Assembly (NCBI GenBank): GCA_902812465.1
Contig: CADDZE010000016.1
Coordinates: 1 to 64,000 of the forward strand
Direction of reading: 5' to 3'
Origin: Acidobacteriota bacterium
GTDB lineage: Bacteria; Acidobacteriota; Terriglobia; UBA7540
DNA length: 64,000 nucleotides
Positions 1 to 64,000 of the stretch are shown here, in pieces. The position numbers and the translations under genes are program-made. The stretch's first letter is position 1; each line of letters begins with the position of its first letter. Under the pieces are notes generated by a model. The model saw nothing but the letters and a program-made list of their open reading frames with translations. It ran no database searches and had not been told where the DNA came from.

Positions 1-1452
1 CCCCACCTGAACCTGCGAAAAGAAGCCTTCGCGCACGTCGGGCTGCAGTTGCTTGAGCCCCAAGGAAATCCGGCGATTGGCGGCATCCAAACTGAGGACC
101 AGAGCCTCCACCTTCTGGCCCTTCTTCAGGACTTCGGAGGGGTGCTTAATAGTCTTAGTCCACGAAAGGTCGGAGATGTGGACCAACCCATCGATTCCGT
201 CCTCGATCTCGATGAAGGCGCCAAAATCCGTCAGGTTGCGGACCCGGCCCTGAACCTTCGTTCCTACTTGCAGGCGCTCCGGCAGCGTCGCCCAGGGATC
301 GGCCAGCGTCTGCTTGAGGCTGAGAGAGATGCGCCGCTGCGCCGGATTCACCTCCAGAATAGCCACTTCGACGCGATCACCTACGTTGACGATTTTCGAA
401 GGATGCTTAGGCCGCTTGCTCCAGGTCATCTCCGAGACGTGAATTAACCCTTCGACGCCGGGCTCGAGCTCGACAAAGGCACCGTAGTCTGTAAGGCTCA
501 CCACGCGCCCGTTCACACGGTCGCCCACGTGGTAGGTCGACGACACGCGCTCCCACGGATCCGGGGTAAGCTGCTTCAGCCCCAACGAAACGCGGCCCCG
601 CTCAGGGTCATATTTCAACACCTTGACGCGCAGTTCCTGCCCCACCTGGACCACGTCGGACGGGTGGCCAACGCGTCCCCAGGTCATATCTGTAACGTGG
701 AGAAGGCCGTCCATCCCACCCAGGTCGACGAAGGCGCCGTATTCCGTTAGGTTCTTCACCCGCCCTTCGAGCACTGCGCCCTCCGTCAGACGTTCCAGCA
801 GCTTCGCCTTGCGCTCCTGGAGCTCCTCCTCCACGGCCTGCTTGCGGCTGACCACCACGTTGTTCCGCGCCTTGTTAACCTTAATGACCTTGCAGCTGAT
901 CTCTTGTCCCACCAACGAGTCGAGATCGCGGAAGGGACGAACATCCACCTGCGATCCGGGGAGAAAGGCACGGATGCCGCCCACATCTACGGTCAGGCCG
1001 CCCTTAGTGCGCCCGACTACTCTGGCCGTGACGTTCGCCTGGTCGCGCAAGGCTTGCTCGACCCGGTCCCAGGCACGCGAACGCGCCGCCTTGCGATGGG
1101 AAAGGGTTGCCGTGCCTTCCACTTCGTCATAGTCTTCTACCCAGATCTCGACGGTGTCGCCGGGCTTTACGCAGAGCTCGCCGTTCCCGGAGTCGAACTC
1201 CGAGCGTGGAATGGCGGCCTCACTCTTCAATCCCACGTCTACCAGCACATCCGAATCGGTAACCTTCAGCACTTGGCCCCGGACCACCGTGCCCGGCGTC
1301 AGTCCCTCGGACAACTTCTCCATACCAGCGAGAAGCTCGCCGATCTCTGCATCAGGCGGCGTTGCATCCGTGGGAGGTTCCGTCGGCGCAGGCTTCCCTC
1401 CTTGGGGTGCCGTTTCCGCCCCTGACGAACCGGGGTTCTCTTCCAGGAACAT
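1..1452 (-). CDS. rpsA: 30S ribosomal protein S1 (C-terminus beyond window edge)
   Basis: Ribosomal protein S1 binds mRNA on the 30S subunit and helps start translation of structured messages. The 484 visible codons hold five S1/OB-fold repeats, at about residues 54-121, 139-204, 225-293, 310-380 and 397-467. They have the typical repeating pattern of G-x-V followed by (T/S)xYGAFV and GLIHVSE. A sixth repeat would lie past position 1. The start at 1452 is preceded by AAAGGAGC at a good distance, and the first 45 residues are an acidic, proline-rich extension. It is transcribed divergently from the aldo/keto reductase. The family assignment is secure; only the end is missing. Confidence 0.97.
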
Positions 1453-1745
1453 TTTTGCCTTGCTCCTTTGCCGCTACCCGACGACAGGTTGTTATTGGAC
1501 TAGGTATTCTACCGTTGGCTTAGGGGCAAGTCAAATCGCCCGGGAAACGAGCTGCGATGGCCGACGTACGCCACTGGATGGGGAGGCCCCGAGGTGGTGT
1601 CTCAGGCCTTGTTGGCTTTCCGCTGCAAGATTCGATCACTAAGCGGGTTAGCCGGAGGAAGGTTCCGGCTGCTGTGCTGTGGTATTATAGCTGGCGCCAG
1701 GCCGCCGGTCACGGGCTGGCCATACATCTCTCCGGGAGGATTCCC

Positions 1746-2753
1746 ATGAAAAACCACCCGCCGAGCCGCCGGGATTTCCTGGAGGCCGTTGCGCTTGGCG
1801 TAGCCGGGGCAGGCGCCGGTGGGCGTCTTCTCGGCTCCACCATCGCAAGTGGCGAAATCCCCTACCGTACGCTGGGGCGGTCCGGGGAGAAGGTCTCGGT
1901 GATTGGGTTGGGGGGCTATCACATTGGAATCCAGGCGAGTGAACAGGAAAGCATTCGCATCATTCGAACTGCCATCGATGCCGGCGTCAACTTTATGGAC
2001 AACTGCTGGGACTACAACGGAGGCGAAAGCGAAATCCGTATGGGCAAGGCCTTGCGCGATGGATACCGCCACAAGGTGTTCCTGATGACCAAGATTGATG
2101 GCCAGGTGAAGCAAGTCGCCGCCCGGCAAATCGACGAATCGCTGCGCCGCCTGCAGACCGACGTCATCGACCTGTTGCAGTTCCACGAGGTGATCCGCCC
2201 CGGGGATCCGGATCGCATCTTCGGCCCTCAAGGAAGCTTCGAGGCGGCGATGGCCGCCAAGCAGGCCGGCAAGATCCGCTACATCGGCTTCACCGGACAC
2301 AAGGACCCGGATATCCACTTGAAGATGCTCCAGACCGGCTTCGCTCATGGATTCACCTTCGACGCCGTGCAGATGCCGCTCAATGTGATGGACGCGCACT
2401 ACAAGAGCTTCGCCCGCAAGGTCGTGCCTCTGCTCGTCCAGCATGGCATCGGGGTGTTGGGCATGAAGCCGATGGCCAGCGGAATCATCCTGGAGAGCAA
2501 GACGGTAACCCCGGTCGAGTGCCTGCATTACGCCATGAACTTGCCCACCTCGGTGGTGATCACGGGATGCGACTCGCTTCCGATTCTCCAGCAGGCGCTC
2601 GACGCGGCGCGAACCTTCCGGCCCATGAGCGAGACCGAGGTGTCGGCGCTGCTGGCCAAGACGGCTTCGGCCGGGACCAGTGGTCGGTTCGAGCCCTTCA
2701 AGAACACGCACCAGTTTGACGGCACGTGGCACAACCCGCAATGGCTGGGCTAG
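1746..2753 (+). CDS. Tat-exported aldo/keto reductase
   Basis: This 335-residue NAD(P)H-linked oxidoreductase belongs to the aldo/keto reductase superfamily (TIM barrel). The N-terminus MKNHPPSRRDFLEAV has the twin-arginine consensus S-R-R-x-F-L followed by a hydrophobic stretch, so the enzyme is probably exported folded. The barrel begins with YRTLGRSGEKVSVIGLGGYH, followed by a D-A-G-x-N-F-M-D motif and an MTKIDG strand. The start at 1746 was chosen because GGGAGGA lies just upstream and it gives the Tat signal; an earlier in-frame start would add unrelated residues. The substrate is unknown. Tat-exported members of this family are frequent in Acidobacteriota and Planctomycetes (general knowledge). 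Confidence 0.9.
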   Translation: MKNHPPSRRDFLEAVALGVAGAGAGGRLLGSTIASGEIPYRTLGRSGEKVSVIGLGGYHIGIQASEQESIRIIRTAIDAGVNFMDNCWDYNGGESEIRMGKALRDGYRHKVFLMTKIDGQVKQVAARQIDESLRRLQTDVIDLLQFHEVIRPGDPDRIFGPQGSFEAAMAAKQAGKIRYIGFTGHKDPDIHLKMLQTGFAHGFTFDAVQMPLNVMDAHYKSFARKVVPLLVQHGIGVLGMKPMASGIILESKTVTPVECLHYAMNLPTSVVITGCDSLPILQQALDAARTFRPMSETEVSALLAKTASAGTSGRFEPFKNTHQFDGTWHNPQWLG

Positions 2754-2831
2754 CTCACGGACGGTTGAGCGATAGACGATGATCCATTGGCTGCAGCGTC
2801 GGCAGAATTCCTTCTAATTCATTGACTGTCC

Positions 2832-3617
2832 TTGCCTCGCCTCCTCGAGCAATGCGTCCGGTTTCGCAGTCCGGCCGGCGGCTGGCTGCGCGGCATGATC
2901 CATCGTCCTGCGCGCCGCGCCCGCGTGCCGGGTGTGGTCTTCTTCCACGGTTTCACGGGCGACCGCATGGAGTCCCATTGGTTATTCGTCAAGTGTGCGC
3001 GAGCGCTGGCGAGCGAGGGCCTCGCTTCCCTGCGCTTTGACTTCTACGGTTCCGGCGAGTCTGACGGGAGTTTCCGTGAAGTCACGCTGAGCGGCGAGCT
3101 CGCGGATGCACGAGCGGCCGTCGCCTTTTTCCGCCGCCAGCCGAGCGTCGATCCTCGGCGTGTCGCTCTGCTAGGGCTCTCGATGGGGGGGACGATCGCT
3201 GCCACCCTCGCTGCCAGCTGCCGGGCGCGCGCGCTGGTCCTTTGGGCGGCGCTCGCCCATCCCGCAGAGCTGCGTGACCTCGCTGAGCGGACCACTCGCT
3301 TGATTCCGGGCGGGAAGGGAGCCCGGGAGTACGGGGCCCACGAAGTCTCGCCGCGATTTCTCGATAACCTCGAGAAGATCGATCCGCTGCAAGCCTTGCG
3401 GCGCTTCAAAGCGCCAACTTTGATTATTCATCCGGAGAAGGACGAGCTCCTGCCGCTTCATCACCCTGAGAGCCTCTTCCGCGCAGCCGCGGCCGCATGC
3501 AAGGAGAAGGTCATCGTTCCCGGAGCAGATCATACGTTCAACTCCCTTGCGTGGGAACGCGAGCTGATCGAGCGCAGCGTCAGCTGGTTCACTACCCATC
3601 TGCAGCCTCCTGGCTGA
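2832..3617 (+). CDS. alpha/beta hydrolase (serine esterase/peptidase type)
   Basis: This cytoplasmic serine hydrolase of about 261 residues has the alpha/beta fold. The oxyanion-hole segment FFHGFTGD, the nucleophile elbow GLSMGG, a late acid region HPEKDELLP and a histidine in GADHTFN make a plausible Ser-Asp-His triad. The ORF has no ATG early enough to include the first conserved strand (CVRFRSPAGGWLRG), so a TTG start at 2832 is used. An ATG at 2895 would cut off that strand. No ribosome-binding site is obvious. It lies about 80 bases after the aldo/keto reductase on the same strand and may be co-transcribed. The substrate is unknown. Confidence 0.85.
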   Translation: MPRLLEQCVRFRSPAGGWLRGMIHRPARRARVPGVVFFHGFTGDRMESHWLFVKCARALASEGLASLRFDFYGSGESDGSFREVTLSGELADARAAVAFFRRQPSVDPRRVALLGLSMGGTIAATLAASCRARALVLWAALAHPAELRDLAERTTRLIPGGKGAREYGAHEVSPRFLDNLEKIDPLQALRRFKAPTLIIHPEKDELLPLHHPESLFRAAAAACKEKVIVPGADHTFNSLAWERELIERSVSWFTTHLQPPG

Positions 3618-3678
3618 CAGGGAAAAGACGGAGGAACCGCACTGCCGTCCAGGTTGATAAACTGGGCCGTCATTCAAG

Positions 3679-4257
3679 CTACTCTATTTCCTTCTCAGCT
3701 TGCCGGCCGTTCGGGCCTTGCAGAAATAATTCCTGGAATTCCTGCGATCGTTTTCGCAAGTCCAGCCAGTCGGCAAAGAGGTCGGGCGTCTCGAGCCAGA
3801 CGCGGAACCAATCAGCGATTTCCTGTTTTTCGCGCCGCTTCTCCGTCCGCACGCGAGGATTGGCCGCCAGGCTTTGAGCGCGGAGCTTACCTTTGAGGGC
3901 CAGGGAGCGCACCAGTTCAACTCCCTTGCGGTCACCCGCGCGCTGGTAGTCGCGACGAGCCTCGTCCAGCCTCCGGAGGGCGGCTTCCGCCGCTGCCAAA
4001 TCGCCGAACTGCAGAATCCCTGCCAGGCGCTCGGCATAGGCCGAAGGCAGAGCGGGGTCGACATAGCGATCCTCGTACTGCACCTCGATGCCCGCCTCCC
4101 GCAGAACGTTGGCAATGTAGGAGGGGGAAGTGCGGGTTTGTGGGCCCAGGCGCTGGCGCAGTTCCCCTTGAAGGGCGCGAATCTCGGGCGCTCCGGCGAT
4201 CCGGGTCCGGGCCGTGCGGGCCCACTCAAGAATGATCTCCTTCTTGGTGATGCGCAC
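3679..4257 (-). CDS. conserved hypothetical protein downstream of mltG
   Basis: I do not recognise this protein of about 192 residues. It is highly charged and helical, rich in Arg, Glu and Ala, with no signal peptide or membrane segment. The GTG start at 4257 was chosen because the sequence becomes protein-like from VRITKKEIILEWA, while upstream residues are out-of-frame mltG. It overlaps the end of mltG by 32 bases, so the two are probably translationally coupled. The middle (about residues 25-55) resembles a short helical DNA- or protein-binding segment, but this is weak. It is the third gene of a ruvX-mltG-hypothetical operon. Confidence 0.7.
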   Translation of the reverse strand: MRITKKEIILEWARTARTRIAGAPEIRALQGELRQRLGPQTRTSPSYIANVLREAGIEVQYEDRYVDPALPSAYAERLAGILQFGDLAAAEAALRRLDEARRDYQRAGDRKGVELVRSLALKGKLRAQSLAANPRVRTEKRREKQEIADWFRVWLETPDLFADWLDLRKRSQEFQELFLQGPNGRQAEKEIE

Positions 4258-5338
4258 GGGTTGGCGTCTTCCCCAATGGATTTCCGGAAGCTGGCCGGCC
4301 GCCCTCACCCGCGGGCGCGTCCTCTTGCTCTTGCCGCAGGCTGCGCCGGTACCGTGCCACGTTGCGATGATGCTCCTCGAGCGTGGGGGCGAAAACGTGC
4401 CCGCCCCGGAGGTTGCTGACAAAGTAGAGGGCATCGCCGGCGGCCGGATGAAGGGCGGCCCGAATCGAAGCCTCACCGGGGGAGCAGATGGGACCCGGGG
4501 GAAGGCCGGGATGGCGATAGGTGTTGTAGGGCGAGGCCGAATTCAGATCCGCTTCGGTAATGCGGGTGGCCGCCGCTCCGCTGCCCTGGAGACGCGCGGC
4601 ATAGATCACCGTCGGGTCGCACTGCAGCAACATGCCGCGCTGCAACCGCCGCTGGAACACACCGGCAACGAGGGCCCGCTCACTGGCCTCCGGCGTCTCC
4701 TTTTCCACGAGCGATGCCAGCGTGATGACCGTGTGCAGCTGCGCCGAGCCAGGCTTCAGCTCGCTGCCGAAACGGGCGCCCAGCACTCGGCGAAAGCGCG
4801 CCAGCATCGTTTGTGCCACCGCGGCGGCGCTCGTCTTGGCCGGAAAGCGGTACGAGTCGGGGAACAGGTACCCTTCAAGCGACGGCGCGAAGGGGTCGAG
4901 GTCCCGGATCATGGCCGTCTCCCGGGTCACCCTCAGAAATTCGTTGGCAGGCACTCCGAGCTGTTCTTGCACGATCCGCGCAATGTCAAAGCAGTCTGAT
5001 CCCTCCGGGACTACCACTAGGCGAAAATAGACCTTCCCCTGTTGCAGCTTCGCATAGACGCCGGCCGGGCTTAGCGGCTGGTCAAACAGGTATTCACCGG
5101 CCTTGATGGAACGGTGCCGCAGGCGCCCCCAGCCGTACAGAATGAGGAAAGGGAGACGGTAGCGAAGGACGCCGTGGCCGGCGAGCAGCGCTGCGACGCG
5201 ATCCGCGCGCATGCCCGGCTCGACCTCGAGCATCTGCGGTTGGGTGTAGCCGCGAAACGGACGGTAGACGTCTCTGGCTAGGGTCCCCAATCCGCCGAGA
5301 ATCAGTAGGGCCAGCAGGATGGCAAGGGCTCTCTTCAC
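4226..5338 (-). CDS. mltG: endolytic murein transglycosylase MltG
   Basis: MltG (YceG family) cleaves nascent peptidoglycan strands at the inner membrane and sets glycan chain length. The 370-residue protein starts with a single membrane anchor (about residues 4-22), then has a LysM-like region and the YceG catalytic domain. The signature LASLVEKETPEASERALVAG holds the catalytic glutamate, followed by LQCDPTVIYA and SPYNTYRHPGLPPGPICSPG. The last 35 residues are a low-complexity, charged tail overlapping the next gene. ruvX lies 27 bases upstream on the same strand, a common bacterial pairing. Confidence 0.95.
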   Translation of the reverse strand: MKRALAILLALLILGGLGTLARDVYRPFRGYTQPQMLEVEPGMRADRVAALLAGHGVLRYRLPFLILYGWGRLRHRSIKAGEYLFDQPLSPAGVYAKLQQGKVYFRLVVVPEGSDCFDIARIVQEQLGVPANEFLRVTRETAMIRDLDPFAPSLEGYLFPDSYRFPAKTSAAAVAQTMLARFRRVLGARFGSELKPGSAQLHTVITLASLVEKETPEASERALVAGVFQRRLQRGMLLQCDPTVIYAARLQGSGAAATRITEADLNSASPYNTYRHPGLPPGPICSPGEASIRAALHPAAGDALYFVSNLRGGHVFAPTLEEHHRNVARYRRSLRQEQEDAPAGEGGRPASGNPLGKTPTRAHHQEGDHS

Positions 5339-5365
5339 GCTGCCCGCCTTCCAAGCGAGTGGACG

Positions 5366-5827
5366 CTACAGGCAGCCGCGCTCGCGTTCAAAAGCGAGCC
5401 GGTCCAAGTAGCTTTGCAAAAGGAGCGTGGCGGCCACGCGGTCCACTGCCCGCTGGCGTTTAGCGATTCCCATGCCGGAGGCCCGCAATAGGCGGTTTGC
5501 CTGCACGCTGGTGAGCCTTTCATCCCATAGCTCCACCGGACAGGGCAACCGGCGGCGCAGCTTGTCGCCGAACTCGACCACCCGCTCGGACATGGGTGTT
5601 GGACGGCCATCGTGCCCGGTGGGATTTCCCAGGATGACGCGTTCGATCGAGTATTCTTCCACCAGCTCGCACAGGCGCCGGATGTCACGCTCGAGGTTAA
5701 TGCGTTCGAGTGTTGGCAGGCCTTGCGCCGTGAGGCCCAGCGCGTCCGACACCGCCAGGCCGATGCGCTTCAAGCCAAAATCGATGGCCAGGATTCTGGC
5801 TGGCAATCGGCCACGCTCTCCACACAT
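5366..5827 (-). CDS. ruvX: YqgF/RuvX family putative pre-16S rRNA nuclease
   Basis: This 153-residue RNase H-fold protein of the YqgF family has been described as a Holliday-junction resolvase homologue and as a nuclease maturing the 5' end of 16S rRNA. The first acidic strand is RILAIDFGLKRIGLA, with conserved GLPTLE, VILGNPTGHDG, ELWDERLTSVQA and a C-terminal AVDRVAATLLLQSYLD. These are the family's conserved blocks in order. It heads an operon with mltG. Family length is typical. Confidence 0.94.
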   Translation of the reverse strand: MCGERGRLPARILAIDFGLKRIGLAVSDALGLTAQGLPTLERINLERDIRRLCELVEEYSIERVILGNPTGHDGRPTPMSERVVEFGDKLRRRLPCPVELWDERLTSVQANRLLRASGMGIAKRQRAVDRVAATLLLQSYLDRLAFERERGCL

Positions 5828-5936
5828 GGTCCCTTTCCATCATACACGACCCGGGGCAGCCCTTCGGGAAGGTCAACCTGTCGGACTCCGCCTTACTACT
5901 GCGACCCCGGCTTCCAACCCGCTCTGGCGGACTCAT

Positions 5937-7133
5937 TCAATTCTTCCATTCCAGCAAGTAGGCCATATCTTCGAGCCGGTTCTCCCCGTCGTGGACGGCA
6001 AACTGACCACGGCGGCCAGAGGGCCTGGGCCCCCACAAGGTCGCGGCACCGTAGGTGCCATCCACGCGCAACGCATAGTAGCTTAAATCGACTTCGCGCA
6101 GGCGCTGGGGATAGGCGCGGAAGTTGTGCTGCACGCGCCGCAGGGCTTCCAGACAAGCGTCGGTAGGACTCTTGCCCTGGCGCATGAGCTCGACCACCGC
6201 GTGACCCCCGGCGACGCGGATGTTCTCCTCGCCCCGGCCCGTGGACCCGGCGCCGCCCACTTCGCCGTCGACGTAAAGCCCGGCGCCGATGATAGGCGAG
6301 TCCCCCACACGCCCCGGAATCTTCCATGCCAGGCCGCTGGTTGTGGTAACGCCGGAGATTTCGCCTTTGGCATTCACGGCCAGGCAGCTGATGGTGCCGT
6401 GCGGCGGACGCAAGACGCACTCAATAGCGAAGGCTTGGTCCTCCTCGGCGATGCCGAGCCGCGCCGCCGCCTTTCGCATGAGTTCTTCGAATTCCTGGCC
6501 GCGCGCTCGTTTGAGCTCCTGCATCTTGTCATAGCCGGGCGAGTCCAGCCCGGCGCCCCACGAGTCGCGTAGGCTGCGAGTCTCCCGCCACAGCATCCAG
6601 ATCTTTCTCGCCTTTTCCGTCAGCAGGTTGGTGAGCTCAAATCCCATAGCCTTAGCGAAATTCGTGGCGTCCTCACCGACCAGCATGATCTCGTCTGTGT
6701 GCTCCATGACGGCTTTCGCCACTAGCGAGGCATTTTTCACCTGGTATAGGCAACCGACAGCACCCGCCTGCACCGTCGGGCCGTGCATCACGCACGAATC
6801 GAGGCTGACCTCCCCGGCTTCGTTGGGCAGACCGCCGTAGCCCACGCTCATATCCTCAGGGTCGTTTTCGTTCATATTGACGCCAGCCACCACGGCGTCC
6901 AGCGTGTCGGCACCCGCCAAGAGCTTTTCATAGGCCACTCGTGTCGCTCCAAAGCGGTAGCCATTGGCGCTTGAGATCACCACGGGCCGCTTCGGTGAGC
7001 GCGTCGCCTGAGGCGTGCGGGCGGGACTGGGAGCAGTCACTGCCCTGGTGGAATCCGCTCCTACAACGGCCGGCACCCCGCCGAGGCTTGCGGCGAGTCC
7101 GGCGGCAAACTCGCGCCGTGAAATCCTGTACAT
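5937..7133 (-). CDS. Tat-exported N4-glycosylasparaginase / isoaspartyl peptidase family Ntn-hydrolase
   Basis: This 398-residue Ntn-hydrolase resembles glycosylasparaginase (aspartylglucosaminidase), which hydrolyses the Asn-GlcNAc bond or related amides after cleaving itself. The N-terminus MYRISRREFAAGLAASLGG is a clear Tat signal. The proposed self-cleavage and nucleophile threonine is in PHGTISCLAVN, where human and Flavobacterium enzymes have HDTIG; the Asp is replaced by Gly. Downstream GRVGDSPIIGAGLYVD and STGRGE match the substrate pocket. It is probably periplasmic. The true substrate cannot be read from sequence. Confidence 0.9.
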   Translation of the reverse strand: MYRISRREFAAGLAASLGGVPAVVGADSTRAVTAPSPARTPQATRSPKRPVVISSANGYRFGATRVAYEKLLAGADTLDAVVAGVNMNENDPEDMSVGYGGLPNEAGEVSLDSCVMHGPTVQAGAVGCLYQVKNASLVAKAVMEHTDEIMLVGEDATNFAKAMGFELTNLLTEKARKIWMLWRETRSLRDSWGAGLDSPGYDKMQELKRARGQEFEELMRKAAARLGIAEEDQAFAIECVLRPPHGTISCLAVNAKGEISGVTTTSGLAWKIPGRVGDSPIIGAGLYVDGEVGGAGSTGRGEENIRVAGGHAVVELMRQGKSPTDACLEALRRVQHNFRAYPQRLREVDLSYYALRVDGTYGAATLWGPRPSGRRGQFAVHDGENRLEDMAYLLEWKN

Positions 7134-7321
7134 CGTCCCATACCTCCGGAGTGAGATGGATCTCGTTCCTTGGGGGCCAAGCTATCACCAGCGTTTGAGG
7201 TTGTCCAGGATGTGGTCCAAAGGGCGGTGCGATCCCGACCCCGCGGCGGATCCTTCACTGAGCGAGTAATAGCCGCCTGGGGACTTCTGCAGGCCGACCC
7301 GGCACCGGTAGGATGCCAGGC

Positions 7322-7594
7322 ATGAACGACCACGAGCAAACCTGGTCGGCGTGGGACGACGTCATGCTGAAGGCCTGGATGGCCATTTACGAGAACTCGC
7401 TCACTCCTCCCCTTATCTTTCACGTGGTCAATGGTTGGGGCGAGCGCGTTTCCGTGTCCTCCTTGGACATCAAGCGGGAAGCCGTCCAGCCCTGGTGGAG
7501 CAGCTGGTCCTACATTCCGCCGGTCACCATCCAGGTGGAAGACGCTTGTGGAAAGCGATTCGAACTGCGCCTGCCCACGGATGGCGCCCCCTAG
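7322..7594 (+). CDS. small hypothetical protein
   Basis: A 90-residue acidic, tryptophan-rich protein that I do not recognise. It has no membrane segment or cysteine pair; the C-terminus looks like beta strands (VTIQVEDACGKRFELRLP). Two in-frame ATGs occur, at 7313 and 7322. GGTAGG lies just before the first and leaves a normal spacing only for the second. It stands alone between the divergently transcribed asparaginase and the convergent deoB. Coding status rests on protein-like composition only. Confidence 0.4.
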   Translation: MNDHEQTWSAWDDVMLKAWMAIYENSLTPPLIFHVVNGWGERVSVSSLDIKREAVQPWWSSWSYIPPVTIQVEDACGKRFELRLPTDGAP

Positions 7595-7613
7595 CTGCCG
7601 CCTGGCTGAGCCG

Positions 7614-8801
7614 CTACCGGCGGCTGTCGCCCGGAATGCCTGATAACTCCCTGAGAAAGCTGGTTCCATAGGTTAGTGCCAACCCGAAGTTTTCAGCGAC
7701 GGTCTGCCCGATATCCGAGAGGGTGGCGCGCGTCCCGAGATTCACCCCCGGGCGGACTTGCGCGCCGGTGACGAGCAGCGGGACAAATTCGCGCGAGTGA
7801 TCGGTGGATGGACCGAGGGGGTCGCAACCGTGGTCAGCCGTCAGGATGAGGAGATCGGCCGGCCGCAGCCGCTCGAGGATCGCGGATAGCAGCGCATCCA
7901 CTTCCTCCAGCGCCCGGCCGTAGCCCTCGATGTCTAGGCGATGGCCGTACAGCATGTCGAAATCGACGAGGTTGGTGAAGATCAGCGCGGCGCCGCCCTG
8001 ATCCATGGCACGCGCTGTACTCGCCAGCGCCTCGCGGTTATTCCTGCCGGGCAGCGATTCCGCGATCCCGCGGTTGACGAAGATATCAGGAATCTTGCCC
8101 ACACCGACCACCCGGTGCCCTGCTTGTTCCAGCACATCCAGCAGCATGGGGCGTGGCGGCTCAACGGCATAATCATGCCGGCGCTCCGTGCGCTCGAAGG
8201 CCCCGGGCTGCCCGCGAAAAGGGCGTGCGATCACGCGCCCTACCCGATGCTCGCCTTGCAGCAGGTCACGCGCGATCCGGCAGAAGCGGTACAACTCCTC
8301 GACCGGGATCACTTCCTCATGCGCCGCAACCTGGAACACGCTATCCGCCGACGTGTAGACAATCGGCCAGCCCGTGCGCAGGTGTTCTTCGCCCAGCTGC
8401 CGGATAATCTCCGTGCCCGATGCTGGATAGTTGCCCAGCGTCTTGCGTCCAATGGCCCGCTCGAAAGCCTCTATGATCTCCCGCGGGAATCCCCCGGGAT
8501 AGGTCGGAAAGGGCCGGTCCAGGATGATGCCGGCCATTTCCCAATGGCCTGCCGTGGTGTCCTTTCCCGGCGAGATCAGGGTGGCTTTCCCATAGGCACC
8601 GGCCGCTGGATTAACCGGGGCGATGCCGGCAAGCGGCCGGATATTGCCGAGGCCCAGCTTCTGCAGGTTAGGAAGCCGAAGCTCGCGGCGCTCGGCGATG
8701 TGTCCCAAGGTGTCGCGGCCTAGGTCACCGTACTGGGCCGCGTCCGGCTGGGCGCCAATGCCCACGCTATCCAGGACGATAAGAATGACTCGTTCAAACA
8801 C
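7614..8801 (-). CDS. deoB: phosphopentomutase
   Basis: DeoB interconverts (deoxy)ribose 1-phosphate and 5-phosphate, linking nucleoside salvage to the pentose phosphate pathway. The 395-residue protein is an alkaline-phosphatase-superfamily metalloenzyme. Metal- and phosphate-binding motifs are seen in [13 protein letters not shown], the phosphothreonine loop [24 protein letters not shown] and [19 protein letters not shown]. The GTG at 8801 was chosen over an earlier start because GGGAGGATCC precedes it and homology begins there. It is not accompanied by other deo genes here. Confidence 0.96.
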
Positions 8802-8935
8802 GGATCCTCCCGGGCCAAGCCCCGCCGACGAGCACACATTTGTGGATCAGCGGAGCAAGCAGCGGCGGCTAAGGATCGTGACTCGGCAGCGGAATCGAAT
8901 CCTTTGGCGGACGCTGTCTGTGTGTTGGTCTGCGG

Positions 8936-9140
8936 CTTCCCTGTCGCCTCCTCCACACGACGAAACGGGTCACGCCATAGCCCAGCACGGAGCCCGTCCG
9001 AAGAAAAATGCGCCTGGTCCAGGATGCGCGTGAGGGCCACGAAGGCCGCCCCATAGGCCACCCGGGGCAGCCACGGGCGGCCGCTGCCGCGTTAGCCACG
9101 ACGGTCGCCACGGCGAAGGCAACCATTGGCAAGCGGAGGT
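8936..9140 (-). pseudogene. decayed C-terminal remnant of a PAP2-family phosphatase
   Basis: No intact ORF exists, but reading the minus strand through two compensating frame changes gives a recognisable PAP2 (type 2 phosphatidic acid phosphatase) C-terminus. MVAFAVATVVANAAAAA comes from one frame (from 9132), then VAYGAAFVALTRILDQAHF plus SSD from a second frame (to about 8996), then GSVLGYGVTRFVVWRRRQ back in the first. The order matches the family's membrane helix, the catalytic SR-x5-H motif (here TR...H) and the final helix. The upstream PSGH-type motif is not intact. Inferred to be a dead gene fragment. Confidence 0.6.
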
Positions 9141-9279
9141 CGCGACGCAGGCTGGGAGCTGATATTTGCGGGGAGCATGCGGGACGGGCGAGCGTCCGAA
9201 CGCCGTCGCTTCAGGGCAGGTGGATGGGTCCAGGCCCGCCCGGCCCAACAACTGGCAGTGCATGGAAGCCCCAGGAGGA

Positions 9280-9801
9280 TTACTTCGTCTTAAAGTTGGT
9301 GGTGAGCTCCATGTCGCCCCAGCGGATTGAGAGCTCACCTCCATCGCCTTCCTTTTCCAACGTGATCGTTACCTGCTCGGCCGCCGGCCCTTCCTTCTCC
9401 ACCTTCAAGGGGATCTTGGCGAAATCCTTCGAAGGATCGTGATCCGTGCCCCACTGCCCGTGCTGCTTGTTGAACACAAGCTGGAAGCTGTTTTCCTTGT
9501 CCTTGAGTACCCAGAGGCTGTATTCCCCTTTCGGAATGGTTACATCGCCGAACACGAGATCGCCCGAGGTGGAAAACGTGGTGGACTTATCGGCGCCCAG
9601 CCTCCAGAATTCGCCCACGGGCAGTTCCCCCAAGCGATCTTCCACCGTCTTTCCGTGAAGCGAGGGGCGCCCGTACTCAACCGAGATCTTCGTGCCGTTC
9701 AAGTCCAGGCTGGCCGTCCCACGCGGGTTGCCCTGCGCCCAAGCGGAAACGGCGAGGCTGACGGCGGCGGCAACTCCCCATACGACTTTCAAGGTCCTCA
9801 T
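9280..9801 (-). CDS. DUF2911 domain secreted protein
   Basis: This 173-residue protein has a Sec signal peptide (MRTLKVVWGVAAAVSLAVSAWA, cleavage after AWA) and one DUF2911 domain. Typical blocks are ISVEYGRPSLHGKTV, PVGEFWRLGADKSTTFSTS, IPKGEYSLWVLKD and a C-terminal LSIRWGDMELTTNF. The domain is beta-rich and usually periplasmic; its biochemical role is not established. It is a single gene, read away from the tRNA-Ser. Confidence 0.9.
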   Translation of the reverse strand: MRTLKVVWGVAAAVSLAVSAWAQGNPRGTASLDLNGTKISVEYGRPSLHGKTVEDRLGELPVGEFWRLGADKSTTFSTSGDLVFGDVTIPKGEYSLWVLKDKENSFQLVFNKQHGQWGTDHDPSKDFAKIPLKVEKEGPAAEQVTITLEKEGDGGELSIRWGDMELTTNFKTK

Positions 9802-10028
9802 AGCTTATTCTCCTTTTTTTCCTCCGGTCGAAGTGTTGTCTGAGTTTGAACCGCGGGCTAACAGTATAGCTGCTCGGCCGCAGGTCTGGCACCCAAATTC
9901 GTGCCACCGTTCCGGGCTTGCCCGCTTCGGCGCGCCGCGGTCTGGAAAGCGGGACACGGGTCAGCGGCTGACAGCACTCGACCAGAGGCGGGCGGACCGC
10001 GCCGCGGCAGGGTGGTACCAAAAAACTC

Positions 10029-10122
<94 letters not shown>

Positions 10123-10278
10123 GTCAATTGTTGCGGCCGGTGCTACCAGTCACCACTGTAGCGAAAATCGGGGTGCTGTGCCAATGGGTTCCTTCCCCCG
10201 GCAGAGCTAGACCGGACGGGTTCGTGCCCAGGCTGATGTGCTCCTCGATGGCGGATGCCCAGCGGCGGGCGTCGCCCG

Positions 10279-10812
10279 TCAGAAGAAGAGGTACTTTCGC
10301 CAGCGTTCGTCCGACCTTCCCATCAACCGCATCAGCTGGCGGCTGGTGTGGAGGGTAAAGGGGCGAGGCTGGCGAGCCAACTTGAGTCCCGCTTCCTCCG
10401 GGAGGCGGTCGCCCTTGAGGCTGTTGCAGCGGTGGCAGCAGGCGACGAGGTTGTCCCAGTCGGTGTGGCCGCCACGCGAGCGCGGAATCACGTGGTCGAG
10501 CGTCAGCTCGGAAGCGGGCAGCACGCGCCCGCAGAACTGGCAGGTGTTCCGGTCGCGCAGGAGGATGTTCTTGCGCGAGAGGGCGCGCGGCTGGTGGGGA
10601 ATGTGCCGGAACTCCCGCAGGCGGATGACACTGGGAATGCGAAATGCGGACCGCGCCGAGTGCAGGTAGTCGCCGTCCTCTTCCTCCGTCGTGGCGACAC
10701 CCTTGATGATTAGGACCACGGCGCGGCGGACCGGCGTCACATTAATAGGCTCGTAGGACGCGTTGAGCACCAGCACAGGTGCGTGCAGCTTGCGTTGGTC
10801 CGCCTCCGACAT
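10279..10812 (-). CDS. HNH endonuclease
   Basis: A 177-residue HNH-family nuclease. The beta-beta-alpha metal core contains [40 protein letters not shown] and a CxxC pair on each side for structural zinc; DH holds the general-base histidine. The N-terminal half ([20 protein letters not shown]) is the conserved region typical of stand-alone bacterial HNH proteins of unknown role, not an intron or phage nuclease. It sits next to tRNA-Ser, but no integration sites or phage genes are visible. Confidence 0.92.
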
Positions 10813-10970
10813 GGCCGTTAGACCTGATCTAGAAGGCTATTATCCCTGTTTGGCGTGCGGCTCGTCAACGTGTGGACCACTTCCGCTTCGGCACAGAGCC
10901 AGAATACGCGCCTGTCTCACAGCATCGGCTGGCCGTCAGCGAATGGACTTTCGGTTTAGTTTGTTTTGAA

Positions 10971-11003
10971 TGTCCCGGATGTCTCGGCGGTCTAGGATTG
11001 CAC
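10971..11003 (+). repeat. dispersed repeat, copy A
   Basis: TGTCCCGGATGTC (10971-10983), GTCTAG (10990-10995) and TGCAC (10999-11003) recur at 60167-60200 with the same 19-base offset between the first two blocks. Both copies are in gene-free gaps. Confidence 0.55.
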
Positions 11004-11082
11004 GATAGTTTACATGGGGCGGTTTGCCGCTAGCTAGCGAATCATGAGGCGGGCGAGAGCTTCGATCAGGGTCGACGAGTTC

Positions 11083-11173
11083 TCAATAACATAGTGGGAT
11101 TTACCCAAGATTCTGGAAAAGGTGAGACAGATGAGACAAATCGGCCCTTTATTTTCAACAACATAATGGGATT
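11083..11173 (+). repeat. 19-base near-direct repeat pair
   Basis: TCAATAACATAGTGGGATT (11083-11101) and TCAACAACATAATGGGATT (11155-11173) differ at two positions and lie 72 bases apart. They flank GGTGAGACAGATGAGACA. Confidence 0.6.
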
Positions 11174-11202
11174 CATTGTCACCCCTAATTTTTCTCACCT
11201 TT
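11118..11202. repeat. 10-base perfect inverted repeat
   Basis: AAAGGTGAGA (11118-11127) is the exact reverse complement of TCTCACCTTT (11193-11202). The arms enclose the second copy of the 19-base repeat. They could be the ends of a small decayed element or a long-loop RNA stem. Confidence 0.5.
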
Positions 11203-11388
11203 GGGGTCCCAAAAGCGGCTGCGCCACCGCGCGTTAGCTGGTCATTGGCGAGGGTTCCTTTCTCAACGGATCAACAGGTCCCGATCGTCACCGAGGTCGC
11301 AACTTGCAGGGTTGCGAACCGGCACTGACAACGATTATTCTTGGCTGCTCGCGAGATTCGGCCCGCAAGGGCTCTGCGGATCCCGAAT

Positions 11389-12582
11389 ATGGGTGCCACG
11401 CTCACCAAGCTCCGTTTGGCCGACCGCATGTCGCGGCTAGGCACGGAGGGGGCTTTCGAGGTCATGATGCGGGCGCAACGGCTGGAGAAGCTGGGGCGGG
11501 ACATCATCCATCTTGAGATTGGCGAGCCGGACTTCCCCACGCCGCTGCACATTGTCGAGGCAGCCGAGCGAGCACTGCGCGACGGCTGGACGCACTACAG
11601 TCCGCCGGCGGGGCTGCCCCAGCTACGGGAGGCGGTGGCGGAGGATACCTCGCGCCGCCTCGGCATCCCCATCGATCCCTCCGAGGTGGTCATCACCCCG
11701 GGCGCCAAGCCGATCATGTTCTTCGCCCTGCTGGCGCTGGTTCAGCCGGGAGACGAAGTGCTTTACCCGAACCCGGGTTTTCCCATCTACGAATCGATGA
11801 TCGAGTTCACCGGGGGCCGCCCGGTGCCTTACTCCTTGCCGGAAGATCGTGAGTTCGACATCGATGTAGGAGAGGTTCTGGAGAAGCTGAGCGAGCGAAC
11901 CCGAATGATCATCCTGAATTCCCCGCACAATCCGACCGGCGGAGCTCTGGGCCGGGAGGAGGTGGCGCAGCTGGCGCGTGCGCTGGGGGAACGCGACGTT
12001 TGGGTGCTCTCGGACGAGATTTACAGCCGCCTGCTCTTTGAAGGCGAGCATGCCAGCCTGGCGCAATTTCCGGGAATGAAAGACCGCACCATTATTCTGA
12101 ATGGCTTCTCGAAGACCTACGCCATGACGGGGTGGCGTTTGGGCTACGGGATCATGCGTCGCGACCTGGCCGAGCAGATGGGGCGGCTGATGGCCAACTC
12201 GAATTCCTGCACCGCCAGCTTTACCCAGATGGCCGGCATTGAAGCCCTGCGTGGCGACCAAGCATGCGTGGAGGCGATGCGGGAAGAGTTCCGGCGGAGG
12301 CGTCAGGTCATCGTCGAGGGTCTCAACCAGATTCCTGGCTTCCGCTGCCACCGCCCTCGCGGTGCTTTCTACGTTTTCCCCAACATCACCGCCACCGGGC
12401 GGAGTTCGCACGAAGTAGCGGACGCTTTGCTCGAGGAGGCGGGCGTGGCCTGCCTGTCCGGAACCGCCTTCGGCGCTGGCGGCGAGGGCTACGTGCGCTT
12501 CTCCTTTGCCAACTCGATCGACAACATTCGCCGGGCCCTCGAGTGCATCGAGGGTTGGGCGGCAAAACAGCTCCGCTTGTAG
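11389..12582 (+). CDS. class I pyridoxal-phosphate aminotransferase
   Basis: This 397-residue fold-type I aminotransferase (aspartate aminotransferase-like) transfers an amino group between an amino acid and a 2-oxoacid. EIGEPDFPTP begins the substrate arm, NSPHNPTGG binds the cofactor, LSDEIYSRL carries the Asp that contacts the pyridine nitrogen, and SKTYAMTGWRLGY holds the PLP lysine at residue 242. RFSFANS near the end has the carboxylate-binding Arg. The ATG at 11389 gives the usual N-terminus (LADRMSRLGTEGAFEV). The dehydrogenase downstream could act on its 2-oxoacid product, though this is only suggested by adjacency. Confidence 0.93.
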   Translation: MGATLTKLRLADRMSRLGTEGAFEVMMRAQRLEKLGRDIIHLEIGEPDFPTPLHIVEAAERALRDGWTHYSPPAGLPQLREAVAEDTSRRLGIPIDPSEVVITPGAKPIMFFALLALVQPGDEVLYPNPGFPIYESMIEFTGGRPVPYSLPEDREFDIDVGEVLEKLSERTRMIILNSPHNPTGGALGREEVAQLARALGERDVWVLSDEIYSRLLFEGEHASLAQFPGMKDRTIILNGFSKTYAMTGWRLGYGIMRRDLAEQMGRLMANSNSCTASFTQMAGIEALRGDQACVEAMREEFRRRRQVIVEGLNQIPGFRCHRPRGAFYVFPNITATGRSSHEVADALLEEAGVACLSGTAFGAGGEGYVRFSFANSIDNIRRALECIEGWAAKQLRL

Positions 12583-12668
12583 GCAACGCTGCGGCCGCGA
12601 TTCGGCCTTCGGGCTTCCAGAGAAACTCGGCCTGAGTTGTGGCCGCGCACACACTTCCTGAAACCGCC

Positions 12669-13775
12669 ATGCCAGCGCCGCGATATCGAGTGTTTGCCAC
12701 CTGTAACATCGGCGACGATGCCCTGAACCTGTTGCGCAGCCGAGGCTATGAAGTGGAGGTCTACGATCACCTCGAAGCTCCTCCCAAGAAGCTGATCATT
12801 GAAAAAGTGCGCTCCGGAATCGACGCACTGATTACCACGCTGCGCGACCCGATTGACGCCGAAGTGTTCGAGGCGGGCAAGGGAACTCTCAAAGTGGTGG
12901 CCCAGGACGCCGTGGGCTTCGACAATATCAACCGCGCCGACGCCAACCGCTACCGCATCCCTTTCACGCACACGCCGGACGTCCTCACGGAGGCGACGGC
13001 CGAGTTTGCCCTCTTCATGCTGGGCTGCGTGGCCCGCAAGCTCTATCCCAGCGAACGCCTGGTGCGCGAGAACCGCTGGGGAGCCTGGCATCCCTTCCTT
13101 CCTTTCTTGGGTGACGAGGTTACGGGCAAGACGGTCGCCGTGATTGGCACGGGTAGAATCGGCCAGGCTTTTATGAAGAAAGCGGTGGCGCTCGACGTGA
13201 ACCTGCTTTGCTACGACCCGGTCTACCAGGCGCAAGACTTCATCAACAAGATTCAGGAAGAGATGGACCTGCGGCGGCGGCACGGCTTTACCTCCGAAGG
13301 CCGCACGGTGCGCTACGTCAGCTTGGAGGAAGCGCTCGCTGGAGCCGACTTTGTCACCCTTCACGTGCCGCTGCTGCGCGAGGGCGAGGCAGCCACGCCC
13401 ACGTTCCATCTGATCAACGAAAGCGCGCTGCGCCTGATGAAGCCGACCGCCTACCTCATCAACACGTCGCGCGGTCCGGTGGTGGATGAGCAGGCCCTGG
13501 CCGCCGCCTTAAAGCAAGGAGTGATTGCGGGAGCTGCCCTCGACGTGTTTGAAAAGGAGCCGCTGCCGGCGGACTCGCCGCTGCGCGACCCGGAGCTCGA
13601 GGACCGCGTGCGGCTCTTTCCTCACTTTGCCAGTGCCGGCCGCATCACCCGCCTTTCGCCCGATCCCGACAAGGGCATGGCCGGACGCTGCGTCCACGCC
13701 CTGATGGCGGTTCTCGAATCGGGCCAGAGTCCCGCCTCCATTCCCTATGTGGTCAACAAAGAAGCATTCCAGTAG
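12669..13775 (+). CDS. D-isomer-specific 2-hydroxyacid dehydrogenase
   Basis: This 368-residue NAD(H)-dependent enzyme reduces a 2-oxoacid to the D-2-hydroxyacid, or the reverse. The Rossmann motif VIGTGRIGQAF lies near residue 160, followed by YLINTSRGPVVDE with a catalytic-region Arg and an LDVFEKEPLP segment; the His of the usual Glu-His pair would lie in LFPHFASAGR. It is longer than typical by an insertion (about residues 190-220) after the Rossmann motif, as in some glyoxylate/hydroxypyruvate reductase-like members. The ATG at 12669 was preferred to an earlier in-frame start. Substrate unknown. Confidence 0.9.
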   Translation: MPAPRYRVFATCNIGDDALNLLRSRGYEVEVYDHLEAPPKKLIIEKVRSGIDALITTLRDPIDAEVFEAGKGTLKVVAQDAVGFDNINRADANRYRIPFTHTPDVLTEATAEFALFMLGCVARKLYPSERLVRENRWGAWHPFLPFLGDEVTGKTVAVIGTGRIGQAFMKKAVALDVNLLCYDPVYQAQDFINKIQEEMDLRRRHGFTSEGRTVRYVSLEEALAGADFVTLHVPLLREGEAATPTFHLINESALRLMKPTAYLINTSRGPVVDEQALAAALKQGVIAGAALDVFEKEPLPADSPLRDPELEDRVRLFPHFASAGRITRLSPDPDKGMAGRCVHALMAVLESGQSPASIPYVVNKEAFQ

Positions 13776-13875
13776 ATTCTGGAGTTCTCAGTCGTCCAGT
13801 CGCGGCCAGAAGCCGGCGAGGATCGGAAGGCTCCAGCCGCCTGGGCCGGCTAGCGCCGAGGCTTGGCTCCACTTT

Positions 13876-14889
13876 CTAGCCCAAAGGGAGACGGAGCTGC
13901 CCGGCCGCTCCATACGTAGGTGTGCCCTTAGCGGCGGCGGCAGGCAAGTTCTCGCGGTTTGCCAGCCCGTAGCGCTTTCGCAACTCAGCCATGAGCGCTG
14001 ATATTCGCTCCCTGTATTCTCCTCCCAGGTAGGCCGAGCGTGCGTAGAGCTGGCGATAGCGCGCGACAAGATGAGGAAATTCGCGCTGCAGAAACGGCAT
14101 AAACTCCTTCATGGCCGAAGGCTTGAGAAAAAGCAGGTTGCAGTGAACCGCCGAGGCTCCGGAGGCTGCCGCGCGGCGCACCAAGTCTTCCAGGGCGGCA
14201 CGCGAGTCGGTAAGGCCTGGCAGGATGGGCATCGCATTCACCGCTACGCGCACGCCAGCTGCCGTGAGCCGGGCCACCGCCTCGAAGCGCCGCGCGGGAG
14301 GAGGCGCCTTGGGCTCCAGCTGACGAGCCAAGTGCTCGTCCGTGGTTACGATAGTCATGTGAACGCTGAAGCGGTGCTGTTGGGCGAGACGAACCAGCAG
14401 GTCAAGATCGCGCAAGATGAGGAGGGACTTGGTGGTGAGGGAAAGGGTGAGGCCCGTAATGCTGGTGAAGGCCTCCAGCACGCGGCGGGTGATGCCAAAG
14501 CGCTTCTCCGCCGGCTGGTAGGGATCGGTGACCGTCCCCAGAGCGATCGGTAAGCCTTTGTCCCTCGCCTGGCGCAACTCGGCTCGCAACAAATCCGGCA
14601 TGCTGACTTTAGCGTAGATCTTGCGTTCGAAGTCGACGCTCTCCCACATCTCCATGAACTCATGGGTGTAGCGGGCGTAGCAGTACTTGCAGCCGAACTC
14701 GCAGCCGCGATAGGGGTTCAGGGTCCAGGCAAAGGGCATACGCCCGCTAGCCTCGCGGTTCAAGGCGGAACGCGAGGGGAGGGCGTAGTAATGGACCTGA
14801 GCCCGCTGGTGGACAGGCGGGCTTAGGGCGGCCAAGCGGACCAGGCCGGTGCGCTGGGGCGAGGCAGGCAGGATGGGCAGGAGCCACAT
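13876..14889 (-). CDS. radical SAM protein (SPL-like family)
   Basis: A 337-residue radical S-adenosylmethionine enzyme. The 4Fe-4S cluster cysteines are C63, C67 and C70 in RGCEFGCKYCYARY, and the flanking LNPYRGC and THEF match the group related to spore photoproduct lyase often annotated as a DNA repair photolyase. The partial TIM barrel continues with KGLPIALGTVTDPYQPAEKR and VAVNAMPILPGLTDS. The actual substrate of this bacterial group is not known. It stands alone and is convergent with the dehydrogenase. Confidence 0.88.
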   Translation of the reverse strand: MWLLPILPASPQRTGLVRLAALSPPVHQRAQVHYYALPSRSALNREASGRMPFAWTLNPYRGCEFGCKYCYARYTHEFMEMWESVDFERKIYAKVSMPDLLRAELRQARDKGLPIALGTVTDPYQPAEKRFGITRRVLEAFTSITGLTLSLTTKSLLILRDLDLLVRLAQQHRFSVHMTIVTTDEHLARQLEPKAPPPARRFEAVARLTAAGVRVAVNAMPILPGLTDSRAALEDLVRRAAASGASAVHCNLLFLKPSAMKEFMPFLQREFPHLVARYRQLYARSAYLGGEYRERISALMAELRKRYGLANRENLPAAAAKGTPTYGAAGQLRLPLG

Positions 14890-15142
14890 AAGGGGACCGC
14901 CTTATTTTCGCTTTTCATTCGCTCCATGTCAAGGGACTCCGTCTCTTGGTTAGGATGACGGCGTCCAGTGACGGCCCTTCACCCTGCGGCCTTGATCCCG
15001 CGAACGTCCGAGGGGTGAACGAGACGGAAGCAGGGCCAGGGCTCGCTTAGCAATCCCTGCAACTTTGTGCTGAAATCATGCCCGCTGGTGCGCCAGGGCG
15101 CGTCCCGAGCTCAGCGTGGGGAGGTCACTCCCGGGGGAAGCG

Positions 15143-15490
15143 ATGACGGATAAAATCGCCATTTTCGTGACCACTGGCAAGCTGAGCGAGGCGCGCAAAA
15201 TCGCGCGCCACCTGGTCACGGAGCGGCTAGCCGCCTGCGTGAACATCACCGCGCCTCTTCAGTCGGTTTACCGCTGGCAGGGAAAGGTGGAGAGCGCGCG
15301 CGAGTTCCTACTTATCATCAAGACCACGCGAGGGCTCTTTGACGCGGTCAGGCTGGAAGTAGCCCGGCTTCACAGCTATGCCACGCCGGAGGTCATCGCG
15401 CTGCCGATTGTGGACGGCTCGCCCGATTACCTGCAGTGGCTGGAGGGTTCGGTGAAGCGGCCGAACGCCACAGCTCAGCGGTCCGACTGA
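15143..15490 (+). CDS. cutA: divalent cation tolerance protein CutA
   Basis: CutA1 is a small trimeric cytoplasmic protein linked to copper and other divalent metal tolerance. The 115-residue product has the family blocks FVTTGKLSEARKIARHLV, LAACVNITAPLQSVYRWQGK with the conserved cysteine, and VIALPIVDGSPDYLQWL. The ATG at 15143 has GGGGGAAG upstream, which rules out the longer frame beginning at 15116. It is convergent with the PLP enzyme. Confidence 0.95.
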   Translation: MTDKIAIFVTTGKLSEARKIARHLVTERLAACVNITAPLQSVYRWQGKVESAREFLLIIKTTRGLFDAVRLEVARLHSYATPEVIALPIVDGSPDYLQWLEGSVKRPNATAQRSD

Positions 15491-15544
15491 CGCGCCAGAA
15501 ACGGCAAGGCAGCGCGGAAGGCTTCCGGTTCGCCACCGACCGCG

Positions 15545-16687
15545 CTAATCGATCCGTTCCAGCGCCTGGTCGAGGTCGGCAATCAGGTCTTCGGCATCTT
15601 CGATTCCTACCGAAATGCGAACCAAACCCTCGGTGATCCCGAGGCGGCGCCGCTCCTCTGGCGGTACGCTGGCGTGGGTCATGGTCGCCGGATGGGAGAT
15701 CAGTGTTTCGACGCCTCCCAGGCTCTCGGCCAGCGAGCACAATCGCACGGACTTGAGCACGGTCTTGGCGTTCTCGAGCGAGCCGGTCTCAAACGAAAGC
15801 ATTCCGCCAAAACCCCTCATCTGCCGCTTCGCCAGTTCGTGCTGGGGGTGAGAGGGCAATCCCGGATAATTGACCCGCTTCACTTTGGGATGCCCGGCAA
15901 GGTACTGGGCTACGGCACGGCCGTTTTCATCGTGCTGGCGCATGCGGACTGCTAAGGTCTTCACGCCGCGCAGCACCAGCCAGGCGTCGAACGGCCCGAG
16001 GATAGCCCCGCCGGCGTTCTGCAGGAACTTCAAGCGGTCGGCTAATTCCGGGTCATTGACGACTGCGACGCCGCCCACCCCGTCGCTGTGGCCATTCAGG
16101 TACTTGGTGGTACTGTGTACGACGATATCCGCGCCGAGCTCGAGCGGTCGCTGCAGGTAGGGGCTCATGAAGGTGTTGTCGACGGCCAGCAGCAGCCCGT
16201 GCTGGTGCGCCAGCCGAGCGATGGCGGCGATGTCCGTCAGCTCCATCACCGGGTTGGTGGGAGTTTCGATGAAAACCAGGCGCGTGCGGGGTTGGATCGC
16301 CCGTTCCACTTCCTCCAGCCGGCTGGTGTTGGAATAGGTAAAGGAGAGGCCGAAGTGGCGCAGCACCCGCTCGAACAGGCGGAACGTCCCGCCGTAGAGG
16401 TTGTGCCCGGCCACGATGTGGTCGCCTGACTTAAACAGCATCATGACGGTCTGAATGGCGGCCATGCCGGAAGCAAAGGCGAAGGCGAAGCGGCCGCCCT
16501 CCAGCGCCGCCAGGTTTCGCTCCAGGCGGGCGCGGGTCGGATTCGAAGTGCGTGCATACTCGAAGCCTTTGTGTTTCCCCAGCTCTTCCTGCACGAAGGT
16601 CGAAGTCTGGTAGATTGGAACGATGATCGCCCCGGTGGCCGGGTCCGGTTCCTGACCAATGTGAATGGCGTCCGTCGAGAATCCCAT
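15545..16687 (-). CDS. cystathionine gamma-synthase/lyase family PLP enzyme
   Basis: This 380-residue Cys/Met-metabolism PLP enzyme catalyses gamma-replacement or gamma-elimination on homoserine esters or cystathionine. YARTSNPTRARLERNLAALEGG, FASGMAAI, AVDNTFMSPYLQRPLELGAD and VHSTTKYLNGHSDGVGG, with the PLP lysine at about residue 195, are typical. The ATG at 16687 was chosen because GGGAGGTGCT lies just upstream. Sequence alone does not separate MetB from a CGL-type lyase, so no symbol is given. msrB is transcribed divergently, so both sulfur-amino-acid genes share one intergenic region. Confidence 0.92.
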   Translation of the reverse strand: MGFSTDAIHIGQEPDPATGAIIVPIYQTSTFVQEELGKHKGFEYARTSNPTRARLERNLAALEGGRFAFAFASGMAAIQTVMMLFKSGDHIVAGHNLYGGTFRLFERVLRHFGLSFTYSNTSRLEEVERAIQPRTRLVFIETPTNPVMELTDIAAIARLAHQHGLLLAVDNTFMSPYLQRPLELGADIVVHSTTKYLNGHSDGVGGVAVVNDPELADRLKFLQNAGGAILGPFDAWLVLRGVKTLAVRMRQHDENGRAVAQYLAGHPKVKRVNYPGLPSHPQHELAKRQMRGFGGMLSFETGSLENAKTVLKSVRLCSLAESLGGVETLISHPATMTHASVPPEERRRLGITEGLVRISVGIEDAEDLIADLDQALERID

Positions 16688-16829
16688 AGCACCTCCCACT
16701 CGAGTCGCTGAGGCTGGTCAAAAAATGAAACTAGAACTTAGCAGCATAGCGTGCTCAGGCCAAGCGCGGCGTCGGAGGAGCAAGGCCTTCCTTGGGGTGG
16801 GAATTCAGGACTGGCGGGCGATTGCGCGT

Positions 16830-16835
16830 TACAAT
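16830..16835 (+). promoter_or_regulatory. possible -10 box for msrB
   Basis: TACAAT is 38 bases before the msrB ATG, with no strong -35 at ideal spacing (TTCAGG is 20 bases upstream). Weak support. Confidence 0.25.
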
Positions 16836-16873
16836 AGATGTCAGAGCGGAGCTTTAAGAGCAGGTGAAGGAAG

Positions 16874-17470
16874 ATGTCGACCCCGCGGATGACCCGAAGA
16901 GCATGTCTGGCGGCCGGATCGGCGGCTACCGGATGGCTGGCCTTGCACCCCGCGGAGGCCCTCTCCCTCCTCGGCGCGAAGAGTTCGCCGCATCCGGCGC
17001 TGGTGAAGATCGTCGAGTTCGATGATTCCGGGAAGAAAAAGGGGAAAATCATGGTTGAGAAGGTTGTGAAGACGGAGGCGGAGTGGCAGCGGCAACTGAC
17101 CCCCGAGCAGTTCTATGTGACCCGCAAGAAGGGTACGGAGCCGGCTTTCAGCGGCAAGTACTGGAACGAGCATGCCAAGGGGATCTATCGTTGCGTCTGC
17201 TGCGGCACGGCGCTCTTCAGTTCCGACACTAAGTTCGACTCCGGCACCGGCTGGCCCAGCTTTTGGGCCCCGATTGCCGAGGAGAACATCCGCACTGAAA
17301 GGGATTCGAGTTTGGGCACGGTGCGCACCGAGGTTTTGTGCCGCCGGTGCGATGCCCACCTCGGCCACGTCTTTGAAGACGGCCCGCCGCCCACTCACCT
17401 CCGCTACTGCATGAATTCGGCGGCCCTGACCTTTGTTCCGGAGGAAGCGGCCCGCAAACATCATGGCTGA
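16874..17470 (+). CDS. msrB: exported peptide-methionine (R)-S-oxide reductase
   Basis: MsrB reduces the R-form of methionine sulfoxide in proteins. The 198-residue protein starts with a Tat-like signal ([15 protein letters not shown]), so it probably works in the periplasm. The SelR domain follows at about residues 65-190. CVCC and CRRC bind structural zinc; [29 protein letters not shown] and MNSAALTF form the active site, with the catalytic Cys in RYCMNS. The last 8 bases overlap the start of the penicillin-binding protein gene, which suggests coupled translation. Confidence 0.95.
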
Positions 17471-19892
17471 TTCCAAGCCGACAGACCGGAAGGTGCCGCC
17501 GTTGCGCCACACGGCGACGCCGGCGGTGCGCAGCCATCGCATCTTTGGTCGACTCGCTTTCTTCACTTTGGTGCTTCTCGCAGCGGGGACCGGGGTGCTG
17601 GCGGGGCTGGTCTTTGTTTATTCTTCCAACCTCCCGCAGGTGGAAGAGCTCTACGACTACCGCCCCGATGTGATGACAGAGATCTACGCCGATGATGGCA
17701 CCCCCATCGGCAACTTTGCCCTCGAGCGCCGCGTGCTGGTAACCTACGACCAAATCCCGCAGGTTTTGCGCGACGCCGTCCTTTCCATTGAAGACCGCCA
17801 CTTCGAGAGTCATTTCGGTGTCGACGTCATCCGCATTGTGCGCGCTGGGATCACCGACATGCTCGAGTGGCGGAAGGCGCAAGGCGCCAGTACACTGACC
17901 CAGCAACTCAGCCGCAGGCTCTTCCTGACGCCCGAGAAGAGCTGGCGGCGTAAGTTCCAGGAAATGCTGCTGGCCATCCAGATCGAGCGGCGCTTCACCA
18001 AGCCCCAGATCTTCACCCTCTACTGCAATCTCTTCAACTTGGGCGGAGGCGCCTACGGATTCGAGGCAGCCTCCCAGCTCTACTTTGGCAAGCACCTGAA
18101 CCAGCTCACCTTGCCGGAGGCGGCGATGCTTGCCGGCCTGGTGCAGAACCCTACCGCCTACTCGCCGCTGCGCCATCCGGAGCGCTGCCTGCAGCGCCGC
18201 AACCGGGTGCTTGAAGCGATGCTCGAGAATGGCAAGATCACCCGCGAACAGTATCTGCAGGCCATAGCCGCGCCGCTGGGGCTGCACATTCAGCGATGGA
18301 ACCAGGAAACGGCGCCCTACTTTGTGGAGGACGTACGCGAATTTCTGGAAAAGAAGTATGGCGCCCAGACCGTCAATGAGAGCGGGCTGCGCGTCTACAC
18401 TACCCTCAACCTGCATCTGCAGAACCTGGCCGTCGAGGCGCTACGGCAAGGTCTGCGGGATGACGACAAGCGGCGTGGCTGGCGCGGGCCCGAGAGGAAC
18501 ATCCTCAAGAATCCGCCCCTCTCTTCCGATGGCCAGCCCGTCACGCTCGATTCCTACAGCGATGATGATTGGACGAAGCCCCTCCAGCCGGGCAGCCTGA
18601 TCCACGGGCTGGTGATGGAGGTCAAGCCGGAATACGCGCTGGTTCGCTTCGGTAAAATGACCGCCCGCGTCACTCCCCCGGATTTCGCCTGGACCAAGCG
18701 GAGTGAGCCTCGCGAACTCTTCGCCCCTGGCGATCTCGACCTGTTTCTGGTGAAGGAAGTCCAGGGCCATACGTTACACGTGACTCTGGACCAGCACCCC
18801 GACGTGCAAGGCGCCTTGGTCGTGATCGACAACCGCACCGGCGCCGTCAAAGCCATGGTGGGCGGCTACGACTTTGACGAAAGCAAGTTTAACCGCGCCG
18901 TCCAGGCCGAGCGCCAGGTGGGCTCTTCCTTCAAGGTCTATATCTACTCCCAGGCCCTGATGGATGGCATGAACCCCTTCGATACGATTCTGGATGCGCC
19001 CATCAGCTTCCCCTCGGCTTCCGGCGTGTGGGCTCCCCACAACTACGACGGCAAGTTTGAGGGGCGCATTACCCTGCTGCACGCCCTGGCGGAATCGCGC
19101 AACGTGCCCGCGGTTCGATTGCTCGAGCGTGTGGGGGTCGACCGGGTCATCAAGCTGTGCCGGAAGTTCGGCATCACCTCGCGGCTCACGCCTAACCTGC
19201 CCCTGGCCCTCGGCGCTTCGGATCTCACGCTGCTCGAGCACACCTCGGCCTTCACGACCTTTCCCGATGACGGCTTGCACATCACGCCCCGGCTGGTGGA
19301 TCGCGTGACCAGCTACGACGGCCGGGTCATCGACGAGTTCCGGCCGCAGGTGACGGACGTGATTCCGGCTGGCGTGGCCCGCCTCATGGTTTCCATGCTA
19401 CGCGAGGTCATCAATTCGGGCACCGCGGTGCGCGCCCGCCCGCTGGCCGCCAAGTACGACATTGCGGGCAAGACGGGTACCACCAACGACTTCACCGATG
19501 CCTGGTTTATCGGGTTCTCGCCCTCACTCACCTGCGGCGTGTGGGTAGGCTTTGACGATCACCGCTCTTTGGGTGATAAGGAAGAAGGTTCGCACGTGGC
19601 CTTGCCCATTTGGATGCGCTTCATGGAAGAAGCTTTGAAGGAGCGGCCGGCAGAAAAATTCCCTGACTCGCCGCTGCTCACCAACCCCGATCAAGTCAAC
19701 GAAATTCTGGCCAACGCCAACAAGGAGAGTTTGTTCCTGGCGCGCACCCTGGCCGCCACCGGCGGCGTCGTGGAGGTCTCAAGCCAGGACAGCACAGCTG
19801 CCGGCGATGACAACCGGCCCTCCCGTACTCCCGCGGATGAGGTGCCGTCGAAGACCCCGCCTCGCGAAGCAGACCCGGTCCCTCACAGCTAG
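17463..19892 (+). CDS. class A penicillin-binding protein 1A
   Basis: This 809-residue bifunctional peptidoglycan synthase is anchored by one transmembrane helix (about residues 28-53). The GT51 transglycosylase domain has the catalytic glutamate in [14 protein letters not shown] (about E110) and the GASTLTQQL motif. An OB-like linker follows. The transpeptidase domain has the SxxK motif S488-S-F-K491, an SRN triad near residue 545 and KTGT at about 670. The ATG at 17463 overlaps msrB by 8 bases. The C-terminal 45 residues are an acidic, Pro-rich tail. Confidence 0.96.
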
Positions 19893-19995
19893 AGCCATGC
19901 TGAGGCGGCCGAATCATCTGGGCCGGGCGCGCCTCCTGGCTGGCCATCCGCGGACCTTCAGAGTCGGGCCTGAACTCACCACCGCGCACCCGCTG

Positions 19996-21252
19996 TCAAT
20001 AGACGCTGCGGTGCTGCACGGTTCCTTTGCTTGCGAGGGAGAAGCGCGGCTCCGTGGCGCCACCCTGGATGAGGCGGGCGCAGACGTACTCGCCGACCGA
20101 AGGCCCGTGTTTGAATCCGTGTCCGGATCCGCCGCCAACCAGCCAGACATTCTCGAAGTCGGGGTGGCGGTCAATCAAAAAGTCGCCGTTCGAGGTATTC
20201 TCGTATTGGCAGACGCGCGTCTCGACAATGGGCGCGTGCTTCAAGGCGGGGAACCGCCGCGCCACGTAGCCGCGCAGCTGCTCGACGCCCTCCGGCGTGA
20301 CAGTGCGGACTCCCGTGTCGGGATCAAAGGGGGGACCATGCCTGTCCATGGCTACCTTCACGCCGCGGCTCTCGAGGTCAGGTAGGCCGTAAACTTCGTC
20401 CCCGAGGCTGATCCAGGCCGGCATCGCCGGCGGGGCGAACCGTGGATCTCCGGCAGGCGGCCCGAAGAAGTAAACCTCCTGGCGCGTGGGGAAGATGCGC
20501 TCACCCAATAGGCCAGGAAAGAGTTTGGGCAGCCAGGGCCCGCAAGCGAACACGAAGGTACCCGCATGAGCTTCGCCTTCCGGTTGCATCGAGATGGACG
20601 CCAGCCGGCCGGGGCCCCGCGGGGGCTTCACCCAGGCACTCCTGTATTCGACAGCGTGCTTGGCCGCTTCTTCCACCACCGCCTGCACGGCGCGACGCGC
20701 CATCAACACACCAGAATCGAGCTCGAGCAACCCCCAGGCGACGTCGGCGAAGTCGAACTGCGGATAACGCCTTTCGAGTTCCGAGCGCGACAGTCGTTCG
20801 TAGGGCACGCCGAGCCTTTCAAACACCGCTTGGTTCTGCTGATTGTAGGGATCGTGCTCGCGCGCCAGCCACAAGACGCCGGTAGGATAGAAGAGCCGTT
20901 GGCCAGCGCGGGCCAAGAGGCTCTGCCACGCTGGCAGGGCCTGCCGCGCCCAGCGCGAGTACAGCTCGTCGGGGCCGTAGCCAGCGCGGATGATGCGCGA
21001 CTCACCGCCTGAGCTTGCGCGGCTGTTCGCCGGGCCATAGGCGTCCACCAAAAGCACCTTTTGGCCCGCTTGCTGCAGCCGGTGCGCCGTCCAGGCGCCG
21101 AAGCACCCCGCGCCGACTACGGCTACATCATAGGTTTTGCCAGCCAAACCTAGTGTTCCTTTCCTGGCAGACGTACCGGCACCTGCCGGCCTAACCAGCA
21201 TTGCGCTCGCCAAGGACCTCAAAAACCTGCGGCGGTTGCGTGGCAAGGACAC
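19996..21252 (-). CDS. FAD-dependent sarcosine/N-methyl amino acid oxidase family protein, Tat-exported
   Basis: This 418-residue flavoprotein resembles monomeric sarcosine oxidase or N-methyltryptophan oxidase, which oxidise N-methyl amino acids and release H2O2. The N-terminus NRRRFLRSLASAM looks like a Tat signal. VAVVGAGCFGAWTAHRLQQA binds ADP. RVCQYENTSNGDFLIDRHP holds the cysteine equivalent to the one that covalently binds FAD, followed by VWLVGGGSGHGFKHGPSVGE. The start is GTG at 21252, with only a weak ribosome site. It follows a small secreted protein gene by 15 bases. Export of such an oxidase is unusual. Confidence 0.85.
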   Translation of the reverse strand: MSLPRNRRRFLRSLASAMLVRPAGAGTSARKGTLGLAGKTYDVAVVGAGCFGAWTAHRLQQAGQKVLLVDAYGPANSRASSGGESRIIRAGYGPDELYSRWARQALPAWQSLLARAGQRLFYPTGVLWLAREHDPYNQQNQAVFERLGVPYERLSRSELERRYPQFDFADVAWGLLELDSGVLMARRAVQAVVEEAAKHAVEYRSAWVKPPRGPGRLASISMQPEGEAHAGTFVFACGPWLPKLFPGLLGERIFPTRQEVYFFGPPAGDPRFAPPAMPAWISLGDEVYGLPDLESRGVKVAMDRHGPPFDPDTGVRTVTPEGVEQLRGYVARRFPALKHAPIVETRVCQYENTSNGDFLIDRHPDFENVWLVGGGSGHGFKHGPSVGEYVCARLIQGGATEPRFSLASKGTVQHRSVY

Positions 21253-21267
21253 TTTGCACCGCGGCGA

Positions 21268-21651
21268 TCATTCCAGCTCGATCCTCTGGCCCACCACCTC
21301 GCCGCTCTCCGCCAGGCGGCCCTCTACCCTGACCCGCACTCCTACTTTCAGGTCTTCAGCTGAGCCGCTGCTCCCGTCGCGGTGTCTGATTTCCGTCTTT
21401 TCCGTGTGGGTAACGTGGAAGATGATCTTCCCTTCCGTGTTCACGGTCAGCCGGCCCGGCTGAACCTCAGTGATCTTGCCTTCCAGGGTGAAGTTCGTCT
21501 CCTCAGAAGATGGCTGAGCCCAGGTGCCGTGCGGCACGGGCGCGACGAAGGCGAGCGATATCCCTAAGGCGAAGATCAACCTAGTTCTCCGCCGGTATCG
21601 AGCGCGGCTCCGACGATAGCCGTGCCAGCTCGTCGAAACGTGAGGACTCAT
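21268..21651 (-). CDS. small secreted OB-fold-like protein (DUF5666-like)
   Basis: A 127-residue protein with a basic N-terminus, one hydrophobic segment ending in AVPHGTWAQ-like signal sequence, and a beta-rich domain (FTLEGKITEVQPGRLTVN, VGVRVRVEGRLAESGEVVGQRIEL). The pattern resembles DUF5666 repeats, which are small OB-like modules. The ATG overlaps the alaS stop (ATGA), giving strong evidence of coupling; a later start closer to the hydrophobic segment is possible. Function unknown. Confidence 0.7.
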   Translation of the reverse strand: MSPHVSTSWHGYRRSRARYRRRTRLIFALGISLAFVAPVPHGTWAQPSSEETNFTLEGKITEVQPGRLTVNTEGKIIFHVTHTEKTEIRHRDGSSGSAEDLKVGVRVRVEGRLAESGEVVGQRIELE

Positions 21652-24359
21652 AGCATTTCCTCCACAATACCCGGCACCGCGGCCAGCGATTCATCGAGCT
21701 TCGCGGCGTTTTTTCCGCCCGCCTCCGCCAGGTCCTTGCGGCCCCCGCCACTGCCTTCGACAATCGCAGCAGCGGCTTTGACGATCCTCCCCGCGTCCAG
21801 CCGGCTGGTGAGGTCCTTGGTCACGCCCGCCACCAGCGAGACGCGACCATCCGCGGCGCTGCCCAGCACGATGACCCCCGATTGAAGGCGCCCCCGCAAG
21901 TTATCGATCATCTGCCGCATCGCATGGCGGTCCGTCACGTCGACCCGGGCGGCCAGGACGCGGACGCCTTTGACTTCTTTCACCTGCTGCAGCAGGTCGC
22001 CCGCCGCGGCCGCCGCACGCTCAAGCTGTTGCGCTTCCAGCTGGCGGCGCAGCTTCTTCTCAGACTCCGCCAGCTTCTCTGCCGCCTCCAGCAACTCATC
22101 CGGTTTGGCGCGGAGAGCCTCTGAAAGGAGTGTCAACGTCTGGCTGGCCCGGCGCAGGTGTTCCAAGACGGCTAGGCCCGTGACAGCTTCGATGCGCCGT
22201 GTTCCGGCGGAAACGCTCCCCTCGGAGACCAACTTGAACAGGCCGATTTCCCCAGTGCGCTTCACATGGGTTCCGCCACAAAGCTCCTTCGAAAACGAGC
22301 CATCGTCAACGGAGACTACGCGCACGCGGTCGCCGTACTTTTCACCGAAGAGCGCCATGGCCCCCGAAGCCAGTGCCGAGTCGAGATCCATGACCTCCGT
22401 GCGCACTTCTTCATTGCGCAACACATGTTCGTTCACCAGGTCTTCAATATCAAGCAGGTCTTGCGCGTCGAGCGCGGCGTAGTGGGTGAAGTCGAAGCGC
22501 AGGCGGTCCGGCGCGACGAGTGAGCCGGCCTGCTTCACCTGCGTGCCGAGTTCGTGGCGCAGCGCGGCATGGAGCAGGTGCGTCGCTGTGTGATTGCGGC
22601 GGATGGCGTCGCGGCGCTCGCGGTCGATTTGGGCCGTCAGCGAATCGCCCACGCCCAGGGCGGGTTCCGCCACCCAGTGCACCTTATGGGCGATCAGGCC
22701 GCTGATGGGACAGTAGGTATCGTCCACGGTGGCTACCACCTCGCCGCCGGCGAGGAAGCGACCGGTGTCCCCCACTTGGCCGCCAGCTTCGGCATAGAAG
22801 GGAGTGCGATCGAGAATCACCTCGAACCGGCCGCCCACAGCAGTCCTTTCCACCGTCTTACCGTTCTGAACGATCGCCAGGATCCGGCAACCCTCCAGGG
22901 TAACGTGCTCCCGGTCGAAAGTATTGGCGAGGTTGCCCAGCTTTTCGGCTAGGGCCTGGTAGACGGGCAAGGCCAGCTTTTTCTCTGCTCCTTTCCAACT
23001 GGCGCGGGCGCGCTCGCGCTGGCGGCGCATTTCCGCCTCGTAACCATCCCAATCCACGGCCAGGCCGTAGTTCTGCACAATACTCTGGACGAAGTCTGGA
23101 CGTAGTCCGTAGGTGTCGTGGAGTTTGAAGAGTTCCTGCCCCGGAATGCGTCCGCTCCCTCCACGCTGTCCGCGCCGCTCGCGAACCCATTCCCCGAAAG
23201 TAAGCGGTGGCCCTTGCTCCACGCTCACCAGCGCACGATTCAGTTGTTCGAGGCCCAGGCGGGTGGTGTGCGCATAGCGGCCTTCTTCTGTCTTGATCGC
23301 TCTCGCCACGTGATGGGCCGTCTCGAGCAAATGCGGATAGGCCTCCTTCATCAGGTCCACCACCTTCCCGGATAGCTTAAACAGGAAGGGCTCACTTAAG
23401 CCCAGGGTCTGGCCGTGGTAGAGCGCGCGGCGCATGATGAGTCGGAGCACATAGCCGCGGCCCTCGTTAGAAGGAAGCACGCCGTCGGAAATCAGGAAGG
23501 TGGCGGCGCGGGAGTGGTCGGCAATGATCCGCAGCGAAACATCGGTATCGCCGCCGCCGCCGTACTCCAGACCCGCCAGGCTGGCGGCCTCTTCGATCAG
23601 CGGCTGGAACAAATCCGTGTCGAAATTCGAAATCTTCCCCTGCAGGACGGCGGCCAGGCGCTCCAAGCCCGCACCCGTGTCCACGCAGGGATTGGGCAGG
23701 GGGGTCAGCACACCGTGCTCGTCACGGTTGTACTGCATGAACACGAGGTTCCAAAGCTCGACGTAGCGGCCGCAATCGCAAGGGAACGCGCAGTCGGGGT
23801 GGCCCAGGTCACTGGCTGCTGGGCCCAGGTCGTAGTGGATTTCGGAACAGGGCCCACACGGCCCGGTGTCGCCCATCGCCCAGAAGTTGTCCTTCTCGTC
23901 CAGGCGAGCGATGCGGTCGCGGGGTACGCCTACGTCACCAGCCCATATTTCCGCGGCCTCGCCATCCTCCCGGAAAACGGTGACGTAGAGCTTCTCCCGG
24001 GGAATAGCGAAGTCCTTCGTGACCAGCTCCCAGGCCCAGGGAATAGCTTCCTTCTTGAAGTAATCGCCGAAGGAGAAATTTCCCAGCATCTCGAAAAAGG
24101 TGTGGTGCCGCGCGGTGCGGCCCACTTGCTCGAGATCATTGTGCTTGCCGCCGGCGCGCACACACTTCTGCACTGAGCAGGCGCGGGTGTAGTCGCGCTT
24201 CTCGAGACCCAGAAACACGTCCTTGAACTGGTTCATCCCCGCGTTGGTAAAGAGCAGGGTAGGGTCGTTGGCCGGCACTAACGAGGATGAAGGCACAACG
24301 CGGTGGCCGCGGGCCTCGAAGAAACTCAGAAAGCGGCTGCGAATCTCATTGGAACGCAT
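21648..24359 (-). CDS. alaS: alanine--tRNA ligase
   Basis: AlaRS charges tRNA-Ala and edits Ser/Gly errors. The 903-residue protein has the class II catalytic core (RSRFLSFFEARGHRVVPSSS, FTNAGMNQFKDVFLG), the tRNA-recognition region, the editing domain with HTATHLLHAALR and the zinc-ligand CGGTHVKRTGE, and a C-terminal DHHA1 domain. The ATG at 24359 gives the usual N-terminus; upstream in-frame residues have no family similarity. Its stop overlaps the start of the next gene by 3 bases, and recX is upstream, a frequent recX-alaS arrangement. Confidence 0.97.
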   Translation of the reverse strand: MRSNEIRSRFLSFFEARGHRVVPSSSLVPANDPTLLFTNAGMNQFKDVFLGLEKRDYTRACSVQKCVRAGGKHNDLEQVGRTARHHTFFEMLGNFSFGDYFKKEAIPWAWELVTKDFAIPREKLYVTVFREDGEAAEIWAGDVGVPRDRIARLDEKDNFWAMGDTGPCGPCSEIHYDLGPAASDLGHPDCAFPCDCGRYVELWNLVFMQYNRDEHGVLTPLPNPCVDTGAGLERLAAVLQGKISNFDTDLFQPLIEEAASLAGLEYGGGGDTDVSLRIIADHSRAATFLISDGVLPSNEGRGYVLRLIMRRALYHGQTLGLSEPFLFKLSGKVVDLMKEAYPHLLETAHHVARAIKTEEGRYAHTTRLGLEQLNRALVSVEQGPPLTFGEWVRERRGQRGGSGRIPGQELFKLHDTYGLRPDFVQSIVQNYGLAVDWDGYEAEMRRQRERARASWKGAEKKLALPVYQALAEKLGNLANTFDREHVTLEGCRILAIVQNGKTVERTAVGGRFEVILDRTPFYAEAGGQVGDTGRFLAGGEVVATVDDTYCPISGLIAHKVHWVAEPALGVGDSLTAQIDRERRDAIRRNHTATHLLHAALRHELGTQVKQAGSLVAPDRLRFDFTHYAALDAQDLLDIEDLVNEHVLRNEEVRTEVMDLDSALASGAMALFGEKYGDRVRVVSVDDGSFSKELCGGTHVKRTGEIGLFKLVSEGSVSAGTRRIEAVTGLAVLEHLRRASQTLTLLSEALRAKPDELLEAAEKLAESEKKLRRQLEAQQLERAAAAAGDLLQQVKEVKGVRVLAARVDVTDRHAMRQMIDNLRGRLQSGVIVLGSAADGRVSLVAGVTKDLTSRLDAGRIVKAAAAIVEGSGGGRKDLAEAGGKNAAKLDESLAAVPGIVEEML

Positions 24360-24559
24360 GCGTGAATGATCTGTCCTTCGCTCTAGATTCCGAACCGCCC
24401 GCAACTCCGCTGCAATTCCTAACTCCGGCGGAGGGTAAGCGAGCGGGAACGCCTTCAGCCTGACCGCGCACAAGGCATCATGGCCGGAAGGCTCGCGCCG
24501 TCGCGCGTCTTGGCGGTTCCACTGGCTGGCCCAGGAACACGCACTTCAGAACTCATTAT

Positions 24560-25093
24560 TCAGACGTCGCCATCCACTATGCGCCTCAATTCCGGCCGTT
24601 CCCGCACCGCCTTCATGATATCACCCGGCCGGAATCCCAGGCGCGCCAGGCTCTGGCAAAGGGAGGCGAGGCGGGCGCGGCTGAGTGGCCGGCGGAGGGC
24701 ACGAAGCTTCTTATCCAGGGCGCGCTGCAGGGATTCGCTCTCGTCGGTCTCTTCGAAGGCACGGTCGAGGGCGGCATCGATTGCCTGGTAGTCGACCAGC
24801 TGGGCCTTCAGCTCGCGCGCGATGCGCGCCCGTCCGAAGCCGCGGTGGCGGGCGAGGGAGGAGGCATACTGCTCGGCGAACTTCTGGTCGTCGAGCAGGC
24901 CCAACTCGCGCAGCCGGGTGATGGCCTGCCGCGTGGCCGGGCCGCCGCCGAACTTGCGCTCCAGAGCGCGGCGCATTCCAGCTACCGAATAGGGGCGTCG
25001 GGCCAGCATACGCAGCGCCGCCTGTAGGGGGTGCGGAGGGGTTTGAGGTGAGGGCGGGGAGGACTTGCGACGGCCTGGGTCAGCTGCTCGCAA
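24560..25093 (-). CDS. recX: RecA regulator RecX
   Basis: RecX binds RecA filaments and limits recombination. This 177-residue protein has three-helix RecX repeats, seen in LQAALRMLARRPYSVAGMRRAL, LRELGLLDDQKFAEQYASS and LARHRGFGRARIARELKAQ. It starts with TTG at 25093, overlapping the end of pilT by 14 bases; homology begins near residue 24. No recA is in the window. Confidence 0.92.
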   Translation of the reverse strand: MRAADPGRRKSSPPSPQTPPHPLQAALRMLARRPYSVAGMRRALERKFGGGPATRQAITRLRELGLLDDQKFAEQYASSLARHRGFGRARIARELKAQLVDYQAIDAALDRAFEETDESESLQRALDKKLRALRRPLSRARLASLCQSLARLGFRPGDIMKAVRERPELRRIVDGDV

Positions 25094-26222
25094 AACGGTC
25101 GCTGCGGGACTTAGCGGCCCGCTCCATCTCCTCGCGGGCTACGTCAGCGGTGCTGCGGATACCCGCCAGGCGCAGCTTGAGCTCGTCCGGGTTGGACGCA
25201 CGCAGCAGCGCCTCCTCCAGGGTAATCAGCCCCTGGGTGTAAAGATCATACAGCGACTGGTCGAAGGTCTGCATGCCGTACTGTGAGGTGCCTTGGGCGA
25301 TCGCATCCCGGATGAGGCGAGTCTTTTCCGGATTGACAATGCAGTCGCGGATATATTCCGTGGAGATCAGCACCTCGGCGGCCGGCACACGCCCGATGCC
25401 GTCCGATTTGCGCACCAGGCGCTGGGAGATGATGCCCTTCAGGGTGGAGGCCAGCTGGAGGCGGATCTGCTTTTGGTCGGGAGGCGGAAAGGCGGCAATG
25501 ATGCGCTGGATGGTCTCGGCGGCGTCCAGGGTGTGGAGAGTCGAGAGCACCAAGTGGCCGGTTTCGGCGGCTTGCAGCGCAGTGGCGATGGTTTCAAGAT
25601 CACGCATCTCGCCCACCAGGATCACGTCCGGGTCCTGCCGCAAGGCAGAGCGTAAGGCAGCGCCGAAACTTGGAGTATCCACCTCCACCTCACGCTGATT
25701 GATCAGCCCTTTCTTGTCGCGATGGAGGAACTCGATGGGATCCTCGATGGTGATGATGTGGTCCGGCCGCGTCGAATTGATGCGCTCGATCATGGCGGCC
25801 AGCGTCGTCGACTTGCCGCTACCGGTGGTACCGGTCACCAGGATCAGGCCGCGCCGCTCGTCGCAGAGCTTGGCTACCACTTTCGGCAGGTGGAGCTCAT
25901 CCAGGTTCAGCACTAGACCCGGGATCAGGCGGATGGCCATGGCGATGGTACCGCGCTGCTGGAAGACGTTGATGCGGAAGCGGCCCAGGCCAGCAACCGC
26001 ATAGGCCAGGTCCAGCTCGGTGGTCTCCTTGAGCTTCTGCTTCTGGCGGTTGGTCATAATGCTGAACGCCATGTTCCCCAATTCTTCGACGCTGAGGCGG
26101 GGAAACTGAGTGAGGGGATGCAGCTCCCCGTCGATGCGGAGATAAGGGTAGTTGCCAACCTTGAGGTGGAGGTCGGAAGCCCGCCTGTCTGCGGCAGCAT
26201 GAAGCAGTTCGTCGATGGTCAT
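25080..26222 (-). CDS. pilT: type IV pilus retraction ATPase PilT
   Basis: PilT is the hexameric cytoplasmic ATPase that depolymerises type IV pili for twitching motility. The 380-residue protein has the N-terminal PAS-like domain (MTIDELLHAAADRRASDLHL), Walker A GTTGSGKST (131-139), ITIEDPIEFLH (Asp box), a Walker B near LRQDPDVILVGEMRDLET and the His box HLVLSTLHT. The AIRLIP segment is typical of PilT/PilU. The ATG at 26222 has GAGAGGT upstream. No other pilus genes are here, so the system is encoded elsewhere. Confidence 0.93.
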   Translation of the reverse strand: MTIDELLHAAADRRASDLHLKVGNYPYLRIDGELHPLTQFPRLSVEELGNMAFSIMTNRQKQKLKETTELDLAYAVAGLGRFRINVFQQRGTIAMAIRLIPGLVLNLDELHLPKVVAKLCDERRGLILVTGTTGSGKSTTLAAMIERINSTRPDHIITIEDPIEFLHRDKKGLINQREVEVDTPSFGAALRSALRQDPDVILVGEMRDLETIATALQAAETGHLVLSTLHTLDAAETIQRIIAAFPPPDQKQIRLQLASTLKGIISQRLVRKSDGIGRVPAAEVLISTEYIRDCIVNPEKTRLIRDAIAQGTSQYGMQTFDQSLYDLYTQGLITLEEALLRASNPDELKLRLAGIRSTADVAREEMERAAKSRSDRFASS

Positions 26223-26477
26223 GGGTAACCTCTCGGGATTCGGCCTACAACAAAGTAACACTTGTGCTGTCTGTTGTCAAATAAGTTAATGGTTGGCGGG
26301 GAGGACAAGCCAAACTTTTTCTTCGATCGTCCGCCGCCGCGATCGTTGTAAACGGATGTCAGCCTTCGACCAGCTTCGAGTCCCGGCAAAAGGTGATTTT
26401 GACGAAGCGAACCGGAAAAGTGCTTGAAAATAAAGGATCGGGCCTGCGGCGGAGTGGTCGAAATGCGGGCGCTGAGG

Positions 26478-26483
26478 TATGCT
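26478..26483 (+). promoter_or_regulatory. possible tldD -10 box
   Basis: TATGCT lies 17 bases after TGGTCG (26455-26460), so a transcript would begin near 26490, right at the hairpin before tldD. Only weakly supported. Confidence 0.3.
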
Positions 26484-26491
26484 GAAATACA

Positions 26492-26510
26492 CAGGGTGAG
26501 GCTCACCCTG
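26492..26510 (+). promoter_or_regulatory. perfect hairpin in tldD leader
   Basis: CAGGGTGAG (26492-26500) and CTCACCCTG (26502-26510) are exact reverse complements around one G, ending 10 bases before the tldD ATG. It could mask the ribosome site or be a protein-binding operator. Confidence 0.55.
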
Positions 26511-26520
26511 GGAATCGCCT

Positions 26521-27975
26521 ATGGAAATCGCCGATCGATTCTTCTTCGAGCGTTACGGCCTGACGTCGGCCGACCTCGAGCGGCTGCTGGCCGCGGCGCT
26601 GTCGGAGGGGGGCGATTACGCCGATCTCTACTTTGAGCACACCACCACCTCCTCGATCCTGGTGGACGAGTCTCTGGTGAAGAGCGCTACGGAAGGCGTC
26701 GCGGCGGGCTGCGGCGTGCGGGTGATCGCCGGCGAGCAGACGGGCTACGCTTATAGCGAGGACCTGGCCCCGGACCGTATTCTGCAAGTGGCCAAAATCG
26801 CGGCGCGAATTGCCAGCGGCCCGGCGCGGGTTTCGACCGTCGGCCTTAGGGCGGCGTCGGCCGATCACAATCTATACCCGGTGGTTCACGCACCCACCGA
26901 TCACGAACTGGGGGAGAAGCTCGAACTGGTTGCGCGGGCTGATCGCGCGGCGCGCGCCTACGACCCGCGCATCGGCCAAGTGCGGGTGACCTATGCGGAC
27001 CAGGTGCGCCACGTACTGGTTGCCGGCTCCGACGGCCGGATCGTCACCGATCGGCAACCGCTGGTGCGATTGAGCGTCTTCGCCATTGCACGGCAGAACG
27101 GACAGTCGCAATCAGGTTCGAGCGGCGCCGGCGGCCGCGTCGATCTCGACTTCTTCCAGGGCGATCACTCTCCCGAACACGTGGCGCAAGAAGCGGCGCG
27201 CCAGGCGATCGTCCAGCTCGGGGCGCGCGAGGCTCCGGCCGGAGAAATGGAAGTGGTGCTGGCTCCCGGCTGGCCAGGTATTTTGCTGCATGAGGCCGTC
27301 GGTCACGGGCTAGAGGCGGATTTCAACCGCAAGGGTGTCTCCGCCTTTAGCGGAAGGATTGGCCAGCGCGTGGCCTCTCAGCTGTGTACTGTAGTGGATG
27401 ACGGAACGCTTCCCGGCCGCCGGGGTTCGCTCAACGTGGACGATGAAGGCGAGCCCACTCGCAACACCGTGTTGATCGAGCGTGGCATCCTGCGCGGCTA
27501 CCTCGAGGACAAGCTTAGCGCTGACCTCACGCGTGCCACGCGCACCGGGAACGGGCGGCGCGAAAGTTACCAGCATATTCCCATGCCGCGCATGACCAAC
27601 ACCTACATGCTGGCCGGCCAGGATGATCCCGAGGAGATCATTCGCAGCGTCCGCCACGGGCTCTACGCCGTCTATTTCGGCGGTGGCCAGGTGGACATTA
27701 CCAGCGGCAAATTCGTTTTTTCCGCTTCGGAAGCTTACCTGATCGAGGACGGGAAAGTGACGGCGCCGGTGCGCGGCGCAACGCTGATCGGCGATGGTCC
27801 GACCGTCCTGAGGCGAGTCACGGCGGTGGGCCATGACCTGCGGCTCGATCCGGGCATCGGCACGTGCGGCAAGGAAGGTCAGAGCGTCCCCGTCGGCGTG
27901 GGGATTCCCACCATTAAGGTGAGCCGCCTGACGGTGGGCGGGACTGCGCCGCGGGCAGTTACATCGTTTCTGTAG
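26521..27975 (+). CDS. tldD: metalloprotease TldD
   Basis: TldD is the catalytic subunit of the cytoplasmic TldD/PmbA (TldE) zinc protease, which degrades unfolded peptides and in E. coli processes microcin and CcdA. The 484-residue protein has the HExxxH zinc motif H257-E-A-V-G-H262 in LLHEAVGHGLEADF, a downstream GGGQVDITSGKFVFSASEAY block and a C-terminal GIGTCGKEGQSVPVGVGIPT. pmbA follows after a 98-base gap, matching the heterodimer. There is only a weak GGGA before the ATG. Confidence 0.96.
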   Translation: MEIADRFFFERYGLTSADLERLLAAALSEGGDYADLYFEHTTTSSILVDESLVKSATEGVAAGCGVRVIAGEQTGYAYSEDLAPDRILQVAKIAARIASGPARVSTVGLRAASADHNLYPVVHAPTDHELGEKLELVARADRAARAYDPRIGQVRVTYADQVRHVLVAGSDGRIVTDRQPLVRLSVFAIARQNGQSQSGSSGAGGRVDLDFFQGDHSPEHVAQEAARQAIVQLGAREAPAGEMEVVLAPGWPGILLHEAVGHGLEADFNRKGVSAFSGRIGQRVASQLCTVVDDGTLPGRRGSLNVDDEGEPTRNTVLIERGILRGYLEDKLSADLTRATRTGNGRRESYQHIPMPRMTNTYMLAGQDDPEEIIRSVRHGLYAVYFGGGQVDITSGKFVFSASEAYLIEDGKVTAPVRGATLIGDGPTVLRRVTAVGHDLRLDPGIGTCGKEGQSVPVGVGIPTIKVSRLTVGGTAPRAVTSFL

Positions 27976-28073
27976 CGGGTTCACAACCTGGCCTCGCCTC
28001 GGGCGGTGGCGCACCCGGGAACCGAGGTCGGCCTTGCCTTGGGCTCATTTCACTCCCGCGATGGTGACCAAAG

Positions 28074-29429
28074 ATGGGTGAAGCTCAACTAGAAGAAATC
28101 GCCCAAGATCTTGTCGCGCGTGCCCTGCGTGCGGGAGCGAGCGCTGCCGATGCCACGGTGCTCGAAGGCGACGGCTTCTCCGTCACCGTGCGCATGGGCC
28201 AGATCGAGAACTTGAAAGAAGCCGCCTCCCGGGTCTTGGGGCTGCGGGTTTTCTGCGGGGCGCGCAGCGCTTCCTCGTATTCGAGCGATTTCTCGGAGGG
28301 TTCGCTCGATCGGCTCGTGGAGCGGACGCTGGCGATGGCCAGGGTTACCTCCGAGGACACTGCTAGCGGTTTGCCCGAGGAGAGCTGCTTGGGCCGATAC
28401 GGGGGTGACCTGGCTCTCTACTCCGAGGATGTGACTCGGCTTTCGACCCCGGAGCGCATCGCACTTGCCCGGCGGGCCGAGGAGGCCGCACTGGCTGTGG
28501 ATCCCCGGATTTGCAATTCGGAAGGCGCCCTATTCAGCTCCACGGTGGGACAGAAGGCTTACGCCAACTCTCTGGGATTTGCAGCCAGCTACCGCGCTTC
28601 GCATTGTGCCCTCTCGGTGACGCCTATTGCGCAGAACGGCGACCAGCGCATGCAACGGGATGGCTGGTACACCGTAGCCCGCTCGGTGGCGGGTCTTGAA
28701 AGCGCCGAAAGGGTGGGGCGGACAGCGGCGGCGAGAGCGCTGCGCCGCCTGGGCGCCCGCAAGGTGCCAACATGCCAGGTGCCGGTCATTTTCGATTCCG
28801 AGACTGCCCCTTCCTTGCTCGGCCACATCTTCGAGGCCGTGCGCGGCGACGCGATCTATCGCAGCGCCTCGTTTCTGACCGGCCGGCTCCACCAGAAAGT
28901 CGCGGGAGAGAATGTGACCGTGGTGGATGATGGGTTGCGCCGCGGAGGGTTCGGCTCGCGCCCCTTTGACGATGAAGGCGTCCCGCCGTCGGTCACTCCG
29001 GTCATCGAAAACGGGGTCCTTCGCAACCATCTGCTGAACAGCTACGCTGCACGCAAACTTAATCTGCGCACCACCGGCAACGCGTCCCGCGGCGTGGCCG
29101 GGCCTCCGGGTGTCGGCCCCAAGAACTTCTATCTGGCGCCGGGTGATACAGCACCAGAGGACATCGTGCGCTCGGTCAAGAGCGGCCTCTATGTGACCGA
29201 GCTGATTGGGTTCGGGGTTAACATAGTGACCGGCGATTACTCACGTGGCGCCGCCGGCTTGTGGATCGAAAACGGAGAGTTCGCCTTCCCGGTCGAGGAG
29301 GTGACCATTGCCGGCCGCCTTCAGGATATGCTGAACCACATCGCCCTCATTGGTTCTGACCTCGAGTTCCGCGGGGCTATCGCCTCGCCGACGATTCTGG
29401 TCGAGGGGCTGACGGTGGCGGGCATCTAA
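28074..29429 (+). CDS. pmbA: TldD/PmbA family protein, PmbA (TldE) partner subunit
   Basis: PmbA (TldE) pairs with TldD to form the protease but lacks the zinc motif. This 451-residue protein aligns in pattern with TldD (GRLHQKVAGENVTVVDDGL, FDDEGVPPSVTPVIENGVL, NFYLAPGDTAPEDIVRSVKSGLYV, FGVNIVTGDYSRGAAGLWIENG). The position of HExxxH holds LLGHIFEAVRG, so the zinc-binding site is absent, as expected. It is adjacent to tldD. Confidence 0.94.
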   Translation: MGEAQLEEIAQDLVARALRAGASAADATVLEGDGFSVTVRMGQIENLKEAASRVLGLRVFCGARSASSYSSDFSEGSLDRLVERTLAMARVTSEDTASGLPEESCLGRYGGDLALYSEDVTRLSTPERIALARRAEEAALAVDPRICNSEGALFSSTVGQKAYANSLGFAASYRASHCALSVTPIAQNGDQRMQRDGWYTVARSVAGLESAERVGRTAAARALRRLGARKVPTCQVPVIFDSETAPSLLGHIFEAVRGDAIYRSASFLTGRLHQKVAGENVTVVDDGLRRGGFGSRPFDDEGVPPSVTPVIENGVLRNHLLNSYAARKLNLRTTGNASRGVAGPPGVGPKNFYLAPGDTAPEDIVRSVKSGLYVTELIGFGVNIVTGDYSRGAAGLWIENGEFAFPVEEVTIAGRLQDMLNHIALIGSDLEFRGAIASPTILVEGLTVAGI

Positions 29430-29487
29430 GATTCGAAACTGAGAGTCGAAATTTGGCTGGCAAAGCACTGCGGGGATTCGAATTCAG

Positions 29488-29940
29488 ATGAGACAGGCGC
29501 AGTCCACCGCGCTTTGGACTATCGTCACCGCTGCCCTTTTGGCGGTTGTCGTCGGTATCGGCGTTTGGGTCACGCGCCCCCGCGGCAGCTCGCGCATGCC
29601 TGCCACCCTGAGTGCCGACGAACAGGCCTACCTCCCACAGATAGCCGTGAGCGACGTGCGCATGAGCGCCGCGCAGAATTTCCTGGGCGACACGGTGACC
29701 TACCTGGATGCGAAAGTGACTAACCGAGGGTCGCGGCTGGTCCGTCGCGTTGACCTCAAGCTGGAGTTCGTGGACACGCTAGGCCAAGTGGTCTTGCGGG
29801 AGACGGCCCATGCGGTGGCGCCCGCCAGCCCTGCCCTCAAGCCGGGTGAGACGCGCCCATTCCGGGTTACCTTCGAGCATATGCCTGCCGAGTGGAACCA
29901 GGCCCCACCGGCCATCACCGTGACGGCCGTCCAGTTTTAA
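29488..29940 (+). CDS. membrane-anchored protein with FxLYD/DUF2393-like domain
   Basis: A 150-residue protein with one N-terminal transmembrane helix (about residues 9-28) and a beta-sandwich region: AKVTNRGSRLVRRVDLKLEF, then VDTLGQVVLRETAH, ending LKPGETRPFRVTFEHMP. This resembles FxLYD/DUF2393-type extracytoplasmic domains. It follows pmbA by about 60 bases. I do not know its role; it is anchored with the domain outside the membrane. Confidence 0.7.
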   Translation: MRQAQSTALWTIVTAALLAVVVGIGVWVTRPRGSSRMPATLSADEQAYLPQIAVSDVRMSAAQNFLGDTVTYLDAKVTNRGSRLVRRVDLKLEFVDTLGQVVLRETAHAVAPASPALKPGETRPFRVTFEHMPAEWNQAPPAITVTAVQF

Positions 29941-29974
29941 AGTGCGGCCATGCCGCCCTACGGCGCGGCCCTGC

Positions 29975-30745
29975 TCATCGCCCCCATTGCAGGCGCTGGA
30001 TCAAGGGGTCGGGCAATCGCTCGAGCCTCATCTTCTTTTGGGTGGTGGCCACGTCGTAGGGCACGCGATAGTAAGCGACCGCACGCTGGTCAGCATCAAA
30101 GATGGCAAAGGCAGCCCGCCAGTCACCATCCCGGGGCTGCCCCACGGATCCTGGGTTGATCAGGTAACGCGCGCCTTCCGCGATCTGCAACGTGAAGGGC
30201 GCTGAGGTAGAAGGGGAGTGGCAGCAGATAGCAGTGCAGCGTCCTTGAGCGTCTATTGCAAACCCTCCCTGAATATGAGTGTGGCCGAAGAAGACCAGGG
30301 GAAACGAAAGCTCTTCCAGGATGTAGAGGGCGTCGTAGGAGTCGACTACGTACTCGTCCTCATCGCGCGGCGAGCCGTGCACGAGCTCGAGGCCATCCAC
30401 CTCAATGGGCCCCGCTGGAAGCGCCCGCAGGAAGCTCAAATGCTCCGTAGAAAGACGCTTCCGAGTCCACTCGGTAGCTATCCGGGCCATGGGGTTGAAA
30501 TCCTCCGTGCCTGTGACACCTGAGCAGGCCTTATCGTGGTTCCCACGCACAATCACTCGGCAGATCCCACGAACCCTTTCCACCACGGGGTTCGGGTCGG
30601 GACCATAGCCGACGAGGTCCCCCAGACACAGTGCCTCATCGAACTTGCCTTGGGCCGCCGCCAGGCACTCTTCCAAAGCCTCGAGGTTCGAATGTACGTC
30701 GCTAAGGATGAGGTATCGCAAGAGGACATTTAGATTATAAGCCAC
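29975..30745 (-). CDS. metallophosphoesterase (YfcE/MJ0936-like)
   Basis: A 256-residue calcineurin-like phosphoesterase. Metal ligands are DVHSN (about residue 16), GDLVGYGPDP, GNHDKACSG and GHTH (about 175), in the right order for a dinuclear site. Members hydrolyse phosphodiesters or phosphomonoesters; some act as cAMP-independent phosphodiesterases or serine/threonine phosphatases. The ATG at 30745 is used; a TTG at 30721 that starts directly before RYLILSDVH is an alternative. It is convergent with the pmbA group. Confidence 0.9.
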   Translation of the reverse strand: MAYNLNVLLRYLILSDVHSNLEALEECLAAAQGKFDEALCLGDLVGYGPDPNPVVERVRGICRVIVRGNHDKACSGVTGTEDFNPMARIATEWTRKRLSTEHLSFLRALPAGPIEVDGLELVHGSPRDEDEYVVDSYDALYILEELSFPLVFFGHTHIQGGFAIDAQGRCTAICCHSPSTSAPFTLQIAEGARYLINPGSVGQPRDGDWRAAFAIFDADQRAVAYYRVPYDVATTQKKMRLERLPDPLIQRLQWGR

Positions 30746-30906
30746 GGAGGGCTCATCGCGCTGCGCGCTGGAAAGAAGGGGTTAGCCCTCCCAGGATAGG
30801 AATCCACGCGGACTTTCGGAGCAGGCATCGACCGTGATGCGCCGCTGACGCTCAACTGTAGCAGCCTGATCAGGTCCAAGGCATGGACCCCGCGAACCAA
30901 AGGGTG

Positions 30907-32574
30907 CTACCCAAAGGTTCCGCGGCGCATTTCGTCGGCGATGTAATCGCTTGCTCGCATGGCGAGCGCCAGGATGGTGAGCGTGGGGTTTTTCTCCGTG
31001 GCGCTGACAAACGAGGCGGCGTCAACGACGAAGAGGTTTTTCACGTCGTGGCATTGGTTCATCTTGTTGAGCACCGATTTTTTGGGATCGTCTCCCATCC
31101 GCGCCGTGCCCGCCTCATGGATGCTCCAGCCGGGGGGCAGCGGCTCGGTACGCTCCTCCAGCACCTCGACGCCGGCAACATGGAACATTTCGCGCTGCGT
31201 CTCGACCATATCTTTGGCCATGGCCAGCTCGTTCGGACCCCACTCGATGTGGAAGCGAAGCACCGGGATACCCCAGGCGTCCTTTACCTGGGGATCGATC
31301 TCGACGTAGTTCTCGGGCCGGGCCAGGACTTCCCCGAACGAACCGATGGAAATAACAGCGGCGCGGTTCTTGCGGATGTCCTCCTTGAACTTCGCCCCGA
31401 AGCCCGGAAGTTTGCGGGCAAAGCCGGGGAACTCGTCGCTTCCGCCGCCGCCCTCGAAGCCGTACCCGCGGATGAAGTTCGGCAGCTTGTCCGTCAGGTT
31501 GCGGAAGCGCGGGATGTAGATACCGCTGCCGTCGGGCCGGGCGTCGTCGGAGTAAGACTTGCGACCCCGAAGCTGCGGAATGATACCAACAATGTCGCCA
31601 GCCATGATCTGCTCGCAGAAGTACTTGCCGAGCACCCCACTCGAGTTCGCCAGCCCTTGGGGATGGTCTTCGTCCTTCGAGTTCAACAGGATGCGCGTCG
31701 ACTCGAGGCAGCCGGCACCCAGCACAATGACCTTGCCAAAGGCCTCCTCGGTCTGGCGGGTGATACGGTCCACGAACAGGATGCTACGCGCTTTGCCGTC
31801 CTTGCCCATCAGCACCTTCCACGCCACCGCGTTCGGGCGCAGCGTCAGATTGCCGGTCTTCTCCGCCATGGGCAGCAGGACTGCCGCCGAGCTGAAGCTC
31901 GCCCCCACGTTGCACACCCGTCCGCAGTGCCCGCAATAGTGGCAGGGCGTTCGGCCATTGATGGGCTCCGTTGCCGTAGCCGTACGCCCGTGAATCACGC
32001 GGCGCCCTGGCAGTCGCTGCTCCACGGCGTTGCGGAACAGCACTTCCGGGCAGGTCAAGGGTATCGGCTTTAGGAAGACGCTGTCCGGATTGTTTTCGAG
32101 GTGGTCGGCGTGGCCGGCGACGCCGATCATCTTCTCCACGCGGGTATAGTAGGGCTCGAGGTCGCTGTAGGAAATCGGCCAGTTATCGCCGTACCCATCG
32201 TAGCTTGCCGCCTTAAAGTCGCGCGGGCTAAAGCGCAACGACACCAGACCCCAATGCAGCGTTTTGCCGCCCACGGCGCGCGCCCGCACCCACACGAACT
32301 TCGTCCCCGTGTAAGGGTGCTCGAGCTCGTTCACGAAGTGCGGCTTGTTCCACTCGTCAGCGGCATAATTATACTTGGCGCGCTCGCGCGGCCGGATGCG
32401 GCCGCGAAAGGGGAACTCGTATGGCTTTGCGTGGTGGTGAAAATCGCGGGTGAGATCCAGCCGAGGGCCCGCTTCGAGCAGCAGAACCTTGAGACCCTTC
32501 AGGCAAAGCTCCGTGGCTGCCATGCCACCTGCGGCCCCTGAACCGACCACCACCGCATCGTAAACATGAGGCAT
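30907..32574 (-). CDS. GMC family oxidoreductase with Cys-rich insert
   Basis: A 555-residue FAD enzyme of the glucose-methanol-choline family. AVVVGSGAAGGMAATELCLKG binds ADP at the N-terminus, ARAVGGKTLHWG is the second signature, and the C-terminal GPNELAMAKDMVE...FVVDAASFVSATEKNPTLTI includes the active-site region. A CHYCGHCGRVCNVG segment (about residues 215-228) suggests a small iron-sulfur or metal site, as in gluconate 2-dehydrogenase-like large subunits. AGGAGGTG lies before the ATG. No small Tat partner subunit or cytochrome is adjacent, unlike typical gluconate dehydrogenase operons. Confidence 0.9.
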   Translation of the reverse strand: MPHVYDAVVVGSGAAGGMAATELCLKGLKVLLLEAGPRLDLTRDFHHHAKPYEFPFRGRIRPRERAKYNYAADEWNKPHFVNELEHPYTGTKFVWVRARAVGGKTLHWGLVSLRFSPRDFKAASYDGYGDNWPISYSDLEPYYTRVEKMIGVAGHADHLENNPDSVFLKPIPLTCPEVLFRNAVEQRLPGRRVIHGRTATATEPINGRTPCHYCGHCGRVCNVGASFSSAAVLLPMAEKTGNLTLRPNAVAWKVLMGKDGKARSILFVDRITRQTEEAFGKVIVLGAGCLESTRILLNSKDEDHPQGLANSSGVLGKYFCEQIMAGDIVGIIPQLRGRKSYSDDARPDGSGIYIPRFRNLTDKLPNFIRGYGFEGGGGSDEFPGFARKLPGFGAKFKEDIRKNRAAVISIGSFGEVLARPENYVEIDPQVKDAWGIPVLRFHIEWGPNELAMAKDMVETQREMFHVAGVEVLEERTEPLPPGWSIHEAGTARMGDDPKKSVLNKMNQCHDVKNLFVVDAASFVSATEKNPTLTILALAMRASDYIADEMRRGTFG

Positions 32575-32682
32575 CTTCGACGCACCTCCTTAGCTCTTTG
32601 CCTCACGGCTTGAGTTGAACGTCCTTTCTTCCAGGGTGAAAATGCAGTCTACCGCAGATTGACGCGCGCGCAAGAGGGAAAG

Positions 32683-33390
32683 ATGAGAGTTCGCATGGCC
32701 ACGCGCTGGAACCTGACGCCGCGTCAGGCGATGCACCTGCAGGAGCGCTTGCGAGCCCGCCTCATCCTTGGAGACTGGTTTGCACCGATTCGCTATGTGG
32801 CCGGAGCGGACGTGGCCTTCCATCCTGCCACTGACTGGGCGGTGGCAGGCGTCATCGTCTATCGGTTCCCTGAGCTCGAGGAGGTAGAACGCGCCCGCGC
32901 CTGGCGGAAACTACGCTTCCCGTACGTTCCCGGGTTGCTCTCCTTTCGCGAGACTCCGGTGCTGCTGGCGGCCTTTAAGCGCCTGCGCACCGAACCCGAC
33001 CTGATTCTGATCGACGGCCATGGCCGTGCCCACCCTCGCCGATTTGGGATCGCCTGCCACGTGGGATTGCTGCTGGACAAGCCCACCATCGGCTGTGCGA
33101 AGTCGCTGCTGGTGGGGCACTTCCAGGAGCCCGGTCCGCAGCCAGGTGCCACCAGTCCCTTGATGCTGGACGGCATGCAGGTAGGCACAGTGCTACGCAC
33201 CCGCGAAAACGCCAAGCCGATTTTTGTGACGCAAGGGCACCGAGTCTCGCTCGACACCGCTGTCCGCGTTGTGTGCCAGTCCCTCGATGGATTCCGCCTT
33301 CCCAAGCCGACTCGCGAAGCAGACCGCTACGTGCGCGAGCTGCGGAGACTTGAAGGCCCCCCGCCCTTGAAACTCAGACCTACCAGCTGA
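32683..33390 (+). CDS. nfi: endonuclease V
   Basis: Endonuclease V nicks DNA near deaminated adenine (inosine) to begin repair. The 235-residue protein has the metal-site Asp in YVAGADVAF, the DNA-wedge motif KLRFPYVPGLLSFRE and LILIDGHGRAHPRRFGIACH, followed by IGCAKSLL, the canonical order. The ATG at 32683 has GAGGGAAAG upstream. It is transcribed divergently from the GMC gene. Confidence 0.95.
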   Translation: MRVRMATRWNLTPRQAMHLQERLRARLILGDWFAPIRYVAGADVAFHPATDWAVAGVIVYRFPELEEVERARAWRKLRFPYVPGLLSFRETPVLLAAFKRLRTEPDLILIDGHGRAHPRRFGIACHVGLLLDKPTIGCAKSLLVGHFQEPGPQPGATSPLMLDGMQVGTVLRTRENAKPIFVTQGHRVSLDTAVRVVCQSLDGFRLPKPTREADRYVRELRRLEGPPPLKLRPTS

Positions 33391-33406
33391 ACTGAAGCAA
33401 GGAGAT

Positions 33407-33866
33407 TCACTGGCGAGGCAGGGTGAAGCGTACCTGTACCTGGCCTCTGCGAGCGCTGATCCAGCGGGGCGAGTTCAGTAACTCAAGCTGGCCTGCCTCT
33501 TCGAGCGTCGCATATGGGCCGGTGGGGGACTCTGTGACGCTCCGAGCTGCTGTCACACTCTATAGGCGTTGCTGTGGTGCCCATCAATGCGATAATGCTC
33601 AAGCAGGACACGGGCGGGCGCCCACCAGCCCACGGATGCCCAGGGCAACGTCGGCGGGGAGAGCCATGTCGTTATCGAGTAGTTCCACACGATCGCCAAA
33701 AGGCGGTGTCCGGGGGCTGCAGCCAGGGCATCGACGTCAGGGCGCGGGTGCACACCCTCGCGCAGAATGACTTCCGGGCTGAGCGCCCCTGAGCTTACCA
33801 CCGCCCCCCGTTTCCCGGTCGCCCTGCCCAGCATGCGAAACAGCTTCGTTGAGCCCCACTTTACGC
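33407..33866 (-). pseudogene. decayed C-terminal fragment of a GH39 beta-xylosidase
   Basis: Minus-strand translation from about 33866 gives YSGVKWGSTKLFRMLGRATG, GALSPEVILREGVHPRPDVD, RLLAIVWNY and LLEHYRIDGHHSNAYRV. This is the typical C-terminal pattern of glycoside hydrolase family 39 enzymes. A stop at 33553 replaces the expected Trp, and a frame change then continues as YATLEEAGQLELLNSPRWIS and VQVRFTLPRQ to a stop at 33407-33409. The middle of the WNY segment is also scrambled. The upstream catalytic part is gone (a TAG precedes YSGV). Dead gene. Confidence 0.7.
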
Positions 33867-34254
33867 CGGAGTACTATCGCCGGTGGTCAGCAGGTTGTGA
33901 GTTCGAATGTAGAGGGGGTAGAACTGAGCGCGCCTAGCTCGCCCACAGCTTATGGCCATATTCATCTAAGCATAGTTGGGCTCGTCACAACCAAAGTGCG
34001 CCCAGACGGGCCGGAAAGAGCTAAGCTGGTAGCCCGCGCCACAAAGATTGCTACCGGCGGCTAGGCCACCACGGCAATGGGCGTGAGAACGACGTACAGG
34101 AGGAATTTCTGATCGATGTTCACCCTCGCTCCTTCCGTTATACCGTTCGCGTGTGAAGTCCTATTCGGGATGAGGCGAACCATCTCGGTCTTGGACCTCC
34201 GTGTCGGCCTTCAAGTTTAATGCCGTGGGCCAGCCGCCCGGTTGGCGAGGCAAC
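33867..34254. other. 388-base stretch, no established gene
   Basis: No established gene; one 21-codon frame at 34061-34123 is listed separately. The glycosyltransferase start lies at the right end. Nothing else recognised. Confidence 0.6.
34061..34123 (-). CDS. possible 20-residue hydrophobic peptide
   Basis: GTG at 34123 is preceded by GGAAGGAGCGAGG, a strong ribosome site, and encodes MNIDQKFLLYVVLTPIAVVA before TAG. It looks like a short membrane peptide or the remains of a longer gene cut by a stop. Low confidence. Confidence 0.25.
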   Translation of the reverse strand: MNIDQKFLLYVVLTPIAVVA

Positions 34255-35442
34255 ATGCCTTCATCGAAGCCAGCAGTATGCATTATCGTCGAGAATCTTC
34301 CGGTACCCTTTGACCGGCGAGTTTGGCACGAAGCGCGGACGCTTGCCGAGGCTGGCTACACTGTGTCGGTGATCTCTCCTAAAGGCCGAGGCTACACCGC
34401 CAGCCGGGAAGTGGTGGACGGAGTCGAAGTGCTGCGGCACCGCACGTGGGAGGCTTCAGGCATTTTCGGATACCTCATCGAATATCCCTGGGCGCTTGCG
34501 GCGGAACTCCTGCTGGCTCTGAGGGTCTATCGCCGGACTCGCTTCCGCATCCTGCACGCTTGCAACCCGCCAGACCTGCTCTTCCTGGTCTGGCTCTTCT
34601 TCCGGCCCTTCGGTGTGCGCTTCATCTTCGACCATCACGACTTGAACCCCGAGCTTTACGAGGCCAAATTCGGCCATCGTGGCCTCGGCTATCGCCTGCT
34701 TCGCCTGGCTGAGCGTCTAACGTTTCGCTGTGCCACCGTCTCAATTGCCACCAACGAGTCCTTTCGCCAGGTGGCGATCAGGCGAGGCGGCATGGCGCCC
34801 GATCGCGTCTTCGTGGTGCGAAGTGTTCCCGAGCTCTCACGGGCATGCTTGCGCTCTCCGGAGATTGAGCGCAAGGAGGGGCGGCGCTTCCTCGTCGTCT
34901 ACCTTGGCGTGATGGAGCGCCAGGACGGCCTGGACTTGCTCTTGGACTCGGTGGCGGAGGTGAAAAGGCGACGCGGCGCTGCGGACGTACTCTTTGTATT
35001 GATCGGATCGGGTACGGAGCTTCCCAGACTCCAGGCACTGAGCCGCGAGAAAGGACTTGACGATTTGGTTCGGTTTACTGGCGCCCTGTCGGAAAGCGAG
35101 GTCGCCGCTTACCTCTCGACCGCCGACCTTTGCGTGGCCCCTGATCCTAGGAATCCGATGAATGACCAGTCCACCATGAACAAGATCTTCCGCTACATGG
35201 CTTATGCGCGCCCCGTCGTGCTCTACGACCTCACGGAAGGGCGCCGGTCTGCCGGCGATGCTGCCCTTTATGCAAAGCCCAACGATCCCGTGGATTTTGC
35301 CGCGCAGATTATCAAATTGCTCAACTCAGAGGCACTACGAAACGAGTTGGGGCAGCGCGGTCGCAGGAGAATCGAGGGGGGGTTAAACTGGGAAACGGAG
35401 AAGAAAACTCTGCTCGAGGCCTATGAATTGGCCCTCCGATGA
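34255..35442 (+). CDS. GT4-family glycosyltransferase
   Basis: A 395-residue GT-B glycosyltransferase resembling WbuB/WecG-type group 1 enzymes that build surface polysaccharides. ICIIVENLPVPFDRRVWHEA-type N-terminal nucleotide-sugar motif (here CIIVENLPVPFDRRVW), RILHACNPPDLLF, IFDHHDLNPELYEAKFG, and the C-terminal E-x7-E region VAPDPRNPMNDQSTMNKIFR, YMAYARPVVLYDL are typical. The ATG at 34255 is chosen; a GTG at 34201 would add 18 unlikely residues. It overlaps the next gene by 20 bases. Confidence 0.9.
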   Translation: MPSSKPAVCIIVENLPVPFDRRVWHEARTLAEAGYTVSVISPKGRGYTASREVVDGVEVLRHRTWEASGIFGYLIEYPWALAAELLLALRVYRRTRFRILHACNPPDLLFLVWLFFRPFGVRFIFDHHDLNPELYEAKFGHRGLGYRLLRLAERLTFRCATVSIATNESFRQVAIRRGGMAPDRVFVVRSVPELSRACLRSPEIERKEGRRFLVVYLGVMERQDGLDLLLDSVAEVKRRRGAADVLFVLIGSGTELPRLQALSREKGLDDLVRFTGALSESEVAAYLSTADLCVAPDPRNPMNDQSTMNKIFRYMAYARPVVLYDLTEGRRSAGDAALYAKPNDPVDFAAQIIKLLNSEALRNELGQRGRRRIEGGLNWETEKKTLLEAYELALR

Positions 35443-36172
35443 GCGGCTCTCGCCGGCGTCATTGCGCGTGGCTCCAACGGCACCCACATCGTGTGGCCTA
35501 CTTGACTCATCTGGGGAGAGCATCTTGAAACGGCTCTTGCGCCGTTTCAGCTTGCGTTCACGCCAGCAGAAGTTCAGCTTGTTTCATTCCCTCTTTCATC
35601 CCACGCCCAAGGATCGAGTGCTGGACGTGGGAGTGAGCGGCCAAGCATTTCTTCAGTACACCCTGGAGGATTTCTACCCCTACCCCGACCGCATTGTGGG
35701 TGGCGGATACGACCCCCGTGAGGTGGCCAGCGCTCGCCGGCTCTATCCGCAAGGCCGCTACGTCCTCTTCGACGGCTGTAGTCTGCCCTTTCCGGACAAG
35801 AGCTTTGATATCGTCTTTTCCAACGCTGTCATCGAGCATGTTCTCGGCGCAAAGCGTCAGCTTGCCTTCGCCCACGAAATCATGCGGGTGGGGAAAAGCT
35901 GGTTCGTCACCACCCCTAACTACTGGTTTCCCTTCGAGAGTCACTACCACTTGCCATTTATCCAGTTCCTTCCGCTTCCCCTGCAGCGGCTGTATAACCA
36001 GTTGCTGGGGTCTCACGTTCCTCGCGGGAGCGTGCAGCACCTGGCTTTGCTCTCGGCCAGCGGCCTTCAGAGCCTGTTCCCCACCAGTCAAATCGTCAAG
36101 GTGAGGGTCACCTTCTGGCCCGAAACGCTGGTGGCGTGGTACCGCGATCCGAACCGCAAGCGACCGGCTTAA
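35423..36172 (+). CDS. SAM-dependent methyltransferase (class I)
   Basis: A 249-residue methyltransferase. VLDVGVSGQAFLQYTL is motif I (SAM binding), DGCSLPFPDKSFDIVFSNAV contains motif II/post-I, and IEHVLGAKRQLAFAHEIMRV follows; the C-terminus matches the type 11 group. The first 34 residues are unlike the family, and TTG at 35525 preceded by GGGGAGAG may be the real start (LKRLLRRFSLRSRQQKFSLF). It overlaps the glycosyltransferase, so both probably act on the same surface glycan. Confidence 0.85.
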   Translation: MNWPSDERLSPASLRVAPTAPTSCGLLDSSGESILKRLLRRFSLRSRQQKFSLFHSLFHPTPKDRVLDVGVSGQAFLQYTLEDFYPYPDRIVGGGYDPREVASARRLYPQGRYVLFDGCSLPFPDKSFDIVFSNAVIEHVLGAKRQLAFAHEIMRVGKSWFVTTPNYWFPFESHYHLPFIQFLPLPLQRLYNQLLGSHVPRGSVQHLALLSASGLQSLFPTSQIVKVRVTFWPETLVAWYRDPNRKRPA

Positions 36173-36248
36173 GGCCGCTCCGTTCTCGGTCAGAGCAAGG
36201 TAGTGAGTGCAACGGTCGGGGCCCCTTCAGAAGCTTTCTCCGTGGATT

Positions 36249-36668
36249 CTAATCGGGTAGGCCCAAGGCATTCCAGGCCGGGTAACGTAACAGCTTGCCC
36301 TCGCATACGTTGGCGATATAACGTCCAGCGCAACTGAACTGCATGATCCGTTTGCCTTGGCGAGCCAGCTCGGCCCAACGCGATCCGGTGTGGGGATTCT
36401 GCTCGATCCCTGTTAGGCGATGGCCGGCGAACTCAAATTCGACGGTGCGCAACCGCTTGGAAGGAGACAGGACTAGATGATAGCGCGCCGCCCCTATCTC
36501 GATACTCTGGCGATGCTCGACCAGTGCCTGCTTCCACACCGACAGCAAGGTATCAGCTAAGGTTTTAGCGACGTCGCCGGCCACGGCTGCTGCAGGGTCT
36601 CGCCCGCTGAACCTTACCACATATTTCCGGTCGACAGCGACTGCCGCAGTGCCTTGCTCGTTCGACAC
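36249..36668 (-). CDS. conserved hypothetical protein
   Basis: A 139-residue soluble protein that I do not recognise. No membrane segment. Blocks such as YHLVLSPSKRLRTVEFEFAG and GKRIMQFSCAGRYIANVC look like a compact beta-rich domain, and composition is protein-like. It is convergent with the methyltransferase and stands just upstream of, and divergent from, gapA. Probably real. Confidence 0.6.
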   Translation of the reverse strand: MSNEQGTAAVAVDRKYVVRFSGRDPAAAVAGDVAKTLADTLLSVWKQALVEHRQSIEIGAARYHLVLSPSKRLRTVEFEFAGHRLTGIEQNPHTGSRWAELARQGKRIMQFSCAGRYIANVCEGKLLRYPAWNALGLPD

Positions 36669-36768
36669 TTCTTCGAGAAACCGCGGAGGGCAGAAGTGGA
36701 CGGCTGTGCTTCTCCTGGTTTAGCATAGGCTGTTTGGGCTGAATTCAAACGCCTTTTCAGGGAGGTAG

Positions 36769-37776
<1,008 letters not shown>

Positions 37777-37810
37777 CTGTAACCGCGGCCGGCGGCCCTG
37801 CCCAGCGCAG

Positions 37811-39058
37811 TTAAGCCCTGGCCAAAGGCATGCGGTAGCGAGGAAGCAGGAGCATTAAACTGGCCGCTCCGGCCATCGCGTATGCCAGGATCGTAAGCAG
37901 CGAAGTATAAGACCCTGTTGCATCGTAAGCGCGGCCGAGGATGACGGGCCCGAGTGCGCCGGCGATTGCGTAAAAGGTCCAGGTGAAGCCGTACAACGTC
38001 GAAAAGGACTCCAGCCCGAAGTAGCGTGTCAGCAGATAGGGGGTGATGTCCGCCTCCGAGCCCAGCCCGATTCCTATGCATATCGCGGCGGCGCAAGCAG
38101 TGGGAAGGGCCTTGAGCTGAGCCAGCAATAGGATGCCCACGGCGGCTAGCAGCGTAGTGCAGCAGGCGACCCGTGGCCCAAAGAAGCGATCCAGCAGCCA
38201 TCCGACCAGCAGTCGACTGCCTAGGCTGGAAGCACCCAGCATTGAGGCACAGAGAGCAGCATTCTGGCTGCTTATCCCGCGATCCGTGAGGAGTGCGACC
38301 ATCTGCGTGACCGCGCCGTTTAAACTGACTGAACCCACAAACAAGACCGCCACAATGATCCAGAAGGAGAAGGAGCGCAGCCCCTGGCGCCAAGGCACAT
38401 CGTCCTTCAGGCGTTCGCCTGCCGGCAACTGGCGCGGCTGGTATTCGCGAACGTAGCGCCATGCCAGCGGCAACCCTTGAATCAGCACCAGACTTCCCAG
38501 GGCCAGGTAAGCCGCGCGCCAGCCGGCCAGATTGATGAGGGCCTGAGCGATAAAGGGAAGGATCATCGCCCCAACTCCAGTACCGGCCATCACCAGCGCC
38601 AAGGCTACTCCCAGCCGGGCTGAAAACCAAGTTGAAACGGCCCGCGCATACCCCATCTGTGCGGTTCCGTTGCCGACCGCGCCGATCAGCAGGCACATGG
38701 CATAAAAATGCCAAAGGTGCGGGCTCAGCAAGGCCATGGAGGCCACACTCAGGCCAAAGATGGCTAGACAGGGAAGGACGATTCGACGAGGGCCATAACG
38801 GTCCAGCCAGCGGCCCAGCGTAGGAGAACAAAAGGCCAGGGTGAGGGCGGCAATCGCAAAACCACGGGAAATGGCTTCGCGGCTCCAGCCGAACTCTGAC
38901 GCCAGGGGCTTGACGAAAACGCTAAAAGTGAAGACGAACAGGCACCCGAACCCCACCATCACGCCGAGGCTTGAGGCCAACACCACGCGCCAGCCATAAT
39001 ATCCGCGATCGGATTCTACAACGGCGATCGAGGGTTCGCTGGTGGGGGTTACGATCAT
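37811..39058 (-). CDS. MFS transporter
   Basis: A 12-helix major facilitator superfamily transporter of about 415 residues, resembling oxalate:formate-type or monocarboxylate-type antiporters (YGWRVVLASSLGVMVGFG at the N-terminus, GRWLDRYGPRRIVLP between helices 2 and 3, GWLLDRFFGPRVA in the second half). The ATG at 39058 was chosen over 39112 because the earlier residues overlap the upstream gene with no family resemblance. The selenoprotein stop is 25 bases upstream, so they are likely co-transcribed. Substrate unknown. Confidence 0.88.
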   Translation of the reverse strand: MIVTPTSEPSIAVVESDRGYYGWRVVLASSLGVMVGFGCLFVFTFSVFVKPLASEFGWSREAISRGFAIAALTLAFCSPTLGRWLDRYGPRRIVLPCLAIFGLSVASMALLSPHLWHFYAMCLLIGAVGNGTAQMGYARAVSTWFSARLGVALALVMAGTGVGAMILPFIAQALINLAGWRAAYLALGSLVLIQGLPLAWRYVREYQPRQLPAGERLKDDVPWRQGLRSFSFWIIVAVLFVGSVSLNGAVTQMVALLTDRGISSQNAALCASMLGASSLGSRLLVGWLLDRFFGPRVACCTTLLAAVGILLLAQLKALPTACAAAICIGIGLGSEADITPYLLTRYFGLESFSTLYGFTWTFYAIAGALGPVILGRAYDATGSYTSLLTILAYAMAGAASLMLLLPRYRMPLARA

Positions 39059-39083
39059 GCCTGGTGGTGCACCGGACCCACTC

Positions 39084-39653
39084 TCAGCCTTCGCGTCCCA
39101 CCCCCAACGCATCGGCGACGCGATTGATGTAATTGAACCATGCCGCGATCAGTGTAATCTGCAGGATGGCCTTGTCGTCGAAGCCCGCTTGGCGCAGGCG
39201 CTCGTGGTGGGCCGGTGTAATCTTGGTGGCATCCTTAGTGAGCTGGACGACATAGTCCACCATGGCGCGCTCTGCCGCGGTGAGAGGCGCTTTCGTGTAG
39301 TCGGTCTCCAGCGCCCGAACCAGCTCTTCATCCAGTGTGACTCGACGCAGAAACTCTGCGTGCGATTCGATTCAATAGACACACCGGTTGGTGACGGAGA
39401 CCATCGTGGCGATCATTTCGTGCTGCCGGCGGCTCAGCGGAAGATCGGGCGACATCAGCGTGCCGAAGGTGGCGAACGCGTGGTAAAGAGCATCGGGAAT
39501 CAGGCTATGGGACTCGACGATCTGCGCTCCGCCCACATCTGTAGGGTGGGCGGGCGTGGCGTACTCGATCGGGTAGAGCTCCCGCTGCGATTCCATCGCA
39601 CGCCGCAACTTTTCGTCGGCCTCGGCCATCGGAATAGTCTTAATCCAAGCCAT
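39084..39653 (-). CDS. AhpD-like (carboxymuconolactone decarboxylase family) selenoprotein, in-frame UGA as Sec94
   Basis: AhpD-like proteins reduce peroxides through a CxxC...H active site. The frame from ATG 39653 reads 93 codons to a TGA at 39372-39374, then stays open for 95 more codons to the real stop at 39084-39086. Around the TGA it reads NRCVY-U-IESH, which places the UGA exactly at the second Cys of the family's E-x11-C-x2-C-x3-H motif (E79, C91, Sec94, H98). The segment after the UGA ([38 protein letters not shown]) is classic for this family, which argues against a random ORF. A SECIS-like hairpin follows. Alternatives are a nonsense mutation or sequencing error. Total length is 189 residues, normal for the family. 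Confidence 0.85.
39339..39374 (-). promoter_or_regulatory. SECIS-like stem-loop directly after the UGA
   Basis: On the coding (minus) strand, counting from the base after UGA, bases 11-16 (ACGCAG) pair with 22-27 (CUGCGU) around the loop AGUUU (17-21; 39351-39355). Below a bulged C, UCG (7-9) pairs with CGA (28-30), and GA (4-5) pairs with UC (32-33). The loop starts 17 bases after the UGA and has GU at its second and third positions, within the range expected of bacterial SECIS elements. Confidence 0.65.
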
Positions 39654-39759
39654 ATTTCATTCTCTCCTTATATGCAACCTACCGTGCCGGGTTCAGGGGC
39701 ACGACTTCGGGTGTCTGCCGCCCCTCCCGTGTATTGGCCACGGGTTGGCACGGGCCAGC

Positions 39760-40134
39760 TCACTTTCCCGCCGCTTCCAATTTCTCGATGACGATAGCGC
39801 GGGAGCCGCCCTTCTCATACACGGTGCCCGTCACGCTGACGCGCGTCCCAGCAAAGGGAAGTAGCCTGTCATTCTGCCCGCTGGCTGGCTGCCCGCCGGA
39901 GATCGGCAGGTAAATGGTTCCGTTGTCTGCCTGAATTACTAGCGGCGAGCCTGCCCGGGCGCAAGCCACCGCGCACTCGGGGCTCACCGGCTTCTTGAGG
40001 TCTTTGGTGAAAGTACAGGAGGAGTCGATGACGTATCCGTGGATCGTCGCATGCTTGGCCGCCGCCCGAGCTTGGCCTACAGACATGGCTACGGACATCA
40101 TCACCGACAAGCCCGCAATTGCAAGGGGTCTCAT
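39760..40134 (-). CDS. small secreted protein of unknown function
   Basis: A 124-residue protein with a Sec signal (MRPLAIAGLSVMMSVAMSVG, cut after ARA) and a compact beta-rich domain. Two or three conserved-looking cysteines occur (IDSSCTFTKDL, SPECAVACARAG), followed by GTRVSVTGTVYEKGG, which resembles an OB strand pattern. It follows the TonB receptor by 34 bases with GAGGAG before the ATG, and precedes the selenoprotein by 106 bases. Similar proteins occur in Acidobacteriota to my knowledge; the function is unknown. Confidence 0.75.
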   Translation of the reverse strand: MRPLAIAGLSVMMSVAMSVGQARAAAKHATIHGYVIDSSCTFTKDLKKPVSPECAVACARAGSPLVIQADNGTIYLPISGGQPASGQNDRLLPFAGTRVSVTGTVYEKGGSRAIVIEKLEAAGK

Positions 40135-40168
40135 GGAGTGCTCCTCCTCGGTGTTTGACACTAGCTGT

Positions 40169-43100
40169 TCAAAATAAGAGCTTCAGCGCAAACTGAATCA
40201 GCCTGGGGGATAAAGCCTGCTGAATCTGTCCAAATGTTGGCGAACTGATGTCGCTCACCGGCAACCGGAAGTTTGTGCGATTGAACAAATTGAAGAACTC
40301 GGCGCGAAACTGGAGGCTCTTCGACTCGGCCAAAGGGATGTCTTTAAAAGCTGAGAAGTCCCATTGGGCAAGCCCCGGTCCCTCGACCACATTTCGCCCC
40401 TCGGTGCCGTAAACCCCAGCCGGCGTGGAGGAAAAATCAATCCGCCGAAACGCTTCCTTGTTGAACCATTCGGCCGGAGTCTTGGGGCCACGGTTGGGGC
40501 TAGCGACCAGATTGGGCCGGAACGCCGAGAAGCCAGTAATTTCGGGAGCATCGTAATTGAAACTCTGATCCAAGACGGTAAAAGGCGTACCGCTCATAAA
40601 TGTGGTAATGCCATTTACTTGCCAACGCCCCAGCAAATGTTGATACCAGCCCTGCGGCCGCCGCCAGAGTGGCAACTCCCATTGATAGCTCAGCACGAAG
40701 CGATGGCGGGCATCGAACAGGGACCGGCCTCGCTCGGCGGCTAGGTCGAAGGGATTCTGTGCCAGGTCATTCTCCCCTGCAACCGGCTGCGATGCCGACC
40801 CTGTGATGTTGAACGACGAAACGTCGTCGATAGTTTTCGAGAAGGTGTAGGAAGCGAGAAATGATAGCTCATGGCTGAAGCGCTTCCGCAGGCTTGCCTC
40901 GAGAGCATTATATGACGAGTTGGCCACGCCGGAAATAAGGCCAGCGGAGCTGTAGGTGCAGTTGCCCCCCAACGTCGGCATGCAGTACAGACGCTGTCTG
41001 TCGATATTCTGTTGCTGTTCGGACCAAGTCTGGCCGGCCAGCGGCACGGACGGATTCCCTTCGACGAAGCGTGGCAGCTTCGTCCCTTTGGTTCCCACGT
41101 AACCAATCTCAAACAGCCAGTCCGCCCCAAACGATTTCTCCACGTTCAGATCCCAATCTTGCGCGTAGGGTAGGCGCAGGTGGGGATCAAGCGTCAGGAG
41201 CGTCATAGGGGTCGAGAACCGCCTCGCGAAGGGATTGCCGTTGGCAAAGGGATTTGAGAGGCTTCCGGGAAACATCACCTGCGGCGTCCGGAGGTAGGGC
41301 GGCGCGCTAATGGGTGTTTGCAGGGGGCCGCCCTGCCCATTGTAGTAAGGATCGTAAAAGATGCCGTAAGCGGCAGTCACCAGCCATCGTGCACCGCCGG
41401 TGGGATCCCAGGCAAGCCCCAAGCGGGGCGCCACAGCACGTTTTTCCGCCGGAATCAAACCCCCCGGTACCCCCGGGTCACCGGGATAGAGAAGGCCAAC
41501 TGGCGCGTCTGGCATCACTCGGGATTGGGCGCCGGGCTCAAACAGGTTCTGGCGGTTGCGGATCTCCGTGTAAGGGAAGGGCAACTCATAGCGCAGTCCA
41601 ACATTGAGGGTCAAGCGTGGATTGACCCGGAAGCTATCCTGGGAATAGAAGTCGAAGGCGTTCCCGCGCAAGCCGCGTGATAGATCGCCGCTTCCATCGG
41701 GTTGGTCACCGCCGCCTTGGAGGAAGAGCAGCGGCTGGCCGACCAGGAAGCTGGCAAAGGCATTGCTAATCGGGAACGGTATGAAGACGAAAAACCCGTT
41801 GGAGGCAATCCCCTGCACCGCGTTGATCTGATCGCGGCGGTAATCGGCGCCAAATTTCACGTCATGCCGGCCGCGGATCCAGGTGAGGGAGTTCGAGGTG
41901 GCAAACGCATTTTCGTAGGTGTTGCGCGGGCCGGTAATCGGGTCTCCGATGCTGGCGTACCCGCCACCCCCAAACTGGATGAAAGGTGGGCCTGCTGCCA
42001 CGTCCAGTGTGGGTCGGTACCGGAATCCAAGCGATGCGGGTAGCGTTTTATTGAGGTGTTCGTCAAACAGGAACTTGTGGCGTAGGACGGTGAAGCGGGT
42101 GATTCCCACTAACGACGGAGAAAAGGTATGCGTCAGCTGCGCGACGAAGTTCTGCGTTCGGCGATCCTCGCCCACCGGGAAGCCCGGTACCCCAGCACCG
42201 TCTGGAGAGAGCGGATCGAAGCGAGAGCCATTCAGGAACATGTAACGCAGGTTCAGCGTGTCGTTGGAAGAAAGATAATGGTCCAGCCGAACCCCAAACT
42301 GGTCGTCACTGTTTCGCAGCACCTGGGTGGCGTTGTATAGATCGAGCACTCCCTCAGAATCGGCGGCATTGGGGAGCGGATAGAGTTTCACGACGTTGGC
42401 GGCGGTGGGGTCGATAAACGGAAGTGTATCGCCTGCGAACTCTACGGGCGGCTGGCTGCAGGCGGGCGGATCCGGGCAGAGGTTGAGCAAGGGGCCGTCC
42501 TGGGAGAAGTTGCCTAGGCGCTCCTCGAGTGAGGGTACGCGGACATGGTGGATGCTTTCGCCCTGACGATTGCGAAAGCCTTCGTAGTAGCCGAAGAAGA
42601 AGGTCCTATCCTTGCGAATGGGTCCGCCCAGGGTGCCGCCAAACTGGTTCTGCCGGTACTCGGACTTCTGGAAGCCATCCGCGTTTTCAAAGAAGTTAGC
42701 CGCGTCGAGCTTATCGTTCCGCAGGAACTCCCAGACGGAGCCGTGAAGCTGATTGGAACCGGACCGGGTAACGATGTTGGTGGTCGATCCCGCGTTGCTA
42801 CCGAATTCAGCATTGGCGCCATGCGTCAGAATCCTGAACTCGGCGATCGCGTCGATGGGAGGCTTCAACACGAAGCCCCCGTCCACTGCGTTGACGTTGG
42901 ACGCCCCGTCGATGAGGAAGTTGTTCGATTCCGGACGCTGCCCATTGACCGCGTACGCCTGGCCTTCGCGTGGTGAGCCGCCCGCCTGGGCCAGGCCCGG
43001 CGTGATGGGTACTACGCCAGGCTGCAGCAGGGCTAATTGGGAGAAGTTACGGCCGTTGAGCGGCAGGTCGAGTATCTCCCGCTCGCCTACCGTCTTACCC

Positions 43101-43513
43101 AGCGTGGTATTCCCGGTTTCGATCAAGGGGGCGTTGGCGGTAACCTCGACGGATTCCGTCGCTAAGCCTACGGAAAGATGGATCGGAACCGTGGCTGCCT
43201 CGTTGACGCCCAGCGTGATGCCTTCCTGTAGGTACTTCCTGAAACCGGGCGCCACTGCCTCCAACCGGTAATGACCAACCGGCAGGAGCACCAGTAGGTA
43301 GTTTCCCTCGGAATCGCTCTCGACCGTCCGAGCCAATCCCGTTTCGAGGTGAACCACCGAAATCTGGGCATGGGCCACGCGCCCGCCGCTCGGGTCCACG
43401 ACCGTACCGCGGATACTCCCCGTGACTTCCTGGGCATAGGCGGGTGCCAAGAGCAGAAAGATCCCGATCAGCTGCAGGTGGAGAAACCAGCGTCGTGATG
43501 GCGGCTTAAACAT
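40169..43513 (-). CDS. TonB-dependent receptor with carboxypeptidase regulatory-like domain
   Basis: A 1,114-residue outer-membrane receptor. After the signal peptide (about 1-27), a carboxypeptidase-regulatory-like domain (TGSIRGTVVDPSGGRVAHAQ to about residue 110) is followed by a plug domain with LPLNGRNFSQLALLQPGVV and FLIDGASNVNAVDGGF, then a large beta barrel ending in aromatic-terminal FALKLLF. This architecture is typical of the expanded receptor family of Acidobacteriota. The ligand is not evident; no TonB/ExbB or PUL genes adjoin. It heads a minus-strand cluster with the secreted protein, the selenoprotein and the MFS transporter. Confidence 0.93.
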   Translation of the reverse strand: MFKPPSRRWFLHLQLIGIFLLLAPAYAQEVTGSIRGTVVDPSGGRVAHAQISVVHLETGLARTVESDSEGNYLLVLLPVGHYRLEAVAPGFRKYLQEGITLGVNEAATVPIHLSVGLATESVEVTANAPLIETGNTTLGKTVGEREILDLPLNGRNFSQLALLQPGVVPITPGLAQAGGSPREGQAYAVNGQRPESNNFLIDGASNVNAVDGGFVLKPPIDAIAEFRILTHGANAEFGSNAGSTTNIVTRSGSNQLHGSVWEFLRNDKLDAANFFENADGFQKSEYRQNQFGGTLGGPIRKDRTFFFGYYEGFRNRQGESIHHVRVPSLEERLGNFSQDGPLLNLCPDPPACSQPPVEFAGDTLPFIDPTAANVVKLYPLPNAADSEGVLDLYNATQVLRNSDDQFGVRLDHYLSSNDTLNLRYMFLNGSRFDPLSPDGAGVPGFPVGEDRRTQNFVAQLTHTFSPSLVGITRFTVLRHKFLFDEHLNKTLPASLGFRYRPTLDVAAGPPFIQFGGGGYASIGDPITGPRNTYENAFATSNSLTWIRGRHDVKFGADYRRDQINAVQGIASNGFFVFIPFPISNAFASFLVGQPLLFLQGGGDQPDGSGDLSRGLRGNAFDFYSQDSFRVNPRLTLNVGLRYELPFPYTEIRNRQNLFEPGAQSRVMPDAPVGLLYPGDPGVPGGLIPAEKRAVAPRLGLAWDPTGGARWLVTAAYGIFYDPYYNGQGGPLQTPISAPPYLRTPQVMFPGSLSNPFANGNPFARRFSTPMTLLTLDPHLRLPYAQDWDLNVEKSFGADWLFEIGYVGTKGTKLPRFVEGNPSVPLAGQTWSEQQQNIDRQRLYCMPTLGGNCTYSSAGLISGVANSSYNALEASLRKRFSHELSFLASYTFSKTIDDVSSFNITGSASQPVAGENDLAQNPFDLAAERGRSLFDARHRFVLSYQWELPLWRRPQGWYQHLLGRWQVNGITTFMSGTPFTVLDQSFNYDAPEITGFSAFRPNLVASPNRGPKTPAEWFNKEAFRRIDFSSTPAGVYGTEGRNVVEGPGLAQWDFSAFKDIPLAESKSLQFRAEFFNLFNRTNFRLPVSDISSPTFGQIQQALSPRLIQFALKLLF

Positions 43514-43569
43514 TCGTTATGTTTTCCCTTCAATCAGTCGCTCAAGCCAGGGGTAATTCAGCGTAAGCA

Positions 43570-43588
43570 GCGACTCTTATAGAGTCGC
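43570..43588. repeat. perfect inverted repeat between divergent genes
   Basis: GCGACTCT and AGAGTCGC pair perfectly around TAT, 57 bases upstream of the TonB receptor start and about 220 bases upstream of the inositol-phosphate synthase. It could be an operator or a leader hairpin. Confidence 0.5.
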
Positions 43589-43806
43589 ACGCGGTTTGAG
43601 GCAATAATCAGAATGCACTAGTTGGCAGGATAAAGTGTGTTATCTAGCTCGCTGCCTGAGCGTGGCGTCACGCATGCCACACGATCCAGCCCTCATTGCC
43701 GATCCCTGCCTGTGCCCTTTGGACGCCCGGTTGCAATCGGGCTTGGCTTACCGCATCATGTGGAATTCCCGTCGCCCGGTGAACTCCAGTGAGCGGGAGG
43801 GCCGTA

Positions 43807-45132
43807 GTGGCGCGCAAGAAGCTGCAAATTGCCAAACCCGAAGGGAAGCTGGGCGTTCTGATCCCAGGCATGGGGGCAGTCGCCACCACATTCATGGCGG
43901 GTGTCGAAGCCGTGCGCCGCGGACTCGCGCTCCCGGTCGGCTCGCTTACCCAGATGGGCACGATCAGGCTTGGGAAGCGCACGGACAAACGCTCCCCGCT
44001 GATCAAGGACTTTGTGCCGCTGGCCAGCCTCGATGACCTGGTGTTTGCTGGCTGGGATGTCTTTCCCGATGATGCCTACGAAGCCGCGGTGAAAGCCGGC
44101 GTACTCGAGCGCGCACTGCTGGACCAACTCCAAGACTTCCTCGTGCAGGTCCGTCCAATGCCAGCGGTCTTCGAACGGCACTTCGTGAAGAACCTACAAG
44201 GCGAGAACGTTAAGCGAGGCCGGACCAAGATGGACCTGGCCGAGGAGGTGATCGCCGACATCGAACAATTCCGCAAGGCGAGTGGCGTCTCGCGTCTGGT
44301 CATGATCTGGTGTGGGTCGACGGAAACTTTTCTCCAGCCTTCGGACGTCCACCAAACCCTGGCCGCCTTCGAGCGCGGCCTGCGTGCGAACAGCCCGGAG
44401 ATTCCGCCGAGCATGATCTACGCTTACGCTGCGCTCAAGTTGGGCATTCCCCATGCCAACGGCGCACCGAACCTTACTACGGACACCCCCGCGCTGCTCG
44501 AGCTCGCCCACAAGAATCGCGTACCCGTTTGCGGCAAAGATTTCAAGACCGGGCAAACGCTGCTCAAGACCGTGCTCGCCCCGGCCCTGAAAGCGCGGCT
44601 GCTAGGCCTGCGGGGATGGTTCTCCACCAACATCCTGGGCAATCGCGACGGCGAGGTGCTCGACGATCCCGGTTCCTTCAAGACCAAGGAAGAGAGCAAG
44701 CTTTCGGTGCTCGAATATATTCTGCAGCCGGAGCTCTACCCGCAGCTCTATAAGGACTACTACCACAAGGTCCGCATCAACTATTACCCGCCGCGCGGTG
44801 ATAACAAGGAGAGTTGGGACAACCTCGATATCTTCGGCTGGCTCGGATACCCAATGCAGATTAAGATCGATTTCCTATGCCGCGATTCGATCCTGGCCGC
44901 TCCCCTGGTGCTGGACCTCGTCTTGTTTCTCGACCTTGCCGCCCGCGCCCCCGAGCTGGCCCGCAAAGGTATCCAGGAGTGGCTCTCGTTCTATTTCAAG
45001 AGTCCGATGTGCGCCCCCAGCCTCTATCCGGAGCACGACCTCTTCATTCAACTGATGAAGCTGAAGAATACGCTGCGCTACCTACGGGGCGAAGACCTGA
45101 TCACCCATCTGGGTTGGGAATATTACGACTGA
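43807..45132 (+). CDS. ino1: inositol-3-phosphate synthase
   Basis: This NAD-dependent enzyme converts glucose 6-phosphate to inositol 3-phosphate, the first step to inositol lipids or osmolytes. The 441-residue protein has GVLIPGMGAVATTFMAGVEA (NAD-binding), KMDLAEEVIADIEQFR, the family block PHANGAPNLTTDTPALLELA, CGKDFKTGQTLLKTVLAP and LGWFSTNILGN-type region. The GTG at 43807 was chosen since GGGAGGGCC lies 6 bases upstream; the earlier GTG at 43789 overlaps that site. Product may feed membrane phosphoinositides. Confidence 0.93.
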   Translation: MARKKLQIAKPEGKLGVLIPGMGAVATTFMAGVEAVRRGLALPVGSLTQMGTIRLGKRTDKRSPLIKDFVPLASLDDLVFAGWDVFPDDAYEAAVKAGVLERALLDQLQDFLVQVRPMPAVFERHFVKNLQGENVKRGRTKMDLAEEVIADIEQFRKASGVSRLVMIWCGSTETFLQPSDVHQTLAAFERGLRANSPEIPPSMIYAYAALKLGIPHANGAPNLTTDTPALLELAHKNRVPVCGKDFKTGQTLLKTVLAPALKARLLGLRGWFSTNILGNRDGEVLDDPGSFKTKEESKLSVLEYILQPELYPQLYKDYYHKVRINYYPPRGDNKESWDNLDIFGWLGYPMQIKIDFLCRDSILAAPLVLDLVLFLDLAARAPELARKGIQEWLSFYFKSPMCAPSLYPEHDLFIQLMKLKNTLRYLRGEDLITHLGWEYYD

Positions 45133-45153
45133 TCCGCTCCCTCACTGAGCTTC

Positions 45154-48066
45154 TTAGCCCAGCGCTTCCTGGATTGCCTCGTTCAGCCGCGCCAACCCTG
45201 CCGCCACGTCCGGACCCAAATGCACGCGTAGCGCGCGGCGGTTCCGTTCTGCCAAAACCTGGAAGTCCCCCCGCGCTTGGGCGGCTTTGACGACGCCGAA
45301 GGTGTACTTCTGTCCCGGCACCGGCAAATCGTGAGCATCCTCGCAGGTCACCTGCAGGAAGACGCCGGTGTTTGGCCCCCCTTTATAAGCCTGCCCGGTC
45401 GAATGCAGGAATCGTGGACCGAACCCAAGGCAGGTGGCGACGTGCTTCCTGTTGCGGATGACGTGCCGCGCCTTTTGTAGCAAAGCTTCATGGGGCGCGT
45501 TCATGTGGACGTAAGCGAGCAAAGCGAAGTAGTCGCCGGGCTGCAAACGGTTCAATTGGGCTCGGAGATATCCCCGCAAGGAAGTGTCCTGACCCGCCGC
45601 CTGCTTCAGCGCGGCGGCGTTGCGCTCGTCGGCAAAAAGGGCGATGTCGTCTTCCTGATGCATCGGCTCTTCGGGCGGCAGCGCGCCCGTCCGCTCGTAT
45701 TCGGCCGTCAGCTTGCGCGTCGCCACTTTACTGGCTTCAACGTCCGGCTGGTTGAACGGATTGATGCCGAGAATCGAGCCGGCCAGGGCAGTGGCGATCT
45801 CCCAGCGGAAAAACTCGCGCCCCAGGTCGTAGACGTCTTCCAGGGCGATGCGCACCACGGGCTGGCCCGCCCTCTCGAGCGCTTCGATAGCACGATCCTG
45901 TGCGGGATCGGGCGCATGCTCGAGGCGTGTGTAGACGAAGACGCGATCGTTGCCGTACACTTCGGGTGGCCCAAGCTCCTCGCGATCGACAGGAATCAGC
46001 CCCCGGCCATCCTTGCCCGTCGACTCCGCCAGAAGCTGTTCGCACCACGCACCGAGATCGCTGACACCCGGTGAGTTCACGAGCGTCACCTTGTTGCGGC
46101 CCTGAAGCGCCAGCGCCCCCAGCACGCAGCCCAAACGCGCGCCGGGATTGTCTTCGACGGGCACGCACGAGCTGCAGGAGTAGACCATCACCTCGGCGTT
46201 GTCGAGAAACCGGGGCACCTCAATGCCCATTACCGCGGCGGGGACCATGCCGAAGTTCGAGAGCGCTGAGTAGCGCCCGCCGATGCTCGGCACGCCAAAG
46301 AAGATGTGGTGGAAGCGGTCGCTTTCGGCCACCTGCTGCAGCTTGGACCCGGGATCGGTGATAGCGATGAACCGGGTGCCCACTTCCGCATCACCCACCA
46401 CCTGGCGGGCGCGTTCGAAGAAATATTGCTTAAAGATGTTGGGCTCCAGCGTGCTGCCGGACTTGCTCGAGACGATAAAAAGCGTCTTGGCCAGGTCAAT
46501 GCGGTCTTCGAAAGCCCGAATCTGCGCCGGATCGGTCGAATCCAGCACGTGAAGTTCGGGATAGCCGGGCAGCACGCCAAAGGTCATCCGAAGGACTTCC
46601 GGGCAGAGGCTCGACCCGCCCATGCCCAGCAGCAAGGCATGGCGGAAGCCCGCCCCTTTCACTTCCTCGGCAAGGCCAGTCAACAGCTGCGTGTGTCCCA
46701 ACTGGTCCAGGGTCACGTCGAGCCAGCCCAGCCAGTTGCCTTCATCGGTGCCCGTCCAGAGTGAGGCGTCGCGCCCCCAAAGGCGGCGTACTTTTCCTTT
46801 CACGCGGCAGTCTTCGAGTGCCTCGGCGACCGCCGACGCCTGAGGCGGTGCCAAGGTATAGGTCTGGCGGTCTTTGCGGCCGCTAGGCGGAACCTTGCAC
46901 ATGGTATCGAGGGCGTTCAGCAGCTTGTCAAAGGCGTCGGAGAAGAGGCGGACGGCTTCCTTCAGGAGCTGGTCGGTGACCTCCTTCATCGAAATACCGA
47001 CTTGCTCGAGCGTCTTCATGGTGTCGTGCGCTTCCTCGAGGTCTTCCTCCAGACTCAGGCGCACGCGGCCGTGGTCGCGGAACGCTTCGAGCGTGGACAT
47101 CGGCAGGGTGTTGACAGTGTCAGGACCGATGAGTTCCTCAACATACAGTACGTCGCGGTATTTCGGATTCTTGGTGCTGGTGCTGGCCCACAGCAGGCGT
47201 TGCGTCTGAGCGCCGCGGGCGGCCAAGGCCTGCCAGCGGCGACGGGATATCATTTCCTTGTAGCGCTGATAGGCCAGCTTGGCATTGGCGATGGCCACCT
47301 TGCCCAGGAGGCTGCGCAGCAGAGCGCTCTCACCGGCACTGGCTGAACTTTCCAGCCGCTTTGTCACCAGGGAGTCCACCAGCGAGTCAATGCGGCTGAC
47401 GAAAAAGCTCGCCACGCTGGCCACTTTGCTGGGATCGCCGCCGCGCGCTACCAGCTTCTCCAGGCCGGCCATGTAAGCTTCGGCCACACGCTCGTACTTC
47501 TCCTGCGCGAAGAGCAGGGTAACGTTGACGTTGATGCCCTCGCTGATCGCCTGCTCGATGGCCGGCACACCTTCATCCGTGCCGGGAATCTTGATCATCA
47601 CGTTTTCCCGCCCCACCGCCTGCCAGAGCCGCCGCGCTTCCTTAACGGTTGTCTCCGTCTCGTGGGCGTAATAGGGCGACACTTCAAGGCTCACGTAACC
47701 GTCGCGCCGCCGGGTCCGCTCGTAGACTGGCTGCAGCACATCTGCGGCCGCCTGGATGTCGGGAATTGCCAGGCGCTCATAAATCGTGTTCGGATCCAGC
47801 CCCTTCTCTGCGTAGAGTTCGGCGAGGGCGTCCGAGTAGTCCGTGCTGCCCGCGATAGCCTTCTCGAAGATAGAGGGATTCGAGGTGACGCCGCGCAAGC
47901 CGTCTTCCTCAATCAGCTGCTTCAGCTCGCCACTGGTGATCAAGCTACGCCGGATATAGTCCAGCCAGATGGACTGGCCCAGCTGCTCGAGCGCCTTCAG
48001 CGGATTCCTCGGAACCCCCTTCGCCTGCGGCGCGGCGACAGTCGTGCTCTGCCCTGAAGTACTCAT
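45154..48066 (-). CDS. bifunctional transaldolase / glucose-6-phosphate isomerase
   Basis: A 970-residue fusion. The N-terminal half (about 1-370) is a transaldolase (IWLDYIRRSLITSGEL, GVTSNPSIFEKAI, Schiff-base Lys in MIKIPGTDEG near residue 155, RLLWASTSTKNPKY). The C-terminal part (about 440-920) is a phosphoglucose isomerase (HALLLGMGGSSLCPEVLR, FIVSSKSGSTLEPN, GGRYSALSNFGMVPAA). It links the non-oxidative pentose phosphate pathway and glycolysis. rpiB is 49 bases upstream on the same strand. The fusion is known in Acidobacteriota, Cyanobacteria and others. Confidence 0.95.
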   Translation of the reverse strand: MSTSGQSTTVAAPQAKGVPRNPLKALEQLGQSIWLDYIRRSLITSGELKQLIEEDGLRGVTSNPSIFEKAIAGSTDYSDALAELYAEKGLDPNTIYERLAIPDIQAAADVLQPVYERTRRRDGYVSLEVSPYYAHETETTVKEARRLWQAVGRENVMIKIPGTDEGVPAIEQAISEGINVNVTLLFAQEKYERVAEAYMAGLEKLVARGGDPSKVASVASFFVSRIDSLVDSLVTKRLESSASAGESALLRSLLGKVAIANAKLAYQRYKEMISRRRWQALAARGAQTQRLLWASTSTKNPKYRDVLYVEELIGPDTVNTLPMSTLEAFRDHGRVRLSLEEDLEEAHDTMKTLEQVGISMKEVTDQLLKEAVRLFSDAFDKLLNALDTMCKVPPSGRKDRQTYTLAPPQASAVAEALEDCRVKGKVRRLWGRDASLWTGTDEGNWLGWLDVTLDQLGHTQLLTGLAEEVKGAGFRHALLLGMGGSSLCPEVLRMTFGVLPGYPELHVLDSTDPAQIRAFEDRIDLAKTLFIVSSKSGSTLEPNIFKQYFFERARQVVGDAEVGTRFIAITDPGSKLQQVAESDRFHHIFFGVPSIGGRYSALSNFGMVPAAVMGIEVPRFLDNAEVMVYSCSSCVPVEDNPGARLGCVLGALALQGRNKVTLVNSPGVSDLGAWCEQLLAESTGKDGRGLIPVDREELGPPEVYGNDRVFVYTRLEHAPDPAQDRAIEALERAGQPVVRIALEDVYDLGREFFRWEIATALAGSILGINPFNQPDVEASKVATRKLTAEYERTGALPPEEPMHQEDDIALFADERNAAALKQAAGQDTSLRGYLRAQLNRLQPGDYFALLAYVHMNAPHEALLQKARHVIRNRKHVATCLGFGPRFLHSTGQAYKGGPNTGVFLQVTCEDAHDLPVPGQKYTFGVVKAAQARGDFQVLAERNRRALRVHLGPDVAAGLARLNEAIQEALG

Positions 48067-48115
48067 GGAATGCTCCTTTCCTCTGGCTCGGTCTCTGGCG
48101 CCAGTACTCGCGGCC

Positions 48116-48586
48116 CTAACGGCTGCTCGCCGCGGCCGCCAAATGTTTGGCCTCGATGGCCCTCACCTTCTCGAGCCGTCGCCGGTGGCGCTCTTGGTTG
48201 CTGAACCTGGCTCCGAGGTAGGCGTGCACCAGCTCGTGCGCTAGCTCGCGCCCGATCACTCGCGCGCCCAACACCAGCACATTCATGTCGTCATGCTCCA
48301 CCCCCTGGTGCGCCGAATAGGTGTCATGACACAAGCCGGCGCGGATGCCAGGAATCTTGTTGGCCGCCACACTCGCCCCGACCCCGCTGCCGCAGATCAG
48401 GATGCCTCGTTCCCCTCTTCCCTCGCGCAGAGCATCGCCCACCGCTTCGGCGAAGTCCGGGTAGTCGACCGGATCGGTGCTGTGGGTGCCTACGTCCAGC
48501 ACTTCGTGGCCCAGGCCGCGGACGAATGCCACCAAGTTCTGTTTCAACTCGAATCCCGCATGGTCCGAACCCATTACGATGCGCAC
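48116..48586 (-). CDS. rpiB: ribose 5-phosphate isomerase B
   Basis: RpiB converts ribulose 5-phosphate and ribose 5-phosphate. The 156-residue protein has [31 protein letters not shown] with the catalytic-loop Cys at about residue 66, and a C-terminal AIEAKHLA. It heads an operon with the tal-pgi fusion, so the non-oxidative pentose phosphate genes are co-located. Confidence 0.96.
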
Positions 48587-48816
48587 GTTCGCCCCCTTCC
48601 CTGCCCGTCCGTCAGCGATCCTCGATTCCGCCCAGTTGGCTTCCAGCTTAACGAGTTTTCCAGCGCGTCTATCATCTTCGATCTGGCGCTCCTAGAGCGT
48701 ATCATGCTAGCTTCAGAATCGGGAGCCTGCCCGGAAGGGCAGCCGCGAGGCTTCCATCGTCCGCCAGATTTTGAACGAGGAAGGAGATAGCCGGCGCTAC
48801 CCCGCGCCGGGAAGCT

Positions 48817-49818
48817 GTGGACCTCTTTCAATTGGCCCTCGCTCTGGTGAACATTCCCTCGGTGACCGGCCAGGAAATGGCCTGCACGGACTTCCTGCGC
48901 GACTACCTCGAACGGCAAGGCTTCGCCGTCGAGCTGCAGCCGGTCAGCGACGGCCGCGCCAACCTGCTGGCATTCGCTGGCAGGCCGGAGGTGGTGCTGA
49001 GCAGCCACCTCGATACGGTTCCGCCCTTCATTCCCGGGCACGAAGACAGCGAATTCATTTACGGCCGCGGGGCGTGCGACGCCAAGGGCATTATCGCCGC
49101 TCAGGTCATGGCCGCGGAGCGGCTGCGGTCCGAGGGCTGCCAGAATTTCGGGCTGCTGTACGTAGTGGGGGAGGAAACAGTCAGCGACGGCGCCCGCGCC
49201 GCCAACGAATCGCCCCGGGGCTCCCGCTTTCTGATCAACGGCGAGCCGACGGAGAACAAGCTGGCCATCGCTACCAAGGGATACTTGGCGCTTCGCCTGC
49301 GCGCCCGCGGCCGTATGGCCCATTCGGCGTATCCGCACCTGGGCGAAAACGCGATCGAGAAGCTCCTCGACGTACTGGCCGATCTCCGCAAGCTCCCGCT
49401 TCCCACCCATCCCCTTCTCGGCCCTACGACGATGAACATCGGACTCATCGCGGGCGGGCGCGCCGCGAACGTTATCCCGGATGAAGCAGAAGCCACGGTC
49501 GTCTTCCGCACCTCGACGGAACCTGCCGGGACGGCCGCCCTTCGCTCCCGCATCGAAGCCTTGCTTCAAGGACGCTGCGAATGGGAATTCTTTCGCGACA
49601 CGCCGGCGCTGTGCATGGAGGTGCTCGAGGGATTCGAAGCCGACGTTTTCGCCTTCACCACCGACCTCCCCTCGCTCACCCGTTGGGGACGCCCACTGCT
49701 GCTGGGTCCCGGCTCGGTAACTGTTGCGCACACGGAGCAAGAGCGTGTCCGCAAGGCAGACCTGCTGCGTGCCGTCGAGCTGTACTGCTGCCTAGTAAAG
49801 CAGCTAAAGGAAAGGTGA
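48817..49818 (+). CDS. M20 family metallopeptidase (DapE/ArgE-like)
   Basis: A 333-residue dinuclear zinc hydrolase. VVLSSHLDTVPPFIP holds the first His-Asp pair, FIYGRGACDAKGIIAAQVMA the bridging Asp, LYVVGEETVSDGAR the general-base Glu, and the late HTE segment the last ligand. It is short for DapE or ArgE. The GTG at 48817 follows a distant AAGGAG. The family includes succinyl-diaminopimelate desuccinylase, LysK and acetylornithine deacetylase; the asd-dapB-dapA operon 675 bases downstream makes a lysine-pathway role plausible but unproven. Confidence 0.88.
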   Translation: MDLFQLALALVNIPSVTGQEMACTDFLRDYLERQGFAVELQPVSDGRANLLAFAGRPEVVLSSHLDTVPPFIPGHEDSEFIYGRGACDAKGIIAAQVMAAERLRSEGCQNFGLLYVVGEETVSDGARAANESPRGSRFLINGEPTENKLAIATKGYLALRLRARGRMAHSAYPHLGENAIEKLLDVLADLRKLPLPTHPLLGPTTMNIGLIAGGRAANVIPDEAEATVVFRTSTEPAGTAALRSRIEALLQGRCEWEFFRDTPALCMEVLEGFEADVFAFTTDLPSLTRWGRPLLLGPGSVTVAHTEQERVRKADLLRAVELYCCLVKQLKER

Positions 49819-50493
49819 GGGTGCTGTTGCTGGACATCGCCCCTCCATCCTGTCCTCGCCAGCCACCCGTGAGCGCCCGTGTTAGCCTTCATCACAAACC
49901 ATACGAAACACACGCCGCGAACCATAATTCTCTGGACAGTGGCGCACGGCGCGGGCATCATTACCGAAAAAAGGGCGTGAGGCTTGGCAACGAGCGCGGT
50001 CGGAGAAAGCCAAGACTAGGCGAGGGCTCGACAGCCGGGGAACAATCAAGGCCAGACAGCACCCCGAACACAGCAGGTTTTTTTAAAAGGTCCTGAATGT
50101 GCCTTAGAATCAGCACGATGCACATTTTGATTTCAGAGGGCCCAAATCAGCTCCACCTTCTCGAACGGGCGCCTGAGTCCAGTGCCCGATTGCTGACGCG
50201 GGTAGGTGGGGGAGTTCGAACTTCTGGTCCGGCGCCCCACATTGGGAAGACCTTGCCCGCGGATGTTGCCAATCCCACTGGCAGTCGGTGGAGTGGAAGT
50301 GAGGTGAGACAAAAGGATCCCTTTTCCTGACGTTCAAAGCCGGAATGTGTCCTATTATCAACAAAGTTCATCAAAATTCTCCCAATTCGATCCAAGTTGC
50401 TGAAAACAAGGCAGTTATAAAAAAATCCGGAATTTGAGGCTATGTAGCTGAAAAATAAGAGAGTTACCGATTCAATCGCATCCAGGTGAAAGC
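49819..50493. other. 675-base gap, no gene found
   Basis: No credible coding frame. From about 50330 it becomes AT-rich and probably holds the promoter of asd; no lysine riboswitch was recognised. An inverted repeat GGGCGCC (50167-50173) and GGCGCCC (50231-50237) is the only clear structure. Confidence 0.55.
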
Positions 50494-51546
50494 ATGAAGA
50501 AGCTTGAAGTCGGTATTCTTGGCGCGACTGGGATGGTGGGTCAGCGCTTTGTAACCCTTCTGGAGAATCACCCATGGTTCGAGCTGGCTTGGGTTGCCGC
50601 GTCCGACCGCTCGGCCGGCAAGAGCTATGGCGAGGCCTGCAATTGGCGGTTGCGCCGGCCGATGCCGGGCAAGGCGCGCGGCCTCCTAGTCCATGAGTGC
50701 GTTCCCCCAAATGCGGCCCCCCAGCTCCTGTTCTCTTCGCTCGATTCGAAGGTAGCTGGTGAAGTCGAAAGGGCCTTTGCCGAAGCCGGACACGTTGTGG
50801 TCTCCAACTCCGGCAGTTATCGCATGCAGCCGGACGTTCCGCTATTGATCCCCGAAGTGAACCCTGACCACCTTACGCTCGTCCGCGTCCAGCGGCAGCG
50901 GCGCGGATGGAAAGGCATGATTGTCACCAATCCCAACTGCACCGCCGTCGGACTAGTGATGTCCTTGGCTCCGATCCACCGCGCCTTCGGACTCGACCGG
51001 GTGGTGATGACCAGCATGCAAGCCGTCTCGGGCGCCGGCTATCCTGGTGTTCCGACGCTGGACATTCTGGGTAATGTGATTCCTTACATCGCCCACGAGG
51101 AGGAGAAGGTGGAGGCTGAGACGCGCAAGCTGCTGGGAAACCTGGAAGACGGCGCGGTGCGTCCCGCCGATTTCGCTGTCAGCGCGCAATGCAACCGCGT
51201 CCTGGTGGAAGACGGCCACCTGGAGACGGTGTCGGTGGCCTTGCGATCGCCCTGCTCGGTAGCAGACCTGATCGAAACCTGGCGCGGCTTTCGGGCGATA
51301 CCCCAGGAGCTCGATTTGCCTTCCGCGCCGGCGCGACCGGTGGTGGTGAGGGACGAGATCGACCGTCCGCAACCCAAATTTGATGTCGAAACGGAGGGCG
51401 GCATGGCCGCCGTGGTTGGAAGGGTGCGTCCTTGCCCGGTGCTGCAGTTCAAGTATGCCGTCCTCTCACACAACACGATCCGCGGCGCGGCCGGGGCGGC
51501 GCTGCTCAACGCGGAACTGATGAAAGCGCGGGGGTATCTCGACTGA
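50494..51546 (+). CDS. asd: aspartate-semialdehyde dehydrogenase (archaeal/fungal-like)
   Basis: Asd reduces aspartyl phosphate to aspartate semialdehyde, the branch point to lysine, threonine and methionine. The 350-residue protein has VGILGATGMVGQRFV at the N-terminus, catalytic Cys149 in IVTNPNCTAVGL, and MQAVSGAGYPGV. The QRF and NPNCTA pattern and the length fit the archaeal/fungal-like subfamily rather than the E. coli type. dapB begins one base after its stop, and dapA follows. Confidence 0.94.
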   Translation: MKKLEVGILGATGMVGQRFVTLLENHPWFELAWVAASDRSAGKSYGEACNWRLRRPMPGKARGLLVHECVPPNAAPQLLFSSLDSKVAGEVERAFAEAGHVVVSNSGSYRMQPDVPLLIPEVNPDHLTLVRVQRQRRGWKGMIVTNPNCTAVGLVMSLAPIHRAFGLDRVVMTSMQAVSGAGYPGVPTLDILGNVIPYIAHEEEKVEAETRKLLGNLEDGAVRPADFAVSAQCNRVLVEDGHLETVSVALRSPCSVADLIETWRGFRAIPQELDLPSAPARPVVVRDEIDRPQPKFDVETEGGMAAVVGRVRPCPVLQFKYAVLSHNTIRGAAGAALLNAELMKARGYLD

Positions 51547-51547
51547 A

Positions 51548-52282
51548 ATGAGCGGCTCCCGCGATCCTGACACGGTCATCGGGCTGGGGCTCATCGGCCA
51601 CGGGAAGATGGGCCGCGCTGTCGCGCAGCTTGCGCCTCAGCGCGGTTTCGAGGTGCGCCGCGTCTTCACCTCACAATCGGCGAGCCGCGGCGAAGGCATC
51701 ACGCCGGAAAACCTGCGTGACGTAGACGTGTGCATCGATTTCACCACGCCCGGCGCCGTGATGGACAATATCCGTCGCGTCGCGGAGGCGGGGTGCAACC
51801 TGGTGGTGGGGACCACTGGATGGACAGATCGCCTGGAGGCCGTCCGCGACATCGTCGAGCGAACGTCCATCGGGATGGTCTACGCGCCCAATTTCTCCAT
51901 TGGCGTTCAACTCTTCTACCGCCTGGCGCGCGCGGCCGCGGCTATCTTTCGCCGCTTCCCCCTGTACGAGCCGGCGATCATCGAAACCCACCACCGTTTC
52001 AAGCGGGACGCACCGTCCGGCACCGCGCTCGAGCTGCGCCGCCACATCGCCCCCGAACTGGGCGGGCGCGAGGTGAGTATCGCCAGCGTGCGCGCGGGCT
52101 ACGTACCCGGCACGCACGAGCTGGTGTTCGATTCGGAAGCCGACACGGTGCTATTGCGCCATGCGGCTCGTAGCCGCCAGGGTTTTGCCGAGGGAGCCCT
52201 CTATGCCGCGCGCTGGGTCATCGGCAAGCGGGGATTGTTCACCTTCGCCGAGGTGCTGGAGAGCGGACCCACCCCCAGCTGA
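51548..52282 (+). CDS. dapB: 4-hydroxy-tetrahydrodipicolinate reductase
   Basis: DapB makes tetrahydrodipicolinate using NAD(P)H. The 244-residue protein has LGLIGHGKMGRAVAQLA for nucleotide binding, IDFTTPGAVMDNI, VVGTTGW, and the signature ETHHRFKRDAPSGTA with the catalytic His pair and Lys. The ATG is one base after asd, and dapA is downstream, so the three genes form a lysine operon. Confidence 0.95.
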   Translation: MSGSRDPDTVIGLGLIGHGKMGRAVAQLAPQRGFEVRRVFTSQSASRGEGITPENLRDVDVCIDFTTPGAVMDNIRRVAEAGCNLVVGTTGWTDRLEAVRDIVERTSIGMVYAPNFSIGVQLFYRLARAAAAIFRRFPLYEPAIIETHHRFKRDAPSGTALELRRHIAPELGGREVSIASVRAGYVPGTHELVFDSEADTVLLRHAARSRQGFAEGALYAARWVIGKRGLFTFAEVLESGPTPS

Positions 52283-52346
52283 CGTTTTCTGGCCTCACCT
52301 CGGCGGGGGTTGCGGCCGGCAACGATTTCTGAAAGGAGCAAGGCAC

Positions 52347-53252
52347 GTGGCCCTCGAAATTCGTGGCTGTGGCACAGCGCTTGTCACGCCCTTTGACCGT
52401 GCGGGCAAGGTGGACGAAGCAGCCCTGCGGCGCCTGGTGCAATTTCAGATTCGCGAAGGCATCGACTTCCTGGTGCCCTGCGGCACCACCGGCGAAGCTC
52501 CCACGCTCGAACACGGCGAGTACCTGGGCGTGATTCGTCTGGTGGTGGAAGAAGCCGCGGGCAAGGTACCGGTGGTGGCCGGGGTGGGCGGCAATAACAC
52601 GAAGCGAGTGATCCAGCTGGCGCAGCAAGTGCAGCCCCTGGGCGTCCAGGCGATCCTCTCCGTGGCCCCTTACTACAATAAGCCCACCCAGGAGGGCCTT
52701 TATCAGCACTTCCGGGCCCTCGCCGAATCCACGAACCTGCCGGTGATTCTCTACAACGTTCCCAGTCGCACCTCGAGCAATATCGAGCCGGCAACGGTGG
52801 CGCGCCTGGCGGGGCTGCCGAACATTCAGGGCATCAAGGAGGCCTCGGGCAGCATCGTGCAGCAGATGGAAGTCCTGCGCGCAGTGCCGGCTGGCTTTCG
52901 CGTCTTCTCGGGTGACGACGCGTTTACCTTTCCCCTCATGGCGTTAGGGGGCGCGGGCGTCATTTCCGTGGCCTCGAACCAGGTTCCCGGCCTCATGACC
53001 AAGCTCACGCACCTCCTCCTGGAGGGCAACTACGCGGAGGCGCGCGCGCTCCATTTCCGTCTTCTGCCTCTCATGCAAGCCAATTTCATCGAGACCAATC
53101 CCGTTCCCGTCAAGGCCGGCTTGGCCATGATGGGCTTGATCGGGGAAATCTACCGGCTGCCCCTGGTGCCGATGAAGCCCGAGCATCGCGCCCGGCTCGA
53201 AAAGGTGTTGAGCGAACTGGGCGTGCTGGGATCCCCGGCAGCTCCGGCCTGA
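52347..53252 (+). CDS. dapA: 4-hydroxy-tetrahydrodipicolinate synthase
   Basis: DapA condenses pyruvate with aspartate semialdehyde. The 301-residue TIM-barrel protein has GTALVTPFDRAGKVDEAALR, VPCGTTGEAPTLEHGEY, the catalytic Tyr at about 136 (VILYNVPSR), and the Schiff-base Lys164 in GIKEASGS. The GTG at 52347 follows GAAAGGAGC. An upstream longer frame overlaps dapB and is rejected. Confidence 0.96.
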   Translation: MALEIRGCGTALVTPFDRAGKVDEAALRRLVQFQIREGIDFLVPCGTTGEAPTLEHGEYLGVIRLVVEEAAGKVPVVAGVGGNNTKRVIQLAQQVQPLGVQAILSVAPYYNKPTQEGLYQHFRALAESTNLPVILYNVPSRTSSNIEPATVARLAGLPNIQGIKEASGSIVQQMEVLRAVPAGFRVFSGDDAFTFPLMALGGAGVISVASNQVPGLMTKLTHLLLEGNYAEARALHFRLLPLMQANFIETNPVPVKAGLAMMGLIGEIYRLPLVPMKPEHRARLEKVLSELGVLGSPAAPA

Positions 53253-53270
53253 CGCTTACGGCGAGGAGAA

Positions 53271-53690
53271 ATGGCTATCGAGCGCACACTCACCATCATC
53301 AAGCCCGACGCCATGGCCGCCGGCCACGCGGGCGACATTATTCGCCTCTTCGAAGCCAACCACTTCAAGATCGTGGCCGCGCGCCTCGTCCACCTGACCA
53401 AGAAGGAGGCGGAGGGCTTCTACGCCGTGCATGTAGACAAGCCGTTTTTCGACAGCCTGACCGCGTTCATGAGTTCCGGGCCCGCCCTGGTGATGGTGCT
53501 CGAAGCCGAGAACGTCATCGCGCGCCTGCGCGAGGTGATGGGGGCAACGGATCCCGCTAAGGCCGCGCCCGGCACCATTCGCAAGCTCTATGGCTCGAGC
53601 CTCGAGCGCAACTGCGTTCACGGCTCCGATGCCTTGCAGACCGCGGCCTTCGAGATCGGCTATTTCTTTCCAGGCGTCGAGCTCATCTGA
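53271..53690 (+). CDS. ndk: nucleoside diphosphate kinase
   Basis: Ndk transfers gamma-phosphate between nucleoside di- and triphosphates through a phosphohistidine. The 139-residue protein has TIIKPDAMAAGHAGDI, a typical GPALVMVLEAENVIARLREV block and the catalytic His117 in ERNCVHGSDA. Its ATG lies 18 bases after dapA, so it is likely in the same operon. Confidence 0.96.
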   Translation: MAIERTLTIIKPDAMAAGHAGDIIRLFEANHFKIVAARLVHLTKKEAEGFYAVHVDKPFFDSLTAFMSSGPALVMVLEAENVIARLREVMGATDPAKAAPGTIRKLYGSSLERNCVHGSDALQTAAFEIGYFFPGVELI

Positions 53691-53756
53691 GTAGGGTCGG
53701 TAGGGGGACTGCCTTCTCGGGGCTCGCGGCGCGGCTGCTAGAATGAATATCAGGAG

Positions 53757-53999
53757 ATGGACGGCGTGGTGGTTCAGCTAGGCAGATTCTTGGTTATCAC
53801 CGGCGCTTTGCTGGTCCTCCTCGGCCTGCTGATCATGGCCGGTGGCCGAATCAATTTTCTGGGTTTGGGCCGGCTGCCGGGCGATATTGTCTACCGCGGA
53901 AAGAATGTCTTCTTCTATTTCCCCCTTGTGACGTGCCTGGTGCTCAGTGTCGTGCTCACGCTGGCACTCTGGCTGATCTCGCGACTGGGAGGACGGTGA
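53757..53999 (+). CDS. DUF2905 small membrane protein
   Basis: An 80-residue protein with two predicted transmembrane helices and the DUF2905 core GRINFLGLGRLPGDI then YRGKNVFFYFPL. Its function is unknown. The ATG at 53757 overlaps GGAG; a GTG at 53766 fits a standard ribosome-site spacing better, so the start is uncertain. It lies between ndk and xseA. Confidence 0.88.
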   Translation: MDGVVVQLGRFLVITGALLVLLGLLIMAGGRINFLGLGRLPGDIVYRGKNVFFYFPLVTCLVLSVVLTLALWLISRLGGR

Positions 54000-54107
54000 G
54001 GCGGGCTGCCGGCGCAGCCCACCCCACCTGGAAATCGCTCGATGGCTGCCACGCGCTTTCCTGGCGTGCTCCTCTTCGGCGGGGGAGACAGGTGAAATCC
54101 GGACACG

Positions 54108-55469
54108 ATGGCTCAAGCTTTCTTTGACTTTCAGCCGGCTCGCAAGGTTTACAGCGTCTCGGAGCTAAGCCAGGAGATTCTCGGCCTCTTCGAGAAGCAC
54201 TTTGCCGACGTCTGGGTGTCCGGCGAGGTGTCGAATTGCCGGGCTGCTCCCTCTGGCCACTATTATTTCACGCTAAAGGATTCGAGCGCGCAGCTTCGCG
54301 CTGTCTGCTTTCGCTCAGAGGCGCGCTACCTGAAGTTCAAGCCGCAGGACGGCCTGGCCGTGGTCGCCCGCGGGCGCCTCAGCCTTTACGAGGCTCGCGG
54401 TGAGTACCAGTTGGTGGTGGAGTACCTGGAGCCGGCCGGGCTGGGCGCGCTGCAATTAGCCTTCGAACAGGTGAAGGCTAAGCTTGCGGCGGAGGGCCTG
54501 TTCGACGCCAGCCGCAAGAAGCCCCTGCCGCTCCTGCCACGGACCATTGGCGTTGTCACTTCGCCCGCCGGCGCGGTGATTCGCGACATCCTGCGCGTGC
54601 TGAAGCGCCGCTATCGCAACATGAACGTGTTGCTCTACCCGGTACGCGTGCAAGGAGAGGGCGCGGCCGCGGAGATTGAGCAGGCGATCCGGTACTTCAA
54701 CCGCACCCGCGAGGCGGACGTCTTGATCCTGGCACGCGGCGGAGGGTCGCTCGAAGACCTTTGGTGCTTCAACGAAGAGTCGGTGGCCCGTGCCATCGCC
54801 GCCTCGGCCATCCCCGTCATCTCTGGCGTCGGGCACGAGACCGATTTCACTATTGCCGACCTGGTCGCCGACCTCCGTGCGCCGACGCCCTCGGCCGCCG
54901 CTGAACGGGTGGTGCGTCCCAAGCAGGACTTCGAAGCGGAGCTGGAGAATCGCGCCCGGCACCTGACCCAGCTCATCCGCCTGAGGCTTTCCGAGGCCCG
55001 TTCCCGGTTGACCGAGCTGAAGCTGCACCGAGCGTTTGAAGCCCTAGCCGCCCAGGTACGGCAGCGATCCCAGCGCGTGGATGACCACCTCGTCGCCTTG
55101 GAACGGGGCATTCGCCAGCGGCTCGGCCAGGCTCGCAATGAATGGATGCGGCTGCGCGGCGAAGTCATGCGCTTTGACCCGCGCCGCCTGCTCGAGTTGA
55201 AACGGATGCAGTTGGCGGACCGCCACAGCCGCCTTCAGGAGCAGGTGAGCCGCTTCCTGGCCGAGCAGCGGAACCGTCTGCGCCATGCCCAGGCGCTGCT
55301 CGGGGAGCGCAATCCCCTGGCCATTCTGCAGCGGGGGTACTCAATCACCCGCGACGCGGAAGGCAGGATCATCCGCGATGCCTCCCAAGCCGCCGTGGGC
55401 AGCGAGGTTTCTATCCGGCTGGCTCGCGGCGAGCTGGGCGCAGCGGTGCAAAAGATTTCGCGAGCCTAG
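54108..55469 (+). CDS. xseA: exodeoxyribonuclease VII large subunit
   Basis: The XseA subunit degrades single-stranded DNA. The 453-residue protein has an N-terminal OB fold (VSELSQEILGLFEKHFADVW, VSGEVSNCRAAPSGHYYFTL), the exonuclease core with ILARGGGSLEDLWCFNEE, ISGVGHETDFTIADLVAD and RAPTPSAAAE, and a long coiled C-terminal region. The small subunit xseB, often adjacent, is not visible in the next 400 bases. Confidence 0.95.
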   Translation: MAQAFFDFQPARKVYSVSELSQEILGLFEKHFADVWVSGEVSNCRAAPSGHYYFTLKDSSAQLRAVCFRSEARYLKFKPQDGLAVVARGRLSLYEARGEYQLVVEYLEPAGLGALQLAFEQVKAKLAAEGLFDASRKKPLPLLPRTIGVVTSPAGAVIRDILRVLKRRYRNMNVLLYPVRVQGEGAAAEIEQAIRYFNRTREADVLILARGGGSLEDLWCFNEESVARAIAASAIPVISGVGHETDFTIADLVADLRAPTPSAAAERVVRPKQDFEAELENRARHLTQLIRLRLSEARSRLTELKLHRAFEALAAQVRQRSQRVDDHLVALERGIRQRLGQARNEWMRLRGEVMRFDPRRLLELKRMQLADRHSRLQEQVSRFLAEQRNRLRHAQALLGERNPLAILQRGYSITRDAEGRIIRDASQAAVGSEVSIRLARGELGAAVQKISRA

Positions 55470-55859
55470 CCCGCAAACCTGGCTGACACACGCGGCGCAT
55501 CCAAGACAACAGCAAACCACAGCGGGCCGCCTGTAGCGGCCAACCCTTAGCCGAGAGCGGGCGCGGGAAGAAGGCGGCCGAGTGAGGCAATCGAGTGGTT
55601 GGCGTCTGTCCGCGGAAGCGGGCTAATCGCCGCGGAGAGGAGCTCTATTGATGACCCAATTTTTGCTCTGGTGCTCTCCGGATGCTCGGCGGGCCGATGG
55701 CCCTTCTGGCTCTCGCCCTCTATCCGCTTGTCTGGCTGGTTCGGGTGCCCTTCCGGATCGTAGCTGTTGCTGACGGCGTACTCGGACTGCGGTGGGCCAT
55801 CCTGACGCTGGCGGCGCGGGTACGGCGCGGCTCGCGACATGCCTCAAGGCAAGGCTCCG
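55470..55859. other. 390-base gap with one possible short membrane ORF
   Basis: No confirmed gene. A frame beginning at ATG 55682 encodes a hydrophobic N-terminus (MALLALALYPLVWLVRVPFR) but has no ribosome site and its end overlaps the kinase gene. Confidence 0.45.
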
Positions 55860-56342
55860 CTACAGCTTGTACCCAATCTTGCGCAGCAGCTCTTTGCGCG
55901 CCTGGATATCCGTCTCGGTTTCAATTCCCTTGGTCTTGACGCCATCGATTACACCCAAAATGCCGCGCCCCTGGGCAGTCTCGGCCACGATGACCTCCGC
56001 GGGATTTGCCGTGGCGCAGAAGACCTGGCACACTTCGGGCACGCTCTTGATGGTGTTCAGAATGTTGACGGGGAATCCGCCCTGCAGAAAGATGATGAAG
56101 CAGTGGCCACACGAAAGGGCCAGGGCGTTCTTCTGCGCCAGCTCGATCAGCGCTGCGTCGTTGCCGGCGTAGCGCACCAGCGCCGGTCCCGATGATTCGC
56201 AGAAGGCAACGCCGAACTTCATGCCGGGGACGGTTTGCACAATGGCCTCGTAGAGGTCTTCGACCGTCTTGATAAAGTGCGACTGCCCCAGAATGAAATT
56301 GATCTCGGCCGGCTTCTCAATCTGGACGACGCTGAGCTCCAT
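55860..56342 (-). CDS. adenosine-specific kinase
   Basis: A 160-residue protein of the adenosine-specific kinase family (PF04008). Conserved blocks are [76 protein letters not shown] and [10 protein letters not shown]. The family is small, mostly archaeal and scattered in bacteria; kinase activity is known for few members. AGGAGAG precedes the ATG. It is the last of a lepA-CPBP-kinase run. Confidence 0.92.
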
Positions 56343-56376
56343 AAGTTTCTCTCCTGAGTTTCTCTCCTGGCACCGG

Positions 56377-57300
56377 TCAAGGGCCAGCGCCCGCCGGTGC
56401 GGGGGATCGGTAGAAGCGGTTGAACAGGAGGAACAGCGCCGGGATCACGAGGAAGATAAGTGCACTCCCCTCCGGCCCTACGCTGCCCCCCGTTAGCCAA
56501 GACGGACCGTGAAACGACGATTGCAGCAGGTGGCCGGGGATGACCGTGCCGCTGTCGGGAACAGAAAACAGGAAGCTCTCAGAGTAGTCCCAGGAGGCAT
56601 GGAAGCCAATAGCGAACCACAGGCTGCCGGTGCGGCGCACGGTGAAGCAGAAGAACAAGCCGATCAGCCCCGCAGCGGTGCATCCCACAAGGTTCTCCCC
56701 GCCGTTATGGTAATGCATGGCGCCAAAAAGCACGGAGAGGAGAATCGATGCGGGCCAGAACCGTATTCCCCTCGCCAACGTGGCGAGCGCGTAGCCTCGC
56801 GTCAGCGTTTCTTCAAACAGGCCTACGAAGACGAAGGTGACGGCCCAAAGCAGCGCGTAGCCGGCCAAGCTCTGACCATGCAGGAGGAGGCCCCCGACGT
56901 CGAACCCGTGTCCTAGGTGAATCACCAGGAGGAGGGTTGCCAAGGCAGCGAAACCCCACGCCCCGCCCTGCCAGAAGCGCGCGCCAAAGGCCCCGCGTCC
57001 TGGCAGAAAGTAGGCGCCCATGGAGCGCTTCTCGATACGGCTCATGATCCAGGTGGCCAGCAGCACGGCTAAAACCGGGATCGGCTCGTTGAACGCCAAG
57101 GCGGGAGCTTCCCGGATCCGGTGCCGTAGGGGGTTCGCGGCCGTCCACAGGACCACCGCGATCACAAAAACAACCAGGGCAAAAGCCAGAACGCGCCAGC
57201 CCGAGCGGACGCCCTGCCGCCCGAGGAAGACGCGCGCTATCCAGGGGGCCGGCCGCCCGGGCGACGGCGCACTCCGAAACGTCGCCGATTCAGTAGTCAT
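56377..57300 (-). CDS. CPBP family intramembrane glutamic endopeptidase
   Basis: A 307-residue multi-pass membrane protein of the CPBP (Rce1-like/abortive infection) family. The catalytic motifs are [15 protein letters not shown] (EExxxR), [10 protein letters not shown] with a conserved His, and [14 protein letters not shown] with the second His. Around seven hydrophobic segments surround them. It starts 15 bases after lepA ends. Substrate unknown. Confidence 0.9.
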
Positions 57301-57315
57301 AGGTTGACCGCAACC

Positions 57316-59118
<1,803 letters not shown>

Positions 59119-59299
59119 CAAAGGGTTCACTTGCCTGTGCCGGAGAAAAGCAGGAGCCGCGCCCGCGACGCCCACCCGAGGCCGTTCGCGCCTTTCCAAT
59201 CTAACAAAGGCACGTTATGCTGTCAATTTCGCGCCGTCCAGAAGCGGCTGGCGCCTCTCCTGGCGGGAGCTAGTTTGGCATGGCTGAGGAGGGCTCGCG

Positions 59300-59683
59300 A
59301 TGATCAACGTGCGCAAGCTAGTCGCTTGGGATATCGCCATCCTGGGCTACAGGTTCATTCTGGCCGAGTTCACCGCCGGTGTGGTGCTGCCCGTTCTGCT
59401 CAGCCTCTTCATCCTGCTTCGCAGCCATTCTTTCTGGCAGGAGGCTCTGGCCCTATACTTTGCGTCGCTCGGAATCAACTATGTGCCACTGTGGCTGCAC
59501 GCCCTCGCCATCGGACGCCGGCGCAGCACGCCAGCGGAAGTGGAGGGGGAGTTGGCTCACCGAACCAAGTCCGGACTCCGCTACACCGCCCAGTCACTGC
59601 TGCTTTTGGTTCCGTTCCTTATACCGATGGTAGCGGTCGTCCAGGCGCTGACCTCGAAAACCAAAAGGCTGACTACGAAGTGA
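59300..59683 (+). CDS. small three-helix membrane protein of unknown function
   Basis: A 127-residue protein with three or four hydrophobic segments (AGVVLPVLLSLFILLR, YFASLGINYVPLWLHALAIG, SLLLLVPFLIPMVAVVQAL). GAGGAGG precedes the ATG. I do not recognise the family. It reads divergently from lepA. Composition makes it convincingly coding. Confidence 0.65.
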   Translation: MINVRKLVAWDIAILGYRFILAEFTAGVVLPVLLSLFILLRSHSFWQEALALYFASLGINYVPLWLHALAIGRRRSTPAEVEGELAHRTKSGLRYTAQSLLLLVPFLIPMVAVVQALTSKTKRLTTK

Positions 59684-60133
59684 CCGGGCGTCGTCCGCAT
59701 AGTTGATCGGCTTTTCCCTGCCCCGCCGAGGAGCCGTTCGAGGGGTGTGCTGGCAACCAGGGTCGCAGTGGTCGCCATCGTCTCAGCCAGACCTGCTATC
59801 CTGAGGAGGGTCAGGGCTTACTATGGGAGGGGGGAGCGCCACTGTTGCGAGGATACGGCTGCCTCTAAGGGTTAGGCGGATGCATCTCGGGAGGTGGGCA
59901 AAAGCATTTTTTGCGTTGAAAACAAACACCAGCCCCGGCGCCAGGCTCTGCGAGCCGGAATTCAAGGCTGGTGTTGGACCCCGGCTGCCGACCAGCGACA
60001 CGGAGACCACGAACTACAAAGCGAAATTTGAAGGAACGAAGCCACCAAGTTGTTGATTCTATGTTGTCCCCGCCGCCAGCGGCCAAGGTTGTCAAGAATG
60101 GACTGTGGAGCTTCGCGCATCGGATAGAAGGCT

Positions 60134-60151
60134 CAAAGTGTTCACACTTTG
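60134..60151. repeat. perfect hairpin upstream of repeat copy B
   Basis: CAAAGTG (60134-60140) and CACTTTG (60145-60151) pair perfectly around TTCA, 16 bases before repeat copy B. Confidence 0.5.
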
Positions 60152-60166
60152 GCGGATTTGTAATTT

Positions 60167-60200
60167 TGTCTCGGATGTCGACCATGTCTAGCAAGTGCAC
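60167..60200 (+). repeat. dispersed repeat, copy B
   Basis: TGTCTCGGATGTC (60167-60179), GTCTAG (60186-60191) and TGCAC (60196-60200), parallel to copy A at 10971-11003 with the same 19-base offset. Confidence 0.55.
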
Positions 60201-60262
60201 GGACCCAACGAAACTCCTTCGTTGCTGTTCCGGTTCAGACCGCTTCGAATGAGGAGTTGCCG

Positions 60263-61156
60263 ATGGAGATTCGCAAAGTAGGCGTAGTGGGCTGCGGCCT
60301 AATGGGCTCGGGCATTGCTCAGGTTGCAGCGATGGCCGGCTTTCCCACCGTGGTCCGGGAGGTTTCGCAGGAAGTACTGGACAAGGGCCTGGCTTCCATC
60401 CGCAAATCGCTCGACAAGCTGGTGGAGAAAAACGTGCTTTCCTCAAGCCAGGCCGCCGAAGCATTCGCCCGGCTGCAACCCACGCTACAGCTCGACGGTT
60501 TCGCCGACTGCGATCTGGTGATCGAGGCCATCATCGAGAACCTCGAGCGCAAGCGGGAGCTGTTTGCGGCGCTCGACCAGATCGTCAAGCCCGAGGCGAT
60601 TTTCGCCAGCAATACCTCCTCCCTCTCCATCACCGAGATGATGACTGCCACACGGCGCCGGCCGCGGTTTCTCGGCTTACATTTCTTCAACCCGGTGCCG
60701 CTGATGAAGCTGGTGGAGGTGGTGAAGACGGTGGTGACGGATCCGGCGGTCATCGAAACCGGGCTGGCCTATGCACGAAAAGTGGGCAAGACCCCCATCC
60801 TGACTTCCGACCGCGGGGGCTTCATCGTCAACCGCCTGCTGGTGCCTTACCTGCTGGATTCGATCCGTGCCGTCGAAGAAGGAGTCGGCAGCATCGAGGA
60901 TATCGACACTGGCATGAAGCTGGGCTGCGGCCATCCCATGGGCCCCTTGACGCTCAATGATTTCGTCGGCCTCGACACCACCTATTACATCGCCGAGATC
61001 CTGTTCAGCGAGTTCCGCGAAAAGCGCTTTGCACCGCCGCCTTTGATGAAACGCATGGTGATGGCGGGAATGCTGGGACGCAAAAGCGGTCTCGGCTTTT
61101 ACGACTACACCGATCCCAAGAATCCCAAGCCCAACACGATGCTCGAGAAGAAGTGA
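60263..61156 (+). CDS. 3-hydroxybutyryl/3-hydroxyacyl-CoA dehydrogenase
   Basis: A 297-residue enzyme oxidising or reducing the 3-hydroxy group of a short-chain acyl-CoA. The N-terminal Rossmann domain has VGVVGCGLMGSGIAQVAA, and FLGLHFFNPVPLMKLVEVV and GFIVNRLLVPYLLDS are the family blocks. The ATG at 60263 with GAGGAGTT upstream is preferred to a TTG two codons earlier. The next gene is an enoyl-CoA hydratase, completing two adjacent steps of beta-oxidation or butyrate formation. Confidence 0.94.
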   Translation: MEIRKVGVVGCGLMGSGIAQVAAMAGFPTVVREVSQEVLDKGLASIRKSLDKLVEKNVLSSSQAAEAFARLQPTLQLDGFADCDLVIEAIIENLERKRELFAALDQIVKPEAIFASNTSSLSITEMMTATRRRPRFLGLHFFNPVPLMKLVEVVKTVVTDPAVIETGLAYARKVGKTPILTSDRGGFIVNRLLVPYLLDSIRAVEEGVGSIEDIDTGMKLGCGHPMGPLTLNDFVGLDTTYYIAEILFSEFREKRFAPPPLMKRMVMAGMLGRKSGLGFYDYTDPKNPKPNTMLEKK

Positions 61157-61185
61157 GGGGGCCGTCTTTGCTGGAGGTCGGCGTT

Positions 61186-61968
61186 ATGCCCTACGAAACA
61201 TTGCTCTACGAAAAGCGCGGCGGCATCGCCTACATCACCATCAACCGGCCGGAAAAGCTGAATGCTCTGAACCGCCAGGTGATGGACGAGCTCAGCGCGT
61301 GCCTCGAAGGGATTCGCCATGACGCCGAAGTGCGCGTGGCCATCCTGACGGGTGCGGGCGAGAAGGCGTTTGCGGCTGGAGCCGACCTCAGCGAGCTGGC
61401 CGTGCAGACTCCCCTACAGGGAAAGGAGACGTCGCGGCGCGGGCAGCGCCTGCTCGACGCCATCGAAAACCTGGGAAAGCCAGTGATCGCGGCGGTGAAC
61501 GGCTACGCGCTGGGCGGTGGCTGTGAGCTGGCAATGGCCTGCACGCTCCGCCTCGCCGCTGACAATGCGCGCTTCGGGCAACCGGAAGTGAAGCTGGGCA
61601 TCATTCCCGGCTACGCCGGAACGCAGCGTCTGCCGCGGCTGGTCGGCAAGGGGCGTGCGCTCGAGCTGATCCTCACCGGAGAACCCATCAGCGCCCAGGA
61701 AGCCTACCGCATCGGCCTGGTGAACCAGGTAGTCGCTCGGCAGGAGCTCATCCCAGCGTGCGAAACGATGGCCAGGAAAATTATGGCCAATGCGCCGCTG
61801 GCCGTGCGCTTCGCCATGGAAGCGGTGAACCACGGCTGTGAGATGACGGCTGCGGAAGGGCAGTTTCTGGAAGCGACCCTCTTCGGCCTGTGCTGCACTA
61901 CCGAGGACATGAAGGAGGGGACGCGCGCCTTTCTGGAGAAACGCCCGGCCCGATTTAGCGGCAAGTGA
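61186..61968 (+). CDS. enoyl-CoA hydratase/crotonase family protein
   Basis: A 260-residue crotonase-fold enzyme that hydrates a trans-2-enoyl-CoA. Blocks include YITINRPEKLNALNRQVMDE, FAAGADLSELAVQT (first oxyanion loop), GYALGGGCELAMACTLRLAA and VKLGIIPGYAGTQRLPRLVG, with the catalytic glutamates in GGCELA and the PEVKLG stretch. The ATG at 61186 follows GGAGG. It works with the upstream dehydrogenase. Confidence 0.94.
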   Translation: MPYETLLYEKRGGIAYITINRPEKLNALNRQVMDELSACLEGIRHDAEVRVAILTGAGEKAFAAGADLSELAVQTPLQGKETSRRGQRLLDAIENLGKPVIAAVNGYALGGGCELAMACTLRLAADNARFGQPEVKLGIIPGYAGTQRLPRLVGKGRALELILTGEPISAQEAYRIGLVNQVVARQELIPACETMARKIMANAPLAVRFAMEAVNHGCEMTAAEGQFLEATLFGLCCTTEDMKEGTRAFLEKRPARFSGK

Positions 61969-62057
61969 GCCGTGCGGATGAGCCGGACGGGATGGCTAAA
62001 CCTGGGCAAGCCCAGGATGGTTGGGCTGCGCAGGCATCGGGGTCGGGCTGTTAACTT

Positions 62058-62489
62058 ATGATTTCTCGCCGCAAATCCCGGGAGCTCGCTCTCCAGATGC
62101 TCTTTCAGTGGGAGCTGGGCCAGCATTCGCCGGAGCACGTGGTCGCCACCTTTCTCAAGGAAAGGCGGCTGGACGCGGAAGCGGAAGCCTTCGCCCGCGA
62201 ATTATTCGAAGGAGCGGCGCGCGAGGCAGACTCGCTGGATGCGCTGATCCGGCAGCAATCCGAAAACTGGCGACCCGAACGCATGGCGGCGGTGGACCGC
62301 AACGTTCTGCGGCTGGCCACCTACGAGCTGCGGCACCATCCGGAGACGCCAGCCGCGGTGGTGATCAACGAGGCGCTCGAGCTGGCGCGCAAGTTCTCCT
62401 CCGAGGAATCGGTGGAATTCGTCAATGGGATTCTGGACGGAATCCGCAAGACGCTTCCCGCTCGCAACGCGGCCCAGGGTGGTGGGTGA
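62058..62489 (+). CDS. nusB: transcription antitermination protein NusB
   Basis: NusB binds boxA RNA with NusE to prevent termination in rRNA operons. The 143-residue all-helical protein has SRELALQMLFQWELGQ, ENWRPERMAAVDRNVLRLATYEL, and AVVINEALELARKFSSEESVEFVNGIL. It follows the crotonase by 89 bases. Confidence 0.95.
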   Translation: MISRRKSRELALQMLFQWELGQHSPEHVVATFLKERRLDAEAEAFARELFEGAAREADSLDALIRQQSENWRPERMAAVDRNVLRLATYELRHHPETPAAVVINEALELARKFSSEESVEFVNGILDGIRKTLPARNAAQGGG

Positions 62490-62505
62490 GAAGAATCGGC
62501 AACCG

Positions 62506-63942
62506 TTAGTGGCCGGTTCGGGGACGGGCGCAGCGGCGAGCCAGATCCGTCAGCTCGTCCAGCATGGCCCTCACCTCGCGGAGCGTGGGCGCCTCGGCGT
62601 AGAGGCGCAGCAGGTCCTCGGTGCCGGAGGCGCGCACCAGCAGCCAGGCAGAGTCGCCAAACAGCATCTTGTAGCCGTCCAGATCCTCGATCGATTGAAC
62701 GCGGCGGCCGGCCACGCTCTTGACCTTGCGCGCCCGGATCATTCTCTGCAGGCGCTCGATGGCGGGCCGGTCGATTTCCAGGTCGACGCGGTCGTAGGCG
62801 TGCGTTCCAAATTCCCGGTGGAGTTCGGCGACCAGCTCGCCCAGAGTCTTTCCCTTGTCGGCCATCACTTCGGCTAACAAGAGAGCATTCAGAATCCCGT
62901 CCCGCTCTGGCAGGTGTCCTCTTACGCCGATCCCGCCGCTCTCCTCGCCGCCAATCAGTACGTCGCGGGTTCGCATCAATTCGCAGACGTACTTGAACCC
63001 GATGGGGGTGACGTGAAGAGGCAGTCCGTAGCGCGTGGCCAGTTTGTCCACCAAGCGTGTGGTCGAGAAAGTCTTCACCACTTCTCCGCGCAGTCCCAGG
63101 TCGCCGGCCAAGTGGCGAAGAAGAATTGCGAAGATCTTATGGGAATCGATGAAGGTACCATCGCGGTCGATGGCGCCGACGCGGTCGGCATCCCCGTCCG
63201 TGGCGAAGCCTGCATCGTACCCGCTCTCCCGCACGGCGCGGCGCAAGTCCGCCACGTGGGGCTCGATAGGCTCAGGGTTCAAGCCAGGAAACAGGGGATT
63301 ATGCTCCGAGTGAATCTCCCGAAAGACAATGCCTGCTTCGCCGAACAGGCGCGCCAGGCAGCCGCGCGCCGCCCCGTACATGGGGTCAATGACGAAGCGC
63401 TGGCCCCCGGCGCGGATGCGGTCGAGGTGGACGAGCTCTTTCAGCCGCTCGAGGTACGGGGTAACCAGGTCGACGGTGGTGATGGAAGCTTGCGCCCGGC
63501 GGCGCCGCCTCTCCGGATGGCGGTCCAGGCGGGCAAGCTGGGTGGCAATACGCCGCATGATGGCCGGGTCCGCTGAGCCTCCATAGGCAGCTTTGAACTT
63601 CAGGCCGTTCCAACGGTAGGGATTGTGGCTGGCCGTCACCATGATGGCGCCCGCGGCCTGGCGGCTGACGACGGCAAAACTCACCGCCGGCGTCGGCGTC
63701 GGCCGGTCCGCCAGCCAGACGCGAATGCCCGCTTCGGCCGCGACCTCAGCCGCTGCTTGGGCACTCTCCGGCGAGAGAAACCGTGTGTCGTAGCCCACCA
63801 CCAGCGCTGGCGCGCGCTCCCCGGTGTGCGCCTCCAGCACATAGCCAGCGATCGCCCGAGCCACGCGGCGCACATTCCCCAGGGTGAAGTCCTCGCCGAT
63901 CACGGCCCGCCAGCCGTCGGTGCCAAACGTGATCCTGTCCAT
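62506..63942 (-). CDS. phosphoglucomutase/phosphomannomutase family protein
   Basis: A 478-residue alpha-D-phosphohexomutase. It has the phosphoserine loop AIMVTASHNPYRWNGLK, the metal loop FATDGDADRVGAIDRDG, the sugar-binding loop GGEESGGIGVRG and the phosphate-binding loop VRASGTEDLLR, in the right order. The GlcNAc/mannose specificity cannot be read. It is convergent with nusB. Confidence 0.93.
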   Translation of the reverse strand: MDRITFGTDGWRAVIGEDFTLGNVRRVARAIAGYVLEAHTGERAPALVVGYDTRFLSPESAQAAAEVAAEAGIRVWLADRPTPTPAVSFAVVSRQAAGAIMVTASHNPYRWNGLKFKAAYGGSADPAIMRRIATQLARLDRHPERRRRRAQASITTVDLVTPYLERLKELVHLDRIRAGGQRFVIDPMYGAARGCLARLFGEAGIVFREIHSEHNPLFPGLNPEPIEPHVADLRRAVRESGYDAGFATDGDADRVGAIDRDGTFIDSHKIFAILLRHLAGDLGLRGEVVKTFSTTRLVDKLATRYGLPLHVTPIGFKYVCELMRTRDVLIGGEESGGIGVRGHLPERDGILNALLLAEVMADKGKTLGELVAELHREFGTHAYDRVDLEIDRPAIERLQRMIRARKVKSVAGRRVQSIEDLDGYKMLFGDSAWLLVRASGTEDLLRLYAEAPTLREVRAMLDELTDLARRCARPRTGH

Positions 63943-63964
63943 GGATGCGGAGATCCTATTCTGC

Positions 63965-64000
63965 CTAAAGCACGTCGTGCCAGCCGAGCCGCTGCATCTC
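63965..64000 (-). CDS. possible C-terminal end of a gene beyond the window
   Basis: The minus strand here gives EMQRLGWHDVL before TAG, which reads like the end of a protein. Only 11 codons are visible, so neither family nor reality is certain. Confidence 0.3.
   Translation of the reverse strand, partial: EMQRLGWHDVL

Follow-up and report, generated by a model that had tools for sequence, protein, structure and literature searches.

An AhpD-like gene of an acidobacterial genome that very probably encodes a selenoprotein with Sec at the second active-site cysteine position

The minus-strand AhpD-like gene described here, located in the window, i.e., in the whole stretch of 64,000 nucleotides of acidobacterial DNA that was analysed, is almost certainly a working selenoprotein gene, the product of which is predicted to be an enzyme of the AhpD/CMD fold with hydroperoxide chemistry as its most likely activity. 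That the gene encodes a selenoprotein had been claimed in a first-pass annotation, and this claim is supported by (i) the TGA codon found at the same site in homologues, (ii) a tRNA-Sec together with sel genes in the same genome and (iii) a conserved SECIS hairpin. AhpD-like selenoproteins with a CxxU motif are an established family known since 2005, and the kind is hence not new: 27 sequences of COG2128, accompanied by SECIS elements, were reported from a Sargasso Sea survey in 2005 (PMC1088965), further members from sequenced bacteria in 2006 (PMC1794560) and 299 from the GOS survey in 2008 (PMC2398784), while a review of 2026 carries the entry 'AhpD-like protein, TIGR01926, CxxU' (PMC13188914). 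The first-pass statement that such proteins had been reported before is thereby borne out. The gene shares with the COG2128/TIGR01926 CxxU selenoproteins the family model, Sec as the second residue of the redox pair and a SECIS directly downstream of the UGA. It differs from them in its source, as the surveys covered mainly marine metagenomes whereas the gene stems from a soil-type acidobacterial genome, and in belonging to a close subfamily which is almost wholly of the Sec type.

Reading frame and family assignment

The gene starts with an ATG at 39653-39651 (minus strand), proceeds through 93 codons to the internal TGA at 39374-39372 and continues for 95 codons, its terminator being likewise a TGA (39086-39084). 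The internal TGA and the family-like codons beyond it, as noted in the first-pass annotation, were confirmed, whereby the coding strand was identified as the minus strand and homology to TIGR01926/CMD proteins was found on both sides of the codon. The further claim that the UGA takes the place of the second Cys of the CxxC-x3-H site held up in the homologue alignment, where either Cys or Sec occupies position 94 and no chain ends, and the predicted truncation by gene callers is seen directly, as the standard ORF list gives an ORF of exactly 93 residues. On the plus strand, 39084-39653 also holds an open frame, which was dropped as it contains neither a CxxC nor a CxxU motif. The site of the 189-residue product reads NR-C91-VY-U94-IES-H98 (NRCVY-U-IESHAEF). 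The features of the gene and its neighbourhood are collected in Table 1.

Table 1. Positions of the AhpD-like gene, its predicted functional elements and its neighbours within the window
Feature	Position	Strand	Remarks
Selenoprotein gene (predicted), AhpD-like / TIGR01926 'peroxidase-related enzyme'	39084..39653	-	189 aa, Sec at residue 94
In-frame UGA, codon 94, predicted to be read as Sec (U94)	39372..39374	-	Corresponds to second Cys of CxxC-x3-H
Cys91 codon, first Cys of CxxU, probably resolving	39381..39383	-	Nearly invariant in alignment
His98 codon, active-site His	39360..39362	-	Invariant in alignment
Glu79 codon, proton-relay Glu	39417..39419	-	Invariant column; equals Glu118 of M. 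tuberculosis AhpD
SECIS hairpin ACGCAGA-GUU-UCUGCGU	39345..39361	-	7-bp stem, 3-nt loop, first loop base G
Upstream neighbour, secreted-looking, no Pfam family	39760..40161	-	133 aa
Upstream neighbour, Oar-type TonB-dependent outer-membrane receptor (CarboxypepD_reg + OMP_b-brl_4)	40169..43513	-	
Downstream neighbour, MFS_1 transporter	37811..39112	-	Called start overlaps 3' end of selenoprotein gene by 29 bases

The protein scores 119.2 bits against TIGR01926 over residues 49-185, a match which spans the TGA and exceeds the curated cut-off of 81.8, and 52 bits against PF02627 over residues 56-113. The features of TIGR01926 members, i.e., the redox motif (here CxxU) with the upstream Glu and the all-helical AhpD fold, were found as well. 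The classical AhpD model TIGR00777 reached 24.7 bits, far from its cut-off of 191.95. For two (seleno)protein families to which the protein is related by superfamily, namely NF041238 (AhpD-related (seleno)protein, CFYUT) and NF053654 (YciW-related (seleno)protein), the scores were 67.1 bits (cut-off 175) and 40 bits (cut-off 310) respectively, and as these are far below both cut-offs, the protein lies outside of the two families.

Conservation of the TGA codon

By itself, an open frame past a TGA is weak evidence, since such frames are common in a window of 62.5% GC: a run of 95 codons without a stop is expected after a stop codon with a chance of about 6%, and 88 TGA codons within the window are flanked on either side by 60 or more open codons, 31 of these TGA codons preceding a hairpin that, as a single sequence, passes SECIS-like rules. 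One such long read-through candidate (57292, minus strand) has a strong hairpin and no Pfam match, and looks like a product of chance. Support for Sec has therefore to come from homology, and the TGA of the AhpD-like gene is raised above the chance level by homology on both of its sides and by the presence of the same TGA in close homologues.

As sources of homologues, 80 contigs from other species and 297 genomes belonging to this phylum were used. Among 112 aligned homologous stretches, TGA occupies the site in 109 and TGC in three; among the approximately 100 homologues with 63-88% identity, TGA is present in all but two, Cys (TGC) being confined to L051 and L119. In-frame UGA aligned with the redox Cys of homologues, a hallmark of bacterial selenoproteins, is hence what the alignment revealed. 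According to the record titles, the TGA form spans Acidobacteriota, Gemmatimonadota, Latescibacterota, Zixibacteria, KSB1 and Planctomycetes, and since it was found independently in many other assemblies, the codon is no read error. Within the alignment the columns of E79, Y93, C/U94 and H98 are invariant and that of C91 nearly so, and in the aligned set no homologue was found to end at position 94. Synonymous change by far exceeds amino-acid change on both sides of the TGA (dN/dS-type ratio about 0.03-0.17), documenting purifying selection on both halves of the gene.

The SECIS hairpin

Published rules for the bacterial SECIS demand a stem of 4-16 bp, a loop of 3-9 nt with a G within its first two positions, a distance of 16-37 nt between UGA and loop and a minimum free energy of at most -7.5 kcal/mol (PMC13188914). 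The hairpin downstream of codon 94, the loop of which lies 17 nt past the UGA and the energy of which amounts to about -12.9 to -14.1 kcal/mol, agrees with all of them. The six codons that encode it show one and the same synonymous choice in 94-100% of the approximately 100 close homologues, whereas the average over 78 conserved codons outside of the hairpin is 58% (p = 2.5e-5). In distant members of the family the stem persists with altered bases, pairing being maintained by compensatory changes: at pair 17-27, 17 sequences have G-C and 12 have C-G, and at pair 20-24, 19 have A-U and 5 have C-G. Stem cells of the distant members are paired in 87.8% of cases, as opposed to 80.0% upon shuffling, and none of 500 shuffles was as good as the stem in pairing and covariation score, nor did any slid version come close; double changes are seen in two pairs, a count which itself does not exceed that of the shuffles. 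As the amino acids encoded in this region are partly constrained too, what is informative here is the frozen synonymous choice together with the covariation. A search of Rfam over the SECIS region returned no match. The conserved hairpin, which had not been part of the first-pass annotation, adds direct evidence for the mechanism of Sec decoding.

Sec machinery of the genome

The source assembly is a draft of 3.9 Mb in 190 contigs (98.6% complete, with contamination estimated at 4.2%), in which the sel genes reside on contigs other than that of the AhpD-like gene. A search for selA, selB, selC and selD, which the first-pass annotation had proposed, found the set to be complete: tRNA-Sec(UCA) on contig C49 (73 bits; classified by ARAGORN as SeC, anticodon tca), selB on C116 (370 bits), selA on C44 (576 bits) and selD, with an in-frame TGA of its own, on C42 (383 bits), all of them above curated cut-offs. 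Across the 297 genomes of the phylum, selA was identified in 66 of the 71 that possess a TGA-bearing family member and in 125 of the 226 others (Fisher p = 7e-10, with kinship being ignored). The five TGA-bearing genomes without a selA match comprise three that are 72-75% complete and two that are 91% complete. At E 1e-50, selA was also not found in G299 and G302, the genomes of the TGA-bearing homologues L072 and L033, which probably reflects incomplete bins or binning errors.

Alternative readings of the internal TGA

That the TGA arose by mutation or misreading of a Cys codon in a recently dead or mis-assembled gene has practically no chance of being correct: the genome is a draft and TGA is one base away from both TGC and TGT, but the same TGA recurs across several phyla in approximately 100 independent assemblies, which refutes this explanation, and selection downstream of the TGA, the frozen SECIS and the complete Sec machinery speak against it as well. 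Equally improbable, to a degree that it may be set aside, is a true stop, yielding either a short protein of 93 residues or a fission into two adjacent ORFs. The 93-residue ORF of the standard list would fit such a stop, yet not one homologue ends there, the family profiles continue across the site, and the catalytic His98 and the remainder of the helical fold are encoded only after it. An open frame through a TGA would also result from a genome-wide reassignment of UGA to another amino acid, so that residue 94 would not be Sec; this is exceedingly unlikely, given that the terminator of the gene is itself a TGA, that the adjacent genes look ordinary with translation table 11 and that the in-frame TGAs observed in conserved genes coincide with established Sec sites, namely those of SelD, deiodinase-like and CMD proteins. 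Decoding of codon 94 as Sec is hence the preferred reading.

Cys homologues and the ancestry of Sec

Within the close subfamily Sec is the rule and Cys the exception. In L051, which belongs to a Latescibacterota genome with selA, the site is TGC and the SECIS hairpin CACGCAGAGTTTCTGCGT (L051:4280-4330) is nevertheless retained letter for letter. The natural reading, and a likely one, is that of a fossil SECIS left behind by a recent change from Sec to Cys, while the TGC may also be a single-base error of that assembly. The other Cys homologue, L119, stems from a genome without selA and has lost the first Cys too (TRYC). In a quick tree the two Cys forms are placed among the Sec forms at two separate, weakly supported positions. 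It is suggested, with some reservation, that Sec is probably ancestral and nearly universal in this AhpD-like subfamily, the members of which come from bacteria of six or more phyla, mostly from soil and freshwater or groundwater, Cys forms being rare later replacements of which L051 would be one.

Fold, active site and proposed mechanism

The AlphaFold2 model of the 189-residue protein is all-helical (pLDDT 90.7), and its top fold matches are the D. radiodurans AhpD 6k40 and the peroxidase-related proteins 2prr, 3c1l, 2pfx and 2oyo (TM about 0.8), the same set being returned by a sequence-profile search. These share the site E-x11-C-x2-(C/U)-x3-H, possess Cys where the protein described here has Sec, and are 25-28% identical to it. 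The M. tuberculosis AhpD (1gu9, 1knc) belongs to a different family model (TIGR00777) and is a weaker fold match (TM about 0.5). Its relay was assigned to Glu118, Cys130, His132, Cys133 and His137, and that of P. aeruginosa PA0269, which reduces H2O2, to Glu36, Cys48, Tyr50, Cys51 and His55 (PMC3141380). By spacing, Glu118, Cys130, Cys133 and His137 correspond to Glu79, Cys91, Sec94 and His98, with U94 as the counterpart of Cys133 and with Glu79 at the same distances from C91, U94 and H98 as in AhpD (PMC3141380), whereas His132 is replaced by Tyr93, as it is in PA0269. From this common spacing it follows that Sec would replace the second active-site Cys, beside the relay His.

The suggested mechanism assumes that SelB, bound to the hairpin just 3' of UGA-94, delivers Sec-tRNA(Sec), which would be made by SelA with selenophosphate coming from SelD, and that translation then proceeds past UGA-94 to yield the full 189-residue protein. 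Sec94 would most likely attack a hydroperoxide or a similar electrophile, subsequently Cys91 would resolve it as a selenenylsulfide, and a cellular dithiol would re-reduce the latter. Peroxidase chemistry is thus proposed on the grounds of family, motif and modelled fold, and a greater reactivity is what Sec may be expected to confer to the site. Another chemistry of the selenoprotein, i.e., that of a selenol-dependent disulfide/dithiol adaptor or a Bmp8-like reductive dehalogenation, is considered unlikely but deserves serious attention; it competes with the enzymatic part of the proposal only, Sec decoding being common to both. Proteins of the CMD fold are functionally mixed, as the M. tuberculosis AhpD serves AhpC as an adaptor (PMC3141380) and the debrominase Bmp8 is found among the weaker fold matches (TM about 0.73), and the gene context is kept only among near relatives. 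Against this stand the best fold and sequence matches, all of which are peroxidase-related or AhpD proteins, and the finding that every proton-relay position is filled. Hydroperoxide chemistry therefore remains the preferred assignment.

Gene neighbourhood and further selenoprotein candidates

A conserved functional context was sought in 80 relatives, where the TonB receptor, the small secreted protein and the MFS transporter were found to adjoin the gene in near relatives only: a close homologue of the receptor does so in the nearest ones, and a protein similar to the 133-residue one occurs within 4 kb in L018 and L064 alone. As these neighbours are common to the closest relatives only, they reveal no operon function and little about the substrate. 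Elsewhere in the window (45154-48066, minus strand), a 970-residue ORF looks, from its translation, like a transaldolase-glucose-6-phosphate isomerase fusion.

Other selenoproteins of the source genome were sought by named families. L134 (C5:4301-4801, TGA at L134:1627) is a candidate deiodinase-like selenoprotein (PF00837, 96.9 bits) with an N-terminal stretch resembling a membrane anchor and the motifs GSHT-U-PPF and YIQEAHPADGW; in the relatives L017 and L022 a deiodinase-like ORF is located upstream of the AhpD-like gene. L161 (C9:29837-30073, minus strand) is a second CMD-family candidate with the motif GCPF-U-MDIG and a hairpin-like sequence past its TGA, and selD (L130, C42:3121-4047) is a selenoprotein gene itself (AAG-U-AAK), corresponding to the known Sec-containing form of SelD. 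In a relative, a second AhpD-like gene with an internal TGA (L064:5978-6376, NHCPF-U-TKYH) follows the close homologue at a distance of 1.7 kb on its downstream side, adjoining homologues of the small secreted protein and of the MFS transporter.

Significance

Automatic gene callers would end the enzyme at residue 93 and thereby lose half of it, a clear and correctable annotation error. The gene enlarges the selenoproteome of uncultured soil Acidobacteriota. Its family, dominated by Sec, also offers a clean case in which to ask why Sec is retained, as its SECIS is deeply conserved and a likely fossil of it lies behind a Cys codon.
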